NCBI RefSeq assembly: GCF_014203095.1
Contig: NZ_JACHIG010000003.1
Coordinates: forward strand, 310,001 to 374,000
Direction of reading: 5' to 3'
Source: Prosthecobacter vanneervenii
Lineage (GTDB): Bacteria; Verrucomicrobiota; Verrucomicrobiia; Verrucomicrobiales; Verrucomicrobiaceae
DNA length: 64,000 bases
Within the stretch, counting starts at the first letter, position 1; the number at the start of each line of letters is the position of its first letter. A model generated the notes under the pieces. The model ran no database searches. It was not told where the DNA came from and was given only the letters and a program-made list of their open reading frames with translations. Both the position numbers and the translations under genes were made by a program. This document shows positions 1 through 64,000 of the stretch, piece after piece.

Positions 1-543
1 CATGCGCTGCGCTGTTTGATCTCAAGCTTTCCACGTGGCGAGGTGCCGCTGGCGGATGACAAGAGCGCGCCATCGCGCGCCTTTACGAAGCTGGTGGAGT
101 CTGAGCAGCGGCTGGGGCGTAGGATCGAGCGCGGGCAGACGTGCGTGGACCTGGGTGCGTCTCCGGGGAGCTGGAGCTATGTGGGCATCCAGCGTGGAGC
201 GCGTGTGATCGCGATCGACCGGTCGGAGTTGCGTGAGGATCTGATGCGAAATCCGAGGCTGCAATTTGAAACGGCTGATGCCTTCAAGTACAAGCCGCCG
301 CAGACCGTGGACTGGCTGGTGTGTGACGTGATCGCCGCACCTCAGAGGAGCATCGACCTGCTGCTGGAGTGGCTGAGGGAGAAGCGGATGCGGCAGTTTG
401 TGGTGACGATCAAGTTCAAGGGACAGGATGAGTACGCGCTGCTGGACATTCTGAAGCGCGAGGCTCCGGCGCTGTGCGCGGAGTTTCACCTGACGCGGCT
501 GTGCGCGAACAAGAACGAGGTGTGCGCGTTTGGGGTGGCGTGA
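1..543 (+). CDS. rlmM: RlmM-like rRNA 2'-O-methyltransferase, 5' end cut off
   Basis: This is the C-terminal catalytic part of a SAM-dependent methyltransferase of the FtsJ/RlmM type, which 2'-O-methylates a cytidine in 23S rRNA. The frame is open to base 1, and the first start-like codon (TTG at 16) lies inside the conserved region, so the true start is upstream of the window. The SAM-binding loop DLGASPGSWSYV (about nt 148-183), an acidic strand end DRSEL, a DWLVCDV strand and a VVTIKFKG strand are all visible. Together with SRAFTK near the beginning and NEVCAFG near the end they fit the K-D-K-E tetrad of this family. The order of motifs resembles the last half of E. coli RlmM. Another FtsJ-like rRNA methyltransferase is possible, since the N-terminal THUMP-like part cannot be seen. 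Confidence 0.75.
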   Translation, partial: HALRCLISSFPRGEVPLADDKSAPSRAFTKLVESEQRLGRRIERGQTCVDLGASPGSWSYVGIQRGARVIAIDRSELREDLMRNPRLQFETADAFKYKPPQTVDWLVCDVIAAPQRSIDLLLEWLREKRMRQFVVTIKFKGQDEYALLDILKREAPALCAEFHLTRLCANKNEVCAFGVA

Positions 544-659
544 GGGGGGAGAAAACTTTCCCTTCTGGTTTTTGTCTCTGCAGGGCGAGGAGGAAGCGGT
601 GCTGAAGCACCGCAGTCCGGGGACGCTGACGCGGGATGTGAGTGGAGTGACAACCTCGA

Positions 660-2633
660 TTACAGCAGTGCCTCGTGGGCGCGGCCGTCTTTGGCCTCGA
701 AGTAGAGGATGAAGGACTGGTTGACCACGGAGAAGCCGCCAGGAGTGGGGTAGTCGCCGGTGAAGTACCAGTCGCCGTATTCGGCGCCGAGGGCGGAGTG
801 GAGGTCCGGGATGGTCTGGTAGATGACCTCGACGGTACCATGCCACGGAGTATCCTCGGGGCTGATCATCTGGGCGATGCGGGCGGAGATTTCCTCGTCG
901 GTGAAGGGCGCGTAGATGGCCTTCACGGCATTGCGCATCTCCTCCTTGGGTTTGCGAAGCTCCTCCTTACAGGCGAGGTAGGTCTCGCGAACAATGTGCG
1001 CCATGCCTCGCTCCCGCAGGAGTGAGACAGCGGCCTGGAAGGCGATGAATTTGCCGAGCTCGGCCATGTCGATGCCGTAGCAATCGGGGTAGCGAATCTG
1101 CGGAGCGGTGGAGCAGACGATGATGCGCTTGGGATTGGTGCGGGCGAGGATGCGCAGGAGGCTCTTTTTGAGCGTGGTGCCGCGGACGATGGAGTCGTCG
1201 ATGACGACGAGATTGTCCTTGGACGTGACGACGCCGTAGGTGATGTCGTAGCTGCCGGAGACGAGCGCATCGCGTCCCGTTTCCTGGGCGATGAAGGTGC
1301 GCATCTTGATATCCTTGAGCGCGATTTTTTCTCCGCGCGGCCAGTTGCGCAGAACGAGGTCGTCGAGCTTGGCCTCGTCGAATTCGCCACGCTTGAGCAT
1401 GTCCATGAGCGCCTCCTTGACGACGACGCGGCGACTTTTGCGCAGGCCATCGAGGAAGCCGAAGTAGGCGGTCTCGGCGGTGTTGGGGATGAAGCTGAGC
1501 ACGGTGTGCTCAAAGTCATTGTCGATGGCTTTGACCACCTGCGGAACGAGCTGCTCTCCGAGCGCCTTGCGCTGATGGTAGATGGCGGAGTCGTTGCCAC
1601 GGGAGAAGTAGATGCACTCAAAGGAGCAGGGCTTGAAGTCGCGCGGCTCAGTGAATTTTTCAATGGTCATGCCACCAGCCGCCTTGATCACAGCCACGTG
1701 GGCCGGAGGGAGCTCATGGATGTCCTCCTCGGAGACGCCAAAGACGGACATGAGGGCAACGCGCTCGGAAGCGATGGCAAAGATTTCGTCGTTCTCGTAG
1801 TAGTGGCAGGGGCGGATGCCACTGGGATCGCGCATGGCGAAGAGGTCGCCATTGCCGATGACGCCGACGATGCTGTAGCCGCCGTCCCAACGCTTGGCAG
1901 ATTCCTTGACCACGGAAGTCACATCGAGGCGCTCGCTGATGTGGTGGGGGATGTCCACACCGGGGATGCCGGAGTCGCGCAGCTCATGGTAGAGCTGGGT
2001 GTGGGCCTCATCGAGCTGGAAGCCGATCTCTTCAAGAACGCTCTGAGTGTCTGTACCGAAGACGGGGTGCTGCCCGCGCTTCATCATGATCTCATTGAGT
2101 TCGCGGGTGTTGGTGAGGTTGAAATTGCCCATCACCATCAGTGTTCGCGTGGGCCAGGTGGTGCGGCGCATGTAGGGATGGAGGGCGCCTTTGCCGAAGT
2201 CGCCACTGGTACCGTAGCGGAGGTGGCCGATGTAGATCTCCCCGGCCATCTCGAATTCGCGTTTAATGGCCTCCGGATCGTCCTCGAAAGAGACGAATTC
2301 CTTGCCTTCCTGGTCGCGCTCGTCCTTGCGCTGCTTGTCGATGCGGCGGGCGATGCGCTTGAACTCCTTGCGCTCGTCATCAAAGACCTGGCCGATGCGC
2401 TCGACGCTCTCGGTGCTGCGCATGCGGAACATGTAGGGGAGGCCGGGGGGCATGTCGAGCTTGCAGCAGCCGATGCCCATGCCGTCCTGACCACGGTTGC
2501 GCTGCTTTGTCATGATGGCCTGGAGGGCATCGAAGCCGTAGAGGGCGTTGCCGTATTTTTGATAGAAGTAGCCCAGCGGCTTTTTCAGCCGCACCACCGC
2601 TATTCCGCACTCATGACTGATTGGGTCGCTCAT
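660..2633 (-). CDS. purF: amidophosphoribosyltransferase (long form)
   Basis: PurF transfers ammonia from glutamine to PRPP to make phosphoribosylamine, the committed step of purine synthesis in the cytosol. The N-terminal nucleophile cysteine is at residue 9 (HECGIAVV), so a short propeptide would be removed. The class II glutaminase motifs RGQDGMGI and GHLRYGTSG follow, and the PRPP-binding signature VVIDDSIVRGTT is near residue 470. At 657 residues it is about 150 longer than the E. coli enzyme. Much of the excess is a charged insertion between the two glutaminase motifs (about residues 62-145, rich in Lys, Arg, Asp and Glu). Similar long forms occur in other phyla. The gene stands alone, divergent from the sugar dehydrogenase gene across a 353-base gap, and no other pur gene is in the window. 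Confidence 0.9.
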   Translation of the reverse strand: MSDPISHECGIAVVRLKKPLGYFYQKYGNALYGFDALQAIMTKQRNRGQDGMGIGCCKLDMPPGLPYMFRMRSTESVERIGQVFDDERKEFKRIARRIDKQRKDERDQEGKEFVSFEDDPEAIKREFEMAGEIYIGHLRYGTSGDFGKGALHPYMRRTTWPTRTLMVMGNFNLTNTRELNEIMMKRGQHPVFGTDTQSVLEEIGFQLDEAHTQLYHELRDSGIPGVDIPHHISERLDVTSVVKESAKRWDGGYSIVGVIGNGDLFAMRDPSGIRPCHYYENDEIFAIASERVALMSVFGVSEEDIHELPPAHVAVIKAAGGMTIEKFTEPRDFKPCSFECIYFSRGNDSAIYHQRKALGEQLVPQVVKAIDNDFEHTVLSFIPNTAETAYFGFLDGLRKSRRVVVKEALMDMLKRGEFDEAKLDDLVLRNWPRGEKIALKDIKMRTFIAQETGRDALVSGSYDITYGVVTSKDNLVVIDDSIVRGTTLKKSLLRILARTNPKRIIVCSTAPQIRYPDCYGIDMAELGKFIAFQAAVSLLRERGMAHIVRETYLACKEELRKPKEEMRNAVKAIYAPFTDEEISARIAQMISPEDTPWHGTVEVIYQTIPDLHSALGAEYGDWYFTGDYPTPGGFSVVNQSFILYFEAKDGRAHEALL

Positions 2634-2986
2634 CGTTAAGGAGCGCCTATCTTTGCCATGTGGCGTGAGGAGTGCAAGACGTGGAAAAAGTTTCTGTGAG
2701 AGGTGTCTGGACTGACTTTCAACACGTAATTTAGCTTCTTGCGTTCAAACGAACCGCTGGCAGTGGCTCGCGCCTCAAGGGCAGCCCCTCACTTAATTGC
2801 GATTAATACTTAATGGTGTCGCTTTAAGATCTTCCTAGCATTGGGTGATTGCGATCAAAGGACAAAAAGTCGAACCCCAAGCCATCTGAGCATTTATTTT
2901 AGTCACTCAACGAATCTGTTTCGAGCAGACCAGGCAGCCGGGCTGTCAGGATGGCATGCTCCATGCAGCTGGCACCCTTAACCCCC
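2634..2986. other. divergent intergenic region between purF and the sugar dehydrogenase gene
   Basis: This 353-base stretch is clearly more AT-rich than the genes beside it, especially around 2790-2850 and 2880-2920. It must hold the promoters of both flanking genes. For purF a weak candidate reads TTGCAC, 18 bases, AAGATA on the minus strand (2648-2677), only about 15 bases from the start codon. I see no purine riboswitch core, no clear inverted repeat and no small gene with a convincing start. Confidence 0.4.
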
Positions 2987-4267
2987 ATGAAAACTCCCCC
3001 CACCGCACTTTTCTGGCTGCCCGTGCTGACGCTGGCGGCCCTGCTGGCCCAACCGTCGATTTATGCGGCCATTCCAGAAATAGGCAGCACGCTGCCGGTG
3101 CCCGAGCAGCCGGAAATCCCCCCGCCGCAGATCCCTGAGGAGCCGCTGGGTGGCATCCTGCTGAGGAAGCTGGCGTTTGATCGTGAATTTGACTCGCCGG
3201 TGGCGCTGGCCTCCGTGCCGGATGCAAGCGGGGAGCAGGTGATCGCGATGCAGCGCGGGGAATTTTGCGCGGTGCGGCTGGACGGCAGCGGGCAGTGGCG
3301 ACCGTTTCTCGACTTTCGGGAAAAGATGAAGGGGGTGGTGCTCTTTGAAGAAGGGGTGCATGGCATCGCCTTTCATCCGCGCTTCGCTGAAAACCGGCTT
3401 TTCTACCTGAGCTATTCGCAGAACAATCCGCGCCGGACGGTTATCAGTGAGATGAGAGCCTCCAACGCCAAGGATTCCACGCCAGACGCGCTGCCGCACA
3501 CGGAGCGCGTGCTGCTGGAGATCCCGCAGCCGCTGGCAGACCACTGGGGCGGCCACATCCTGTTTGGGCCGGATGGATGTCTCTACATCGCGCTGGGGGA
3601 TGGAGGACTGCGGAACGATCCTTATCGACAGGCGCAGAACCCGTGGGGGCTGCATGGAAAGATCCTGCGGATCGATGTGGACGGGCGCAGTGGAGCGCTG
3701 CCGTATGCCATTCCAGCGGACAACCCCTTTACCCAGGTGCAGACGGTGAGGCAGGAGATCTATGCGCTCGGATTCCGGAATCCGTGGGGGCTTTCCTTTG
3801 ATGCAAGGACCGGGCAGCTCTGGTGCGCGGATGTGGGGCAGGACCTGTGGGAGGAGATCAACCGCGTGGAAAGCGGCGCCAACTACGGATGGAGTGAACG
3901 GGACGGGCCGACGAAGAGCAGCTTTCACACTCACAGTTTCCTGCCTGAAACGAACACGACCGACCCTGTACATGCCTACACAAGAATGCGTGGCGAAGGC
4001 ATCTGCATCGTGGGCGGGCTGCTGTACCGCGGGCAGAAGCTGCCGCAGCTCTATGGTGAGTTTGTGTTTGCTGACTGGGGCTATGGCACCGTCTGGGCCT
4101 TGGGGATGGATCCCACCAGCGGCCAAGCTGTGAAGCGCCATGTGGTGCACCGTAAAGAGCCCGAGCACAAATTTAACCCCACGCTGGTGACGGTGGATGT
4201 GGACGGGGAGCCAGTGCTGCTTTCTCAAGAAGGCTCGCTGTACCGGCTGGAAAAAGACGAGGACTGA
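2987..4267 (+). CDS. secreted PQQ-dependent sugar dehydrogenase family protein (glucose/sorbosone dehydrogenase fold)
   Basis: This is a six-bladed beta-propeller of the GSDH family, whose members oxidise aldose sugars in the periplasm using PQQ. Typical blade motifs are GGHILFGPDGCLYIALGDGG, HGKILRIDVDG, ALGFRNPWGLSFD and CADVGQDLWEEIN followed by NYGW. I start it at the ATG at 2987 because the peptide from there begins Met-Lys-Thr followed by a hydrophobic signal segment ending near Ala-Ala. The upstream ATG at 2951 would put twelve polar residues before the signal. A Pro-rich stretch (about residues 30-55) links the signal to the propeller. The substrate is unknown and no PQQ synthesis genes are present. 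The sulfatase that follows starts 49 bases downstream and may be cotranscribed. Confidence 0.8.
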   Translation: MKTPPTALFWLPVLTLAALLAQPSIYAAIPEIGSTLPVPEQPEIPPPQIPEEPLGGILLRKLAFDREFDSPVALASVPDASGEQVIAMQRGEFCAVRLDGSGQWRPFLDFREKMKGVVLFEEGVHGIAFHPRFAENRLFYLSYSQNNPRRTVISEMRASNAKDSTPDALPHTERVLLEIPQPLADHWGGHILFGPDGCLYIALGDGGLRNDPYRQAQNPWGLHGKILRIDVDGRSGALPYAIPADNPFTQVQTVRQEIYALGFRNPWGLSFDARTGQLWCADVGQDLWEEINRVESGANYGWSERDGPTKSSFHTHSFLPETNTTDPVHAYTRMRGEGICIVGGLLYRGQKLPQLYGEFVFADWGYGTVWALGMDPTSGQAVKRHVVHRKEPEHKFNPTLVTVDVDGEPVLLSQEGSLYRLEKDED

Positions 4268-4316
4268 GCGGAGCTTTGGTGCAAGACGGGGAGCATGGCC
4301 ACGTTCAAGGCGGGCC

Positions 4317-5732
<1,416 letters not shown>

Positions 5733-5738
5733 TCTCTC

Positions 5739-6257
5739 CTACCCTTCCTGCTCCAGTTTGAACTTGAGGCCGTGCTTTTGTGCGGCCTGCATCCATTGAG
5801 CGACACTCCAGCCCTGCGGGCTGGGCTTTTTCTTGTCGAGCTCGATCGGCAGGAAATGAACCACGAGGGAGCCACTGGCCCTGTCCACCACCTCCAGCTT
5901 CAGGCATTTTTTCCATTCTGCGAAGAGGCTCTCCACCTTGGCTTCGTTTTTCGAGTAATCGGTGACGCTCAGCTTGAGCGTGGCGAGGTATGGCGTGCCA
6001 TGCAGAGGATAGGCCTCGCGCACGGCCTGTGCGATCTGCTGCTCGGTGACGACAGCGGGGTCAAAGGTCACATTGGCGTAGCTGTCGAGGATTTGAGCCA
6101 CATTGACATCTGTCACACCTTTTGTCTCCGTGATGGACTGCTGCACCATGTAAACGCAGCTGCCGCACTCCATGCCGGAGACATAGAACGTGCGAGTGAC
6201 GGGCTCGGCAGCTTCAAGTGCGGAGAGGAGAAGGAAAAACGAGAGAAGGGAGCGCAT
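5739..6257 (-). CDS. exported protein with a heavy-metal-associated (HMA) domain
   Basis: The 172-residue product begins with a signal peptide (MRSLLSFFLLLSALEAAE) followed by one HMA ferredoxin-like domain of about 65 residues. The metal-binding motif GMECGSCVYMV matches the GMxCxxC signature of copper and mercury chaperones and of P-type ATPase N-domains. The remaining 90 residues form a second region (LATLKLSVTDYSKNEAKVESLF...) that I do not recognise. An HMA domain on an exported protein, not fused to an ATPase, suggests periplasmic capture of a soft metal such as copper, but this is inference. It converges with the sulfatase gene with only 6 bases between the stop codons. The DUF1501 gene ends 9 bases upstream of its start on the same strand, so the two may be cotranscribed. 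Confidence 0.75.
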   Translation of the reverse strand: MRSLLSFFLLLSALEAAEPVTRTFYVSGMECGSCVYMVQQSITETKGVTDVNVAQILDSYANVTFDPAVVTEQQIAQAVREAYPLHGTPYLATLKLSVTDYSKNEAKVESLFAEWKKCLKLEVVDRASGSLVVHFLPIELDKKKPSPQGWSVAQWMQAAQKHGLKFKLEQEG

Positions 6258-6266
6258 GAGACAGAA

Positions 6267-7670
6267 TCAAACCAGACCACGAATCGGTTCGCCACGTGAG
6301 AGGACATTAAGAAGCCCCTGAGGAAGGCCATCGGTGACGCGTGCTTCGCCGACATCCACAAGTGTGTGCATGATCGTGCTGATGAGGTCAGGGATGGTGA
6401 CGGGCTGGGAGGCGGGCTCGCCACCGTTACGTGAGCTCTGGCCGATGACCTGGCCCATTTTGAGGCCGCCGCCATAGATCATGAGCGGGGCGAGGCCACC
6501 CCAATGGTCGCGACCGCCTTTGACATTGATCTTGGGAGAGCGGCCCATCTCGCCGCAGCAAACGAGCATGATCTTGTCCCTCAGACCACGAGACTCGATG
6601 TCTTCGATCAAGGCGGAGACAGCGTGATCAAACGGACGGCCGACATAGTCCATGCCGGTGCGGCAGGGTGCATTGTTATTATCCGCATGCATGTCCCAGA
6701 CAAAGCTGGTGGTGACGGTGACAAAGCCGCAGCCGCGCTCGCAAAGGCGCCGGGCTAAGAGGAGCAACTTGCCGAGAGAGGCGGCGTTGTCGGCGTAATG
6801 GTCGCGATTGTTCCATTCGGTGCTGATGCGATCTTTTGGCAAAAGAGGAGCGGTGTCATAGCGAGCAATGAGGCGCGGGTCTTCCCTGGAAAGATCAAAG
6901 GCGTCTGAAACACCACGCCGGAGGACATCAAAGGCAAGTGACTGAAACTCTGACATGCCGCCCAGGGCGTGGCTGGCGTCCATGGTGCGTTTCCATTGGT
7001 CCAGAGAGGTCAGAAGCGCGCGGCGGTCGTCCAAGCGGCTCTGCGGCATGCTCAGTGTCATGTCTGCCTGAGCGCCACTGCCCGCACCGGGAACAAAGGG
7101 CTGGTAGGTGGAGCCAAGCTCTCCGCTGGAAGTGAAGTCGCCGAATGTTTTGATGACGGGCCTGGCTGCAGGTGCAACAGCCTGGGGAAAGAGCGCCACA
7201 TTGGTCGGCATGGCGCTGCCCTGGCGGAGAGGCCCAGCCATGCGTGAGTAGAGAGAGCCCAAGTTTGCCTTGAGCGTGTCCTTGCCGACGATGGTCTTGA
7301 TATCGTGAATGGCATCGCCGGTGACGAAGGAGCGGACGATGCTGAATTTATCCGCCAGTTTGGCCAGGCGCTGAAAGGTGCTGCCGAATGTCACGCCGGG
7401 CAGAGAGGTTTTGATCTCGCCCGTGACGCTGCGAATCTCGGAGGGTGCATCCATCTTGGGGTCAAAAGTCTCGAACTGAGACGGCCCGCCGTGCATGAAG
7501 AGGAAGATGACAGATTTGTCCTTGAGGAGAGATTTTTTCGAAGCCGCCAGAGACTTGAGCGCCATGAGATCTCCGAGCGCCATGCCGCCGAGCCCCAGCC
7601 CGCCGATGCGCAGGAAATCGCGCCGCTGCAGGCGCGAGGAACCCAGGCTGTGGTCGGAAAAGGTGAGCAT
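6267..7670 (-). CDS. DUF1501 family protein, Tat-exported
   Basis: DUF1501 proteins are abundant in Planctomycetes and Verrucomicrobia and belong to the alkaline phosphatase/sulfatase-like fold. Their reaction is not established, and they often sit beside DUF1549/DUF1553 genes, which are absent here. The N-terminus has a twin-arginine type signal (RRDFLRIGGLGLGGMALG). The family block FLFMHGGPSQFETFDPK follows, then a late block with CCGEMGRSP and GRDHWGG. I chose the ATG at 7670 because the frame upstream of it is Arg-rich, runs into the divergent aminopeptidase gene and adds nothing conserved. From this start the protein is 467 residues. The start codon lies 84 bases from that of the divergent M1 peptidase, so their promoters must overlap or nearly so. 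Confidence 0.85.
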   Translation of the reverse strand: MLTFSDHSLGSSRLQRRDFLRIGGLGLGGMALGDLMALKSLAASKKSLLKDKSVIFLFMHGGPSQFETFDPKMDAPSEIRSVTGEIKTSLPGVTFGSTFQRLAKLADKFSIVRSFVTGDAIHDIKTIVGKDTLKANLGSLYSRMAGPLRQGSAMPTNVALFPQAVAPAARPVIKTFGDFTSSGELGSTYQPFVPGAGSGAQADMTLSMPQSRLDDRRALLTSLDQWKRTMDASHALGGMSEFQSLAFDVLRRGVSDAFDLSREDPRLIARYDTAPLLPKDRISTEWNNRDHYADNAASLGKLLLLARRLCERGCGFVTVTTSFVWDMHADNNNAPCRTGMDYVGRPFDHAVSALIEDIESRGLRDKIMLVCCGEMGRSPKINVKGGRDHWGGLAPLMIYGGGLKMGQVIGQSSRNGGEPASQPVTIPDLISTIMHTLVDVGEARVTDGLPQGLLNVLSRGEPIRGLV

Positions 7671-7754
7671 GACCCGCTTTATACGGCGGCGGGAGCGCGC
7701 TCCTTCCGGATTGTGCTTGCCTCCTGCGGGGGTGTTCGGGATGGTCGCAGCATC

Positions 7755-10379
7755 ATGCGCATCCATCGTTTCCTTCTTGCCCTCGGATTGCTGACCCTCG
7801 GAGCCGCCGCCGATTCAACTGAGTGCCTGCACTGCAACAAGCAGCTGATGCCACAGCCGCTGAAGCTCATCCCGGGAAGAAAGTATGCCAGGGACCGAAG
7901 AGCTGACATCCTGCATGTGAAACTGGATGTGACGCCGAATTTTGCCAAACGCACGGTGTCCGGCACAGCGACGCTGCGCTTCAAACCGATCGCGCTGCCG
8001 CTGGAGAAGCTGGAGCTGGATGCGGTGGACCTGAATGTGCACGCGATCACCGCGACGGGAGCTCAGGTGGCGGAGCATCAGATCACGGAGAACAAGCTGA
8101 TCCTGACGTTTGCCAAGCCGATCGCGCCGGATGCGGAAGCGAGCGTGAGCATCACCTACGATGCGATGCCGAATCATGGCTTGTACTTCCGCACGCCGGA
8201 GATGGGCTACAAGAAAGAGGACACGCAGGTGTGGAGCCAGGGAGAGGCCGAAGAGCACCGCTTCTGGTTCCCCAGCCATGACTACCCCAACGAGCGCTTT
8301 ACCAGCGAAGTGATCTGTCATGTGCCGAAAGGCATGCAGGTCATCTCCAACGGCACGCTGCAGAGCGAGAAGGATGAAGGAGAAGGAGAAGGACGTGTGG
8401 TGTTTCACTGGCTGCAAGACAAGCCGCATGTGAACTACCTGATCGCCCTGGCAGCGGGCTATTTCTACAAGCTGGAGGACAAGGCGGGGACGCTGCCGCT
8501 GGCGCTGCTGGTGCCGCCCTCCTACAAGGACCAGGCGGCCAACGCCTTTACGGACACGCGCAAGATCATTGAGTTTTACCAGAAGGAGACCGGCGTGCCA
8601 TTTGCGTGGGACAAATACTACCAGGTGTACTGCCTGGACTTCATTGCCGGCGGGATGGAAAACACGAGCTGCACCTTTGAAGCAGCGGACCTGCTCTTCA
8701 ACTCAGACACCGAGCAACTGCGCAGCCTGCATGAACTGGATGCGCATGAGACGGCGCATCAGTGGTTTGGCGATCTGGTGACCTGCCGAGACTGGGCGCA
8801 CCTGTGGCTGAACGAGGGATTTGCCAGCTACTACACGATCCTCTACGAGGAGCAGAAGCTGGGTGCTGACGCGATGAAGTACGCGCTCTGGAAAGAGGCG
8901 CAGCAGGTGTTCCAAGCAAACGATACGCGGCCCATCGTGTGGCGTGACTATGACGACCCGATGCAGCAGTTTGACTCGCGCGCGTACCCGAAAGGCGCGT
9001 GGGTGCTGCACATGCTGCGCAGCCAGCTTGGACCAGACCTTTACCGGAAGTGCATCACAAAATATCTGGAGCGGCATCGCAGCAGCATCGTGCGCACGGA
9101 GGACCTGCAGGATGTTGTGGAGGAAGTCAGCGGACTGTCGTTTGACCAGTTCTTTGACCAGTGGCTGTTCCACGGGGGCGTGCCGGAGCTGAAGGTTGAC
9201 TACTCATGGGATGCTGGAACCAAGCTGGCGAAGATCACCGTGAGGCAGACGCAGAAGCTGAGCGAGCAGGTGCGGCTTTTCAGGGTGCCGCTGCCGGTGG
9301 GATTTGCGGTGGCAGGGCAGAAAGAGCTGCTGCGCTTCAAGGCAGATGTGAGCAAGGAGGTGGAGGATTTTTACTTTCCCCTGCCCTCCCAGCCGGAGCT
9401 GGTGCGCATTGATCCGGACTACACCGTGCTGGCAAAAATCAGCTTCAGTCCGCCGGGGCCGCTGCTGGACCGGATGCTGCAATCAGATGTCATTGGGCGG
9501 CTGCTGGCCATAGGCATGCTGGATGAGAGAAATATCGACAAACTCGGGAAGGCGCTGCGCGAGGATGCCTTCCATGCAGTGCGGGCGGAAGCGGCCAGAG
9601 CCCTGGCGAAAATCTCCGTGCCGGAAGCACGCACGGCGCTCATCGCCGGCAGCAGCAACCAGACCGATGCGCGCGCACGCAAAGCCGTGGCACAGGCGCT
9701 GGCTGCACTGAACACGCCGGAATCTCAGAGCGCCCTGTGGAAGATGGCGCAGAGCGAAAAAAACCCGGACATCCTGGCCAGCATTATCACTTCCTGGGGC
9801 GCACAGCCTGCGGACAAACTCGTGGGCGAAGCTCTCCGCAAAGAGCTGCATGGCAGCAGCTACCATCATACCCTGGAGCTCGCCGCCATCCGCGCACTGC
9901 GTGCCCAGGATGATGAATCCGCCGTGGCTGACGTGCTGGCGAAGCTGCAAACTCTGAACGACCTGCGTGGCTGGGACGTGGGGAGCGCTTTTGACGCCAT
10001 TGCTTTTCTAGCACGAAGGCCCACGAACCCGAAGCGCGATGACGTGCGCGTCTTCCTGAGCTCAAAGCTCAGCGACCCGCGCAGCTCCTGGCGAGTCGGC
10101 GCGGCGAAGGCCCTGGGCACGCTGCGCGATCCGAAGGCGCTCGCGGTGCTGGAACCACTGACCCGTGGAGGCGATGATGACTCCATTGATCCCCTGCGCG
10201 AGGCCGCAGCCAAATCGGTGCAGGACATCCGCGCCAGCCTGGAAAGCCCTGCTGATTTGAAGAAACTGTGGGATCGTGTGCAGCAGCTGCAAAAGCAGGC
10301 TGAAGAACAGCAGAAGGAGATCGAGACGCTGCAGAAAAAAGGACAGGCGGCCGCTCCGGTGAAAAAGGCGGGCAAGTAA
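7755..10379 (+). CDS. exported M1-family aminopeptidase with C-terminal HEAT repeats
   Basis: This zinc aminopeptidase of the gluzincin M1 family removes N-terminal residues from peptides. The ATG at 7755 opens a signal peptide (MRIHRFLLALGLLTLGAAAD), while the much longer reading from 7305 covers the divergent DUF1501 gene and is rejected. The exopeptidase motif GGMEN is near residue 300. The zinc site HETAH is near residue 331 and its third ligand lies in NEGFASY about 20 residues later. After the catalytic part, residues 580-830 are alpha-helical with repeated Ala-rich HEAT-like units (RAEAARALAKI, ARARKAVAQALAAL, WRVGAAKALGTL). The end is a short coiled coil (LWDRVQQLQKQAEEQQKEIETLQKK). 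The 874-residue length is normal for M1 enzymes with an added helical domain. The physiological substrate is unknown; the zincin gene starts 5 bases downstream. Confidence 0.9.
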   Translation: MRIHRFLLALGLLTLGAAADSTECLHCNKQLMPQPLKLIPGRKYARDRRADILHVKLDVTPNFAKRTVSGTATLRFKPIALPLEKLELDAVDLNVHAITATGAQVAEHQITENKLILTFAKPIAPDAEASVSITYDAMPNHGLYFRTPEMGYKKEDTQVWSQGEAEEHRFWFPSHDYPNERFTSEVICHVPKGMQVISNGTLQSEKDEGEGEGRVVFHWLQDKPHVNYLIALAAGYFYKLEDKAGTLPLALLVPPSYKDQAANAFTDTRKIIEFYQKETGVPFAWDKYYQVYCLDFIAGGMENTSCTFEAADLLFNSDTEQLRSLHELDAHETAHQWFGDLVTCRDWAHLWLNEGFASYYTILYEEQKLGADAMKYALWKEAQQVFQANDTRPIVWRDYDDPMQQFDSRAYPKGAWVLHMLRSQLGPDLYRKCITKYLERHRSSIVRTEDLQDVVEEVSGLSFDQFFDQWLFHGGVPELKVDYSWDAGTKLAKITVRQTQKLSEQVRLFRVPLPVGFAVAGQKELLRFKADVSKEVEDFYFPLPSQPELVRIDPDYTVLAKISFSPPGPLLDRMLQSDVIGRLLAIGMLDERNIDKLGKALREDAFHAVRAEAARALAKISVPEARTALIAGSSNQTDARARKAVAQALAALNTPESQSALWKMAQSEKNPDILASIITSWGAQPADKLVGEALRKELHGSSYHHTLELAAIRALRAQDDESAVADVLAKLQTLNDLRGWDVGSAFDAIAFLARRPTNPKRDDVRVFLSSKLSDPRSSWRVGAAKALGTLRDPKALAVLEPLTRGGDDDSIDPLREAAAKSVQDIRASLESPADLKKLWDRVQQLQKQAEEQQKEIETLQKKGQAAAPVKKAGK

Positions 10380-10384
10380 TCCCC

Positions 10385-10756
10385 ATGCGCTTCCCCCGAC
10401 TTCTGAACATCGCCACGCGAGTGGTCAAAGACGCGCTGCAATCACTGCCTGCAGACATCCGCAACGAGGCCGCAGACTGCCGCATCGAGTTTGTGGAGAT
10501 GGATTCCCTGATGGATACCGATGAGGATCTGGATCCTGATCTTCTCGGCCTATTTGAAGGGAATGCGCGCTGTGATCCCCTGCCGGAATCACCGGATGAA
10601 ATGCCGCGCATCCTGCTTTTCCTGGACAACCTGTGGGACGAATGCGGTGGGGATCTCGCAGTCTATCGACATGAAGTGCGAATCACTTTCCTCCATGAGC
10701 TGGGCCACTACCTCGGCCTGGATGAGGATGAGGTAGCGGCGCTGGGGCTGGCGTGA
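10385..10756 (+). CDS. small zincin-like metallopeptidase domain protein (PF06262 type)
   Basis: The 123-residue cytoplasmic protein fits the minimal zincin family formerly called DUF1025, found widely in bacteria with no defined substrate. The C-terminal zinc motif is FLHELGHYLGLDEDEV, giving HExxHxxGxxE with two His and a downstream Glu as likely ligands. A strand before it (RILLFLDNLWDEC) matches the conserved edge strand of the family. The N-terminal half is acidic (DSLMDTDEDLDPDLLG). It follows the M1 peptidase by 5 bases and is probably cotranscribed with it. The stop codon is a single base from the stop codon of the convergent GYF/RDD gene. Confidence 0.78.
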   Translation: MRFPRLLNIATRVVKDALQSLPADIRNEAADCRIEFVEMDSLMDTDEDLDPDLLGLFEGNARCDPLPESPDEMPRILLFLDNLWDECGGDLAVYRHEVRITFLHELGHYLGLDEDEVAALGLA

Positions 10757-10757
10757 A

Positions 10758-11459
10758 CTAACACTTGATGACCTGAGTGCCGGCGATCATGTCATGAATG
10801 CAGCGGCGGTCTGCGCGGAAGATGCAGCAGATGTCGATGAGCGAATAAAGCGCGCCGAGCAGAGGGATGGCGCCGATGATGCCGTTCACGAAGCCTCGGA
10901 GAAGCACCGCTTTGACGAAACCTGCCTTCTGGCAGTCAGGGTGAGTGACGATGCGGATGCCCAGCCATTTTTTTCCGATGGTCTGCCCTTTCGTGCTGAG
11001 GAGCACCAGATTGTAAATGATCAGCGCCAGAAAACCGATGCCGGCCACAGCAAAGCCGATCTTGGCCCCAGTCGTCAGTCCTTCCTGATGGCTGCCCTCA
11101 GCCATTCCCATGCTGGCCATGGCAATGGCGTACGGCACCCCTACCACAACCCCTCCCACCAAAAAATCCAGCAGCGCAGCGCCGAGACGCTGCCCGAGAG
11201 AGGCCAGCTCCCTGACGGGAGACATGGCGGAGGAAATTACATTGGACTGCGGAGCCGCATAGGGATTGAACGCAGGCTGTGATGCCGTGACCTGCGCGGA
11301 ACTTCCGAAGCGGCCACCCACCGGCTGCCAGTCAGCCATTCCCTCTGCCCAGAGAAGATCCGTCGGCAGAATGCTGCCTGAAGCGAGACCTGACTGAACA
11401 TCCTGCTCTGCGTAAACCCCAAGCTGCTGACCATTGCGTGCGATATGATATTGGCTCAT
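10758..11459 (-). CDS. membrane protein with GYF_2 domain and RDD domain
   Basis: The N-terminal 50 residues (YHIARNGQQLGVYAEQDVQSGL...LLWAEGMADWQPVG) match the GYF_2 domain, a small peptide-binding fold usually attached to bacterial membrane proteins. After a linker containing the phrase FNPYAAPQSN, an RDD domain follows (LASLGQRLGAALLDFLVGGVVVGVPYAIA). It has three or four hydrophobic helices and the conserved KGQTIGKKWLGIRIV segment. RDD proteins have been linked to ion transport in some bacteria, but no function can be assigned here. It is the last of four minus-strand genes after clpX-like, cyclase-like and recR. It is separated from recR by about 69 AT-rich bases with a weak hairpin, so it may have its own promoter. 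Confidence 0.8.
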   Translation of the reverse strand: MSQYHIARNGQQLGVYAEQDVQSGLASGSILPTDLLWAEGMADWQPVGGRFGSSAQVTASQPAFNPYAAPQSNVISSAMSPVRELASLGQRLGAALLDFLVGGVVVGVPYAIAMASMGMAEGSHQEGLTTGAKIGFAVAGIGFLALIIYNLVLLSTKGQTIGKKWLGIRIVTHPDCQKAGFVKAVLLRGFVNGIIGAIPLLGALYSLIDICCIFRADRRCIHDMIAGTQVIKC

Positions 11460-11528
11460 AACGCATGATTGTTAAAAATGACGCTGAAAAGTCCAGCGAA
11501 GGATTTTTCAAACCCAATCTTTTTTATA

Positions 11529-12137
11529 CTAACCCATCTTCCTACGTCCATGCAGAGCCTGATACAGAGTCAGCTCATCCACGTGGTCCAAGCCGCCGCC
11601 GGCAGGCATGCCTTGGGCTAGGCGGGTGATGGCGATGCCGGCAGGGCGCAGCAGATCGGCGATGTAGCTGGCGGTGGCCTCGCCTTCGACATCGGAACCG
11701 AGCGCGAGGATGACCTCCTCTGTATGCAGATCGCGCACGCGGTTTACCAGAGCCTCCATGCGCAGATCTTCCGGAGTCACGTTATCGAGCGGTGAGAGAC
11801 GGCCGCCCAGGACATGGTAGAGCCCTTGGAATGCACCGGAGCGCTCCATGCGCAGCACATCCGCCGCCTGCTCCACCACGCAGAGCTGGCGCTGCTGGCG
11901 GCGTGGGTCGTGACAGAGCTGGCAGGTGGAGTCGCTCTCGATGAAGAAACCACAGTCGGCACAGGCGACGATGCGTTCACGGGCATCGAGAAGGGTGTTC
12001 GACAACGCAGTGATGCGCTCGTCCCGCATCTGCAGCAGCCAGAGCATGAGGCGCTCCGCACTACGTGGGCCGAGGCCAGGCAGTGCTTTGAGCTGGGCCA
12101 CGAGGCGCTGAATCGCGGGTGGGTAGTCGATGCGCAC
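11529..12137 (-). CDS. recR: recombination mediator protein RecR
   Basis: RecR acts with RecO and RecF to load RecA on single-stranded DNA at gaps. The 202-residue protein has the helix-hairpin-helix region (LKALPGLGPRSAERLMLWLL), then a four-cysteine zinc finger (CADCGFF...CQLC). A Toprim domain follows (CVVEQAADVLRMERSG and ILALGSDVEGEATASYIADLL). The C-terminal part LAQGMPAGGGLDHVDELTLYQAL is typical. The start is GTG at 12137, the only start giving the usual beginning (IDYPPAIQRLVAQL). It begins 11 bases after the stop codon of the cyclase-like gene, so the two are likely in one transcript. In many genomes recR follows dnaX and ybaB; here the neighbours are different. Confidence 0.95.
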   Translation of the reverse strand: MRIDYPPAIQRLVAQLKALPGLGPRSAERLMLWLLQMRDERITALSNTLLDARERIVACADCGFFIESDSTCQLCHDPRRQQRQLCVVEQAADVLRMERSGAFQGLYHVLGGRLSPLDNVTPEDLRMEALVNRVRDLHTEEVILALGSDVEGEATASYIADLLRPAGIAITRLAQGMPAGGGLDHVDELTLYQALHGRRKMG

Positions 12138-12148
12138 GGTGGTGGGTG

Positions 12149-13438
12149 TCAGGTCGCGGCGAGTTTGCGCGCGTGTTTGGGAGTTTCCTTGCCAGAGGAG
12201 GGCTTGTCCTTCAGGGCCTGAGCGACGCGTTCAGTGAAGTGTTTGAGCGGCAGATCCTCGCGCCCCTCAATGGCGGCGCTGGCGAAGCTTTCCTGAGCTG
12301 GCTTGAGCTCTCCTTTGCGGTACTGCACCACGCCCTGCCAGAAGGCATCGCGAGCGCGTGCTTCTGCTTCGGAGAGGGAGCCCTTCTCGCCGAGGAGTTC
12401 ATACACCTCGCTCATCTGAGTGGCGGAGCCGGAGGTGCTGACCATATCCATGGGGCGAACCTCGGCGCTGTCTTTCACCAAGGCGTAGGTTTTAGCGCTC
12501 AACAGGACACGGCTGCCGTAGTCGGCATTCAGCAGGCAAAGCTGAGAGGCGAAGTCGATCACCTCCCCGACAGCGCTGAAGCTTTCGAAGTGATTGATGC
12601 CGAACAGGCCGCAAACGGCGGGGCCGGAGCTGAAGGCCACGCCGATCTGCGCTTTCTTGCCGAAGCGCTGCTCGATTTCAACCGCCAGCACAGCAAGATG
12701 CAGCCGCAACGCCGCAGCCACCTGGAGGGCATGCAGAGCGTGGTGCTCGTCTGTGAGCGGAAAGCCGAAAAACACGCGCACCTGACGGGCGTCGCAGTCG
12801 TCGAGATAAGCGCCGCGCGAGACGAGAAACTCCGTGATGCTGCGCTGAAAGTGTGTGGCCAGCACTTCAAACTGCGGAGCCTCGATGCCGGTGGAGAGCT
12901 CCGCGTGATTCAGCATGCGACAGGTAAGCACCGTGATCTCGCGGCGTTCCGTCATCTTGGCGGGATTGTTCAAGTCCACGAGTTGCTCAAAGAGGTGCGA
13001 GGACAGGCGGCCTACAAAGTAGTCGCGCATGACATGGCTGCGATAGGCATTGACCGAACCGCCGACGGCGATGCCTGCAATGCCAGCCAGCCAAAGAGCC
13101 ACCGAGCCGGACACAGGCTCAAAGAGGATGCCGGACATGGCCATGATGCACGCGAAGGTGACGGTGAGGAAGGTGCCGCCGAGAAGGAATGCATAGCGGC
13201 GCCATTGCGAAGGCATCTCGATGCAAACCCAGGCGCTGATGAAGGCCATGACCGTGTAGTAGCCATACTGCAGCAGAAGGGCTTTTTTGAGACCGCCGGC
13301 GGGAAGAATGAAGCCGCGGGCATAGAGAGCGGCAAACCAGTCAGCGGTGCTATTGAAATAGCCAAGCTTGTACAAGGCCAGCATCGGGATGCAGACGAGC
13401 ACACCGATGAACATGGCGGTGGCGTGATTACGAGTCAT
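12149..13438 (-). CDS. membrane protein with degenerate class III nucleotide cyclase domain
   Basis: Four likely transmembrane helices (about residues 8-24, 60-75, 84-103 and 110-128) are followed by a class III cyclase homology domain (about residues 165-310) and a short helical, TPR-like C-terminal region. The fold is recognisable from EITVLTCRML, YLDDCDARQVRVFFGFPLTDEHHALHALQVA, IGVAFSSGPAVCGLFG and AVGEVIDFASQL. The catalytic residues are not kept. The two metal-binding aspartates correspond to R174 and R218, the transition-state Asn to D295 and the Arg to Q299. It should therefore bind or sense something without making cAMP or cGMP. The ATG at 13438 overlaps the end of the upstream ClpX-like gene by 11 bases, which suggests translational coupling; the longer reading to 13510 lies wholly within that gene. 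Confidence 0.8.
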   Translation of the reverse strand: MTRNHATAMFIGVLVCIPMLALYKLGYFNSTADWFAALYARGFILPAGGLKKALLLQYGYYTVMAFISAWVCIEMPSQWRRYAFLLGGTFLTVTFACIMAMSGILFEPVSGSVALWLAGIAGIAVGGSVNAYRSHVMRDYFVGRLSSHLFEQLVDLNNPAKMTERREITVLTCRMLNHAELSTGIEAPQFEVLATHFQRSITEFLVSRGAYLDDCDARQVRVFFGFPLTDEHHALHALQVAAALRLHLAVLAVEIEQRFGKKAQIGVAFSSGPAVCGLFGINHFESFSAVGEVIDFASQLCLLNADYGSRVLLSAKTYALVKDSAEVRPMDMVSTSGSATQMSEVYELLGEKGSLSEAEARARDAFWQGVVQYRKGELKPAQESFASAAIEGREDLPLKHFTERVAQALKDKPSSGKETPKHARKLAAT

Positions 13439-15119
13439 GGGTCGGGGCTGAGTCGGGTGTGATGTCGATGGTGGGAGGGAAGGGCCGCTGGGATTGAGGA
13501 CGGCAGGCATTCACGACGAGATCGCTCACATACCTGTCAGGGCTGGCCACGGCATCCGGGGTGATGGTAAAACGCGTCTCACCGGTGTTTCGGGTGACGA
13601 GCTTGAGACCGAAGGGATAGTCTTTGAAGAGCCTGGTGCAGAGGGCCTCCACGTGCATGCCTTCGCGCTGAGCGCGGGCAGCGAGGGCGGAGATGGCATC
13701 GCTTTCAAAATCGAGGGTCAAGCCATGCTCGCGCTGGAAGCGCTCGGCAAAAGCGCGGACCTCGTCGGCATGAGCGGCGCCCAGTTCGCGGAGCTGGCTG
13801 GCGGACTCGGCACGACAGCGGATGAGCGTCTGCTCAGGCTCCTTCACAAGCGCGCCGTCCACGACCAGCTCTGGAAGTCCGAGGCTGGGCATTTCAAATT
13901 TAAAGTCCCGGAGGACACGCTCCCAGGCGGTGACAAGGCCACGTGCGCCGGTTTTTTCATCTTCCGCCCGGCTGGCGATCTCGCGCAGGGCATCATCTTT
14001 GAAGACGGCCTTGACCCCGTAGGCGGCGAACTCGCGCTCATACTGGCGGATGAGGCTGCCTTCGGAGTTTTTCATGATCTGGAACATGTCGTCCGCGCTG
14101 AGGGGATCGCAGACCACGCGCACGGGAAGGCGGCCGATGAACTCGGCCTCGAAACCGTAGTCGATGAAGTCCCTGGTGCGCGCCTCGCGGAAGAGGTGCT
14201 CGGCGGTGGAGGCTTTGGCATCCGCCGAGATGAAGCCGATGGATTTGCGGTTGGTGCGCTTTTCGATGATCTTCTCCAGTCCGCTGAAAGCACCGCTGAC
14301 AATGAAGAGGATGTTGCGTGTGTTTACGACCTCGCGGCCGGTGCGGCCTTTGCGGGTGTCGAACATCATCTGCATCTGGCTGCGAATGTCATTGGGGGCG
14401 TAGAGTGAGACCTCGGTCTCCTCCATGAGCTTGAGCAGGGCGGTCTGCACACCGCGTCCGCTGACATCGCGCCCGAGGCGCTCGGGACCGCTGCTGAGCT
14501 TGTCGATTTCGTCGAGGTAAATAATGCCGTGCTCGGCAAGCTCGATGTCGCCATTGGCCTTGGCCACGAGATCGCGCACGAGGTCATCCACATCTGCACC
14601 GACGTAGCCGGTTTCGCTGAACTTGGTGGCGTCCGCCTTCACGAACGGCACGCCGATGAGATCGGCGATGTGTTTAACGAGGTAGGTCTTTCCGACGCCG
14701 GTGGGACCGATAATGATGACGTTCTGCTTGGAGAATTCGAGCCGGGGGCCACCGGACTCCGCAGCCCGGTCATCACGCAGCATGCGGGCGTGATGGTAGT
14801 GGTCACAGACGGCGGTGGCGAGCACCTTTTTGGCCTCGTCCTGCCGGATGACGAAGCGGTCGAGGTGCGCCTTGATGTCTGCAGGACGGAAGGTGAACTC
14901 GAAGGCTTTGGCGTTGTCAGGCCTGGCTTCCTCCACGGGCTTTTCCTCATTGTGGGGCATGGCGCGCGCGCCCGGGCCTTCGACGCGAGTAAAGAGAACC
15001 TGGCCGCCGAGGGTGTTTTTGATGAAGTCCTCCAGCTTACGCGTGATCTCCTCCGGACTTCCGGGTGTTTTGGGTTTTTCTTTTTCTATCTCTGGAAATT
15101 CTGGCGGATGATCGCTCAT
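13428..15119 (-). CDS. ClpX-like AAA+ ATPase without the zinc-binding N-domain
   Basis: The core resembles the ClpX unfoldase subunit. It has Walker A GPTGVGKT (residues 138-145), a GYVGADVDDLVRDL segment and Walker B IIYLDEIDK. Further blocks are GRDVSGRGVQTALLKLMEE, FIVSGAFSGLEKII, FEAEFIGRLPV and the sensor-2 region EDEKTGARGL. An IGF sequence (RKSIGF) at the right place could contact a ClpP partner. The four-cysteine zinc domain of normal ClpX is absent, replaced by about 75 acidic residues. About 150 extra residues follow the usual end (about 415-563), with no motif I recognise. I start at the ATG at 15119, because the reading from 15233 adds an Arg-rich stretch overlapping the argC promoter region. 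No clpP is nearby. It is probably a second ClpX paralogue; HslU is less likely because the FIGRLP context matches ClpX. Confidence 0.8.
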   Translation of the reverse strand: MSDHPPEFPEIEKEKPKTPGSPEEITRKLEDFIKNTLGGQVLFTRVEGPGARAMPHNEEKPVEEARPDNAKAFEFTFRPADIKAHLDRFVIRQDEAKKVLATAVCDHYHHARMLRDDRAAESGGPRLEFSKQNVIIIGPTGVGKTYLVKHIADLIGVPFVKADATKFSETGYVGADVDDLVRDLVAKANGDIELAEHGIIYLDEIDKLSSGPERLGRDVSGRGVQTALLKLMEETEVSLYAPNDIRSQMQMMFDTRKGRTGREVVNTRNILFIVSGAFSGLEKIIEKRTNRKSIGFISADAKASTAEHLFREARTRDFIDYGFEAEFIGRLPVRVVCDPLSADDMFQIMKNSEGSLIRQYEREFAAYGVKAVFKDDALREIASRAEDEKTGARGLVTAWERVLRDFKFEMPSLGLPELVVDGALVKEPEQTLIRCRAESASQLRELGAAHADEVRAFAERFQREHGLTLDFESDAISALAARAQREGMHVEALCTRLFKDYPFGLKLVTRNTGETRFTITPDAVASPDRYVSDLVVNACRPQSQRPFPPTIDITPDSAPTHDS

Positions 15120-15208
15120 GAGGGGAACTGACAGTGCGCGAGGCGAAGCCCGCTGACAAGCGGCACGATGCATGCTCTGAGCGGGTCGAGAAATGCTCTT
15201 TTTCAGGG

Positions 15209-15236
15209 TTGCACGGACCTTCTGACCCCTCATACT
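15209..15236 (+). promoter_or_regulatory. candidate promoter for argC-argJ
   Basis: TTGCAC at 15209-15214 and CATACT at 15231-15236 are 16 bases apart, 14 bases before the argC start codon. The match to the sigma-70 consensus is moderate and the leader would be very short. No clear palindromic ARG box was found. Confidence 0.3.
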
Positions 15237-15250
15237 CCGCCCCCCGTATT

Positions 15251-16300
15251 ATGTCCGCACCCGTCAAAGTCGCCGTCGTTGGAGCCAGTGGTTATTCAGG
15301 AGCAGAGCTCCTGCGTCTGCTGCTGAGACACCCGAATGTGGAGCTGGTGGCAGTGACCTCACGCTCGCTGGCAGGCAAAGCCCTGTCCAAAGAGTTTCCG
15401 CGCTTCCGTGGCGTGGGTGTGGCGGATTCCCTGACCTTCACCGCCCCGGATGCCGCCGCGCTGAAAGCCGCCGGAGCCGAAATCGCCTTTCTGGCAGTGC
15501 CACATGGCGTGGCGGCCGAGTATGCCAAGCCGCTGCTGGAGCTGGGGCTGAAGGTGATCGACCTCAGCGCGGACTTCCGCCTGCGGAGCCCGGCGCTGTA
15601 TGAAGAATTTTATGGTCATGCGCATCCAGCGCCTGAGCTGCTGGATGAAGCTGTGTATGCCCTGCCGGAAGTGCGTGCGGAGCAGATCAAGACCGCGCGG
15701 CTGATCGCCTGCCCCGGCTGCTACCCCACGAGCATTCTGCTGCCGCTGATCCCGCTGCTCAAAGCCGGACTGCTTGCTGACACGCCCCTGGCTGTGGCCA
15801 GCATGAGCGGAGCCAGCGGTGCGGGCCGGAAGGAGAGCATCCCCCTGCTCTTCTGTGAAGTGCAGAACAGCGTGCGCAGCTACAGCGTGCCGGTGCACCG
15901 CCACCTGAGCGAGATCGGGCAGGAGCTGGCCCTGGCGGCCGGCCGCGAGGTGAAACTCTCCTTTGTGCCGCACCTGATGCCCACGCATTCCGGCATCTGC
16001 ACCACCACCTTTGCCCAGCTGAAAACTGGGGTAACCCTGGAGCAAATCAGCGCGGCGCTACATTCGGCCTATGACAAGGCCCCCTTCGTTCGTTTGCTCG
16101 GAGTGAATCAGTCTCCCGACACCAAAAACGTCACCGGCACCAACTTCGTGGACATCGGCTGGTCCTACGATGCCCGCGCGGGACAGCTCATCCTGATGAG
16201 CACGGAAGACAACATCGGCAAAGGCGCCTCCGGCCAGGCCGTGCAAAACATGAACCTCATCTGCGGTTTCGAGGCCACCGCAGGCCTGCTGAACATCTGA
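15251..16300 (+). CDS. argC: N-acetyl-gamma-glutamyl-phosphate reductase
   Basis: ArgC reduces N-acetylglutamyl phosphate to the semialdehyde with NADPH, the third step of arginine synthesis. The N-terminal Rossmann motif VAVVGASGYSGAELLRLL and FLAVPHGVAAEYA are typical. The active-site cysteine lies in LIACPGCYPTS, and the conserved VPHLMPTHSGICTT segment follows. I chose the ATG at 15251, since the reading from 15134 adds 39 residues without homology and crosses the promoter candidate. The 349-residue length is normal. Its stop codon is separated from the argJ start by one base, so the two genes should be translated together. Confidence 0.95.
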   Translation: MSAPVKVAVVGASGYSGAELLRLLLRHPNVELVAVTSRSLAGKALSKEFPRFRGVGVADSLTFTAPDAAALKAAGAEIAFLAVPHGVAAEYAKPLLELGLKVIDLSADFRLRSPALYEEFYGHAHPAPELLDEAVYALPEVRAEQIKTARLIACPGCYPTSILLPLIPLLKAGLLADTPLAVASMSGASGAGRKESIPLLFCEVQNSVRSYSVPVHRHLSEIGQELALAAGREVKLSFVPHLMPTHSGICTTTFAQLKTGVTLEQISAALHSAYDKAPFVRLLGVNQSPDTKNVTGTNFVDIGWSYDARAGQLILMSTEDNIGKGASGQAVQNMNLICGFEATAGLLNI

Positions 16301-16301
16301 T

Positions 16302-17588
16302 ATGGCTGCCAAACCCACCGAAGAGCGCGAGTGCCGCGTACCATTCAAAGTCATCGAAGGCGGTGTGACCGCCGCGAAAGGCTTCCGCGCGAGCGCTGTG
16401 ACCTGCGGCATCAAGAACCCGGAGGCCACCCGACTGGATCTGGCGCTCATCGTTTCTGACGGCCCCACCACGACGGATGCGGTCTTTACCACGAACAAGG
16501 TGCGCGCCGCCTGCGTGCGCGTGAGCCAGCAGCATATCAAGGAGAGCGACACCCGCGCCATCATCGCCAACAGCGGCAATGCCAACGCCTGCACCGGCGT
16601 GCAGGGCATCCAGGATGCGAAGGCGATGACCAAGGCCGTGGCGGAGGAACTGGGCGTGAAGATGCGCCAGGTGCTCGTGTGCTCCACCGGGATCATTGGC
16701 ATGCCCATGCCGATTGAGCGAGTCATCGTGAAAGTGCCGGATGCCGTGGCGAAGCTGAACCCCGAAGGCTCTGAGGATGCGATGCGCGCCATCATGACGA
16801 GCGACACACGGCCAAAGACCTTTGCGGTGGATGTGCCGTGCGGCAAAGGCAGCTTCCGCATTGGCGGAATCGCCAAGGGTGCGGGGATGATCTGCCCAAA
16901 CATGGCGACGATGCTGTGCTTCATCACGACCGACGCCAAGATCGGCAAGGATGAACTGCACCGCTCCATGCGCTATGCAGTGGAGAAGAGCTTCAACTGC
17001 ATCACCATCGACGGAGACACGAGCACGAACGACACCGTGATCGTGATGAGCAACGGCCAGGCCGACGCCCCCACGATCAAAAAGAACTCGCCGGAAGCCG
17101 AGCTCTTCCGCTGCGCGCTGCACAAGGTGATGCTGGAACTGGCCAAGATGATCGTCTGCGACGGCGAGCGCGTGACCAAATTTGTCGAGATCCGCGTGCG
17201 CAATGCACGGACGCTGGCCGATGCCCGCAAAGTGGCCGAGACGGTGGCCAAGTCCCTGCTGGTGAAGTGCTCCTTCCACGGCTGCGACCCGAACTGGGGC
17301 CGAATCATTCACGCAGTCGGTTACTCCGGCGCACGGATCCGTGAAGAGCTGATCGACATCTACTTTGGCGGGCTGCAGGCCTGCAAGGGCGGCCTGGCGA
17401 CCAAGACACCAGTGGCGGAGATGGAGAAGATCGTGCAGGAGCCGAAATTTACCGTCACGATTGATCTTAATCTCGGCACGAGCGGCTACACCGTTTACAC
17501 CAGCGACCTGTCCGAGGAATACGTGGACTTTAACAGCGCGGAGTATTCCGCCGCCATTCACGCGAAGCGCCAAAAGGGCTTTGCGTAA
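16302..17588 (+). CDS. argJ: bifunctional glutamate N-acetyltransferase / ornithine acetyltransferase
   Basis: ArgJ moves the acetyl group from N-acetylornithine to glutamate, closing the acetyl cycle of arginine synthesis, and in some species can also use acetyl-CoA. The precursor is cut autocatalytically before the nucleophilic threonine in the conserved KGAGMICPNMATML block (around residue 200). The substrate motifs AIIANSGNANACTG and ITIDGDTSTNDTVIVMSNG are also present. At 428 residues it is slightly longer than the usual 390-410. It follows argC by a single base and converges on the large repeat-protein gene with 12 bases between the stop codons. No argA or argE is in the window, in line with a cyclic pathway. 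Confidence 0.94.
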   Translation: MAAKPTEERECRVPFKVIEGGVTAAKGFRASAVTCGIKNPEATRLDLALIVSDGPTTTDAVFTTNKVRAACVRVSQQHIKESDTRAIIANSGNANACTGVQGIQDAKAMTKAVAEELGVKMRQVLVCSTGIIGMPMPIERVIVKVPDAVAKLNPEGSEDAMRAIMTSDTRPKTFAVDVPCGKGSFRIGGIAKGAGMICPNMATMLCFITTDAKIGKDELHRSMRYAVEKSFNCITIDGDTSTNDTVIVMSNGQADAPTIKKNSPEAELFRCALHKVMLELAKMIVCDGERVTKFVEIRVRNARTLADARKVAETVAKSLLVKCSFHGCDPNWGRIIHAVGYSGARIREELIDIYFGGLQACKGGLATKTPVAEMEKIVQEPKFTVTIDLNLGTSGYTVYTSDLSEEYVDFNSAEYSAAIHAKRQKGFA

Positions 17589-17600
17589 AAAAGCCGCCAG

Positions 17601-20600
17601 CTAGCGCCTGCGCCGCATCATGATGGCCCATGCCCCAAGAGGCAGGAGCCACAGGCGGCCAGGCTCCGGAACCGCAACGACAACGCTGACCACGCCCGTG
17701 GAATAAAGCGCGCTGGTGTCCCACTGCAGCCCGGCGCCGAGCGTGGGCAGATCGAGAGTGGTGAAGGTGCCGACAGCAGAGCCGGAGAGGGTATTCCAGT
17801 CGATGAGTTTCCAGGCGTCCCCGGCGGTCCAGCCTGAGAGGCTATTGAGATTCTGAACACGCAGAGTGCTTCCCGTATTGAGCGTCATCGTGCCGCCGAT
17901 GATCAGCATGTCCGCCGCTGTGGAGTCATTGAGCACACCCGAGCCAGCGCCGCTGACGAGATCCATCAGCAATACGCTGGTGGTGTCCATGAGCAAGGTG
18001 CCAGCGCCTGAGGTCGTGATGGCCACGTCTGCCGCATTTCCGGAAACCAGCCCGATGCTCAAAGTGCCCTGCACCAAAACGGGATTTCCCGCAGCAGGAG
18101 CGATGCTGCCGGTGCCCGCCAGCGTGGCAGAGGCAGCCACCGTCACAGTGCCGCTGCCTGTGGCTGAACCAGACACATTGGTAAACACCAGCGTGCCCGA
18201 GCTCACGGTGGTGCCGCCGCTGTAGGTATTGGAACTGGAGGCGAGCGTGGTGGAGCCGCCTGGGGTATTGCTTATGCCGAGCGAGCCCGCTCCGGTGATG
18301 TTGTTGCTGATGGTAAAGCTGTCGCTGCGATTAGTAACCAGCGTGGCACCGGAGGAGATGGCCACATCTCCACTGCCCACCATGCCGGCCGTGCCACCAT
18401 TGCCGAGCTGAAGCGTGCCTGCGGACACCGTCGTGCCGCCGGTATAAGTGCTATTGCCAGTCAACGTCCAGCGACCGGCTCCGGCCTTGTCCAGCGTGAC
18501 GACGCTGCTGGGGCCGTCCGTCATGCTCACGATCTCATTGGCCCCCGTGTTTGTTCCGGAAAGGCGGAAGGTGCGTGCCAGCGTGGTGTTTCCTGCTGCG
18601 GTGAAAGCGGAGGTAAACTTCACTGAGCCTGTGCCGTTGTTTTCCACCACACCGGTCAGGGACGGCATGGTCTGGCCATCGGTGTACATGCGGATGGCGC
18701 GGTCTGTGACCGCATCTGCGGTGCCCACATAGCGCAGCGTGGAGACTGTGGCGTTGACAGAATTGGTGTCATTCATGTCGATGGTGGGCACCAGGGAGCC
18801 CGTACCCAAGGAGCTGGCGGTGCCGGCATTGGCCAGCACACTGACCTCAAAGGTGGAGCGGCCGATATTGTTGCGCCCGGCATACGTGTTGGCGGAGCCC
18901 AGCTGAATGGTGCCGGCTGAGAATGCCTCCAATGACAGGTTGTTCTCATTGGTGCCAGCGCCGCCGATCATGAGATTGCGCCAGTCGTTCGTGCCGGTGT
19001 TTTGCATGCTGATGGTGTAGAGCGCAGAACCGCCGCCCACGAGGGAGCTGGTGGTGCCAAGAACATTGATGACGGTGAAGCTTTCAGCGCCTGTGCTGGC
19101 CCCGTTGCCAAAGATGAGCTTGGCCGCGACTCCCACCGAACCGATGGTGAAGGTGGGATCTGTGGCGCCGGTGAAGCGATTGGTCCCTTGGATGCTCAGA
19201 GTGCCCTCCGTGACACGCACCTGCGTGGCACTGCTGCTGGCAATGCCAGCGAAGGTGATGAGGCCCGGGCCTGCGGTGGTGAAGGCCGTGCCGGTGACTG
19301 TGATGGTGGATGCGAGTGTGAGATTTCCGGAGCCGTAATTGTAGATGTTAAAATCGTTGGAGGAATTGGTGATGGTGCGCGCCGTGCTGCTGTCGCTCTG
19401 GATCAACACATTCCCCGAGACCCCGGAGGTGACGAGCAGGCCACCGCTGGAGTTGGTGATGTTTCCCGTCAGTGTGAGGGTGCTGCCGGAGGTGGCATTA
19501 AAACGAAGGGAGTTGATGGTGACCGCCCCCTGGGTGGTGGCGCCAGCTGCCAAGTCCACATTCGAATTGGCGGTGAAGGTAGATGAGTAGGAGGCAAGGC
19601 CTGTGATGGCTCCGGCGGTATTCATCGTGCCAGCCGTGCCGTCATTGCTGAGAGCCAAGGCGGAGCCGCCGTCGCTAAGGGAAACCTGGAAGGAGCTGGC
19701 GGTAGAATTCACCACGTAGTATGTCACTCCCGCCGTGAGACCACCTGGAGCGGTGCCCGTGAAGGCCACCTGAGTGCCGTTGGCCAGATTGCCAATGGAA
19801 ATGGTATCACTGGAATTAACCCAAGCCACTGAGGTGGTCTGGGTGGCAGCGGAGGTGGCCCAGCTAGTGCCTCCCACCACGAGGCCGCCATTCAAAATGC
19901 CGTTGGTATTCAGCGTGGTGGTGGTGACGCTGCCGCTGGTGGGCAGCGTGATATTGGTGGCACTGCCTGAGCTGGAGGCGCGCAGGATGGTGCCGAGTGC
20001 CAGATTCATCGTGCCGCCCACACCAGAAGTGACCACGATGGGGCTGCGTCCTGCGGTGAGGGTGGTGGAGATGACCTCCTGGAGATTGGTCGTTCCATCT
20101 TTTCCTGTGAGCTGAAGAGTGCCGCCGTTGAGCGAGAGATTGTTGCTGCTGACGATGAGATTGGAGGTGGCCGCGGCATTGGCAAAATCGAAGTTCAAGA
20201 CACCTCCGCGTATGGTGGCGAGAATCGTCGCCAGCGTGGTGGCACTGGTAGTGGCCGGAGCGAAGGTGCTGGCCACGCGGAGATTCACCGTGCCGCTGTC
20301 GGCTTTGGCGATGCCCGTCATGTAGGTAGCAGGGGTAGTGCCATTGGTGATGGCGCCGGTGATGTTGATCGTGCCTGCCCCGCCGAGCGTAACTGTGCGT
20401 GTGCCAGCGGCTGTGGCTCCGGAGCGCAGGGTGCCGGATATGGTGAGCGTGGTGCCGGAATCTGCGATGATGGTGGTGAGTGCCGTGGTGCCGATGCTGA
20501 GGATGCCGGACAGTGTGTTGTTTCCAGACACATTGCGGATAGCGCCAGTGCTGTTGTAGCCCGCGCCGTCAAAAGTGATCGGCTCCGCGAGGACGGTGTC

Positions 20601-22955
20601 GGAGGCGTAGGCCAGCTCAAGGGAAGCACCTGCGGTGATGGTGGTGCTTCCCGCCGTGGTTCCGAGAGCATTGACATTGGTGACGCGCAGAATGCCCGCA
20701 GTCACCGCGATCGTGCCTGTGATGACGGAATTGTCCCCGCCCAAAGTCAGCCTGCCTGTGCCTGACTTGGTGATGGTCTGAGTGGTGGAGTTAATGCGGC
20801 TGTTGACCACGATGTCTCCCGAACCAGCGAAGGTGAGGGCGAACCCACTGCCCACGGAAATGGAATTGGTGGTGGCGTTGGTGTTGAAGAACGTGAGCGT
20901 GCCGGCATCTGACTGGATCAGCACCGGCTGTGTAGTCGTCACAATACCGCTGATCGTGTTGTTGCCACTGAGGTTGCGGATCACGCCATCAGAAGCCACG
21001 CCTGTGCCACCGACACTGAGAGTGCGTGCCAGGGTGATGCCGCCCGAGAGCTGAAGCGCCGCGCCATCCAGGACCGAAACCGTGCCCGTGGTGCCGAGAG
21101 CGCCTGAGCTGCGGAGCTCGAGCGCTCCTGATGCGATAAGCGCGCCGCCGCCCAGCACGTTGGCACCCGTGAGAACGGTTTTGGAACCGCTCACGCCGTT
21201 GACGATCAACGTGGTCGCGCCAGAGCCGTTGGCCAGGATGTTGGCATCCACCTGCAGCACGGAGGAGGTGGAGTTGTTCGTGAGGATAACCTGCCCTGCT
21301 GTGTTGCTGGCACCTCCTGCAGTCAGCGTGCCGCCGGAGATGGTGAGGTTTTGCGCGCCCGCCGCCAGCTGGATGCCGCCCGTGGCACCGAGGCGCAAGA
21401 TATTGGAACCAAGGGTGATCGTGCGTGCCAGCCATGGGTCTGCCATGCTGATGGTGCTGATGTCGGTGGTAGCGCCAGTGAGAGTCACGCTGCCGCCCGA
21501 AGCATTTGAAACCGTGAGATTTTTCGTGGCGACATAGCCACTGACTGCTGAGAGAGCCTTGCCAGTGCTGTAGGTGAGATCGCCCGTGTAACCGCCAACC
21601 ATGGCACCACCCACCACCTGGGCCCAAGAGGTGATGCCGGTGGCGTCTTTATAAGTGACCCAAGGGCCAAGAAAGCCCGTGCTGGTGGTGGTGATGGAAC
21701 CTGATGACGGAGCGATGAAGGCGAGCAAACCTGTGCCGCTACGAGTGATCGTGCCAAGGCTCAAATCCATGCTGCCACCGGCACCGGAAGTCAGCGTGAC
21801 CACGCCCAAAGTCCCCGCTGACGTGGTGACAGCACCAAAGCGCTGCGAATTGGCGGTGGCTGACTTGCCGGTGATGTTCAGGAAGGTGGCTGCGTTGCTG
21901 CTGCCTACAAAGCTAAGCCCGCCGGCCGTGACACCGTTGTAGAAGATGTCCGTCGTGGGAGCACCGGAAGCGGTGAAGTCCAGAATGGTGACAGCGCCCA
22001 CGCCGCCGCTGCGGCCGAGGGTGGTGGTGCCAGTGAAGTTGCTGGCGCCAGTGAAAGTCATGGTGGACGAGCTGAGCACCGCTGAACGTTGAAGCCCCTG
22101 AGAACCACCGGTCTCGCCGATGGCACCACTGACAATCGTGCCTGTGACGCCGGAGTTGCTGTTGAGCAGCGCCGTGCTGGTCAGTGTCATAGCCCCGCTG
22201 ATGGTGATGCTGCTGGCATCGATGCGAATGGCACCATTTCCCTGCCCTGTGCCTCCGAGTGTGATGGGCACGGCGTAATTGCTGGAGGTGCCATTGATGG
22301 CGTAAACACTGCCAGACTCAATGACGACCCTGCTGAGCGCGGACTGGGCGGCGGCACTGCTGGTGAGAATAAAATTTCCGAGAGTGGTGGAGGTGGCCTT
22401 GATGGTGAGTATTCCGGTGAGGCCGGTATTGGTGCCGCTGAAGCGGAGATACTGGAAGCTGCCGCTGGAGGCGCCTGTGGCACGCTGGATGGTAATGTTG
22501 TTGCCGGTGACGGCAGTGCTGAGATTTACAAACTGATTGCCCGTACTGCCTGAGGAAACCGAGTCTCCCAGTTCGATCACAGCATCGTTGGCAAAGGCCA
22601 GTGTGCCGCTGCCCGAGAAGGTGAATGAGAAGGGGGAAGGCAAACCGGAAAAGGGCAAAAACTTCATGCCTCCCAGATTGATGGTTCCAGAAACGGTGAT
22701 CGTGCCACCCGTGGTGGCTGTGGGACTGCTGGGCACTCCAAACACGGCTATGGTGGTGGCGTTGGCGGCGTTGTTCCACGCGACGTTGCTGGTGCCGTTG
22801 TTCCAATTGGTCGTGGTGGTGTCCCAGGTGGCGTCGCCGGTCACCTGAATGCCGGCGGAGGATGAGAGATCCCAGCTGAGCTGAGCGCGTAGCACAGAGG
22901 CATGGAGAAGCACGAGCACGATGCAGCTGCATCGCACCAAGGCGGTGATATTCAT
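17601..22955 (-). CDS. giant secreted protein of autotransporter-type beta repeats with a PEP-CTERM-like tail
   Basis: The 1784-residue product starts with a signal peptide (about residues 1-24). Almost all of the rest is Ser/Thr/Gly-rich beta-solenoid sequence. Many copies resemble the autotransporter-associated beta-strand repeat, such as STYTGGTTVSAGTLQLGNGG and NTYSGGTTVSSGTLVFTN. A larger module appears at least twice (starting GGSMDLSLGTITRSG and GGTMNLALGTILRAS, about 600 residues apart), suggesting internal duplication. There is no C-terminal beta-barrel. The end instead reads VPEPGRLWLLPLGAWAIMMRRRR, a PEP motif, hydrophobic helix and Arg cluster as in PEP-CTERM proteins sorted by exosortase. 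It is likely a surface or exopolysaccharide-associated protein. It lies on the opposite strand inside an otherwise contiguous set of arg genes. Confidence 0.8.
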   Translation of the reverse strand: MNITALVRCSCIVLVLLHASVLRAQLSWDLSSSAGIQVTGDATWDTTTTNWNNGTSNVAWNNAANATTIAVFGVPSSPTATTGGTITVSGTINLGGMKFLPFSGLPSPFSFTFSGSGTLAFANDAVIELGDSVSSGSTGNQFVNLSTAVTGNNITIQRATGASSGSFQYLRFSGTNTGLTGILTIKATSTTLGNFILTSSAAAQSALSRVVIESGSVYAINGTSSNYAVPITLGGTGQGNGAIRIDASSITISGAMTLTSTALLNSNSGVTGTIVSGAIGETGGSQGLQRSAVLSSSTMTFTGASNFTGTTTLGRSGGVGAVTILDFTASGAPTTDIFYNGVTAGGLSFVGSSNAATFLNITGKSATANSQRFGAVTTSAGTLGVVTLTSGAGGSMDLSLGTITRSGTGLLAFIAPSSGSITTTSTGFLGPWVTYKDATGITSWAQVVGGAMVGGYTGDLTYSTGKALSAVSGYVATKNLTVSNASGGSVTLTGATTDISTISMADPWLARTITLGSNILRLGATGGIQLAAGAQNLTISGGTLTAGGASNTAGQVILTNNSTSSVLQVDANILANGSGATTLIVNGVSGSKTVLTGANVLGGGALIASGALELRSSGALGTTGTVSVLDGAALQLSGGITLARTLSVGGTGVASDGVIRNLSGNNTISGIVTTTQPVLIQSDAGTLTFFNTNATTNSISVGSGFALTFAGSGDIVVNSRINSTTQTITKSGTGRLTLGGDNSVITGTIAVTAGILRVTNVNALGTTAGSTTITAGASLELAYASDTVLAEPITFDGAGYNSTGAIRNVSGNNTLSGILSIGTTALTTIIADSGTTLTISGTLRSGATAAGTRTVTLGGAGTINITGAITNGTTPATYMTGIAKADSGTVNLRVASTFAPATTSATTLATILATIRGGVLNFDFANAAATSNLIVSSNNLSLNGGTLQLTGKDGTTNLQEVISTTLTAGRSPIVVTSGVGGTMNLALGTILRASSSGSATNITLPTSGSVTTTTLNTNGILNGGLVVGGTSWATSAATQTTSVAWVNSSDTISIGNLANGTQVAFTGTAPGGLTAGVTYYVVNSTASSFQVSLSDGGSALALSNDGTAGTMNTAGAITGLASYSSTFTANSNVDLAAGATTQGAVTINSLRFNATSGSTLTLTGNITNSSGGLLVTSGVSGNVLIQSDSSTARTITNSSNDFNIYNYGSGNLTLASTITVTGTAFTTAGPGLITFAGIASSSATQVRVTEGTLSIQGTNRFTGATDPTFTIGSVGVAAKLIFGNGASTGAESFTVINVLGTTSSLVGGGSALYTISMQNTGTNDWRNLMIGGAGTNENNLSLEAFSAGTIQLGSANTYAGRNNIGRSTFEVSVLANAGTASSLGTGSLVPTIDMNDTNSVNATVSTLRYVGTADAVTDRAIRMYTDGQTMPSLTGVVENNGTGSVKFTSAFTAAGNTTLARTFRLSGTNTGANEIVSMTDGPSSVVTLDKAGAGRWTLTGNSTYTGGTTVSAGTLQLGNGGTAGMVGSGDVAISSGATLVTNRSDSFTISNNITGAGSLGISNTPGGSTTLASSSNTYSGGTTVSSGTLVFTNVSGSATGSGTVTVAASATLAGTGSIAPAAGNPVLVQGTLSIGLVSGNAADVAITTSGAGTLLMDTTSVLLMDLVSGAGSGVLNDSTAADMLIIGGTMTLNTGSTLRVQNLNSLSGWTAGDAWKLIDWNTLSGSAVGTFTTLDLPTLGAGLQWDTSALYSTGVVSVVVAVPEPGRLWLLPLGAWAIMMRRRR

Positions 22956-23287
22956 CAGGGTGAGGGCTTTTTTAACTGATGCTCTTCAATCCCCGCAGCC
23001 AGCGGACTGCCTATGGTGTGCGTGAATGAAGAGTGATGTGACAGGGGGGTGCTTTCTGGAATAGCATGCGTCGTGCCACCCTCATGAGCCTGAAATCACG
23101 CGGTGTGATACTTTCGTATTCTATGAAGTACACCCTGGCTTCATCGGCATTTTTTCAATACCCGGCCATCCGCTCCGGCATGAGCTGCAAGTGAAAATGC
23201 GGCCTGTAAAAAGGAAAAATGCCACGCGTGCGGTGCTTGACGGGACGATCAAATCCGCTCCTTTGCGTCTTCCCCAAATTTTCACCC
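22956..23287. other. divergent intergenic region before argB
   Basis: This 332-base gap separates the start codon of the giant repeat protein from that of argB. Bases 23110-23160 are AT-rich. A TTGACG at 23238-23243 could be a -35 element for argB, but nothing resembling a -10 box follows at 16-18 bases. I see no inverted repeat that would form a terminator and no convincing small gene. The open frame running into argB from 23219 is most likely untranslated leader. Confidence 0.35.
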
Positions 23288-24145
23288 ATGTCCGCCCCCG
23301 AGAACCAGACCTCCAAATCCGCCGTACTCCTGGAAGCCCTGCCTTACATGCAGAGCTTCCGAGGCTGCACGTTTCTGATCAAGGTGGGTGGCAGTGCGAT
23401 GGAAGACCCCGTGCAGGTGGACTCCTTTCTGCGCGATGTCGTTTTCCTCGAAGCCGTGGGCATCAATCCCGTGATCGTGCATGGCGGCGGCAAGGCAATC
23501 TCCAAGGCGATGACCGAATCCGGACTGCAGGCCAAGTTTATCAACGGCATGCGCGTCACCGACGACGAGACGATCAAGATCGTCGAAGAGACGCTGGCAC
23601 GTGTGATCAACCCGGAGATCGTGAACAAGATCAATGCCTTTGGCGGCAAGGCTGTGGGCATTCCTGGGACGGAAGTGTTTCTGGGCGAAAAGATGAAGGG
23701 AGATCTCGGCTGGGTGGGCGAGGTGAACGACTGCAAGCTGGGCCTGATCCAGGCGGCTGTGGCGGGTGAGTTTGTGCCTGTGGTGTCCCCTGTGGCTCGT
23801 GAGCTGGCCTCCGGCAAGACGCTGAATGTAAACGCCGACCTGGCCGCCTGTGCACTGGCCAAGCGCCTGAAGGCCACGAAGCTGATCTTTCTGAGTGATG
23901 TGCGCGGTGTGATGCGCGACCCGAAAGATGACGCCACGCTGATTCCCAGCCTGGACGAGGCCTCGATCGCCAAACTGAAAGCGGAAGGCATCATCAGCGG
24001 TGGCATGATTCCCAAAGTGGACTCGTCTCTGGACTCCCTGCGCGGCGGCGTGGGCAAGGTGCATCTCATCGACGGACGCCTGCCGCATGCGCTGATTCTC
24101 GAAATCTTCACCGACGGCGGGATCGGTACTGAAATCCATTTGTAA
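23288..24145 (+). CDS. argB: acetylglutamate kinase
   Basis: ArgB phosphorylates N-acetylglutamate, the second and often feedback-controlled step of arginine synthesis. The amino-acid kinase motifs are FLIKVGGSAMED (phosphate-binding lysine), VIVHGGGKAISKAM, NVNADLAACALA and LIFLSDVRGVM, with GMIPKVDSSLDSLRGG near the end. The ATG at 23288 gives a 285-residue protein of normal length beginning MSAPENQTSKSAVLLEALPY. An N-terminal helix of this kind occurs in hexameric, arginine-inhibited forms, though this is only suggestive. argD begins 7 bases downstream. It is separated from argC-argJ by the 5.4-kb repeat gene. Confidence 0.94.
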   Translation: MSAPENQTSKSAVLLEALPYMQSFRGCTFLIKVGGSAMEDPVQVDSFLRDVVFLEAVGINPVIVHGGGKAISKAMTESGLQAKFINGMRVTDDETIKIVEETLARVINPEIVNKINAFGGKAVGIPGTEVFLGEKMKGDLGWVGEVNDCKLGLIQAAVAGEFVPVVSPVARELASGKTLNVNADLAACALAKRLKATKLIFLSDVRGVMRDPKDDATLIPSLDEASIAKLKAEGIISGGMIPKVDSSLDSLRGGVGKVHLIDGRLPHALILEIFTDGGIGTEIHL

Positions 24146-24152
24146 TCCTGAG

Positions 24153-25385
24153 ATGAGCACGAGTGATCAACTGATGCAGGAGTATCTCCTGCCAAACTAC
24201 GGTCGTTACAACGTCTGGCCTGTGCGTGGTGAAGGCCCGTATGTGTGGGATCGTGATGGGAAGAAGTATCTGGATTTTGCCGGAGGCGTGGCCGTGTGCC
24301 CGCTGGGGCACTGCCCACCGCCAGTGGTGAAGGCCCTGACGGAGCAGGCGAACACGCTGATCCATGTGTCGAACTGGTACTGCATCGACAAGCAGGCGGA
24401 GCTGGCGCGCATCCTCGTGGAGGAGTGCGTGGGCATCCCAGGAAAGTGCTTTTTCTGCAACAGCGGTGCGGAGGCCAATGAGGGCCTGCTGAAGCTGGCG
24501 CGGAAATACGGCCAGCAGACCGGCGGGCGGTATGAGATCATCACCTTTACAGGGTCGTTTCATGGACGCACGTTTGGAGCGATGACGGCCACGGCGCAGG
24601 AGAAGATTCACGGGGGCTTTGGCCCGCTGCCGCCTGGATTTGTGTATGTGCCCTTCAATGACGTCGCCGCGCTGGAGGCGGCCATCACGGACAAGACGGT
24701 GGCCATTCTGATGGAGCCGATCCAGGGAGAGAGTGGTGTGAACGCCGTGACTCCCGCCTTTCTGCGCGCGGCGCAGAAACTGTGCCGTGAGAAAGACCTC
24801 CTGCTGCTGCTGGATGAAGTGCAGTGCGGCTTTGGCCGTGCTGGTGAGATGGCCGGATGGCGCAGCATCATTCCTGGAGATGAGATCCAGCCAGACGGCA
24901 TCAGCTGGGCCAAGGCGATCGGCAGCGGTTTCCCACTGGGCTCTTTCTGGGTCAATGACCGGCGGGATCTGAGCAAGACGCTTGGGCCCGGAACGCATGG
25001 CACGACGTACGGCGGCTCTCCGCTGGCGTGTGCCGTGGGCATCGCCACGCTGCGGACGATTCTGGACGAAAACCTCTGCGCGAATGCAAAGGCCCGTGGC
25101 GCCGCCATCGCAGCTGCAGCCTGTGGCTGGAACCATGTGCTGATCAAGGAGGTGCGACAGCTTGGCCTTTTCATCGGCTTTGAACTGAATGCCGAGGCTC
25201 TCTCCGCCAAATCTGGCGGCAAGCTGCCGTCCATCTTCCTGGCCCAGCAACTGCTGGATGCTGGGATGATGGTGACTCCCGCCGGCCCCAATGTGGTGCG
25301 CTGGCTCTCACCGCTAAACATCACTGAAGCCCAAGCAAACGAAGGGCTGACCCTCTTTAAGAGCGTGCTCGACCAGCTCGCATAG
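24153..25385 (+). CDS. argD: acetylornithine aminotransferase
   Basis: This class III PLP-dependent transaminase converts N-acetylglutamate semialdehyde to N-acetylornithine. It has CFFCNSGAEANEGLLKLAR, a FTGSFHGRTFGAMTATAQ block and VAILMEPIQGESGV. The PLP aspartate lies in LLLLDEVQCGFGRAG and the Schiff-base lysine in ISWAKAIGSGFPLGSF. The 410-residue length is normal. It lies between argB (7 bases) and argF (14 bases), which favours acetylornithine over other omega-amino substrates. Confidence 0.93.
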   Translation: MSTSDQLMQEYLLPNYGRYNVWPVRGEGPYVWDRDGKKYLDFAGGVAVCPLGHCPPPVVKALTEQANTLIHVSNWYCIDKQAELARILVEECVGIPGKCFFCNSGAEANEGLLKLARKYGQQTGGRYEIITFTGSFHGRTFGAMTATAQEKIHGGFGPLPPGFVYVPFNDVAALEAAITDKTVAILMEPIQGESGVNAVTPAFLRAAQKLCREKDLLLLLDEVQCGFGRAGEMAGWRSIIPGDEIQPDGISWAKAIGSGFPLGSFWVNDRRDLSKTLGPGTHGTTYGGSPLACAVGIATLRTILDENLCANAKARGAAIAAAACGWNHVLIKEVRQLGLFIGFELNAEALSAKSGGKLPSIFLAQQLLDAGMMVTPAGPNVVRWLSPLNITEAQANEGLTLFKSVLDQLA

Positions 25386-25399
25386 AAAACTGCCACGTC

Positions 25400-26302
25400 A
25401 TGAACCACCTGCTTTCCATCGAAGAACTGTCCCGTGAACAGATCGAAAAGATCGTCGATCTGGGCTGCGAGCTGAAAAAGGACCGCAAAGCCTCCCCGCA
25501 GGTGCTGACCGGCCAGCAGTGGGCGCTGATTTTCAGCAAATCTTCCACCCGCACCCGCGTGAGCTTTGAGGTGGGCATCCGCGAGCTGGGCGGCTCGGTG
25601 ATGTTTCTCTCCAGCGCCGACATCCAGCTGGGCCGTGGCGAGCCGATCAAGGACACCGCGCGAGTGATGGGCCGCATGATTCATGGCGCGGTGATCCGCA
25701 CGTTTGCGCAGCAGGACGTGGTGGACTTTGCGCAATACAGCGGCATCCCCACCATCAATGCGCTGACGGATGACGAGCATCCCTGCCAGGTGATCGCCGA
25801 CCTGCAGACGATCAAGGAACGCCTCGGCGGCTGGCAGGGCAAACGCCTCTGCTTCCTGGGCGATGGCGACTGCAACATGGCGCGCTCGTGGATCTGGGCC
25901 TCGGTGCATCTGGGCTTTGAGCTGGTGATCGGCGCCCCCAAGGCCTTCCAGCCGCAGGAGAGTTTTATGCAGCGTGTCCCGAGCGGGACCATCCGGATTG
26001 TGGATGATCCTGCCGAAGCTGTGCGCGGCTGCGACGTGGTGTACACCGACGTGTGGGTCAGCATGGGCAAGGAAGCGGAGAGCGCGGACCGCATCGAGAC
26101 CCTGAAGCCCTGGCAGATCAACAGCGAACTGCTCAAGCACGCCAATCAGGGAGCCATCGTGATGCACTGCCTGCCTGCCTACCGCGGCAAGGAGATCACG
26201 GACGAAGTCATGGAGGCGCACGCAGATGTGATCTTTGAACAGGCTGAAAACCGCCTGCACGCGCAGAAGGCGATCATTGTGGAGATCACGAGGAAAAGTT
26301 AA
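25400..26302 (+). CDS. argF: ornithine carbamoyltransferase
   Basis: OTCase joins carbamoyl phosphate and ornithine to give citrulline. The carbamoyl phosphate loop SSTRTRVSFE (about residues 50-59), the HPCQ motif in DDEHPCQVIADL and the HCLPAYRGKEI motif near the C-terminus are all present. DVWVSMGKEAE corresponds to the SMG ornithine loop. The HCLP signature with SMG distinguishes it from aspartate carbamoyltransferase. At 300 residues the length is usual. It is the last arg gene here; argG and argH, needed to finish arginine, are not in the window. murI starts 6 bases downstream on the same strand. Confidence 0.94.
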   Translation: MNHLLSIEELSREQIEKIVDLGCELKKDRKASPQVLTGQQWALIFSKSSTRTRVSFEVGIRELGGSVMFLSSADIQLGRGEPIKDTARVMGRMIHGAVIRTFAQQDVVDFAQYSGIPTINALTDDEHPCQVIADLQTIKERLGGWQGKRLCFLGDGDCNMARSWIWASVHLGFELVIGAPKAFQPQESFMQRVPSGTIRIVDDPAEAVRGCDVVYTDVWVSMGKEAESADRIETLKPWQINSELLKHANQGAIVMHCLPAYRGKEITDEVMEAHADVIFEQAENRLHAQKAIIVEITRKS

Positions 26303-26308
26303 GCAGCC

Positions 26309-27121
26309 ATGAGCACGCCCGTCACAGCCAGCAGCCCCCTCGGTGTTTTTGACTCCGGAGTTGGCGGGCTGACGGTGGTGAGGGCGCTGAGGGATCTGCT
26401 GCCGAATGAGTCGATCGTGTATCTCGGTGACACGGCGCGGGTGCCGTATGGCTCGAAATCTCCGGACACGATCCGGCGCTTCTCGATGGAGGACACGCAG
26501 TTCCTCGTCTCGCATGGTGTGAAGGCGGTGGTTGTGGCGTGCAACACGGCCACGGCGCATGCACTGCCGGTGCTGCAGGCCACTTTTCGCGTGCCGGTGA
26601 TCGGAGTGCTGGGCCCTGGGGTAGAGGCCACGCTGGCGGACCCGAGCTGCGAGCGCGTGGGCATCATCGGCACGGCAGGGACGATCCGCAGCCATGCGTA
26701 CCAGCATGAGATCGCCATGCGGCGGCCGGATATCCTGATCGAGGCGCGTGCCACGCCGCTGCTGGTGCCGTTTGTGGAGGAGGGCTGGACCGACCACCCG
26801 GCGCTGAAGTCCGTGCTGCGCGAGTATTTGAAACCGATGCTGGACAAGGGGATCGACACCTTGGTGCTGGGCTGCACCCACTACCCGCTGCTGGTGCCTT
26901 TGCTGAAGCGCATGCTGGGGCAGAAGGTACGGCTGGTGGACTCCGCCAGCACCTGTGCCGCCCATGTGAAGGCCAGCCTGGAGCAAAATGGCATGCTGCG
27001 AACAACCAAGGGCAAACCCCAGCTGGACATCTACCTGACGGACCACTCCGAGCAGGCTGAGAACCTGGCCAAGCGCTTCCTAGGCACCGACTTTGGCAAG
27101 GTGAAAAAAGCCTCCCTCTAA
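26309..27121 (+). CDS. murI: glutamate racemase
   Basis: MurI makes D-glutamate for peptidoglycan. The two catalytic cysteines are in VVACNTATA (about residue 75) and LGCTHYPLL (about residue 187). The N-terminal GVFDSGVGGLTVVRAL and YLGDTARVPYGSKS blocks are diagnostic, and 270 residues is typical. The start is just 6 bases after argF, so it is probably read from the arg transcript; the link may be positional, both enzymes using glutamate-derived metabolites. The ORF ends 99 bases before the LptF/G gene. Confidence 0.94.
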   Translation: MSTPVTASSPLGVFDSGVGGLTVVRALRDLLPNESIVYLGDTARVPYGSKSPDTIRRFSMEDTQFLVSHGVKAVVVACNTATAHALPVLQATFRVPVIGVLGPGVEATLADPSCERVGIIGTAGTIRSHAYQHEIAMRRPDILIEARATPLLVPFVEEGWTDHPALKSVLREYLKPMLDKGIDTLVLGCTHYPLLVPLLKRMLGQKVRLVDSASTCAAHVKASLEQNGMLRTTKGKPQLDIYLTDHSEQAENLAKRFLGTDFGKVKKASL

Positions 27122-27179
27122 AAGCTTCGATCCAGGTGGAGCAGCGGCGCGTTCTTTCATGACCGGCATGGCGTGCTAC

Positions 27180-27207
27180 TTGCCTGATGATTAAGGCTCG
27201 CTAGCAT
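27180..27207 (+). promoter_or_regulatory. candidate promoter for the LptF/G permease gene
   Basis: TTGCCT at 27180-27185 and TAGCAT at 27202-27207 are 16 bases apart, 13 bases before the ATG at 27221. Each box matches the sigma-70 consensus at four of six positions. This is by eye only. Confidence 0.3.
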
Positions 27208-27220
27208 TTCCTCCCACCCA

Positions 27221-28336
27221 ATGTTTCCACGCATTTTTGACCGCTACCTTGGCCGCCAGATCGCATCAGCCACGCTGATCGGAGTGGCGCTGCTCAGCGG
27301 TGTGATGGTTCTGGGAAATGTGTACAAGAAGCTGGATCAGCTGCTGGGAAACACGGAGCTGCCTATCTCAGTGATCGCGGAGTTTGTGATGCTGGTGATT
27401 CCGTTTTCACTCATCTTCACCATCCCCTGGGCTTTCCTGACGGGGATCCTGCTCGTTTTTGGACGACTCTCGGCAGACAATGAGCTGGTGTCTCTGCGCA
27501 TGACGGGGATGTCGATGCCGCGTATCTGCGCCTCCGTCTTTGTGCTGGCGGTGTTTCTGAGCGGTGTGTGCCTTTGGGTGAATGTGAGCCTGGCACCGGC
27601 GGCCAAGGACCGCATGAAGCGGCTGTTTTACCAGGTGGCGGTGAAGAACCCGGAAACCCTCTTCCAAGAAGGACAGGTGCTGGAGCGCGTGCCCGGCTAC
27701 CGCATCTACACCAGCAAGCGCCAGGACAAAACGCTTTCAGACATGCATATCATCATGCTGAAGGACTCCCACGCCGGCACCTACATCCACGCCAAGAAGG
27801 CCACGCTGCACACGGTTCCCGGATCGGTGGACCTGCAGCTGGAGATGGAAGGAATGACAGCGGAGAGCACTCCAGCGGAGGGCCAGGTGAACCCGGTGGC
27901 CTTTCAGCAGCCGTGGCTGACGCTGCCGCTGTCTGAAATGCAGAAGGACGCCGTGCGAGTGAATGCCAGCATGAAAACCACCAGCGCACTGCATGAAGAA
28001 GTGCGGAGCTGGAAGGATACCGTGACGGGAGAAGCGCTGACGCCAGTGACACGCTCCCTCTCCCTGACCGAGCTGAACAAGCGCTACAGCTTCTCACTGG
28101 CCTGCTTTACCTTTGCACTGGTGGGCATCCCACTGGGAGTGACGGCGCAGCGACGTGAAACTTCGTCGGGCTTTGCCCTGAGCCTGATCACGGCCACGGT
28201 TTATATCGTTTTCATCATTCTGGCGGACACGCTGAATGACAAACCGGCAGCGATGCCGCACCTGATCATGTGGCTGCCGAATGTGATCTTTCTTGGCATG
28301 GGCGGCTGGCTTTTCTACAAGCTCAGCCGCAAATAG
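27221..28336 (+). CDS. LptF/LptG-family permease (lipopolysaccharide export)
   Basis: The 371-residue inner-membrane protein belongs to the YjgP/YjgQ family. With LptB and a partner permease it extracts lipopolysaccharide from the inner membrane for transfer to LptC, LptA and LptD. Three N-terminal helices are seen (IASATLIGVALLSGVMVLGNVY, IAEFVMLVIPFSLIFTIPWAFLTGILLVFGRL, MPRICASVFVLAVFLSGVCLWVNVSLAP). A periplasmic domain of about 180 residues and three C-terminal helices follow. The early LSADNELVSLRMTGMS segment is conserved in the family. One gene cannot tell LptF from LptG. lptD is elsewhere in the window (59.6-62.1 kb), in line with scattered LPS-transport genes. Confidence 0.85.
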   Translation: MFPRIFDRYLGRQIASATLIGVALLSGVMVLGNVYKKLDQLLGNTELPISVIAEFVMLVIPFSLIFTIPWAFLTGILLVFGRLSADNELVSLRMTGMSMPRICASVFVLAVFLSGVCLWVNVSLAPAAKDRMKRLFYQVAVKNPETLFQEGQVLERVPGYRIYTSKRQDKTLSDMHIIMLKDSHAGTYIHAKKATLHTVPGSVDLQLEMEGMTAESTPAEGQVNPVAFQQPWLTLPLSEMQKDAVRVNASMKTTSALHEEVRSWKDTVTGEALTPVTRSLSLTELNKRYSFSLACFTFALVGIPLGVTAQRRETSSGFALSLITATVYIVFIILADTLNDKPAAMPHLIMWLPNVIFLGMGGWLFYKLSRK

Positions 28337-28342
28337 ACTGCC

Positions 28343-29641
28343 TCACTTTTTCATCAAGCCGATGACAGCGGAGGTCATGGCCGAGACACCGGTCTCGATG
28401 CTGGGCTCGGGGACGGGCTTGAAGTAAGGCGAATGCAGAGACGGCAGTGTGGTGCCCTTGGCTTTGGCGGCAGCGACCAGTGCAGGGGGCTGAGTGCCGA
28501 GCCAGAACATGCACAGGGGCACCTTGTCTTTCGTCATACCGTATTCGGAGAAATCCTCGGCTCCCATGACGGGCTCGCGAGTGAGCACATTGTCAGCACC
28601 TATGGCGGCGCCGATGTAGCCGCGCACCTCCTGGCAGAGCTCGGGCTGGTTGTAGAGTGCAGTGGCGCTGTCGTCGGAAAGGAGCACCTCCGGCATTTTG
28701 TCTGCGGGCATGCCAGCCGCCTCGGCCTGGGCTTTGACGATGCGTTTGATGGAATCCACGAGGTGCGTGCGCGTCTCTTTTCGATAGCTGCGCAGAGTGA
28801 GCTGCAAGCGCACTTCATCGGAGATGATGTTGCTCTTGGTGCCGCCGTGGATGCTGCCCACGGTGACCACAGCGGGATCGCCCGGCTTGACCTCACGGCT
28901 GACGATGGTCTGCAAGGCCAGTACGATCTGCGAGGAGAGCACGATGGGGTCTTTGCAAAGATGGGGCATAGAGCCGTGGCCCCCCACGCCTTTGACCACG
29001 ATCTCCACGGAGTCCACGTTCGCCAGCGCAAAGCCCTCCACAATGCCGATGGTGCCGTGCGCCATGTCCGACGCGCAATGCAGGGCAATGGCCTTGTCGG
29101 GCTTGGGGAACTTGGAGAACAGCCCGTCCCGCAGCATGAAGCGCGCACCAAGCACGCGCTCCTCGGCAGGCTGGCCGATCATGACCAGAGTGCCGTGCCA
29201 CTGGTCCTTGAGTGCAGCCAAGGCACGAGCCGTGCCGACGAAGCTCGTCATGTGCACATCGTGGCCGCAGGCGTGCATGACATTCACCTCGCGGCCGAGG
29301 TCATCTTTCACCACCTTGGTGCTGGCGTAGGGTGCACCGGTCTGCTCCTTCACGGGCAGGGCATCGAGATCTGTGCGCACCAGGATCACAGGGCCTACAC
29401 CATTTTTCAAAACGCCGACGACGCCGTGGCCGCCGAAGTTTTCGGTGACCTCCAGCCCGGCAGCGCACAGTTCTTTGGCAATGCGCGCGGATGTTTCAGT
29501 TTCGTGCAGCGAGAGTTCCGGGTTGCCGTGCAGCTCTTTGTAGAGAGAGACGAGCGAGGGCAGTTCCTGTTTCACCACTGAGGGGAGATCCGCAGCAGCG
29601 AGAGATGAAGTGACCAGCAGAGACAAAAAAAGCGGCTTCAT
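28343..29641 (-). CDS. exported M20-family amidohydrolase/peptidase
   Basis: This member of the M20D group (hippurate hydrolase/IAA-amino-acid hydrolase-like) cleaves amide bonds of N-acyl amino acids or short peptides with two metals. The ATG at 29641 opens a signal peptide (MKPLFLSLLVTSSLAAADL). Metal-site blocks are VRTDLDALPVKEQTG, NVMHACGHDVHMTSFVG and GQPAEERVLGARFMLRDG. The dimerisation domain begins at GGHGSMPH, and GAEDFSEYG carries a final ligand. The 432-residue length is usual. It converges on the LptF/G gene with 6 bases between the stops and is followed on the same strand upstream by an esterase gene (39 bases), a possible pair for uptake of acylated substrates. Confidence 0.87.
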   Translation of the reverse strand: MKPLFLSLLVTSSLAAADLPSVVKQELPSLVSLYKELHGNPELSLHETETSARIAKELCAAGLEVTENFGGHGVVGVLKNGVGPVILVRTDLDALPVKEQTGAPYASTKVVKDDLGREVNVMHACGHDVHMTSFVGTARALAALKDQWHGTLVMIGQPAEERVLGARFMLRDGLFSKFPKPDKAIALHCASDMAHGTIGIVEGFALANVDSVEIVVKGVGGHGSMPHLCKDPIVLSSQIVLALQTIVSREVKPGDPAVVTVGSIHGGTKSNIISDEVRLQLTLRSYRKETRTHLVDSIKRIVKAQAEAAGMPADKMPEVLLSDDSATALYNQPELCQEVRGYIGAAIGADNVLTREPVMGAEDFSEYGMTKDKVPLCMFWLGTQPPALVAAAKAKGTTLPSLHSPYFKPVPEPSIETGVSAMTSAVIGLMKK

Positions 29642-29680
29642 GGGAATGAGTAAGCCGACAATCGGGGAGTCTTGCAAGGA

Positions 29681-30532
29681 TCAAGGTTGCTTGGGCACCC
29701 ATCCCACGGCGCTCATCCACTCCGCGCAGCGCATAGGCCATGCGTTGATGGGCTGCTTGTTGTCGCGCATGCCGAAGCCATGGCCGCCTTTGGTGAAGAG
29801 GTGGAGTTCGCAGGGGATGCCGAGCTTTTTGTATTCGAGATAAAGCACGGTGGCGGCGATGGGGTTCTGGCCGTCGTCGTGAGCGCATGCGAGGAACATG
29901 GGGGGAGCATCCTTGGGCACGGTGAAGCCTTCCTTGAGTTTGGTGGGATCTTTGGAGTCCAAGAAACCGCCGCCGTAGATCATGATGCCGAAGTCCGGCA
30001 GCTCGGTCTTGGTGGCGCGGTCGCAGGCGATGTGGGCGAGCAGATTTCCCCCCGCGCTGAAGCCGAGCAGACCGACGCGCTTGGGGTCCAGGCTCCACTC
30101 CTTGGCGTGCTCGCGGACAAGCGTGATGGCCTTGGCGGCATCGGCCACGGGCTTTTCGTGCGGTGCGGCCTCGTCGCGGGTGGGCGTGCGGTATTTGAGC
30201 AGGATGCCGGTGACGCCGATGCTGTTGAGCCATTCACAGACCTGGGAGCCCTCGTGGATGGCGGAGAGGAAGACGAAGCCGCCGCCGGGGGCGACGATAA
30301 CGCTGGTGCCATTGGGCTTTTCCGGACGATAGACAGTGATGGTGGGATTGTGAATGTCGGTGATGGTGCTTTTGCCCGCCTTGGTGCGGATGAAATCCTC
30401 CGTGGCCTTGGAATGAGGCAGCATCTGGCCGGGTGCGCCTTCGGGCCAGAGCTTGAGCTCGATGGGTTCGGCGGCGTGCAGACAGGCAGTGGCGACGAGC
30501 AGTGCCAGGAGGAGATGATTCAAAGAATTCAT
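29681..30532 (-). CDS. exported alpha/beta hydrolase (esterase of the BD-FAE/acetyl-esterase group)
   Basis: A signal peptide (MNSLNHLLLALLVATACLHAAEP) precedes an alpha/beta hydrolase domain. The oxyanion segment is VIVAPGGGFVFLS, the nucleophile elbow GFSAGG (about residue 155), the acid likely in CAHDDGQNP and the histidine in GGHGFGMR. Verrucomicrobia carry many such enzymes beside sulfatases and glycoside hydrolases, where they remove acetyl or feruloyl groups from plant polysaccharides. The actual ester is unknown. Its start codon is only 36 bases from that of the divergent M14 peptidase. Confidence 0.82.
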   Translation of the reverse strand: MNSLNHLLLALLVATACLHAAEPIELKLWPEGAPGQMLPHSKATEDFIRTKAGKSTITDIHNPTITVYRPEKPNGTSVIVAPGGGFVFLSAIHEGSQVCEWLNSIGVTGILLKYRTPTRDEAAPHEKPVADAAKAITLVREHAKEWSLDPKRVGLLGFSAGGNLLAHIACDRATKTELPDFGIMIYGGGFLDSKDPTKLKEGFTVPKDAPPMFLACAHDDGQNPIAATVLYLEYKKLGIPCELHLFTKGGHGFGMRDNKQPINAWPMRCAEWMSAVGWVPKQP

Positions 30533-30568
30533 GCGCAGGTGGGGATGTAGATAACGTAGTCTGAGCCC

Positions 30569-31780
30569 ATGATTAAAAGCTTTTTTCTCCTGCTTCTAAG
30601 CAGCACCTTCATCCATGCAGAGCTGCGAGTGGTCACTGACTTTGAGGGCGGCAATGCGGAGGTGGTGGTGCTGGATCAAGCGGCAGGCAGGCTGCGCATC
30701 ATGCCCGCGCTGCGTGGAGGGCGCGGCTGGCCTTGCTGGTGGTTTTTGCGGCTGGACGGCACCTCGGCAGGACAAAAGATCAATCTGGAGGTACAGGCAC
30801 AGACCAAGCCCTACCGTCCGGAAACGGTGCTTGCGGCTGCGTGGTGCCAGCCGGATCAGGCGGTGCTGAGCCATGACGGCAAGACCTGGAAGCAGACGGC
30901 TAAAGCAGAGCGCAGCGCAGACAAAGTGGCCGTGTATCAAGTGCAGGCAGAAGGGCCGAGCCTGTGGCTGGCATGGGGACCGCCGTTTGTGCCGAGCACT
31001 GCGGAGACCGTGCTTGCCGAAGTAAAGGAAAAGCTGGGAGATGAGGCAGAGCGGTTTGAACTGGCGAAAACACGCGATGGCCGACCGGTCAATGGCATCC
31101 GCATCGGCAAGGCCGACGCGCCACGCCAGGTGTGGGTCAATGCACGTCAGCACGCCTGGGAGGCAGGTGGCGCATGGGTGGGGCGCGGTTTTGTGGAATG
31201 GATCGCGAGCGCGGAGGCGCAAGACTTTCGCAAGCGCTGCTGCGTGCATTTCATTCCTATCATGGACGTGGATAACGTGACTTTAGGAGCCGGAGGGAAG
31301 GAGTCGCTGCCCCAGGATCACAACCGGGACTGGTCGGAGGCGCCATATCATCCCGAAGTGGCAGCGGCGCAGAAGCGCATCGCGCAGATCCAAGCCGCAC
31401 ATGGGCTGGATGTTTTCATGGATCTGCACAATCCCAGCGCTGGCGACCGTGCGCCCTTTTTCTTTGGGCCGTTCGGCTTTGAACGGATGACCGGCCTGCA
31501 ACGGGAAAACTATCAGCGCTGGATGGACCTGGCGGCAGCCCACATCTCCGGACCGCTGAAAGTGGAGCCGAAGTACCGCTATGCCACCTATGTAAAGACA
31601 GAAGAGGAGCGTGCACGCATGAGCAGCGGCTGGGCGCGGGCGCATGGTGGAGAAGGAACCATCTCCATCACGCTGGAAACCGCCTGGAACACGCCGCACA
31701 GCACGGCGGAAAATTACATGGTCGTGGGCGCTCAGCTGGCCCGTGCGCTTGATGCATACCTGAAAGAGGCGCGGCATTGA
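30569..31780 (+). CDS. exported M14-family zinc carboxypeptidase
   Basis: After a short signal peptide (MIKSFFLLLLSSTFIHAEL), about 130 residues form a beta-rich N-terminal domain. This is followed by a carboxypeptidase fold as in the cytosolic-carboxypeptidase-like M14 branch. Zinc ligands are likely the His and Glu of VNARQHAWEAGGAW (about residue 192) and the His of MDLHNPSAG (about residue 286). The catalytic Glu is in SITLETAWN (about residue 369). The substrate-binding block MDVDNVTLGAGGKESLPQDHNRDW is also typical. The family trims C-terminal residues from peptides or cell-wall fragments, but the bacterial substrates of this branch are unknown. Confidence 0.82.
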   Translation: MIKSFFLLLLSSTFIHAELRVVTDFEGGNAEVVVLDQAAGRLRIMPALRGGRGWPCWWFLRLDGTSAGQKINLEVQAQTKPYRPETVLAAAWCQPDQAVLSHDGKTWKQTAKAERSADKVAVYQVQAEGPSLWLAWGPPFVPSTAETVLAEVKEKLGDEAERFELAKTRDGRPVNGIRIGKADAPRQVWVNARQHAWEAGGAWVGRGFVEWIASAEAQDFRKRCCVHFIPIMDVDNVTLGAGGKESLPQDHNRDWSEAPYHPEVAAAQKRIAQIQAAHGLDVFMDLHNPSAGDRAPFFFGPFGFERMTGLQRENYQRWMDLAAAHISGPLKVEPKYRYATYVKTEEERARMSSGWARAHGGEGTISITLETAWNTPHSTAENYMVVGAQLARALDAYLKEARH

Positions 31781-31855
31781 GCCCGAAGTCCGCCAAGCGG
31801 GATTAAAGCACATCCCGGTTGCATCGCGCTGCCGCAGAGTGTTTGAGTCGGCGCA

Positions 31856-32806
31856 ATGCCGTTTACCCGTTTCCTCCTTGCCCTCGCGCTCTGCGTCAGT
31901 GTGGCTGCGTGCAAACGAGAGGAGCCCAAGCCTGCGACAGCTGCGAAGAAGGATGCGGCGGCGTTTGTAGCCGATGGCGGCGGCGACGGCAGCGTGTGGG
32001 TGGTGGACGGGCCCAGTGGCGGCCGCCTCTATCTGTGCGGAACGATCCACATCCTGCGGGAGAAGGACTACCCTCTGGCACCTGGCTACGAAGCGGCCTA
32101 CATGTACTCCAACAAGCTGGTGCTGGAACTGCCCCCTGGCGCAGCCTCCAGCGCGGAGCTGACCAGCCGCATGTCCCAACTGGGTCTCTATCCTGCCAAC
32201 ACCACGCTGGAAGGCAATGTGAGCAAGGAAACCTGGGACGCCGTGAAAAAATGGGCCGCCAAGCACAGCATGGACACCGCCACCCTGAACCGCTTCCGCC
32301 CGTGGTTTCTGGCGCTGATGATCACCTCCATCGAATACGCGGCCCTGGGGGCAAAGTCTGACAAGGGGGTGGACAGCTACTTTGAAGAACGCGCCCGCAA
32401 AGACGGCAAACCGGCCGAAGGGCTGGAAACCGTGGAGTTTCAGATCCAGCTCTTTGCCGCCCTGGATGAAAAGCAGCAGCGCGAACTGCTGGAGCAAACG
32501 CTGGGAGAGGTCAGCTCAGTGGAAGAAGAATATGAAAAGATGATCCGGGCATGGAAATACGGCCAGCTGGATGATCTGAAACAAATGCTCTTCCGTGAGG
32601 CGGAGAAGTATCCGGACCTGATGGACATCTTTCTCATCTCCCGCAATCTGGCCTGGATGGACCATCTGGAACAGATGCTCAAAAACGGAGAGAAAGTGAT
32701 GGTACTGGTAGGCACGGGGCACTTCACCTCTGACAGCGGCCTGATCGAGCTGCTGCGCAAGCGCGGCTACCGGGTGCGCCACTACCGGGAAGTGACCGAT
32801 TTTTAA
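31856..32806 (+). CDS. TraB/GumN-family lipoprotein
   Basis: The N-terminus is a lipoprotein signal (LALALCVSVAAC followed by KRE), with lipidation expected at about residue 20. The domain matches the TraB/GumN family (PF01963), which shares a fold with Tiki proteases. The first conserved block LYLCGTIHILREKDYPL contains the GTxH motif, and the last MVLVGTGHFTSDSGLIELLRKRGYRVR contains the second GxxH motif. Both histidines could bind metal. A middle helical region (PDLMDIFLISRNLAWMDHLEQML) has the typical RN..W segment. Its biological role in bacteria is not settled. It converges with kdsD with 10 bases between the stops. Confidence 0.82.
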   Translation: MPFTRFLLALALCVSVAACKREEPKPATAAKKDAAAFVADGGGDGSVWVVDGPSGGRLYLCGTIHILREKDYPLAPGYEAAYMYSNKLVLELPPGAASSAELTSRMSQLGLYPANTTLEGNVSKETWDAVKKWAAKHSMDTATLNRFRPWFLALMITSIEYAALGAKSDKGVDSYFEERARKDGKPAEGLETVEFQIQLFAALDEKQQRELLEQTLGEVSSVEEEYEKMIRAWKYGQLDDLKQMLFREAEKYPDLMDIFLISRNLAWMDHLEQMLKNGEKVMVLVGTGHFTSDSGLIELLRKRGYRVRHYREVTDF

Positions 32807-32816
32807 ACCCTGCCCC

Positions 32817-33788
32817 TCACACCAGCCGCAGGCGGGTGAGGTCCTGGGTGTCCACCATGCCAACGGGTTTGCCGGACTCATCCACCACGACGATGTCGTC
32901 CACACGGTTTTTTTCGAGCGTGGCCAGCACCTCGGCGGCGAGCCGGTCTGCCTGAATACTGACCGGGCGCGGGGTCATGAACTCACGCACAGGCAGGTCT
33001 GCAATGGCGTTGTTTTTCTGGAAGGCGCGAACAAAGTCTCCATGCGTAAAAACCCCAGCCAAGCCGCCGTCAGAATTCGCCACGATGGCAGCGCCGCTGC
33101 GGGCGCGCGTCATGGCCTGGAGGGCCTCCCGCACAGCCGTTTCCGGCTGGATAACGGCGAGTTGATCGCCACTGCGCATGACATCGCTGACACGTGTGAG
33201 CAGCGCACGCCCCAGCGAGCCACCGGGATGCAGGCGGGCAAAGTCCTCGGACTGGAAGCCTCGCGCCTCGAGCAGGGCCATGGCCAGGGCATCGCACAGC
33301 ACCAGCATGGTGGTGGTGCTGGAGGTGGGGGCCAGGTTTAGCGGGCAGGCCTCCTGGGTGACGTGCACATCCAGCACCACGTCTGCATTTTTAGCCAAGG
33401 TGGACTGAGCACCGCCGGTGATGGCGATGATCGGAATGCCGAAGCGCTTGAGGTGAGGCAGGAGGTCCAGCAGCTCTGAGGTCTCCCCGCTGTAGCTGAG
33501 CATGACGGCCAGATCCCCCGGATCCACGACCCCGAGGTCGCCGTGCAGGGCGTCACCCACATTGAGCAGGACCGTAGTGGCTCCGGTGCTGTTGAGCGTG
33601 GCGGCCAGTTTGTGCCCGATGCTGCCGCTTTTGCCAACACCGCAGACGATCACCTTGCCTTTTTGGCGGACAGTTGAAAGCAGCCGCTCAATGGCCTGGG
33701 CAAAGGTCTCGTCGATACGCGCGTGCAGCCGCTGGAGCTCTTCAATTTCCAGCTGGATGACTCGGCGGGCTTTTTCGGGGTAACTCAT
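32817..33788 (-). CDS. kdsD: arabinose-5-phosphate isomerase, KpsF/GutQ/KdsD family
   Basis: The enzyme interconverts ribulose 5-phosphate and arabinose 5-phosphate, the precursor of Kdo in the lipopolysaccharide core. Residues 30-190 form a SIS sugar-phosphate isomerase domain with VIVCGVGKSGSIGHKLAATL and a GDLGVVDPGDLAVMLSYSGETSELL block. Two CBS domains follow (about 205-260 and 272-323), the usual architecture at 323 residues. With lptD, lpxA and the LptF/G gene it supports a Kdo-containing LPS outer membrane. A minus-strand promoter might be TTGCTG and TAATGT, 16 bases apart, at 33798-33825, which would leave almost no leader. kdsA, kdsB and kdsC are not in the window. Confidence 0.9.
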   Translation of the reverse strand: MSYPEKARRVIQLEIEELQRLHARIDETFAQAIERLLSTVRQKGKVIVCGVGKSGSIGHKLAATLNSTGATTVLLNVGDALHGDLGVVDPGDLAVMLSYSGETSELLDLLPHLKRFGIPIIAITGGAQSTLAKNADVVLDVHVTQEACPLNLAPTSSTTTMLVLCDALAMALLEARGFQSEDFARLHPGGSLGRALLTRVSDVMRSGDQLAVIQPETAVREALQAMTRARSGAAIVANSDGGLAGVFTHGDFVRAFQKNNAIADLPVREFMTPRPVSIQADRLAAEVLATLEKNRVDDIVVVDESGKPVGMVDTQDLTRLRLV

Positions 33789-33895
33789 GGACCCTAAACA
33801 TTAGGCGGGGAGTCAGATGCAGCAACCAAGTGCTTGAGTGTGGCACGTTTCCCGGCCATGGTGAAGGCAGATTCCTCTGAATTGATCTTCATTCC

Positions 33896-34912
33896 ATGCC
33901 CTCAGGTTCCATCGGCTCTCATCGCGCCTTCATGGGTGTAAGCATCACGCTGTGCGTCATCCTATCGCTGACTCTCTATGTGGGTTGGAAATGGTATTTT
34001 GACAGCTTGGTTAGCAGGACAACACTGATAGAACTGGCCAAGAAGGCTGAAAAACGCGTTCAGGATCTGGAAAATCTAGGGATCAACGTCGAGCCGCCGC
34101 ATGCTGATCTTAGCGCCGCCACACCGCTCAAAATTATGACAGGTAGCGCTGAGAGCCCTGGATCACCGGCAGCCATCACCAGCAGCCAATCCCCTTCATC
34201 CCCCCAGCCGACTTCTGCGCATCCCGCAAACTCAGTCATTAAGGAACTACCTTTGAAGGAATCGAGCGAAGAATTCACTCGAGCCCTGGAACTGCTGGAA
34301 ACTTACTGGAAAACCCCGTCATGGAAAGATCGCGTCTCCCTGGTAGCCAATTCAGACAAGGTCGCCGCCATGATGAAGGACTACTATGAGGTGCAGGGAG
34401 GCAAAGACCCGGTGCCAGGCAACCTGCTGGGCAAAGCACGCTATGAGATCGACGGGACGGAAATTCTGTATTTCAGCTATGGCAGCAGCCGTCCGACCGG
34501 ATCTTTAGAAATTGCCATGCTGCATGGCCCGGATGGGAAGTTCCTGATCGACTGGGAAAGCCTGACAGGCTACGGCGAACTCTCTTTCCACGAATTCCGC
34601 TCTCAGCGACCGTCCAAGCCTGTGACCATGCGTGCCTACGTGAGGCTTTTTGACTATTACAATTTTGAATTCTCCGACGCCAAGCGTTACATTTGCATCA
34701 AGCTGATATCGGAGAGCGGAGATAGCTCCATCTATGCCTACTGCGAGCGTGGAACCAAACTGTCCCGATGGCTAGAATCTGACCTAGCCACCACAGGGCC
34801 AACGGGCTTCAAAGGCTATCTTATGAAGCTGTCTTTCCCGCCAAGTGCGCAGTCAAATCAATGCGTAAAACTGGAACAGGTCGTAGCCCAGCGATGGCTC
34901 AAGCTTCCATAA
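33896..34912 (+). CDS. unknown membrane-anchored protein
   Basis: I do not recognise this 338-residue protein. It has one transmembrane helix near the N-terminus (VSITLCVILSLTLYVGW). After that come a short helical or coiled-coil stretch, a low-complexity Ser/Pro/Ala linker (about residues 70-112) and a globular C-terminal half facing the periplasm. The C-terminal domain includes LIDWESLTGYGELSFHEF and a KPVTMRAYVRLFDYYNF segment. The phrase layout is like a lineage-specific family, but this cannot be confirmed here. The DNA is less GC-rich than its neighbours. A ferredoxin gene converges with it (43 bases between stops). Confidence 0.7.
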   Translation: MPSGSIGSHRAFMGVSITLCVILSLTLYVGWKWYFDSLVSRTTLIELAKKAEKRVQDLENLGINVEPPHADLSAATPLKIMTGSAESPGSPAAITSSQSPSSPQPTSAHPANSVIKELPLKESSEEFTRALELLETYWKTPSWKDRVSLVANSDKVAAMMKDYYEVQGGKDPVPGNLLGKARYEIDGTEILYFSYGSSRPTGSLEIAMLHGPDGKFLIDWESLTGYGELSFHEFRSQRPSKPVTMRAYVRLFDYYNFEFSDAKRYICIKLISESGDSSIYAYCERGTKLSRWLESDLATTGPTGFKGYLMKLSFPPSAQSNQCVKLEQVVAQRWLKLP

Positions 34913-34955
34913 GAAATCTCAAGCCGGGGGCTAGCGAAGAAGTAACGGCCTAAGA

Positions 34956-35189
34956 TTACTCGCCGTCACGGCCGATAGCCTCAACAGGGCAGCCGGTCAG
35001 AGCCTCTTCGCAAAGAGCGCGCTCTTCATCAGACTCAGGCTGCTTGAAGAGGTAGGAATGACCGCCATCGTCGTCGCGCTTGAAGTTGGCAGGAGCCGTT
35101 TCGCGGCACAGGTCACAGTCAATGCACTGGTCATCAACATAGTAAGGACCGGGAACGTTCTGGGCGTATTTGTTTGCAGCGTCTGCCAT
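34956..35189 (-). CDS. small ferredoxin with one iron-sulfur cluster
   Basis: The 77-residue acidic protein has the spacing CIDCDLC (C-x2-C-x2-C) at residues 23-29 and a late CP pair (TGCPVEAIG). This is typical of monocluster ferredoxins carrying a 4Fe-4S centre, with about 40 residues including acidic loops between the two halves. It would transfer electrons to an unidentified partner. The gene is alone, on the minus strand, with the giant protein gene diverging 174 bases away. A possible promoter is TTTGAA and TAATGT, 17 bases apart, upstream of its start. Confidence 0.85.
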   Translation of the reverse strand: MADAANKYAQNVPGPYYVDDQCIDCDLCRETAPANFKRDDDGGHSYLFKQPESDEERALCEEALTGCPVEAIGRDGE

Positions 35190-35363
35190 GGGAATCTGGG
35201 AAGTGAGGGGGGAAGTGACATTAGTTCCCGAGCCCCGGCTTTCAAACGGTTTTTTGCCCCCTCCCCTTCCCGCTTTGTCTTCTCAATTGACGGAGTCTTT
35301 ACAATAAAAGCTGGCCTCAAGCGTGATGCTGGCCGCATCATCCACTGAAACTGGTATCCAACC

Positions 35364-38300
35364 ATGAAAACACTCGCTTTCGCCCTCCTGCTGCCGGCTT
35401 CCTTGCTGGCAGAAAATGAAATCGGATTCATCGAACGCTTTGCCCTTGCTACCGATCGAGAAAAAGCCCTCGGTGAGCTGGTGCCGGGCTCGCAGGAGTA
35501 TTACTTTTTTCATGCACTGCATTATCAAAACACCCGAGATACTGCGAAGCTAGAGCAGCTTCTCAGCCAGTGGAGGGAGCGCATGCCCGATGAGAACGAG
35601 TCCCGGCGCATCATCCTTAACCGTGAAGCGATTTTGAATTATGAGCGTGACCCACAGGCCACGCTGAAGTACCTGGTTGAGCGTCTGCACATTCGCCATG
35701 ATCACCGACAGCAGATGCGTGACCCCAAACCTGATCTGCCCACAGAACTGGATCAGGCCAGGATCCAACGTGAGATATTCCTGCGTGATGCCATGCAGCA
35801 TGATCGCAGCCTTGGCTCTCTGGACGAGAGAGAACTGGCCGCCCTCATTCGCGATCAGGTGCCGCTTACAACCGATCAACGCCGAGCTGTTCTGAGCAGG
35901 CTTCAGCGCCCGGATGTGCAGAATCTGGTCCAAGCCATCATCGATGATCTACAGGCGGACAAGGCACGCAGCTTTGGCTACCTGCCGATCCATAAGGCGC
36001 TGCTGTCCGAGCAACTGGACGAACTGCTGAAAACTTTCCCCCACTGGCTGGGACAGCAGGCGTTTGTTTACACCCGGCTGCGGAAGATGGCCCCGTCCGC
36101 CGATGTGAACCTGGAGTATGACGATGCCGAGCGTGAGGCCTGGCTGGAGCGTGTGTGGGCTTTTGCCCAAAAGCTGCCCCCTTCCCAAAACACGCTCAAG
36201 GCACGCATCCTGTACCAGCGTCTGGATCATGACCGCAAAAAGGGCGTGTATGATCGCGCGCGCTTCAGCGAGTACCTGAAGCTGCCGCGCCAGCTCGACT
36301 ACATCAACTACACCTACATCAAGGACATCAAGCCGGGAGAGATCTGCAACCTGAACGCGGATCTGGGGGAGGCGCTGCTGGTCTCGCCGCCCATCACCAC
36401 AGACGAGCCACTCGTTCGCGAGTACTTCCTGAATCTCTTTGCCGCCGAAGTCAAAGCGGATGCCGACCCCAACGAGGTGCTGGCGCAGTGGACGACTTAC
36501 ATCGCGGAAGAGTGGCTGACGCCGGTGCTGGCAGAGGCGCTGATCACCCAGGGCATCGGCAGCCCGGAACGCTGGGCGTCCCTGCTCACTCCTGCGGCAT
36601 TTCAAAAGCTGAAGGAGCGTGTGGACATTGAGTTTCCAGCCACCAACAAGCCGCAGTTTCTGCCGGGAGATGACATCCAGTTTGACGTGACCGTCAAAAA
36701 CACGCCCAAGCTGATCGTGAAGATATTTGAGCTGAACACGCTGAACTTTTTCCAGACCCAGCAGCGCCAGCTGAACACCGACGTGAATCTGGACGGGCTG
36801 GTGGCCAACAGCGAGGAGACGCACACCTTTGAGGGCGGCCCCTTTCTGCGAAAGCGGCAGACATTCAAGTTTCCCGCGCTCAAAGGCAAACGCGGCGCGT
36901 GGATCATCGAGTTCATCGGCGGCAGCCGCAGCAGCCGTGCCCTCATCCGCAGCGGAGAGTACCACCTCCTACAGCAAACCGGCCCCGCAGGAGACCTGAT
37001 CCTGGTGCTTGATGAAAAGAACCAGCCGGTCAACGATGCCGTGGCGTGGTTTGAGGGACGCAAGCTGACACGCCATGAAAAGCTGGGGCGCATCGTGATC
37101 CCATTCACCAGCCAGCCCGGGGGCAAAAACCTCATCATCGGAGACGCCGCCGGCACCTTTGCCACGCTAGCAAGCTTCACTCATCATGCGGAGCGTTATG
37201 AGCTGGATGCGCAATTCCACATCGAGCGCGAGCAGCTTCTGTCACGGCGCGAGGCCACCCTGGCGGTGCGCACCGCCCTGATGCTGGGGGAAGCTCAGCT
37301 TTCCCCGGGGATGCTGAGCGAGCCCAAGCTCGCCATCACCAGCACCACGCATGACGGCATTTCCACCACACACGAGATCAAGGGGCTGAAGCTGAGCGCC
37401 GACAGCGTCTTCACCCACAGGCTGACGGTGCCTGAACGGCTTGCCTCCCTCAGCGTCACCTTCAGCGCGCAGATCGAGGCGGTGAGTGAAGGCGGCAGCA
37501 AGAAAGAACTCACCGCCAGCCATACCTGGACGCTCAATGGCATCGACCAAACCGATGCCGTGAATGACGGGCACCTGAGCACCTTTGACGGCAAGCGGGT
37601 GTTTGAACTGCTGGGAAAAAATGGCGAGCCTGCAGCCGATCAGCAGGTGATCTTCACCTTTCGTCATCATGGATTCAGCCGCCCCCAGATCATCCCGCTG
37701 AGCACTGATGCAAAAGGCCGTGTGCAGCTGGGCAGGCTCTCAGGCATCGAGTCCGTGGCCGCCAAGATTCCGAACGAGCGAGAAACTGTCTGGCCGCTCA
37801 CTGAGAGTGAGTGCACGCTGGCTGACGTGATTCATGCGAGAGAGAGCGAAGTGATACGTGTGCCCCTGCGAGACGTGAGCAGCCAGACTCCTTCACTTCT
37901 GGTGCAGAGCGCGGGCACCTTCACCGAGGATCTCTCCAAACAGCTCAAGGCAGAGAATGGCTTTCTCATCATGGAAGGTCTCAAGCCAGGAGACTACTCG
38001 CTGAGAACCGGCAAGCAGCTCATCACCGTCAAAGTGGCGCATGGAGACAGCATCGGCGGCTGGGTGGTGGGCAGGCACCGCCAGCTGGAACTGAAGGGCA
38101 ACAACCCACTGCAGATCACCAGTGTGGAAAGCGGCCAAGAATTCATCACCATCAATCTGGCCAACAGCAGCTCGTTTGCGCGCGTGCATTTTGCGGCATC
38201 ACGCTTTGACCCGGGCAGCGGCATCTTCGGCGGGCTGGGCGGTTTCAGGCGCTTTGGCCCAGGATCGGGAACTCCAGCGCGCAATCCGAATCTGTACTCC

Positions 38301-41300
38301 ACAGGCCGTGAGATCGGAGATGAGTACCGCTACATTCTCGAGCGCCGCTACGCGAAGATCTTTCCAGGCAACATGCTCACCAGGCCAAGACTGCTACTGA
38401 ACCCATGGGAGATCAGCAGCACCGATCTCAACGAGCTCTCCCAGCAAGCAGGACAGTCAGCAGGCAGCACGCGCGGTGGAGCCGCAGGTGCGATGAGCAC
38501 CCCGATGCCCGCACCTGCTGCCAAACCGCCGGAAGGAAAAGGGCCGCAGGGCGGCACCAATCTCGACTTTCTCGCCACATCCGCTCCGGTCATTTACAAC
38601 CTGGTGCCTGACAAGGATGGCGTGGTCCGCATTGAGCGGAAGGCACTGGGAGACCGCCAGCACGTGCAGATCTATGCTGAAGATCTGCACCATGCCTCCT
38701 GGCGCACGCTCACCCTGCCAGAGGCTTCCACGAAGTTTTCAGATCAACGGCTGGCGAAAAACCTCGATCCAACGAAGTCATTCACGGAAGAAAAAGAGAT
38801 CAGCGTGCTGGAAACCGGCAAGACACTCGTACTGACCGATGCCCAGACCGGCAAACTGGAAACCTACGACACACTCGGCAGCATCCACACTTTATTTACC
38901 ACGCTGAGCCAAGACGAGCACCTGGCCGAGTTTGCCTGGCTGCTGGACTGGCCCAAGCTGAAGGAGGATGAGAAGCGCAAGAAGTATGGCGAGTTTGCCT
39001 GCCATGAGCTCAACTTCTTTGTCCAGCGCAAGGACAAGGCCTTCTTTGACGCAGTCGTGAAGCCCTACCTCGAGAACAAGAAGGACAAGACTTTCATGGA
39101 TGAGTTTCTCCTTGGCCGGGACCTCGCGCATCATCTGGAACCCTGGGCCTATGCTCGACTCAACATGGTGGAGCGCATTCTGCTGGCACAGAGAATCGCA
39201 GGGGAAGCCCCCAACACAGCCAGACATGCACGGGAGCTCTGGGAGATGATTCCACCGAACCCTGAGCAGCGAGATTTTCTTTTTGAAACAGCCATGCGCG
39301 GACGCAGCCTGGAAAACAATACGGGCCTGGGGTTGAGCTATGGTGCAGCTGACGCACCGGCACCTGCCGCTCCCGGGGTCAATAACACCGGGGCTGCTGT
39401 GGCGGCGGACCCTTTTGCGGCTGGAGGAGCGGCACCGGCAGCCGAATACGGCGCCATGCAGGATCCAGACGTGGCGCGCCTAGTGCAGAAGATGAACTCG
39501 ATCATTCTGCCCTCGGTGAACTTTCAGAATGCCTCGGTTGAGGAAGCGGTGGCGTTTCTCCAGCGCAAAAGCAGGGAGCTCGATCGGAGCCCCTCGTCAG
39601 CGGGAGGAAGAGGGGTTCGTCTTGTGATTTCACCTACAGAGTTCAAGCTGAACGCGAGCATCAGCCTTGATCTCAGAGATGTGCCATTGTCGGAGGCCCT
39701 GAGGTATGTCACCGAGCTGGCGCAGATGAAATACAAGGTGGGACCTGATGCCGTTGTCATCGTTCCCTTGAGTGAAAACGCGATTGTAGAACGCTCGCAG
39801 ACAGTCGGCGAACTGCGCAACCCGACAGCCGTCAGAAAAGCAAACACCGTGGAACTCCTCAAAGACCGTAGCGTTAACTCACTGATGGTACTCGGCGGTG
39901 CCAGCACCTACACCGGTGCCACCTCCATCAATGCCGGCACCATCGCGCTCTTTGATAAAACGACTGCCGATGACGTGCGTCAGGAGGTGCGCGCGCTATT
40001 CCGCGCACTTGGATCCACCAAGGAGTGGGCGGAGAACAACTACTACAAGCTGCGCATCGAGGATCAGAATGACAGCCTCATCAGCATCAACGGCTTCTGG
40101 CGCGACTATGCAGCCTGGGTGGCGGCGGGTTCGAAAGGTGGATTTGTCTCGGCGAATGTCGCCGAGGCCAGCAGCACCTTTGCCGAGATGATGCTGGCGC
40201 TGGCGGTGCTCGATCTGCCATATGAGGCCGCAAAGCACAGCACCAAGGCCGAAAACGGCAGCTTGACCTTCACCGCTGGCGGCCCCTGCATCCTGTATCA
40301 TAAGGAGATTAAAACCGCCGCCGCCGATGGCAATGCCCAAGGCCATTTGCTCGTCTCCCAGAGCTTTTTCCGGCAGGACGACCGCTACCGCCAGGAGCGG
40401 AACGAGAAGCACGAGAAATACGTGACCACGGAGTTTCTGACAGGCGTGACTTATGGTGCGAGCATCGTGGTCACCAATCCCACCAGCAGTCCTGTCAAGG
40501 CCGTGGTGCTGCTGCAAATCCCGCAGGGATCCCTGCCGGTGCTAGGCAGCCAGACCACCAAGTCCAATCAGGTGAGACTGGAACCCTACACCACGCAAAC
40601 ATTCGAGTATCACTTCTATTTCCCCTCAACCCCCGCTCAACAGGGACTCAAGTTTGCCCATTTCCCAGTTACTGTGACGACCCAAGCCGGGGCGTCGGCG
40701 GCAAAGCCGTTTGATTTCAATGTGGTGTCCAAGCTGACCGAAGTGGACAAGACATCCTGGGATTATGTATCGCAACATGGCAGCGAGGCTGATGTCTTCA
40801 GCTTCTTTGAACAGAACAATCTTGAAAACCTGGACCTGGAGCGAGTGGCCTGGCGCTGCCGTGAAAACGCAGGCTTCTACCAGAAGCTCATCGCCTTCAT
40901 GCGGACGCACCACCTCAAGAGCGACACGATCTTTACGTATGCGCTGCTCCACAATGACGAGGCCACGCTGCGGGAGTGGCTGAAGCAGCGCTTTGGCGAT
41001 GCATGCGGACCGTATTTTTCCAGCAAGCTGCTCACGCTGGATCCCATCGAGCGCCACAGCTACGAGCATCTGGAATATCTGCCGCTGGTCAATCAGAGGG
41101 CCCATCGTGTGGGCAATGAATGGAGGATCGCCAACACGGAGCTGCTGGGGCAGTACCACAAGCTGCTTGCCATCCTGGCGCACAAGCCTCAGCTCGATGC
41201 CGCAGACAATCTGAGCGTGGTCTATTACCTGTTTTTGCAAGACCGCGTGGACGAGGCCCTGACACGACTGAAATCGATCGACGCCAGCAAGCTGTCCACA

Positions 41301-42185
41301 CAGCTCCAGCATGACTATCTCAAGTGTTATGCCGCCTTTTATGAGGGTGCGCTGCCCACGGCACGCGGCCTAGCCGCCAGGCATGCAGACCATCCGGTAC
41401 CGCGCTGGAGGAAGCTTTTTGCGGAGGTAACGTCTCAGCTGGACGAAATCGAAGGCAAGGGAGCAAAACCTGCGGCTGATGGCAAACCTGATCGTGAAAA
41501 GCAGCAGTCGGCGCTTGCCAGCACAGAGCCGGGCTTTGACCTCAAGATTGAGAACAAGACCCTCTCTCTGACCTGGAAAAACCTCAGTGAAGTGACGCTG
41601 AACTACTACCTGATGGACCCGGAGTTCAGCTTCAGCAGCAATCCTTTTGTGAGCCAGGATGCCGGGCGCTTCAGCATCATCAAACCCAACCAGACAGCCA
41701 CGCATAAACTCCCTCAGAACGCAAGCGCGCTCGAACTGGCTCTTCCTGCGGAATTCAACAAATCCAATGTGCTCGTGGAGGTGCTGGGAGCCGGACTGCG
41801 CAAGACGCAGGCCTATCACGCCAGCACGCTGAAGCTCGCGCTGACGGAAAACTACGGCCGCCTGGAAGTACGGGACGCCACGACGGACAAGCCGCTGCCG
41901 AAGACCTATGTCAAAGTGTATGCGCAGCTGGCCAATGGCACGGTGCGCTTCTTTAAAGACGGCTATACCGACCTGCGCGGCCGCTTTGACTATGCCAGCC
42001 TGAACGGACCTGACGGCGCTGCCAATCTTCCTTTGCCTCCCGTGCATGAGGCTCCGCCAGCGAACGGTCTCGACTACCAGATGCTCAAGCCCGCCGAACT
42101 GCCAGCGGTGGAAAAGCTGGCCATCCTCATCCTGAGCGACACCCACGGCGCCGCAGTGAAGGAAGTGCAGCCTCCGGGACAATGA
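35364..42185 (+). CDS. giant secreted protein with alpha-2-macroglobulin-like region and inserted secretin short (STN) domain
   Basis: The 2273-residue product has a signal peptide (MKTLAFALLLPASLLAEN) and long helical, TPR-like regions near both ends (about residues 20-400 and 1780-2010). Residues 425-900 look like beta-sandwich MG domains of bacterial alpha-2-macroglobulins (FLPGDDIQFDVTVKN, RGAWIIEFIGG, GDLILVLDEKNQPVNDAVAWFEG). No thioester motif (CxEQ) is present. A low-complexity Ala/Pro/Gly stretch (about 1325-1365) leads into a secretin short domain of about 100 residues (about 1366-1468). That domain contains PSVNFQNASVEEAVAFLQRKS and ISLDLRDVPLSEALRYV. A segment resembling one autotransporter beta repeat follows (STYTGATSINAGTI, about 1511-1524). 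There is no secretin barrel. The function is unknown; a periplasmic or surface scaffold is plausible. Confidence 0.75.
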   Translation: MKTLAFALLLPASLLAENEIGFIERFALATDREKALGELVPGSQEYYFFHALHYQNTRDTAKLEQLLSQWRERMPDENESRRIILNREAILNYERDPQATLKYLVERLHIRHDHRQQMRDPKPDLPTELDQARIQREIFLRDAMQHDRSLGSLDERELAALIRDQVPLTTDQRRAVLSRLQRPDVQNLVQAIIDDLQADKARSFGYLPIHKALLSEQLDELLKTFPHWLGQQAFVYTRLRKMAPSADVNLEYDDAEREAWLERVWAFAQKLPPSQNTLKARILYQRLDHDRKKGVYDRARFSEYLKLPRQLDYINYTYIKDIKPGEICNLNADLGEALLVSPPITTDEPLVREYFLNLFAAEVKADADPNEVLAQWTTYIAEEWLTPVLAEALITQGIGSPERWASLLTPAAFQKLKERVDIEFPATNKPQFLPGDDIQFDVTVKNTPKLIVKIFELNTLNFFQTQQRQLNTDVNLDGLVANSEETHTFEGGPFLRKRQTFKFPALKGKRGAWIIEFIGGSRSSRALIRSGEYHLLQQTGPAGDLILVLDEKNQPVNDAVAWFEGRKLTRHEKLGRIVIPFTSQPGGKNLIIGDAAGTFATLASFTHHAERYELDAQFHIEREQLLSRREATLAVRTALMLGEAQLSPGMLSEPKLAITSTTHDGISTTHEIKGLKLSADSVFTHRLTVPERLASLSVTFSAQIEAVSEGGSKKELTASHTWTLNGIDQTDAVNDGHLSTFDGKRVFELLGKNGEPAADQQVIFTFRHHGFSRPQIIPLSTDAKGRVQLGRLSGIESVAAKIPNERETVWPLTESECTLADVIHARESEVIRVPLRDVSSQTPSLLVQSAGTFTEDLSKQLKAENGFLIMEGLKPGDYSLRTGKQLITVKVAHGDSIGGWVVGRHRQLELKGNNPLQITSVESGQEFITINLANSSSFARVHFAASRFDPGSGIFGGLGGFRRFGPGSGTPARNPNLYSTGREIGDEYRYILERRYAKIFPGNMLTRPRLLLNPWEISSTDLNELSQQAGQSAGSTRGGAAGAMSTPMPAPAAKPPEGKGPQGGTNLDFLATSAPVIYNLVPDKDGVVRIERKALGDRQHVQIYAEDLHHASWRTLTLPEASTKFSDQRLAKNLDPTKSFTEEKEISVLETGKTLVLTDAQTGKLETYDTLGSIHTLFTTLSQDEHLAEFAWLLDWPKLKEDEKRKKYGEFACHELNFFVQRKDKAFFDAVVKPYLENKKDKTFMDEFLLGRDLAHHLEPWAYARLNMVERILLAQRIAGEAPNTARHARELWEMIPPNPEQRDFLFETAMRGRSLENNTGLGLSYGAADAPAPAAPGVNNTGAAVAADPFAAGGAAPAAEYGAMQDPDVARLVQKMNSIILPSVNFQNASVEEAVAFLQRKSRELDRSPSSAGGRGVRLVISPTEFKLNASISLDLRDVPLSEALRYVTELAQMKYKVGPDAVVIVPLSENAIVERSQTVGELRNPTAVRKANTVELLKDRSVNSLMVLGGASTYTGATSINAGTIALFDKTTADDVRQEVRALFRALGSTKEWAENNYYKLRIEDQNDSLISINGFWRDYAAWVAAGSKGGFVSANVAEASSTFAEMMLALAVLDLPYEAAKHSTKAENGSLTFTAGGPCILYHKEIKTAAADGNAQGHLLVSQSFFRQDDRYRQERNEKHEKYVTTEFLTGVTYGASIVVTNPTSSPVKAVVLLQIPQGSLPVLGSQTTKSNQVRLEPYTTQTFEYHFYFPSTPAQQGLKFAHFPVTVTTQAGASAAKPFDFNVVSKLTEVDKTSWDYVSQHGSEADVFSFFEQNNLENLDLERVAWRCRENAGFYQKLIAFMRTHHLKSDTIFTYALLHNDEATLREWLKQRFGDACGPYFSSKLLTLDPIERHSYEHLEYLPLVNQRAHRVGNEWRIANTELLGQYHKLLAILAHKPQLDAADNLSVVYYLFLQDRVDEALTRLKSIDASKLSTQLQHDYLKCYAAFYEGALPTARGLAARHADHPVPRWRKLFAEVTSQLDEIEGKGAKPAADGKPDREKQQSALASTEPGFDLKIENKTLSLTWKNLSEVTLNYYLMDPEFSFSSNPFVSQDAGRFSIIKPNQTATHKLPQNASALELALPAEFNKSNVLVEVLGAGLRKTQAYHASTLKLALTENYGRLEVRDATTDKPLPKTYVKVYAQLANGTVRFFKDGYTDLRGRFDYASLNGPDGAANLPLPPVHEAPPANGLDYQMLKPAELPAVEKLAILILSDTHGAAVKEVQPPGQ

Positions 42186-42238
42186 TTTGTCTTTGAGAGA
42201 ACCGGCACCGTCAGCACGTGATCAGATCACCCTTCTGC

Positions 42239-43288
42239 ATGAAATCCATCCTCGCCGCCCTGCTTGCCTGCTCCCTCACTCTTTCCGCGCGTGACAAGAC
42301 GCTCGACATCTACTGGATCGACTCCGAAGGCGGCGGTTCGACGCTGCTGGTGACACCGGCCGGGGAGTCAGTACTCATCGACACGGGCAATCCAGGCGGG
42401 CGTGATCCGCAGCGCATTCAGAAGGCGGCAAAGGAGCAGGCAGGGCTGACACGGATTGATCACGTCATCATCACGCACTTTCACGCGGATCACTTCGGGG
42501 GACTGGCCGAACTGGCTGAGCTGATGCCAGTGGGCACGCTTTATGACAAAGGCATTCCCGAAGGCAGCCCGGATGGCAAGGCGCAGGACATGCGCTGGAC
42601 GCTAACGAGCCGCCCGTATCGGGACGCCAAGGTGGAGAAGCGTGTCACACTGGCCGCGGGTTCCGTGGTGCCACTGAAACAAACCGAGGGCAGCCCCAAG
42701 CTGACGCTGCGCTGCCTGGGGGCCAACCAGCAGTTCATCCCCCCCTCTCCCAGCCAGCCGGAGAATCCACTGAAGGGCTCGGTGCCGCCCAAGGCTGTGG
42801 ACACCACGGATAATGCCAACAGCGTGGTGATGCTGCTGCAGTTTGGCGATTTCCGCTTCTTTGACGGCGGTGATCTGTCGTGGAATGTGGAGGAGAAACT
42901 GGTCTCTCCTTACAACCTCGTAGGCACCGTGGATCTGTATCAGGTGAATCATCATGGACTGGATGTGAGCAACAACCCGATGCTGATTCACAGCCTTCAG
43001 CCGACTGTTTCAGTGATGAACAACGGCCCACGCAAAGGCACGAGCAAGTCAGCGATGGATGCGCTCAAAACCACACCGACCATTCAGGCGATGTATCAGG
43101 TGCATGAAAATGTGCGCGATGACCATGAGAATACAGCCGACAAGAGCATGATAGCCAACCATGGCGACCTGGCTGAAGGCTGCGCGGCGCATCACATCCA
43201 CTGCACGGTGACCGCGGATGCAAAGAGCTACACGGTGGAAGTACCTTCGCAAAAACACAGCCGCACCTTCCAGACTCGATCAAAGTAG
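42239..43288 (+). CDS. exported metallo-beta-lactamase-fold hydrolase (ComEC/Rec2 C-terminal type)
   Basis: The ATG at 42239 gives a signal peptide ([19 protein letters not shown]). The MBL metal motif is [16 protein letters not shown] (HxHxDH, about residue 80), after the strand [19 protein letters not shown]. Later blocks ([23 protein letters not shown] and [14 protein letters not shown]) match the ComEC-type hydrolase lineage. The substrate is unknown; related domains are nucleases or phosphodiesterases, but most secreted homologues are uncharacterised. The gene starts 53 bases after the giant protein and may be transcribed with it. It ends 7 bases before the stop of the convergent fusion gene. 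Confidence 0.82.
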
Positions 43289-43295
43289 CGCTGCA

Positions 43296-44918
43296 CTACT
43301 TCTTGACTGCCAGTCTGGAGCGAATGACAGGAGCGAGCCATTTGGCGGTTTCATCAGCAATGACGTTGTAGCCCGCGAGGTTGGGATGGCGGTCGCCAGC
43401 CCACCCGGGAAGATGGCCAAAGACGCCGTCCAGATGATTGTCGAGAACGACAACGGTGGGCTCGGTGCCGGGCTGAATGTAGGGGGTGGCGAGGGGACGG
43501 AGGTTTTCGGGGATTTTCGACAGCGGAAAACGCCGATAATTGAGGCCGTCAGGATTCTTCTTCAATTCAGCCAGGTAGCGCGGCGCGATGTCGAAGAGCG
43601 TGAGTTTTTCATCCTTGGCGATCTGCTTGATGAGAGCATTGATGTCCTCGTGCAGATTGTTAAGTGCGTAGGGGATGACCGTCATGGGAATGAGCATCGC
43701 CTTGGGATGGTCTTTGCGCAGACGCTCAAGCAGTTCATGAAAGTCTTTCGCAAACTGGGTCTTGAAGTCTTTGACCTTCGCCTGGTCGTTGAGCCCGTAG
43801 CGGATGAAGATGTAGTCGGCCTGGGGCTTGGTTTTCACCGCCTTGTCATAGCGGGTGTCGAGGAGGCGGCGGATGAACTCGCCGCTGACGCCTTCATTGT
43901 AAACATCGCAGAGAGGAAGGTCGGCTTCTGCGGCCAGTTTGATGCGCAGGGTGTCCTCGATCTGCGGCTCATCTGGGGCGAGTTTCTTTGGAATGCTCGC
44001 CTCGGTGGTGCTGTCGCCAAGAAGGATGATCTGAAGACGCTTTTTGCCCGCCGTGGCATCGCTGAAAACGAAGGGCTTGCCACCGATGAACTGGTCTGAG
44101 GTAATGGTAGGGCAGATGCGCTTTTCCACATGGGAGACGAAGAGCTCAGTGCCGCGTGCATGGCTGACGAAGGGCCAGCGTGCGGGGTTGTACATGGTGT
44201 CTGTCAGGTCGCGCATGAGCACCACATGTTTGCCGTTTTTGGCCATCTGCCGCAGGCCAAAGGGGCGGCCTGAGACGCACATGTTGAGGTGCACCCCCAT
44301 GAGAATGACGTTGTCGATGTTTTTTGCTTCGAGGAGGTTCCAGATCTCCACGCCGCTGTCGCTGATGGCGTCTTTTTCCTGGTCGATGCGCAGGACATCG
44401 ATCTGCTTGGTCCACGGTGCATTGGGATTGAGGCCTCTGGCCGCGAGCTCTTTGGCCCAAGCGGCATGCTCGGTGAGATCGTCGTCTTCGCCGCCGTCGG
44501 TTTGGTCGAGGGGATAGACGGCCATCTCTTCGGCAGGGATTTGCTTGCACCATTCAGCAATCTTGTCAGGCAGGCGCGCAGCTGTGGGGGCAGACTTCGC
44601 ACGCTCACGTGCGGGGGTGCCTTCATAGGCCTTCATGCAGCTGCTCGGCGCATGGATGATGAGCACTCCATCCTTGCGGGCCTTTTCGAGGACCTCGTTC
44701 ATGCGCGGGGCCATCTCGACCTCGCGCGTCACGGCGTTTTTGCAGTGATGCAGGTCCCACATGTCGCAGACGATGATGGCGGTGCGTGAGGGCAGCCACT
44801 GCTCTTTGACCAAAGCCGCCTTGCCAGCAGGGGCGCGAGACTGGAGCGTGAGAGAGAGTGGTGTCTCTGCGGCCAGGCACGAAACAGAGAGCGCGAGGAG
44901 GAGTGTGAGCGTCTTCAT
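43296..44918 (-). CDS. exported fusion of isochorismatase-like cysteine hydrolase and SGNH esterase
   Basis: A signal peptide (MKTLTLLLALSVSCLAAE) precedes two enzyme domains. Residues 45-275 resemble the isochorismatase family: the acidic nucleophile helper is in AIIVCDMWDLHH and the cysteine in GVHLNMCVSGRPFG (about residue 211). Residues 293-535 are an SGNH/GDSL hydrolase: block I is IILLGDSTTEASI (about residue 298), RYGLNDQ corresponds to the Asn block, and the catalytic Asp/His pair is in GDRHPNLAGYN. Cysteine hydrolases cleave C-N or C-O bonds of small amides and SGNH enzymes cleave esters, so the protein could act on a substrate with both. The pathway is unknown. It is the last gene of a minus-strand set of four hydrolases (3 bases from the ceramidase-like gene). 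Confidence 0.82.
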   Translation of the reverse strand: MKTLTLLLALSVSCLAAETPLSLTLQSRAPAGKAALVKEQWLPSRTAIIVCDMWDLHHCKNAVTREVEMAPRMNEVLEKARKDGVLIIHAPSSCMKAYEGTPARERAKSAPTAARLPDKIAEWCKQIPAEEMAVYPLDQTDGGEDDDLTEHAAWAKELAARGLNPNAPWTKQIDVLRIDQEKDAISDSGVEIWNLLEAKNIDNVILMGVHLNMCVSGRPFGLRQMAKNGKHVVLMRDLTDTMYNPARWPFVSHARGTELFVSHVEKRICPTITSDQFIGGKPFVFSDATAGKKRLQIILLGDSTTEASIPKKLAPDEPQIEDTLRIKLAAEADLPLCDVYNEGVSGEFIRRLLDTRYDKAVKTKPQADYIFIRYGLNDQAKVKDFKTQFAKDFHELLERLRKDHPKAMLIPMTVIPYALNNLHEDINALIKQIAKDEKLTLFDIAPRYLAELKKNPDGLNYRRFPLSKIPENLRPLATPYIQPGTEPTVVVLDNHLDGVFGHLPGWAGDRHPNLAGYNVIADETAKWLAPVIRSRLAVKK

Positions 44919-44921
44919 GAA

Positions 44922-46244
44922 TTATTTGGAAAGCTTCTGATGCAGGTCGTGCACTTTGGCGGCGATGCGGTCTTCCACACTGTCCGCCCAGCCGGCAGCG
45001 GCTTCGTAGCCGCCTTCTTTGAGCACACGCAGGCTGGGAACGTAACCGGTGTAGTCGTTTGAATAGCCGGCCACCCACACACCAGCGTCGCCGGCGAGTT
45101 CGCGCTTGAAGCGCAGAGAGTAATCCACCACCACCTCGCTACCGAGAGTGATGAACGTCAGGTCATTTCCCAGCTTGATGACCTGCACGGGATAGTCATG
45201 GTCTGCACGTCCAGGCTTGGCGTAGCTGAGCTTGATCTCCTCATAAGCGGCACGGATGGGGCCGTTCACAGGACGTGGATTCACCACGAGGGCCATCTCG
45301 ACCGCATTTGAGAGAGAGCGGCCATGCTGCATGGCGAGCTCCAAATCGGTGACACCTGGGACGACATCGCTGCGTCGTGGATAGGGATTCTGATCTCCAC
45401 CGCAGCCCATGAGAAAGAGAGCAGTGAAACCCGGACGATGCTCCTGCAGATACTCCTGCGCAAAGCCCGCGTAGTCGCCGCACCAGTTATAAAAGCCGAG
45501 GCTGGTGTTGTGACAGGCGTAGCCAAACAAGGTGGCACGCAGTGTGCCGTCTGGTGCCTCAACTCGCAAAGCGGGCACCTCATGATCGACGGGACCATTG
45601 GGATTCGGAGCCTTATTGGCGTCTGGATGGCCCTCTGGAAGGGTGTAGTCCCGACGGCGGTTCATGGCAAAACCACAGCGCGCCTTGTTCCAGGTGAGTC
45701 GCGCTGGCTGCAGGTCTGCCAGCGCTTTTCCAATGAGCGCGATGAGGTCGCTTTGCAGCTTCTGCGTGTAGTCCCAGGCATCCTTTGCCTTCGGGTTGTC
45801 CTTCTCGGCATCTGTCAGTGGAGTGGTGCGCAGAGAGGGCCCGCTGTGCGTGTGAGAGGCGTTCAGCACCAGATGCGCAGGAGGCAGGCCAAAGTCCCGC
45901 TCCGCACGCTGCGCCACCACGTGGCGCAGGGGCTGTGGCACACCGATGAGATCAAGTGTGACAAACACGAGCTTGTTTCCCTGCTCATCCTCCAGGGCCA
46001 ATGCCTTGGCATACAGCTCCTGGACCTTGCCCTCCGCTGGTTTTTTGCGGGCACCATATCCGGCCATCCAGAGCAGCTTTTGCGGCGTGACCGCGACGGT
46101 GGCGGATCCGGCCTTCCATTTGGCAGGGAGATAAGGCGCCACCGACTTCGGCGGACCAGCAGGCGAAAGCGGCGTAGCCCCCGGCGGTGCTGCAACTGCG
46201 GAGAGGGCACAACCAAGGGCAATGGCTAAGACGCGGAGTGACAT
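44922..46244 (-). CDS. exported neutral/alkaline ceramidase-like protein
   Basis: The protein matches the N-terminal domain of neutral/alkaline non-lysosomal ceramidases, zinc amidases that release fatty acid from ceramide. Early blocks are WKAGSATVAVTP (as in the family start G.A..DIT), LVFVTLDLIGVP and VLNASHTHSGPS (about residue 128, zinc-binding histidines). LFGYACHNTSLGFYNWCGDYAGFAQEYLQ and FLMGCGGDQNPYPR carry further conserved residues. The C-terminal Ig-like domain is shorter than in ceramidases (440 residues in all), so the substrate may be another amide. I start it at the ATG at 46244, since the TTG at 46250 adds only two residues. It has a signal peptide and lies between an SGNH hydrolase gene and the fusion gene, both on the same strand. 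Confidence 0.82.
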   Translation of the reverse strand: MSLRVLAIALGCALSAVAAPPGATPLSPAGPPKSVAPYLPAKWKAGSATVAVTPQKLLWMAGYGARKKPAEGKVQELYAKALALEDEQGNKLVFVTLDLIGVPQPLRHVVAQRAERDFGLPPAHLVLNASHTHSGPSLRTTPLTDAEKDNPKAKDAWDYTQKLQSDLIALIGKALADLQPARLTWNKARCGFAMNRRRDYTLPEGHPDANKAPNPNGPVDHEVPALRVEAPDGTLRATLFGYACHNTSLGFYNWCGDYAGFAQEYLQEHRPGFTALFLMGCGGDQNPYPRRSDVVPGVTDLELAMQHGRSLSNAVEMALVVNPRPVNGPIRAAYEEIKLSYAKPGRADHDYPVQVIKLGNDLTFITLGSEVVVDYSLRFKRELAGDAGVWVAGYSNDYTGYVPSLRVLKEGGYEAAAGWADSVEDRIAAKVHDLHQKLSK

Positions 46245-46262
46245 GCGCAAACTACGCCTTTC

Positions 46263-47360
46263 TCAGAGCTTGGATTTCATCCACGAATAAAAGCTGGCAC
46301 CGATCTGGGCATAGCCCGTGGGGTTTGGATGCACACCGTTGTTGTTTGGGTAGCCATCCACGGGATCGAGATTGAGCTCGGTGGGGACGACGAAGATGCC
46401 TTCTTTTTCGCGACCAGAGAGGCGCTTGAGCATGTGCTGCACGATGCGGTGCTGGATGCGCTTCCAGCCCCAGCGCGGATACTTGTCCTTGTAATTCGCT
46501 GTAAACCCCTCCTGACGTGCATTCGGCGGCGTGGTCAGCCCCACAGCGAGTTTGGCATTGGGAGCAGCTTTGTGGAATTGAGCGAGGAGCTTGTCCGCGT
46601 TGTCGAGCACCTCGTTGATCTTGGCGTCTGGGTTGTTCGGATCAGCCCCGAAGCAGTCATTGATACCAAGCAGAAAGGTGACGACATCGGGCGGCTGATT
46701 ATCGCAATACTCCTTAAAATAGCGCAGCAGGTCGAAGTCGCCTTTTTTGCCGTCTGCCGAGGGGAAGATGAACGGGCTGGTGGCCTTGCGTGCGAGCGGA
46801 CCTGCTGCGACTCCGGGAGTCTCCGGAGCGAACTTGGTGAGGAAGTCAGACCACTTCCACCCGCCGTAACCTTCATGCGCAACACCAGGCTTGGCACCTC
46901 CAGGCTTGTGCGTGCCGAGCAGCGTGGCCTTGGGATTACCTGGCAGAGCTAGCAGTCGTGCGATCTCGTTGGGATAAAATGAGGCGTGCGTGAGGCTGTC
47001 GCCAACAATGAGCACTCGCAGCGGCTTGGTGGATGAAGATTTGCGCGGAGAGATGTGCAGCGTGGTCTGCGCCTGCTCCAGCACTTTGCCGCCGACATCC
47101 TTGACGGTGACTGCGAGGGGGTAGTCGCCGACGTCCTTGTCAGAAGGCGTGACGGTCCAGCGGCGATCTTCGCTGGCGCCCAGCTTGCATTTGAACTCAA
47201 AGCGGTAGTCCTCGGGCTTCTCGGTGAGGATGATGTTGTCGTAGTAGATGCTGATCGGTACGTCCGGCGTGGCGTACACCACGGGCGGGAGAGTAAGCTG
47301 GAGATCTCCGGCGAAGGCGGAAAAGGTGAGTGCGCAGTAGAGGCTGAGAAACCGGTGCAT
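46263..47360 (-). CDS. exported SGNH/GDSL hydrolase
   Basis: A signal peptide (MHRFLSLYCALTFSAFAGD) is followed by about 100 residues of beta-sandwich (LTLPPVVYATPDVPISIYYDN...) and then an SGNH domain. It begins LRVLIVGDSLTHASFYPNEIARLL, with the Gly block in HEGYGGWKWSDF, the Asn block in FLLGINDCFG and the His block in GVHPNPTGYAQIG. This is a carbohydrate- or lipid-esterase fold; acetylxylan esterases of this layout are known. I chose the ATG at 47360 over the GTG at 47369 because the GTG falls on the stop codon of the upstream gene. It stands 18 bases before the ceramidase-like gene and 8 bases after the esterase. Confidence 0.85.
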   Translation of the reverse strand: MHRFLSLYCALTFSAFAGDLQLTLPPVVYATPDVPISIYYDNIILTEKPEDYRFEFKCKLGASEDRRWTVTPSDKDVGDYPLAVTVKDVGGKVLEQAQTTLHISPRKSSSTKPLRVLIVGDSLTHASFYPNEIARLLALPGNPKATLLGTHKPGGAKPGVAHEGYGGWKWSDFLTKFAPETPGVAAGPLARKATSPFIFPSADGKKGDFDLLRYFKEYCDNQPPDVVTFLLGINDCFGADPNNPDAKINEVLDNADKLLAQFHKAAPNAKLAVGLTTPPNARQEGFTANYKDKYPRWGWKRIQHRIVQHMLKRLSGREKEGIFVVPTELNLDPVDGYPNNNGVHPNPTGYAQIGASFYSWMKSKL

Positions 47361-47368
47361 GACACCCA

Positions 47369-48463
47369 CTACGGAGCGCTGCGGGCAAATCGTTCCATGA
47401 AGCGCTCAATGGCAGAAATGGAGAGCTGCCCGCCTGGAGTGGCAGGAAAGAAATCCATGCCGTGCGTGCCCCAGGGCATCTCGATGAAACAATGCTCTTC
47501 ATGTCCGCCGAGCCGCTGGTGAAAGCGGCGGCTGTGGCCGATGCCGACGAGGGAGTCCTGCGTGCCATGCAGGATGAGCGTGGGCAGGCGGCGCTGGTCG
47601 AGGAATTCCGTGGCCGAAGCGGTGCGGTAGGCCTCTGGCACCTCGTGAGGATCTCCACCCATGTACTGACGGACGAGTGTCAAAGAATCCAAAATGTCAT
47701 TCGGCACCGACCACTCGCGGGCGAGGTACATATTGGGCGTGCCATACACATCAATGCAGGCACAAACCTCCAGCTCCGGCATGCCATATGCGCAGGCGGT
47801 GGCGATCTGTGCGCCGGCAGATCTGCCCATGAGCACGATCTGATTTGTCCGAATGCCCAGTTCAGCGGCATGCGTACGCACCCACTCATAGGCGCGGCGG
47901 GTGTCTTCCGCCTGAGCCCGCCAGGGGTGCTTCGGCGCCAGACGGTAGCCGTAGGAGCACAGCACGTAGCCATGAGATGCCAGCTCCGTGTTTGCACCGG
48001 TGAACTCGCCGGGATCGCCACTGTCCCAGCCGCCGGTGTGGGCGATGAGCAGGCAGGGCAGCTCCTTGTCCACGTCGAGAGGCCGGTAGATCACCACATC
48101 GAGCGACTCATCCCCCTCCCGCCAGAAGGTGCGTCGCTCCGTCCGCACCTGGTGCTTTTCCACATGCACCGGCTTCCATAGCCGCAGCCAGGAAAAACGC
48201 AGCCCGTGCGATGCAGCTATACGGTGCGCCTGGAAGGCGGGGATGAAGAACACCACAGCCAGCAGCAGGCAAAAAACGGCCAGCCAGCGTGAATGCTGAA
48301 GAGCGGGATAGATGAGCGCCAGGCTTAGCAGCGCCAGCCAGTGGCCCAGCTCCGTGGCAGCCAGTTGCAACTGCCACTGCCAGCGTGTCGGCGACATGAC
48401 CCAGGCGTTCAGCGCCAGCAGAGCCAGAAGAATGAGTGCCAGTAAGAGGGCCACGAGTTTCAC
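47369..48463 (-). CDS. membrane-anchored alpha/beta hydrolase (esterase)
   Basis: The first 85 residues form three hydrophobic helices (LVALLLALILLALLALNAWV, HWLALLSLALIYPAL, WLAVFCLLLAVVFFIPAF). An alpha/beta hydrolase domain of the hormone-sensitive-lipase or BD-FAE type follows. The oxyanion region is LLIAHTGGWDSGD, the nucleophile elbow LMGRSAGAQIA (about residue 218), the acid in LILHGTQDSLVG and the His in PWGTHGMDF. It starts at GTG 48463, directly after an in-frame stop codon, which fixes the start since the first helix would otherwise be lost. It heads the four-gene hydrolase set. An intrinsic terminator separates it from leuC. Confidence 0.8.
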   Translation of the reverse strand: MKLVALLLALILLALLALNAWVMSPTRWQWQLQLAATELGHWLALLSLALIYPALQHSRWLAVFCLLLAVVFFIPAFQAHRIAASHGLRFSWLRLWKPVHVEKHQVRTERRTFWREGDESLDVVIYRPLDVDKELPCLLIAHTGGWDSGDPGEFTGANTELASHGYVLCSYGYRLAPKHPWRAQAEDTRRAYEWVRTHAAELGIRTNQIVLMGRSAGAQIATACAYGMPELEVCACIDVYGTPNMYLAREWSVPNDILDSLTLVRQYMGGDPHEVPEAYRTASATEFLDQRRLPTLILHGTQDSLVGIGHSRRFHQRLGGHEEHCFIEMPWGTHGMDFFPATPGGQLSISAIERFMERFARSAP

Positions 48464-48513
48464 AAATCATTCACCATCCGCGCCGAGAGCGCTTCTGGAT
48501 TCACGAATCTCAT

Positions 48514-48548
48514 AAAAAAAGGTGCGGATCTCGCGACCCGCACCTTTT
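48514..48548 (-). terminator. rho-independent terminator after leuC
   Basis: On the minus strand an 11-bp perfect stem (AAAAGGTGCGG with CCGCACCTTTT) encloses a 10-base loop and runs into a tract of seven T. It lies 20 bases after the leuC stop codon. It also isolates leuC from the downstream hydrolase genes on the same strand. Confidence 0.85.
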
Positions 48549-48567
48549 CGTAGAACTGGCTGTCCGA

Positions 48568-49983
48568 TCAACCGGCGATGGTGAAGACCTCGCGGGCGTC
48601 TGCAATGCTGCCGGTGAGGGCGGCAGCAGCGACCATGATGGGGCTCATGAGAACGGTGCGGCCGGTGGTGCTGCCCTGGCGGCCCTTGAAGTTGCGGTTC
48701 GAGGAGGATGCGCAGAGCTGGTCGCCGACGAGCTTGTCGGGGTTCATGGCCAGGCACATGGAGCAGCCTGCGCCGCGCCATTCAAAGCCGGCCTCGCTGA
48801 AGATCTCATGCAGGCCTTCCTGACGGGCAAGGGTATCGACGATCTGGGAGCCAGGAACCGCGATGGCCTTGACGCCAGCGGCCACCTTGCGGCCTTTGAT
48901 GAACTTCGCCACTTCACGGAAGTCGCTGAGACGGCCGTTGGTGCAGGAACCGATGAAGGCGACATCGATCTTGGTACCCTTGATCGGTTTGCCAGCAGGC
49001 AGCTTCATGTAGTCGAGCGCATCCTGGATGGAGATGCGGGCGGGCTCGGTGGCGGCGCTATCAGGAGTCGGCACGTTTTCGGTGACGGCGATGGCCTGGT
49101 CTGGGCTGGTACCCCAGGTGACCGTGGGCGGCACGTCTTCGGCCTTAATGTTGACCACATCGTCATAGACCACGTCTTTGTCCGAGGCGACGGCGCGCCA
49201 CTTGGCCACGGCTGCGTCCCAAGCCTCTCCGGAGGGGGAGTAGGGGCGGCCTTTGAGGTATTCGAAGGTCTTCTCGTCAGGATTCACGTAGCCGCAGCGT
49301 GCACCGCCTTCGATGCTCATGTTGCACACGGTCATGCGCTCTTCCATCGTCATGGCGTCAAAGAGGCTGCCGCCGTATTCGTAAGCGTAGCCGATGCCGC
49401 CATTGGCACCGAGCAGACGGATGATGTGCAGGATCACATCCTTGGCATACACACCGGGACGGAGCTGCCCGTCCACATTGATGCGGCGCACCTTCATCTT
49501 GCCCAGTGCCATGGTCTGCGTGGCCAGGATGTCGCGCACCTGGGTGGTGCCGATGCCGAAGGCGATAGCTCCGAAAGCGCCGTGGGTGGCGGTGTGGCTG
49601 TCGCCGCAGGCAATGGTGGTGCCGGGCTGGGTGATGCCCTGCTCTGGCCCGACGACGTGAACGATGCCCTGCTTGCCGCTGGCGAGGCTGAAATAGGTGA
49701 TGCCAAACTCCTTGGCGTTTTTGTTCAGCTCCTGGATCATGGCCTCGGCCAGAGGATCGGCAAAGGGGGAAACCTGGCTGTCTGTCGGCACGATGTGGTC
49801 CACCGTGGCGAAGGTGCGGTGCGGGTAGGCCACCTTCAGGTTCAGATCGCGCAGCATGCCAAAGGCCTGCGGGCTGGTCACTTCATGGACGAGATGGGTG
49901 TCGATCAGGAGCTGTGTCTGGCCATTGTCGAGGGTGCCGACGACGTGCGAGTCCCAGACTTTTTCAAAGAGTGTTTTGCCCAT
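48568..49983 (-). CDS. leuC: 3-isopropylmalate dehydratase large subunit
   Basis: LeuC and LeuD together isomerise 2-isopropylmalate to 3-isopropylmalate in leucine synthesis, with a 4Fe-4S cluster. The aconitase-type motifs are all present: [46 protein letters not shown] (first cluster cysteine) and [13 protein letters not shown] (the other two), then [11 protein letters not shown]. The 471-residue length is as in E. coli LeuC. leuD is not adjacent, as the gene on either side is unrelated. It ends at a strong terminator. Confidence 0.95.
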
Positions 49984-50016
49984 GTTGCTTGCGGATTGGT
50001 GGTTTAGAGGACCCGC

Positions 50017-50044
50017 AGCCTAGCACGCCCGGCGGAGGGTGCAA
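50017..50044 (-). promoter_or_regulatory. candidate promoter for leuC
   Basis: On the minus strand TTGCAC and TAGGCT are 16 bases apart, with about 33 bases to the start codon. The same -35 hexamer is seen before argC and purF. The match to sigma-70 is weak. Confidence 0.25.
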
Positions 50045-50090
50045 GAATGCCTCTTGGCTTTTGCCACCGGACCTGCCAGCATCCGCGCCC

Positions 50091-51380
50091 ATGAAATGGC
50101 TGAAAAATCTCTATGTGCAGGTGCTCGTCGGAATCTTGCTGGGCATCATGCTGGGGCTGCTTGTCCCGCCGGAACGGGCCATTGCCGTCAAGATTTTCGA
50201 ATGGACCTTTTCCTTTAATGCGACGGATCTCCAGCCTTTTGCGGAGATTTTCATCAAGGCCATCAAGATGTTGATCGCTCCGATCATCTTTTGCACGGTG
50301 GTCTGTGGCATCGCCAGCATGGGGGACCTGAAGCGGGTGGGGCGGGTGGGCTTGAAAGCACTGATCTATTTTGAAATCGTTACCACGGTGGCGCTGATCA
50401 TCGGCCTAGTCGTGGCCAATGTGATCGAACCCGGTGCTGGAATGGAGCACCACGCCACCGCCAAAGACGCCTCCAAACTGGGTGAATACCAAGCCAAGGC
50501 ACACGACACGAGCACCAAAGCCTTTCTGATGAACATCGTTCCCAAGACCTTTGTGGGCGCTTTTACAGACGACTCCGTGCTGCCCGCCCTTTTTCTGGCC
50601 CTGCTGGTGGCGGTGGCGCTCTGCCAGATGGGAGAGAGGGGCAAGTCCGTCCTGGATCTGCTGCACAGCGTCTCGGAGGTTTTTTTCAAGCTGGTGGCCA
50701 TCATTACCCGTGTGGCCCCCATCGCCGCGTGCGCAGCCATGGCCTACACGGTGGCCTCAGAAGGGCCGGGCATGCTGCTGAAACTGGCCAAGGTGCTGGC
50801 CTGCGTCTATCTCACATGCGGGTTGTTTGTCTTCGTTGTGCTGGGGAGCATCGCCTGGTGGAACGGCTTCAGTCTGTGGAAAATGCTCGTTCATATCAAA
50901 GACGAGCTGTTGCTTGTGCTGGGCACCTCTTCCTCAGAGACAGCGCTGCCGCAGCTGATGCAGAAGCTGGAAAAGTCTGGCTGCGACAAATCCGTGGTGG
51001 GCGTGGTCATTCCCTCGGGGTATTCGTTTAATCTGGACGGCACCTGTATCTACCTGACACTGGCGGCGTTGTTCGTAGCCCAGGCCACCAACACTCATCT
51101 CACCCTCTGGCACCAGCTCACTCTGCTGCTGGTGCTGCTGCTGACCTCCAAGGGGGCGGCAGGTGTAACCGGTGCCGGATTCATCACGCTGGTGGCCACG
51201 CTGTCCACCATCGACACCGGCATTCCAGTCTCAGGCCTGGCAGTGCTCATCGGGATAGATCGCTTCATGTCCGAAGCCCGTGCGATCACCAATCTTATCG
51301 GCAACACCCTGGCCACTCTCGTGGTTGCAAAGTGGGAAAAAGAATTCGATGCGGAGAAAGGAAAGATGCTGCTGCGTTAG
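50091..51380 (+). CDS. dicarboxylate/amino acid:cation symporter (DAACS family)
   Basis: The 429-residue inner-membrane carrier takes up C4-dicarboxylates or glutamate/aspartate with sodium or protons. Family signatures are present in order: TFSFNATDLQPFAEIFIKAIKMLIAPIIFCTVVCGI, GTSSSETALPQLMQKLEKSG (first hairpin loop), GYSFNLDGTCIYLTLAALFVAQATN and SKGAAGVTGAGFITL (second hairpin). These are followed by IDRFMSEARAITNLIGN, which carries the substrate-binding Arg and Asn. The longer reading from 49914 is rejected because it overlaps leuC; the ATG at 50091 opens directly on the first helix (MKWLKNLYVQVLVGILLG). The arginine in SEARA suggests dicarboxylate or acidic amino acid substrates. It diverges from leuC across 107 bases. 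Confidence 0.92.
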   Translation: MKWLKNLYVQVLVGILLGIMLGLLVPPERAIAVKIFEWTFSFNATDLQPFAEIFIKAIKMLIAPIIFCTVVCGIASMGDLKRVGRVGLKALIYFEIVTTVALIIGLVVANVIEPGAGMEHHATAKDASKLGEYQAKAHDTSTKAFLMNIVPKTFVGAFTDDSVLPALFLALLVAVALCQMGERGKSVLDLLHSVSEVFFKLVAIITRVAPIAACAAMAYTVASEGPGMLLKLAKVLACVYLTCGLFVFVVLGSIAWWNGFSLWKMLVHIKDELLLVLGTSSSETALPQLMQKLEKSGCDKSVVGVVIPSGYSFNLDGTCIYLTLAALFVAQATNTHLTLWHQLTLLLVLLLTSKGAAGVTGAGFITLVATLSTIDTGIPVSGLAVLIGIDRFMSEARAITNLIGNTLATLVVAKWEKEFDAEKGKMLLR

Positions 51381-51414
51381 GCGCCGCATTTCCCTCCTCT
51401 GCACCGCAACCGGA

Positions 51415-53931
51415 TCAAAGCTCGATCTTCATCGGCGGCGGCGGAGCCAGCTTGAGCTTGGGGGCGTCCTCATCAGGCGTCTCGACGGCATCCACCGGAA
51501 TGGCTTTGCGGATCGGCGAGCCGTCATCGTTCACAGGCGCGGCGCGAGGAACGGCCTGCTCGGAATTGTAGGGGTCGCCACCAATGACGGTGAGTGCTTT
51601 CATGCGCACAGGCTCAATGTGAGCCCAGCGAGCGGCAGCGGCGATCGTCGGGGCAGAGTCAAAGCCAGCCACGGGATTTTGATACCCGAACTGCTTGATC
51701 TCACTGGGCAGCCCCTCCCCGGTGTGCAGGGTGCAGAAACCTTCCAGCGGTGTGCCTGGCCGCAGGTATTCGAAATAGGTGGAACGCACGGATTTCTCCC
51801 GCCCATCTGGCCCCTTGACCTTCTCGTAGCAGTAGTCGGTGGCACGCATGCCGCTGCGCTGGCACATTTCCACGCGCTCGGCCGTCTGCGGAGGCTGAAT
51901 TTCCTGCGGCACGTAGCGTTCGGCGCTTGCGTTGATCATGTCCACCCACACGGGAAGTACGATGCGGTTGGAGAATGCGCCCGGGTAGATGGTCTTCTGC
52001 TTGTCAAAACCCGCCCAGACCCCACAGGTCACACCTGAGGTGTAGCCCAGAAACCAGAGGTCTTTGAATTCGTAGTGAGTGCCGGTTTTCCCGCCGGCAA
52101 CGAACTCGCCCAGCTTGTAATCCGTGACCGCTGGGCTGCCGGTGCCGCGGTGCAGTGCATCCATGAGACAGGTGTGCGTCTGGTAGGCAGCGATGGGGTC
52201 CATGCTCTGCACGCTGCGCAGGGCGGATTCGGAGATCTGAAACACCACCTTGTCATTGCTGTCGGTGATGCGCTGGATGAGGCTCATCTTCTGCGGGCGG
52301 CTGCCGAGGGTGGGAAAGTTGGAGTAAGCCAGGCACATCTCGCTGAGGCGGGCTTCGCTGGCACCGAGAAAGGTGGAGGGGTAGTCGCGCATCTCAGTCG
52401 TGATGCCTGCTTTTTGCGCCACCTGTTTGACTGTAGGCACTCCGACGCGCTCGCCGAGGCGCACGGTGGCGCTATTTCGACCCTGTACCAGCGCCTCACG
52501 GGAACTCATGGGTGCCTGCGTCCATTTGGGATTGTCCACTTCAGCGCCCCACTCGCCCAAGATGCCGGTCAGGCCGCCAATCATCACGCGGCGGTTGTCC
52601 AGGGGAGCGTCATCCACCTTGGTGCCCGGATAAAGGCCTGGACTGCTAAAGGCTGCAGCATAGACGAGAGGCGTGAAGGCTGTGCCCACGGGGCGAATCC
52701 CGTCCGTGGCGCGGTTGAACTGGCTGTCGCCAAAATCACGTCCACCCACCATCGCGAGGATGCTGCCGTCCTTGTTGTCGATCATCATGGCGGCGGCCTG
52801 GAGATATTCCGGCAGCGGCTTGGGAGTAGCAGGGTCGATTTCTCCGCGCTTCAGGCGTGCGCGGTAGTCGGTCATGATGGACCGGAACTGGGCAAAGGTC
52901 TGGTGCTCATAACCCGGGCGCTTTTCCACCTCGGCCAGACGCTTGCTCACCGCCTCTTCCGTGGCCTTTTGCAGATCTTGATCAATGCTGGTGTAGATCT
53001 TGAATCCACCAATTGATGCACGCTCCTCCCCCACCAGATCCACCACCTCCCGACGCACAGCGTCAAAGACGTAGCTCAGGCGCGGGTCGGAGCTCTGCGG
53101 CGCGGTGACGAGGGGCTTCCGCTTGAGCTTGGCAGCCTCATCTCTCGTCAGCGTGCCTTCGATGCTCATGCGCTCCAGCACGTAATTGCGCTCCTTCATG
53201 GCACGCTGGGGGTGCTTGATGGGTTGGATGTTGTTCGGGCTTTTGATCAGGCCCACGATGGTGGCGGACTCCTCGATGCTCAGCTCTTTCACGTCTTTGC
53301 CGAAATAGCCGCGGGACGCAGCCTGCACGCCGTAAAAATTCACGCCGAAGAAAATGCGGTTCAGGTAGAACTCCAAAATCTCAGACTTGGAAAAGTGCTT
53401 CTCGATGCGCTGGGCGATGAACGCTTCAAGGATTTTGCGCTTGTAGCTGCGCTCCAGGAGCTTGAAGGTCTGGCGGGCCAGCTGCTGGGTGATGGTACTG
53501 GCCCCCTGCGTGACTTCGCGGGCCATGATGTTTTCCTTCACTGCACGGAGGAGGCCGATGTAGTCCACTCCGTCATGCTTGAAAAAGCGCGAGTCTTCCT
53601 GGGCCACCAGCGCGTCGATGAAATGCTGCGGCACTTCCGTCACAGGGACGGGGGTGCGATTCAGCACGTAGAGACGGGCCATTTCGTCGCCATCGCGGTC
53701 ATAGATGATGCTGGCAGACTCCAGCTTCTTGAGCTCTTCCAGATCGAACTTTTCAGCATCCCTGCGCAGAGGGGCCACAACGACGCTGTAAACCCCGAAA
53801 GCCGATACAACGCCAAGCAGTGCTAGGGCCACGAGCGCACTAAACCAGCCACGGCGGTAAATCGGCAGTTTCAGGCCGGCTTCGCCACGCCAGTTGCGCA
53901 CAGGCTGGGGATCGGGATCGTCACGGAACAT
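51415..53931 (-). CDS. class A penicillin-binding protein with intact glycosyltransferase and degenerate transpeptidase site
   Basis: The 838-residue protein is a PBP1A/mrcA-type peptidoglycan synthase with a cytoplasmic N-terminus and one transmembrane helix (about 29-51). The GT51 domain is complete: EDSRFFKHDGVDYIG (catalytic Glu, about residue 109), GASTITQQLARQTFK, RKILEAFIAQRIEKHFSK and EILEFYLNRIFFG. In the C-terminal transpeptidase domain the place of the SxxK motif (RPVGTAFTPLVYAAA) reads T417-A-F-T420, so both the nucleophile Ser and the Lys are replaced. The SxN motif reads GRN (484-486). KTGT is kept in AGGKTGTHYEF. I start at ATG 53931, as the TTG at 53958 adds nine residues. Beta-lactam acylation would not be expected. 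It converges on the symporter gene (34 bases). Confidence 0.9.
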   Translation of the reverse strand: MFRDDPDPQPVRNWRGEAGLKLPIYRRGWFSALVALALLGVVSAFGVYSVVVAPLRRDAEKFDLEELKKLESASIIYDRDGDEMARLYVLNRTPVPVTEVPQHFIDALVAQEDSRFFKHDGVDYIGLLRAVKENIMAREVTQGASTITQQLARQTFKLLERSYKRKILEAFIAQRIEKHFSKSEILEFYLNRIFFGVNFYGVQAASRGYFGKDVKELSIEESATIVGLIKSPNNIQPIKHPQRAMKERNYVLERMSIEGTLTRDEAAKLKRKPLVTAPQSSDPRLSYVFDAVRREVVDLVGEERASIGGFKIYTSIDQDLQKATEEAVSKRLAEVEKRPGYEHQTFAQFRSIMTDYRARLKRGEIDPATPKPLPEYLQAAAMMIDNKDGSILAMVGGRDFGDSQFNRATDGIRPVGTAFTPLVYAAAFSSPGLYPGTKVDDAPLDNRRVMIGGLTGILGEWGAEVDNPKWTQAPMSSREALVQGRNSATVRLGERVGVPTVKQVAQKAGITTEMRDYPSTFLGASEARLSEMCLAYSNFPTLGSRPQKMSLIQRITDSNDKVVFQISESALRSVQSMDPIAAYQTHTCLMDALHRGTGSPAVTDYKLGEFVAGGKTGTHYEFKDLWFLGYTSGVTCGVWAGFDKQKTIYPGAFSNRIVLPVWVDMINASAERYVPQEIQPPQTAERVEMCQRSGMRATDYCYEKVKGPDGREKSVRSTYFEYLRPGTPLEGFCTLHTGEGLPSEIKQFGYQNPVAGFDSAPTIAAAARWAHIEPVRMKALTVIGGDPYNSEQAVPRAAPVNDDGSPIRKAIPVDAVETPDEDAPKLKLAPPPPMKIEL

Positions 53932-54006
53932 GGATTGGGGAAAACGTTGGGTAGTCAAACTACCCGCCCTTCACAATCCGCGCCAGTTCTTTCCCTCTTG
54001 TCCCGC

Positions 54007-55074
54007 ATGTCTTCGATGCCCCAAATCCTCCATGAAAAACTCGCCGCCACCCCGTCCGGCAGGCTGCCGTTTGTGCAGGTCATGGATCTGGCGCTTTATC
54101 ATCCTGAGCATGGTTATTATGGGGCTGGGCCGCGAAAAATCGGCCGTTCGGGGGATTTTTTCACCAGTGTGAGTGTCGGACCGCTGTTTGGAAAGCTGCT
54201 GGCCCTGCGTGCTGTGGAGGAATGGCGGGCAATGGGAGAGCCGGAAGATTTTGCCATCATCGAGCAAGGAGCCCACGACGGGCAGCTGGCGGAGGATGTG
54301 CTGAACGCGCTCGCTGACCACCCGATGATCCGTTACCTCATCGTGGAGCCCAATCCCAGATACCGAGCCGCCCAGGTCAGACGCCTCGGGGACCAAGCCG
54401 AATGGGTGGACAGCCTGGATGCCCTTCAAAAGGGACCCGCCTACGCCTTTTTCATTTGTAATGAACTACCGGACGCCTTTCCTGTGCATCTCGTGCGCTG
54501 GAATGGGGCTCAATGGGAAGAGCTCTACGTGGAGGCTGCGGATGCTGGGAAAATTCGACTGGTTCCCGGTGAATGTTCCAGCGCGAAACTGGCGGCGGAG
54601 ATCGCAAATCTGCCGTTGGATCTCACACCTGGCCACACCTTGGAGATTAATCTAGCCATGCTGGAGTGGCTCCGCTCTCTTGCCAAAGCCGCCTTCCGTG
54701 GATCCATCTTCATCGCCGATTACGGCCTCGATGAAGAGGAGTTTTATGCGGACGCTCGAGCGGATGGCACCATCCGCCGCTACCACCAGCACCAAATGGA
54801 TGGCCGGGTGCTGGAGAATCTCGGCGAATGCGACCTGACCACCCACGTGAATTTCACCCGTTTGATCTCCGAGGCTGCTGAGCTGGGGCTCCCACAGCGG
54901 GAGTACGACCTTCAGGGGCGCGTGCTTGGCCGCATGGCAGCCCCCTGGCTGCGAAGCCTGGAAGGCGCTCCACCAGATGCCGCCACCATGCGGCAGTTTC
55001 AGTCGCTCACCCATCCCGCGCTGATGGGCCGGTCTTTCCGCTGCCTCGTTTTAGGGAAACCGTCCGCCGGTTGA
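54007..55074 (+). CDS. MidA/NDUFAF7-family SAM-dependent methyltransferase
   Basis: The protein fits PF02636, whose eukaryotic member NDUFAF7 dimethylates an arginine of a complex I subunit. Bacterial members are mostly uncharacterised. Visible motifs are ALYHPEHGYYGAGPRKIGRSGDFFTSVSVGPLFG near the start and the SAM loop IIEQGAHDGQLAEDVL (about residue 85). An FFICNELPDAFPVHLVRW block follows (about residue 140), with FIADYGLDEEEFY later. The start at 54007 (MSSMPQILHEKL) is taken because upstream residues from 53935 lack conservation; ATG 54016 is an equal alternative. The PBP gene diverges 75 bases away. No nuo gene is present, so an arginine-methylation role is only inferred from the family. 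Confidence 0.85.
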   Translation: MSSMPQILHEKLAATPSGRLPFVQVMDLALYHPEHGYYGAGPRKIGRSGDFFTSVSVGPLFGKLLALRAVEEWRAMGEPEDFAIIEQGAHDGQLAEDVLNALADHPMIRYLIVEPNPRYRAAQVRRLGDQAEWVDSLDALQKGPAYAFFICNELPDAFPVHLVRWNGAQWEELYVEAADAGKIRLVPGECSSAKLAAEIANLPLDLTPGHTLEINLAMLEWLRSLAKAAFRGSIFIADYGLDEEEFYADARADGTIRRYHQHQMDGRVLENLGECDLTTHVNFTRLISEAAELGLPQREYDLQGRVLGRMAAPWLRSLEGAPPDAATMRQFQSLTHPALMGRSFRCLVLGKPSAG

Positions 55075-55090
55075 AACGTTAATAAGGCAT

Positions 55091-55987
55091 ATGCGCATTG
55101 GGATCACAGGAGCCACGGGATTCATCGGCAGCCGTCTGGCATCACTGGCGCATGATCAAGGGCACTCGGTAGTCGCCTACACTCGTGGTAAACGCTCCGT
55201 GCCTGCTGCAGATGCAAAGCTGCAACAGCCCAAAGACGCTCCGCATGCGCTGCCGGAAACGCCGCTGGATGTCCTGGTACATCTGGCGGGAGAGTCGCTG
55301 ATGGGCCTGTGGACGCCGGACAAGAAGGAACGCATCTGGAAAAGCCGTGTGGACTTTACCGAAGCCCTGGTGGCCCACCTGGGCACGTGGAAAACCGAGC
55401 ACCGCCCACGTGCGCTGATTTGCGCGTCCGGTGCAGGATTTTATGGCAACTCCGGAGACCGCTCTGTGGACGAAACATCTCCCAGAGGGGCAGGCTTCCT
55501 GGCTGATGTGTGCGCAGGATGGGAGGGAGCAGCACACCGGGCGGAAGAGCTAGGCATGCGTGTCGTCACCCTGCGGACTGGCATGGTGCTGGGCCGTGAG
55601 GGCGGTGCCTTTCCGCTGCTACGGCGGGTCTTTGGCCTAGGCATGGGAGGAAGGCTTGGCTCCGGGCGGCAGTGGATGTCCTGGGTGCATATCGATGACG
55701 CTGCGCAAATCATGCTGCGAGCGGCCGCCACTGACAGTGTTCGTGGTCCGATCAATGTTTGTGCTCCGGGGGCAGTGACCAATGCGGAGTTTACGCAAAA
55801 GCTGGCTGCCGCCCTGCAACGCCCGGCTTTTTTTCATGCGCCTTCCTTTGCGCTTCGTTTCCTGTTGCGCGGAATGGCAAGCGAAATGCTGCTGAGCGGA
55901 CAGCACGTGGTTCCCCGTGCCGCCACGGAGATGGGCCATGTTTTCCAATATCCGGACATCGCCGGCGCCTTCAAGGCACTCGTCTAG
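55091..55987 (+). CDS. TIGR01777-family SDR epimerase-like protein
   Basis: This extended SDR resembles YfcH and human SDR39U1, whose reactions are unknown. The nucleotide-binding motif is IGITGATGFIGSRLASLA and LVHLAGESLMGLWTPDKKERIWKSRV is the second family block. ICASGAGFYGNSGDRSVDE gives the active-site Ser region, with Tyr in GAGFYG, not a YxxxK. The C-terminal FLLRGMASEMLLSGQHVVP segment is characteristic of the family (DUF1731). The 298-residue length is normal. It starts 17 bases after the methyltransferase and is likely cotranscribed. Confidence 0.88.
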   Translation: MRIGITGATGFIGSRLASLAHDQGHSVVAYTRGKRSVPAADAKLQQPKDAPHALPETPLDVLVHLAGESLMGLWTPDKKERIWKSRVDFTEALVAHLGTWKTEHRPRALICASGAGFYGNSGDRSVDETSPRGAGFLADVCAGWEGAAHRAEELGMRVVTLRTGMVLGREGGAFPLLRRVFGLGMGGRLGSGRQWMSWVHIDDAAQIMLRAAATDSVRGPINVCAPGAVTNAEFTQKLAAALQRPAFFHAPSFALRFLLRGMASEMLLSGQHVVPRAATEMGHVFQYPDIAGAFKALV

Positions 55988-56051
55988 AAAGGGGGAGTTG
56001 ACTGCCGCGCCAAACCACTGTCAACAACTGGAAACCACGTTAAACTCATCC

Positions 56052-56930
56052 ATGGCTTCCCAGCAGACCACCATCGGCATCATTTACGACTATGATCAGA
56101 CTCTGAGTCCGACCTACATGCAGGATGAAACGCTCTTTCCGCACTTTGGGATCAACCCGGAGCAGTTCTGGAAACGCAGCCGGGAACTGGTAAATCATGA
56201 GGGATACGATGGCGAGCTGGCCTACCTGAAATGCATGCTGGACTATCTGGACATGGACCGGCCGACGAATGAGGAACTGCGCAAGCTGGGGGCTAAGCTG
56301 AATTTTTTTAAAGGCGTGCCTGAGCTCTTCAACGAACTGAACCAGGTGCTGAACGAGCAGCACCGCCTGCTGGGTGTGAAGATCGAGCATTACATCATCT
56401 CCAGCGGGCTGAAGGCGCTGCTGGATGGCTCAGCGCTGGCCCCCTTTGTGCGGCGGATCTTTGGCTGCGAGTTTGGCGAGGATAAAAACGGCCGGATCAC
56501 CTTCCCCAAGCGCGTGATCAGCCACACCACCAAGACCCAGTACATCTTCCGAATCAACAAGGGCATGCTGGAGCCGCACGAGGATGTGAATGACCACATG
56601 GCTCACGAACTGCGCCCCATACCCTTTCAGCACATGATCTATGTGGGAGACGGTCCCACCGATGTGCCCTGTTTTACTCTCATGAAGCGCTACGGCGGGC
56701 ATGCCGTGGCGGTTTACAACCCCGATGAGGCCAGCCGCAGCAGCTTCCGCAAATGCTACCAGCTCACCGGCCAGGCAGACCGGGTCAAACACATCGCCCC
56801 CGCAGACTACCGTCCCGGCAGCCACCTGAGGCTGCTTCTAGAGGAAATGGTCACGGACATCGCCGACGGCATCGTGCGCAAGCGCCGGCTGGAGATCGAA
56901 GAGGGCACTGTGTCAGCGCCTCATTTTTAG
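56052..56930 (+). CDS. HAD-superfamily phosphatase-like protein
   Basis: The N-terminal IIYDYDQTLSPTYMQDETL contains the HAD nucleophile motif DxDxT. VGDGPTDVPCFTLMKRYGG (about residue 200) supplies the late acidic pair. The fold and length (292) are those of a C1-cap HAD; the cap region includes NEELRKLGAKLNFFKGVPELFNELNQVLNEQ. ISSGLKALLDGSALAPFVRRIFGCEFGEDKNG is the lysine region that I would expect near the cap. The substrate is unknown. The start at 56052 is preferred because upstream sequence overlaps the previous gene. Its stop codon overlaps the stop of the convergent epimerase by four bases (56927-56930). Confidence 0.82.
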   Translation: MASQQTTIGIIYDYDQTLSPTYMQDETLFPHFGINPEQFWKRSRELVNHEGYDGELAYLKCMLDYLDMDRPTNEELRKLGAKLNFFKGVPELFNELNQVLNEQHRLLGVKIEHYIISSGLKALLDGSALAPFVRRIFGCEFGEDKNGRITFPKRVISHTTKTQYIFRINKGMLEPHEDVNDHMAHELRPIPFQHMIYVGDGPTDVPCFTLMKRYGGHAVAVYNPDEASRSSFRKCYQLTGQADRVKHIAPADYRPGSHLRLLLEEMVTDIADGIVRKRRLEIEEGTVSAPHF

Positions 56931-57898
56931 CACACGGCAATCCCCTTGGACCGCATGTCGCGGAACCACTCCACAAAAGTGGGTACGCCTTGGGCAATGG
57001 TCGTGCTGGGCTTGAACCCGATCAGGGCCTTCGCCTTGCTGACGTCTGCGGAGGTCAGGGGCACGTCTCCAGGCTGCTCAGGCAGCTGATTGATGACCGC
57101 CTTTTTTCCCACTGCCTGCTCAATCGTGGCAATCAGGTCGTTGAGGGTCACGGTTTGAGAGCCTCCAAGGTTGAAAATGTCGCAAATCGGGCCGGATCGG
57201 TAATTGAGAGCCCCGATGATGCCGTCCACGATGTCGTGGATGAAGGTGTAGTCGCGGGCGGTGTGGCCGTCGCCAAACTTGTCGATCGGTTTGCCCTCTT
57301 GAATCAGACGGGTGAACTTGGAAATGGCCAGGTCCGGGCGCTGGCGCGGCCCATAAACCGTGAAAAAGCGCAGAGCGACGGTCTTGATACCGTAGAGATG
57401 GCTGTAGTTGGAGCACATCTGCTCGCCTGCCATCTTGGTCATGGCATAGGGGCTGATGGTTTGCAGGATGGGATCCGTCTCGGCAAAAGGGACTTTTTTG
57501 TTAACCCCATAGACTGAGGAACTGCTGGCGAAGACGAAGTGCTTTGTGCCAGTGCGCCTGGAGGCCTCCAGCAGGTGGAAGGTGCCCTTGATGTTGGTGT
57601 CGATATAAAGCTCTGGCTGCTCGATGGATGGACGGACCCCCGCTCGAGCTGCGAGATGAATGACTGCGTCAAAACGTCCCTCTTCGAAGACCTGAGAAAC
57701 GAACTTGGAGTCCGAAAGATCCCCTTCGCAAACTTTCACCTGGGAACCGAAGGCTCGGACATTCTCACGTTTGATGGTGGGATTGTAGTAATCGTTAAAG
57801 CTGTCGATGATCGTGACCTGCCCCGCGCCTTCACGGATGAGGCGCTCGACGGTATGGGAGCCGATGAAGCCAGCTCCGCCTGTGACAAGAATATTCAT
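56927..57898 (-). CDS. NAD-dependent sugar-nucleotide epimerase/dehydratase (UDP-glucuronate 4-epimerase-like)
   Basis: The extended SDR begins ILVTGGAGFIGSHTVERLI and carries the AVIHLAARAGVRPSI and FVFASSSSVYG blocks. The active-site YAMTKMAGEQMC has the YxxxK pair (about residues 145-149), and FTVYGPRQRPDLAISKF is the substrate loop. The RQRPD sequence is typical of UDP-glucuronate 4-epimerases and CapI-type enzymes that make UDP-galacturonate for capsule or O-antigen. The 323-residue length agrees. The ATG at 57898 is preferred over the upstream reading. A promoter may be TTGCAT and TTAGTT, 18 bases apart, at 57944-57973. It diverges from the Pro-rich protein gene. Confidence 0.85.
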   Translation of the reverse strand: MNILVTGGAGFIGSHTVERLIREGAGQVTIIDSFNDYYNPTIKRENVRAFGSQVKVCEGDLSDSKFVSQVFEEGRFDAVIHLAARAGVRPSIEQPELYIDTNIKGTFHLLEASRRTGTKHFVFASSSSVYGVNKKVPFAETDPILQTISPYAMTKMAGEQMCSNYSHLYGIKTVALRFFTVYGPRQRPDLAISKFTRLIQEGKPIDKFGDGHTARDYTFIHDIVDGIIGALNYRSGPICDIFNLGGSQTVTLNDLIATIEQAVGKKAVINQLPEQPGDVPLTSADVSKAKALIGFKPSTTIAQGVPTFVEWFRDMRSKGIAVC

Positions 57899-57991
57899 GC
57901 TGAAAGAGGTCTGGTGGTAAGAGTTGCAGTCCACCAGGTGCCTAACTAACGGGCAGCGAGAGGACAAATGCAAGGCGTCTGGAGAAAGGGA

Positions 57992-58020
57992 TTGACGCCT
58001 GGGGGCGAATTTCGCTAAAT
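57992..58020 (+). promoter_or_regulatory. candidate promoter for the Pro-rich membrane protein gene
   Basis: TTGACG at 57992-57997 (five of six consensus bases) and CTAAAT at 58015-58020 are 17 bases apart. The ATG at 58040 would follow after roughly 12 bases of leader. Confidence 0.4.
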
Positions 58021-58039
58021 GGTGGGAAATTACCGAATC

Positions 58040-59056
58040 ATGAGCGAACCCGAAAATACGCCACCCACACCCCCGTCTGGCTCCACGCCAAAGACTGCTG
58101 CAGTCCCGCTGAAAAAAGAGACCGTGCGCATCACTCTGCGTGGCCGCCCAGGTGCTGGTGTGACCCAGCCTCGTGAGTCGACCTCCCCGATTGCCCCTAC
58201 GACCGGCGGCATTCCAGCCTCTTTCAACACGACTTCCGTGGTCCCTATGTCGGCCAAGAAGTCCACGGCACCGATTCAGCTGCCCTCCGCTCCGCTGCCA
58301 CCTCCTGCACCAAAGTCCAGCACTGCGCCGGTGAAGCTTCCTGCGCCACCGATGTCGCCGCCTTCCAAGAAGACGACTTCCGCCATTCCGGTTGTTTCAG
58401 CCCCCCCTCCGAGCGCACCTGCTCCTACTGGGGCCATGCCTCCACCTGTGGCACGCCCCTTGGCTCCGCCTACCGCCCCCAAGCCGCCAGGAGCCCCAGT
58501 GGCACCCGCCGCTCCGCGTCCGGCAGGCCCTCCTGTGGCTGGTCTTCCTGCAGCTACCCGTCCGCTTGCGCAGAACCCCGCCGCCCCTCCTGCTCCGCGC
58601 ATGGAAACAGGAGCTCCCACGGTTCCGCTGCAAAAGCCTACTCCAGGCCCACGTCCTGCCGCCCCAGGCGCCGGCACGGCACCCATGGCTTCTGCTGGCT
58701 CCGCCGCCCCGCTCCCCAAGGCTACCGTTAAGCTGCAGCCGACGCAGGCCATGCAGCGTCCTTCCGTTTCTGCGCCTCCCAGCGCCCCGGTCAAGCGTAG
58801 CGCCGCTGCTGATGCAGAGCAGTTCTACGAAGAAAAAGACCCGGAAGCGGGCTTGGTCCCCCTCTCGGTGATCTGCTTCGTTCTCTCCGCCATCTTAATG
58901 TTCATCCAGATCATGGGTGCAGACGCTGTCTGGACCGCCGAGCCAAAGACTGAGTCATCCCTTAAGGTGCCCGAAAGTGGCAAAATGGCTTGGGAAGATC
59001 AGAGCAAAAGCGGCTGGCAGAACAATTTCTCCAGCAGGCTGATGAAAATCCCCTGA
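58040..59056 (+). CDS. Pro/Ala-rich protein with one C-terminal transmembrane helix
   Basis: This 338-residue protein has a long cytoplasmic or exposed region dominated by Pro, Ala, Ser, Thr and Lys (about residues 1-265). A single hydrophobic helix follows (VPLSVICFVLSAILMFIQIMG, about 279-299) and then a short tail ending QNNFSSRLMKIP. The Pro-rich part has repeated phrases such as KKSTAPIQLPSAPLPPPAPKSSTAPVKLPAPP, suggesting recent tandem duplication. No catalytic motif is visible. I do not recognise the family. The compositional bias could allow SH3-like or cell-wall binding, but this is a guess. The 27-codon open frame downstream may belong to its transcript. Confidence 0.75.
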   Translation: MSEPENTPPTPPSGSTPKTAAVPLKKETVRITLRGRPGAGVTQPRESTSPIAPTTGGIPASFNTTSVVPMSAKKSTAPIQLPSAPLPPPAPKSSTAPVKLPAPPMSPPSKKTTSAIPVVSAPPPSAPAPTGAMPPPVARPLAPPTAPKPPGAPVAPAAPRPAGPPVAGLPAATRPLAQNPAAPPAPRMETGAPTVPLQKPTPGPRPAAPGAGTAPMASAGSAAPLPKATVKLQPTQAMQRPSVSAPPSAPVKRSAAADAEQFYEEKDPEAGLVPLSVICFVLSAILMFIQIMGADAVWTAEPKTESSLKVPESGKMAWEDQSKSGWQNNFSSRLMKIP

Positions 59057-59096
59057 AGCAGTCGATAAGCATTTTACACCTCAATATCTGACTCAT

Positions 59097-59180
59097 ATGC
59101 CGCTCGCCTGGTTAGTCTTCCTTCTCGCCGTTGCCACTCTTGCCCTTAACTTCCTCGCCAAAAGCGGTGGGGCCATGTAA
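59097..59180 (+). CDS. possible 27-residue hydrophobic peptide
   Basis: ATG at 59097 to TAA at 59178-59180 encodes a peptide of 27 residues that is almost wholly a hydrophobic helix (LAWLVFLLAVATLALNFLA) followed by KSGGAM. It lies 40 bases after the Pro-rich gene and 43 bases before a strong terminator, so it is well placed as a third element of that transcript. The short length and lack of a Shine-Dalgarno motif make it uncertain; such motifs are rare here anyway. It may be a membrane microprotein or chance. Confidence 0.4.
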   Translation: MPLAWLVFLLAVATLALNFLAKSGGAM

Positions 59181-59223
59181 GGCACACGAAAAGCTCGCCC
59201 ACTGAAGCATCATCAATTGCGCG

Positions 59224-59261
59224 TTGAGCGTTCCTGCCCTGCAGGAACGCTCAATTTTTTT
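59224..59261 (+). terminator. strong rho-independent terminator
   Basis: A perfect 14-bp stem (TTGAGCGTTCCTGC with GCAGGAACGCTCAA) with a three-base loop is followed by seven T. It ends the transcript of the Pro-rich protein and the possible small peptide. Confidence 0.92.
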
Positions 59262-59618
59262 GCGTTTCGGCCCCTCGATAAGGTGGAGGCACGAGCCGAC
59301 GGAGGGGGATTATCTTGCCCCCCCTCCTGCAGCGTGTTCACCGATGCGCGATGGCCTGAATAAGGAGGGAGGCTTGGCATTGTGGAGACGCGGGAATGCA
59401 GATGCATGCGGGAGGGTGAGGGATCGGGACGATTCCTCTTCGCCAGAGCGCCGACAGGTCACATGGAAGGCTGTTGCCCCCATGAGACCCGTTTTTCATC
59501 TGTGCGGGGTCTAGTTAAAGCGCAGCCCTCGTCTTGAGGTCATGGAAACGTCGAGCCACTAATGTCATTCAGACAAGTGGAAGAGAGCCTCAGCTACAAC
59601 CAACGACTCGTAGGCACC
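59262..59618. other. gene-free stretch between the terminator and lptD
   Basis: These 357 bases lie between the terminator and the lptD stop codon. Short frames cross it (for example on the plus strand to 59514), but their products are Arg-rich without any hydrophobic or domain pattern. I see no tRNA, inverted repeat or promoter. The sequence contains purine-rich runs (GGAGGGAGG near 59366). Nothing could be assigned. Confidence 0.4.
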
Positions 59619-62135
59619 TTACTGCTTGCCACCGCGACCACCAGGATTCGGATCCATGTCGAGGTCGAAGTTGAATTTGGGGAAGTCTTTGAGCGTGAAG
59701 GAGAGCAGAAGACCGAAGTCAGACATGCCGTTACCGTTGTTCCTGGACATGAAGCCGAAAGAGGCAATCCAGCTGCTGAGGTCTTTGGACAGACTGTAGC
59801 TCTGGAACTGAAGGTTTCCGCTGACGGCCTCATAAATGTGGTACATGTTGAAACCGTAGTTTTCATTCATACGTGAATAGAAGCGGGTGTAAATCAGACT
59901 GCTATTACGGAAAAATGGATGGTCGTAGATGTATTGATGCCCCATCTCGATTGAGGTGGATTTGTTGAGCATCCAGGTAAGGCTGTTATTGGCCTCAGTG
60001 AAGCTGCCTACACCACTGGTGATCGGGAGTTGCAGGTCCGATTTAAAGCTGGCCCAGGGTACAGGCACCCAGAAAAACTCGTTGTAAACATTGGAGATAC
60101 TGCGGCCATACTCAGGGTCTTTAGCAAACACGTTGATGTAGGTGTTCATGCCAGCCCAGTTATAGGTCTGATCGTCACCACCCTCTGGGGTCTCCCAAAA
60201 GGTACCATAGCCATTGCTGACCATGTAATCACGCCTTGTCTGAAAGAGATTGCGGAAGCCCAGACGCGCCACGTTCCAGGAATGCAAACTGTCCACCGCA
60301 GTAAAGAGCGGCACATCAATGGAACGCGGACGGGTAGTGGTGGAAAAGCGATCAATGGCAGGCAGCGCTGCATTCTGACTGGCATCCAGGTAGGAGTAGT
60401 TCAAGTAAGGCTGGAACACGTGTCTGATGCCATTGAGTCCAAGGAGAGGCACCTGAACGTCACTCCAACTGCGGCTCAGCTTGAACGAGACATCCAGTCC
60501 CAGATGGAAGATACCGCGGGTGTAGTTCCCGAGTCCGGTGGCGCTGCCCACAATACCACTGTAACTGGTCACCCCAAGACCCATGCGTGGCGTGACATTG
60601 AGCCAGCCCATGTATGTCTTCGGGTAGAGAAACTCGTGGTAGGTGTGAAAGCGGCCATAGCCAGGCTGCTTGAGGCGACTTGAGATGGCCGCCATTCCTT
60701 GCGTAACATCCAGCGGAGTCAGATTCGCACTGATTGGCGCTCCCGCGAGGCTGACGAAAGATGCTGGAGCAGTCCCCAGAGGATCTGCAAGAACCCCTGC
60801 AAAACCACCTGCGCCCAGAGCCTGAAGCCTCAGCAACTCAGCTTTTTCCTGCTGCCCTACCAGCTCGCCAATGATGCCGGCTGTAATCGTTCCTTGGTGG
60901 AAGATGCCTGAATTCCAGAGGGGCCTGCGAGTGAAATCAACCGAGAGCTCAGGAAGCCTGGTCGTGGTGCGGTAAAAATTGTTAAGCTTGAATTTGGCCA
61001 CCAGAGTGGCGACGTAGGCATCATGCGTGTGCACCAACGACACCAGATTGTCAGGCTCACGGTTGGTGCGGTAGTCATTGAAAAAGAAGTCTTCGTAGAA
61101 GTGGATGTCGCTGATTTTGTTGATGTCAAAATCGAGATACCAAGTGCTTACATCCGGCCCGGGCAGGTAGATACGATGCTGGAAATTCACCCGATATCTG
61201 TTGGTGGGCACAGGATAACGAGTAGCGCTTGTCGCGTTTGTCGTCGGGGCAGTGTCATTGACCCCATAGATCTTCAGTGTACCAAAATTTTGCCGGTTGG
61301 CGCTGTGTCGCAGAGAGATGAAATCCACCCCGGCACCCACACCGCGCTTGCTTCGAAGATCGAATTTATACCTGGCATAGGTGTGATCACCATGCACCAC
61401 GGCGAGTTGCGTCAGCAGGAAGGCCCCCCATCGGCTTTGATAGCCCGGCCCAAGACGCAGGTTGGCCTCCTCCTCAAGAGACTTCGTCAGTTGGGGAATG
61501 TAGAAGTAGGGTGTTTTACCGGCGTAAAGCTTCACATCCTTGAAGATGGCACGATCTCCCGGATACACCGTCAACTCCTTGGCGCTCAGTCGGTAGTTGG
61601 GATTCTCCACATCGTGGGAAGTGAAGGACACGCCCGTGGCATCAATTCTGTTTTCGAGCTTGCTGCCCGAATGGAAGTCCTCAGCACGGAAAAAGAACAT
61701 GCCAGAGGATCTCCGGAGACCACCTCCGGTAGAACCTGCCGCACCCGTGAAGGCAGTGCCAGGAATCCCAGGGGCACCCGCTCCCAGACCGGTAATGACA
61801 TTTCGCCCAGACATCTCCCCGGTGATAGAATTGTAGGTGATCGAATCCCCTCGATAGAGCATGCCATCGCGCCAGACTGTCACACCGTCTTTGGCGACTA
61901 CTTCTCCAGTGGACTGATTATACTGGGCGCTGCCGCATCGCATTTCGATTTCCCCGTAGCGGATGTGCACGTCGCCAGTGACTGTGGCGACTCCTGTTTC
62001 AGGGTCCAGCGTCGTGGTCAGACCACGAATATTCAGATCGCTTGTGAGGCTGTCGAGGAGGGATTGCCCGCTCGCCGCCCCGGCTGCCGCCAGGACGCAA
62101 ACAAAGAGCATCACGCAAATTCTGGAAAAAATCAT
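59619..62135 (-). CDS. lptD: LPS-assembly outer-membrane protein LptD
   Basis: LptD is the beta-barrel that inserts lipopolysaccharide into the outer leaflet with LptE. The ATG at 62135 gives a signal peptide (MIFSRICVMLFVCVLAAAGAASG). The OstA-type N-terminal beta-jellyroll domain follows, with strands TTTLDPETGVATVTGDVHIRYGEIEMRC and AQYNQSTGEVVAKDGVTVWRDG. The rest is a large barrel rich in aromatic strands (YSGIVGSATGLGNYTRGIFHLGLDVSFKLSRSW and similar) ending in a Gly-rich tail. At 838 residues it is close to E. coli LptD (784). The cysteines used for disulfides in E. coli are not evident. It is followed upstream by lpxA. Confidence 0.85.
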   Translation of the reverse strand: MIFSRICVMLFVCVLAAAGAASGQSLLDSLTSDLNIRGLTTTLDPETGVATVTGDVHIRYGEIEMRCGSAQYNQSTGEVVAKDGVTVWRDGMLYRGDSITYNSITGEMSGRNVITGLGAGAPGIPGTAFTGAAGSTGGGLRRSSGMFFFRAEDFHSGSKLENRIDATGVSFTSHDVENPNYRLSAKELTVYPGDRAIFKDVKLYAGKTPYFYIPQLTKSLEEEANLRLGPGYQSRWGAFLLTQLAVVHGDHTYARYKFDLRSKRGVGAGVDFISLRHSANRQNFGTLKIYGVNDTAPTTNATSATRYPVPTNRYRVNFQHRIYLPGPDVSTWYLDFDINKISDIHFYEDFFFNDYRTNREPDNLVSLVHTHDAYVATLVAKFKLNNFYRTTTRLPELSVDFTRRPLWNSGIFHQGTITAGIIGELVGQQEKAELLRLQALGAGGFAGVLADPLGTAPASFVSLAGAPISANLTPLDVTQGMAAISSRLKQPGYGRFHTYHEFLYPKTYMGWLNVTPRMGLGVTSYSGIVGSATGLGNYTRGIFHLGLDVSFKLSRSWSDVQVPLLGLNGIRHVFQPYLNYSYLDASQNAALPAIDRFSTTTRPRSIDVPLFTAVDSLHSWNVARLGFRNLFQTRRDYMVSNGYGTFWETPEGGDDQTYNWAGMNTYINVFAKDPEYGRSISNVYNEFFWVPVPWASFKSDLQLPITSGVGSFTEANNSLTWMLNKSTSIEMGHQYIYDHPFFRNSSLIYTRFYSRMNENYGFNMYHIYEAVSGNLQFQSYSLSKDLSSWIASFGFMSRNNGNGMSDFGLLLSFTLKDFPKFNFDLDMDPNPGGRGGKQ

Positions 62136-62187
62136 AAATCGGAAACTCACCACGTCATCAAACAGGTAGGCTTTAAACCAAACCACC

Positions 62188-62216
62188 TAAATAGGCCACC
62201 TGTGTCCCAGTGACAA
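62188..62216 (-). promoter_or_regulatory. candidate promoter for lptD
   Basis: On the minus strand TTGTCA (five of six) and TATTTA are 17 bases apart. It lies about 52 bases ahead of the ATG at 62135 and covers the longer reading of lptD from 62186, which favours the shorter start. It is in the gap between lpxA and lptD. Confidence 0.35.
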
Positions 62217-62237
62217 GAAAAAGCAGACATTTTTCGC

Positions 62238-63029
62238 CTAATCGTCCCCCCGGCCCAACCTGACCGGGCAAACCCCTTTTTTGCTCGGAGCCTGAACAAA
62301 TTGCAATAGTCTGGCGGCTTTTTCCGGCCATTCTCTCGCAGCCGCGCTCTCCAGCGCCTGGCCCAGATTCATGCCTCCGCAAAAGAGCAGCCGGAAGAGC
62401 TCCTTGATGGCCCCACGCTCCTCTGAGGTGAATCCCTGCCGCCTCAGGCCGATCACATTCAGGCCCGTGATGCGGTTGACGCGCTGTGCGGCGCAGTAGT
62501 GAGGGATGTCTTTGCTGAAACTGCCATTTCCCTGCACCACACAGTAGTCTCCAATCCGCAGAAACTGGTGAAAAACCGCCCCCCCCCCCATGAAGGTGTT
62601 GTTTCCCACATGGATGTGCCCCGCCAAAAGCACCCCGTTGGCAAGAATGTTCCGGTCTCCCATCACCACATCGTGCGCCAGATGGCTGCCCACCATAAGA
62701 AAGTTGCTGTCGCCGATCCGGGTCGCTGAACCCGGCTTGCTGCCTCGGTGGATGGTCACATGCTCCCGAATCACATTCTTTTTGCCCAAAATGACACTGC
62801 TTTGCGTAGCAGGATCAAAACCCAGATCCTGCGGCTCGCCCCCGATCACCGCCCCACGCCCGATCCGGGTCCCCTCACCTACCACCACATGCCCTACCAG
62901 CTGCGCATGCGCCTCGATTTTGCAGCCAGGCCCCACCTCGGCGGCTCCTTCGATCACCACATAGGGGCCGATTTCGACTGAGGGGTCGATTTGGGCGCTC
63001 GGATCAATCAGGGCGGTTTTATGAATCAT
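62238..63029 (-). CDS. lpxA: UDP-N-acetylglucosamine acyltransferase
   Basis: LpxA adds the first acyl chain to UDP-GlcNAc at the start of lipid A synthesis. The 263-residue protein has the left-handed beta-helix hexapeptide repeats (IHKTALIDPSAQIDPSVEIGPYVVIEG...). FLMVGSHLAHDVVMGDRNILANGVLLAGHI contains the catalytic His. INRITGLNVIGLRRQGFTSEERGAIKELFRLL is the family's C-terminal helix. The ATG at 63029 gives the conventional MIHKTALID start; the ATG at 63035 is two codons longer and equally possible. It lies upstream of lptD on the same strand. Confidence 0.95.
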   Translation of the reverse strand: MIHKTALIDPSAQIDPSVEIGPYVVIEGAAEVGPGCKIEAHAQLVGHVVVGEGTRIGRGAVIGGEPQDLGFDPATQSSVILGKKNVIREHVTIHRGSKPGSATRIGDSNFLMVGSHLAHDVVMGDRNILANGVLLAGHIHVGNNTFMGGGAVFHQFLRIGDYCVVQGNGSFSKDIPHYCAAQRVNRITGLNVIGLRRQGFTSEERGAIKELFRLLFCGGMNLGQALESAAAREWPEKAARLLQFVQAPSKKGVCPVRLGRGDD

Positions 63030-63096
63030 GCGCATGGATCATGGACTTACCCCCGCGAGGGATCAATCCAGACTTGCAGCTCACGCAAAGTTCCTC

Positions 63097-63125
63097 TTGG
63101 CAGTCAGCTCTGCGTTGCCTAGAAT
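63097..63125 (+). promoter_or_regulatory. promoter of tRNA-Ser
   Basis: TTGGCA at 63097-63102 and TAGAAT at 63120-63125 are exactly 17 bases apart; each matches the sigma-70 consensus at five of six positions. Transcription would begin about 15 bases before the tRNA. Confidence 0.6.
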
Positions 63126-63147
63126 GCTCTCCCGCAACACAGCCCTA

Positions 63148-63237
<90 letters not shown>

Positions 63238-63348
63238 TTCTTCGCCGACTTCAGGAGGCAAAGAATACTCTCCGTAACTCGAAGAGCGAAGGACGAGGTC
63301 GCCTAGACTCGCCGGCTTCCATTGACAAGCCTCCATCAAATATCCCCC

Positions 63349-64000
63349 ATGTTCTTTCGGCCCGTTTTTCTTGCCTCTCTGGCCCTGCTTCTTCCACTCT
63401 GCACTCCAGCTGCAGAGCCATTGATGGGTGTCTTCGGAGAAAACTCCATGCAGCGAGTGCTGAATTTTGAGAAATGGGTGGGAAGGCCGGTGGATGTCAT
63501 TCTCTGCACGATCGATTTTCAGAAATGGGAAAACTACCGCTATGCCAGCTGGCTGAGCCAGACGGTGTATGGGCAGCGCGGTGACCGCAGGCTGGTGTAT
63601 GATGTGCCGATCATCATCCAAGGCACCAGCTATGCAGAAGCCAAAACCGGTGCCTATGACGAGCACTGGAAGTGTCTGGCGGGGTCGATCCTGGAAAACA
63701 ATCCCGGCACCTATGAGATCGTGATCCGCCCCAGCCATGAGATGAACGGCGAGTGGTTTGTCTGGGGGGTGGGCGGGGCCAAGGCATCACAGATCCCAGA
63801 CTTCATCGCTTCATGGAAGCGCTTTCATGGGGTATTTCGCGGCGTGCCGGGGGGAGAGCGTTTCCGTTTCAGCTTTTCCACCACGGAAGGTGCCAGCGAT
63901 CCCCGCCCCATGTGGCCGGGAGACGAGTATGTGGACATCGTGGCCCAGGACGTGTACTGGAAACCCAAAGCCATGGGTGGCGAGGGCTGGGAGACGAACG
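63349..64000 (+). CDS. exported glycoside hydrolase family 26-like protein, 3' end cut off
   Basis: The frame opens at ATG 63349 with a signal peptide (MFFRPVFLASLALLLPLCTPAAE) and stays open to the end of the window (217 codons). The GH26-type motif VIRPSHEMNGEWFVWG (about residue 132) contains the catalytic acid Glu in HEMNGEWF. GVFGENSMQRVLNFEKWVGRPVDVILCTIDFQKW near the start is the usual first strand. GH26 includes beta-mannanases and 1,3-xylanases; this partial protein cannot be assigned to a substrate. The second catalytic Glu would lie beyond the window. An opposite-strand frame at 63145-63738 is a shadow. Confidence 0.8.
   Translation, partial: MFFRPVFLASLALLLPLCTPAAEPLMGVFGENSMQRVLNFEKWVGRPVDVILCTIDFQKWENYRYASWLSQTVYGQRGDRRLVYDVPIIIQGTSYAEAKTGAYDEHWKCLAGSILENNPGTYEIVIRPSHEMNGEWFVWGVGGAKASQIPDFIASWKRFHGVFRGVPGGERFRFSFSTTEGASDPRPMWPGDEYVDIVAQDVYWKPKAMGGEGWETN

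Follow-up and report, generated by a model that had tools for sequence, protein, structure and literature searches.

A predicted macroglobulin-like protein of Prosthecobacter vanneervenii with secretin and autotransporter-repeat modules in a hypervariable linker

The stretch of Prosthecobacter vanneervenii DNA that we analysed (64,000 nucleotides, hereafter the window; contig NZ_JACHIG010000003.1, positions 310,001 to 374,000) encodes a 2273-residue protein, P0001, which is predicted to be a thioester-less relative of the alpha-2-macroglobulins (A2M) and complement proteins. Between its two conserved blocks lies a hypervariable linker with two modules of other envelope proteins, a secretin short (STN) domain and a single autotransporter-associated beta-strand repeat (PATR) phrase. 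For f2, a second family of the same order, phylogenetic trees show that the secretin block in this linker has been copied recurrently from the secretin gene of the same genome. Guarding the envelope is the role usually proposed for bacterial macroglobulins, and the repeated acquisition of a ring domain of the pilus secretin, species-matched in one family, points to either the partner of this macroglobulin-like protein or the target of its attackers. The family also offers a clear natural example of repeated copying of a domain from one gene to a linker encoded by another, unrelated one.

According to the open reading frame list and its translation, P0001 is encoded by a single stop-free frame with an ATG start in a genome of 6.66 Mb and 33 contigs, and one open frame is retained in the orthologues of 18 congeners and in 10 proteins from other families of the order. 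The protein contains seven cysteines and, we infer, is secreted. Its features are as follows, in window coordinates.

35364-42185 (+): whole gene, 2273 residues, predicted secreted protein like those of the A2M superfamily (translation, orthologue alignment, fold comparison)
35364-35411 (+): probable signal peptide MKTLAFALLLPASLLA, without a lipobox Cys (by eye in the translation; orthologues similar)
35430-36611 (+): N-terminal region, residues 23-416, conserved in the family and largely helical by eye (translation, alignment)
36612-38729 (+): row of predicted macroglobulin-like beta domains, residues 417-1122 (AlphaFold model residues 18-723)
38361-38543 (+): disordered Ala/Gly/Pro-rich segment, residues 1000-1060, putative bait-region equivalent (position, low pLDDT)
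38874-39311 (+): helical segment preceding the linker, residues 1171-1316 (AlphaFold model)
39312-39998 (+): hypervariable Ala/Pro-rich linker, residues 1317-1545, with both borrowed modules (alignment; pLDDT mostly <50)
39474-39791 (+), Pfam core 39621-39767: STN domain of Amuc_1098/PilQ-type secretin origin, residues 1371-1476 (profiles, homology)
39882-39953 (+): single PATR phrase, residues 1507-1530 (Pfam, NCBIfam)
40317-40745 (+): predicted MG7-like beta domain, residues 1652-1794 (model B 363-505 against C3/C3b)
40758-41459 (+): helical region, residues 1799-2032, in the CUB-TED place by order of elements, without CxEQ (AlphaFold model)
41508-42173 (+): C-terminal beta region, residues 2049-2270, NIE-MG1-like, containing the family signature FFKDGYTDLRGRFDY (VIA, pattern search)

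A search over 56 relatives found orthologues in about 20 congeners and in other families of the order, and in 28 orthologues two conserved blocks, at about 1-1316 and 1546-2273, are 32-78% identical to P0001. When named genomes were scanned by alignment, at least 580 relatives were confirmed; the best 80 belong to Verrucomicrobia, Planctomycetes, Lentisphaerae and Desulfobacterales, and they have in common the C-terminal signature FFKDGYTD/LRGRFDY. By these alignments the family is widespread in PVC bacteria. Of the genes near it in P. vanneervenii, those compared with Pfam and NCBIfam were assigned to KdsD, the metallo-beta-lactamase fold, GDSL and TraB; the neighbours are conserved within the genus only, and no informative operon was found among them. 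Two plus-strand ORFs of the window, 33896-34912 and 28433-29581 (338 and 382 residues), are conserved in congeners and match no Pfam family. No paper on the P0001 family or on STN-bearing macroglobulins was found among the open-access papers searched.

The macroglobulin fold of P0001 is detectable by structure only, since searches of PDB sequences with the single protein and with a profile gave nothing significant. The first-pass annotation, made by a model from the letters and their translations, had described the first half as macroglobulin-like, and this reading holds: no Pfam MG model matches P0001, yet AlphaFold model A (residues 400-1330, alignment of 64 rows, mean pLDDT 84.6) is matched by Foldseek to C3, CD109, A2ML1, C5 and bacterial A2M with E down to 2e-15, and in VIA-align the A2Ms of E. 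coli and Salmonella rank first (Z 12.0-13.5). Model B covers residues 1290-2273 (pLDDT 73). Residues 1652-1794 align with C3/C3b at a VIA Z of about 11 (about 2.3 A over 104 residues), and the C-terminal region aligns with NIE-MG1 of E. coli A2M at a VIA Z of 12.7 (3.4 A over 180 residues). The second half had been called helical, which is right for part of it, but it also includes the MG7-like beta domain and the NIE-MG1-like C-terminal beta part. As the latter (window 41508-42173) resembles an N-terminal part of E. coli A2M, the domain order of the family seems permuted. Overall TM-scores against A2M are low, and our claim is therefore one of domain fold and part of the domain order, with the overall shape left out. 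Within these bounds the predicted fold shows both flanks of the linker to be alpha-2-macroglobulin/complement-like and thioester-less.

Two disordered segments interrupt this fold. Residues 1000-1060 (600-660 of model A) are variable and have a pLDDT of 40-69, and the bait region of E. coli A2M (Arg923-Leu942) precedes residue 1019 of that protein by a distance similar to that of this segment in P0001; judged by position alone, residues 1000-1060 are probably the equivalent of the bait region. The second segment is the linker itself (residues 1317-1545), which lies downstream of the first, flanked by helical parts and ahead of the MG7-like domain. Structure prediction, which the first-pass annotation had proposed as a check, recovers the MG fold, but over the STN segment it gives no confident fold (pLDDT <50), so the STN assignment rests on sequence profiles and homology. 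The annotation had also noted the absence of a thioester and of a barrel, correctly on both counts. CxEQ is absent from P0001, with 1 stray match in 82 family sequences. The secretin pore domain PF00263 has no Pfam match in P0001 (the 914-residue secretin of the genome gives E 2e-30), no TonB-receptor plug or barrel family in Pfam is matched, and neither an autotransporter barrel, a PEP-CTERM signal nor any further PATR unit is found with Pfam and NCBIfam.

Both modules that had been read by eye behind an Ala/Pro-rich linker are confirmed by profile, and both are housed in that Ala/Pro-rich segment, residues 1317-1545. For the STN domain there is a PF07660 match in Pfam (1420-1468, E 1.2e-5) and a partial match to NCBIfam Amuc_1098_fam (1366-1473, E 2.2e-24). 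The PATR phrase is matched by PF12951 at 1509-1529 (E 3e-4) and by TIGR02601 at 1508-1529 (E 1.6e-5), and since PATR matches in orthologous linkers reach E 3.3e-11, this is not a chance match. The linker cannot be aligned outside the genus. Homologues with and without the 1320-1530 segment, whose comparison had been suggested, both exist. Of the 19 proteins from the genus, only 2 have STN (P0001 and that of Prosthecobacter sp. D1-2020), while the PATR phrase is found in most linkers and is decayed in others; in another family (f8) the PATR phrase stands elsewhere in the linker, right behind a conserved FETALRGRALE. When 93 linkers were compared with Pfam and NCBIfam, the sole recurrent families were PATR/TIGR02601 (14 members) and Amuc_1098-type STN or STN-N1 (10 members, NCBIfam E down to 8e-72), and random domain capture was rejected on the grounds that just these two module kinds recur. 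On this comparison STN and PATR are optional passengers of the hypervariable linker, outside the core of the protein, and because most orthologues have no STN, the function of the core is independent of it.

PATR units are numerous in the genome of P. vanneervenii, with more than 150 copies in large ORFs of up to 11,644 residues. The protein at 17.6-23.0 kb of the window, which had been read as made of the same repeat with a PEP-CTERM signal, is such a protein by profile match (17601-22955, minus strand, 1784 residues). In a 0.88 Mb sample of the genome P0001 is the sole protein outside the PATR class to have a PATR phrase, and for that sample the idea of the phrase as a mobile coding element across unrelated genes was rejected. 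Proteins that are otherwise unrelated, the secretin included, have a short motif, ADPFA(A/G), in common in their Ala/Pro-rich linkers (window 39405-39440, L066, L067-L070 and many further linkers); it is possibly a recombination microhomology.

The genome encodes a 914-residue TPR-STN-N1-secretin of the Amuc_1098/PilQ type (L066:13238-15979; Pfam Secretin E 2e-30), whose STN is about 60% identical to that of the P0001 linker. A tree built from 40 STN sequences places the linker inserts of P. vanneervenii (G000) and of a congener (G030) as sisters (100/92), next to the STN of a giant protein of genome G015 and inside the STN set of their own genus (100/100). By this tree, the STN of P0001 derives from the genus's own secretin lineage. 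G000 and G030 are not sisters in the flank trees, so several losses of STN, or exchange, must be assumed. Between the two STN domains amino acid identity is 66.7% although their fourfold sites are saturated (38%), and in the flanking linker it is about 40%: STN is under purifying selection. Pairing with the own secretin was not seen for these two inserts, and re-copying is accordingly shown in the second family only; the giant proteins of the genus also gave no clear signal of such pairing.

Other proteins of this and related genomes carry similar blocks. Giant proteins unrelated to P0001, found in some congeners (L067:1083-9605, L068:3394-13227, L069:3680-12883, L070:4346-10111, L070:418-4575; 2841-3278 residues where whole), have a TPR-STN-N1 secretin block and PATR phrases in their linkers, the identical two module kinds of P0001, and these linkers also carry a phrase of 25 residues from the secretin tail, ERLITPNIVSQPVFS. 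An ORF of 1217 residues (L066:1868-5518, minus strand), some 8 kb away from the secretin gene, has STN, repeated secretin N1-like segments and a weak secretin match. A membrane protein of the same genome that is BlaR1/M56-like by look (L071:4338-6917, minus strand) has two STN-like domains.

Family f2 of the order (genera g18 and g19) has STN together with N1 in the same linker (linkers L276, L277, L278, L280, L281 and L282; secretins L285, L287 and L301-L304). The linker STN of f2 nests with the f2 secretins (100/100), and the ends of the insert differ, being STN alone in Prosthecobacter and STN-N1 in f2. This separate nesting with the own secretin sets, at 100/100 in each case, and the differing boundaries show independent acquisition of STN in the two groups. 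In nine f2 genomes each linker pairs with its own secretin or, in one case, with a cluster of two close species. Across 14 linker/secretin pairs, 12 linkers match their own secretin best out of 20, another gives a tie for it and the last ranks it third; the linker label needs 13 changes on the tree, at least 9 of them forced. Forcing a single linker clade in the nine genomes costs 267 lnL units (AU p 3.6e-41). As a control, the f2 secretin paralogue B forms a single clade at 100/100 with no genome-wise pairing. Taken together, the trees show recurrent, genome-specific copying from secretin to linker in f2. The direction follows from the long linker branches and short secretin branches. The STN-N1 block begins and ends at about the same points in almost every genome, which is better explained by conversion of an insert already in place than by repeated insertion. 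We infer that the route is most simply recurrent gene conversion of the linker by the secretin gene, repeated fresh capture being less likely. At fourfold sites the linkers are 31-52% identical to their own secretins, so no conversion event is recent. These pairs are a good system in which to seek gene conversion tracts. The same data weigh on the reading of one ancient STN insert, inherited vertically and lost many times, with the genome-wise pairing an artefact of unequal rates. Both families do use the same linker, and the G000 and G030 inserts are sisters, but the rejection of one linker clade in f2 already contradicts this reading, fast linker branches would be expected to attract one another rather than slow secretins, and linkers share loop sequences with their own secretins; we regard it as barely credible.

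As to function, the linker may dock the protein to its own secretin or mimic the secretin as a decoy. Our preferred reading, held tentatively and at slightly less than even confidence, is that P0001 is a secreted, thioester-less A2M-like protein whose linker modules are re-copied from the cell's own envelope proteins and which docks at the secretin. Over evolution the linker has repeatedly taken up in-frame copies of the organism's own envelope modules, namely the type IV pilus secretin's ring domains (STN or STN-N1) and single PATR strands of surface beta-repeat proteins, and in f2 the secretin block is kept, or re-made, from the secretin of the same genome. The linker STN would then pack homotypically on the STN/N1 ring of the own secretin, placing P0001 at the pilus pore, where the macroglobulin-like body would act in the envelope as a thioester-less macroglobulin; such packing would demand a match to the own secretin. 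The first-pass annotation had suggested a periplasmic docking scaffold, and this idea is indirectly favoured by the origin of the STN block in the type IV pilus secretin family and by its recurrent re-copying in f2, data that a decoy role would explain equally. A close rival, and the main functional one, fits the same evidence. The linker could display the cell's own exposed proteins, a secretin ring domain and a PATR strand, to proteases, phage or bacteriocin proteins, and binding or cleavage there would trigger or occupy the macroglobulin-like body, the match being maintained by selection and gene conversion. Both recurrent module kinds stem from envelope or surface proteins, the match of linker to secretin is genome-specific, no outer membrane protein of Akkermansia is more abundant than PilQ (PMC4960237), and the bacterial type II A2M MagD, which is thioester-less, still traps protease after bait cleavage (PMC5764988). 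The borrowed modules, however, lie in the later linker and outside the probable bait segment 1000-1060, and many orthologues are module-free; we judge this alternative unlikely.

The null reading is that the linker tolerates any in-frame insert, that PATR and STN are taken up simply as the coding sequences with the most copies or the strongest tendency to recombine in genomes of this kind, and that conversion homogenises STN without function. The linker is indeed hypervariable and disordered, the PATR copies exceed 150, each genome has many secretin-related STN copies, the PATR phrase is decayed in several orthologues, and unrelated giant proteins bear the same two module kinds. Purely passive uptake does not sit well with an STN under purifying selection in a linker that is much less constrained, with the lack of any other isolated PATR phrase in 0.88 Mb of the genome, or with a secretin paralogue B that is not homogenised with A, and we think it somewhat unlikely. 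Plant NLR receptors carry integrated-decoy domains, and P0001 could by analogy be a complement-like protein with integrated decoys, in which a conversion-matched copy of the secretin makes proteases, phage or toxins directed at the secretin meet the macroglobulin-like trap first, a possibility that we consider distinctly improbable.

The closest known systems are the bacterial A2Ms of type I (E. coli YfhM/ECAM, Salmonella Sa-A2M) and type II (P. aeruginosa MagD), with which P0001 is predicted to have in common the chain of MG domains, a disordered segment at the probable bait position, an MG7-like domain and a helical region at the TED position; with type II it also shares the missing thioester. 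P0001 differs from them in having no sequence match to the Pfam MG models, in its long helical and hypervariable insert ahead of the MG7-like domain, and in the place of the NIE-MG1-like part, which is C-terminal in P0001 and near the N-terminus in the bacterial A2Ms. General neighbour profiles, which are not Mag-specific, gave no sign of a mag-type operon or PBP1c near the gene. The Amuc_1098/PilQ secretins of Verrucomicrobia are the source of the STN block, and of STN-N1 in the f2 linkers, but P0001 has neither their pore domain nor their TPR-STN-N1 order, only a lone STN in its linker. With the PATR/TIGR02601 proteins it has one recognisable repeat unit in common; unlike them it has this unit in single copy, without a beta-helix, an autotransporter barrel or a PEP-CTERM signal. 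Plant NLR receptors with integrated decoys are unrelated to P0001, and the likeness is one of pattern: there an immune-type protein has a variable site that repeatedly takes in domains copied from possible targets, and the linker of the P0001 family appears to do likewise.
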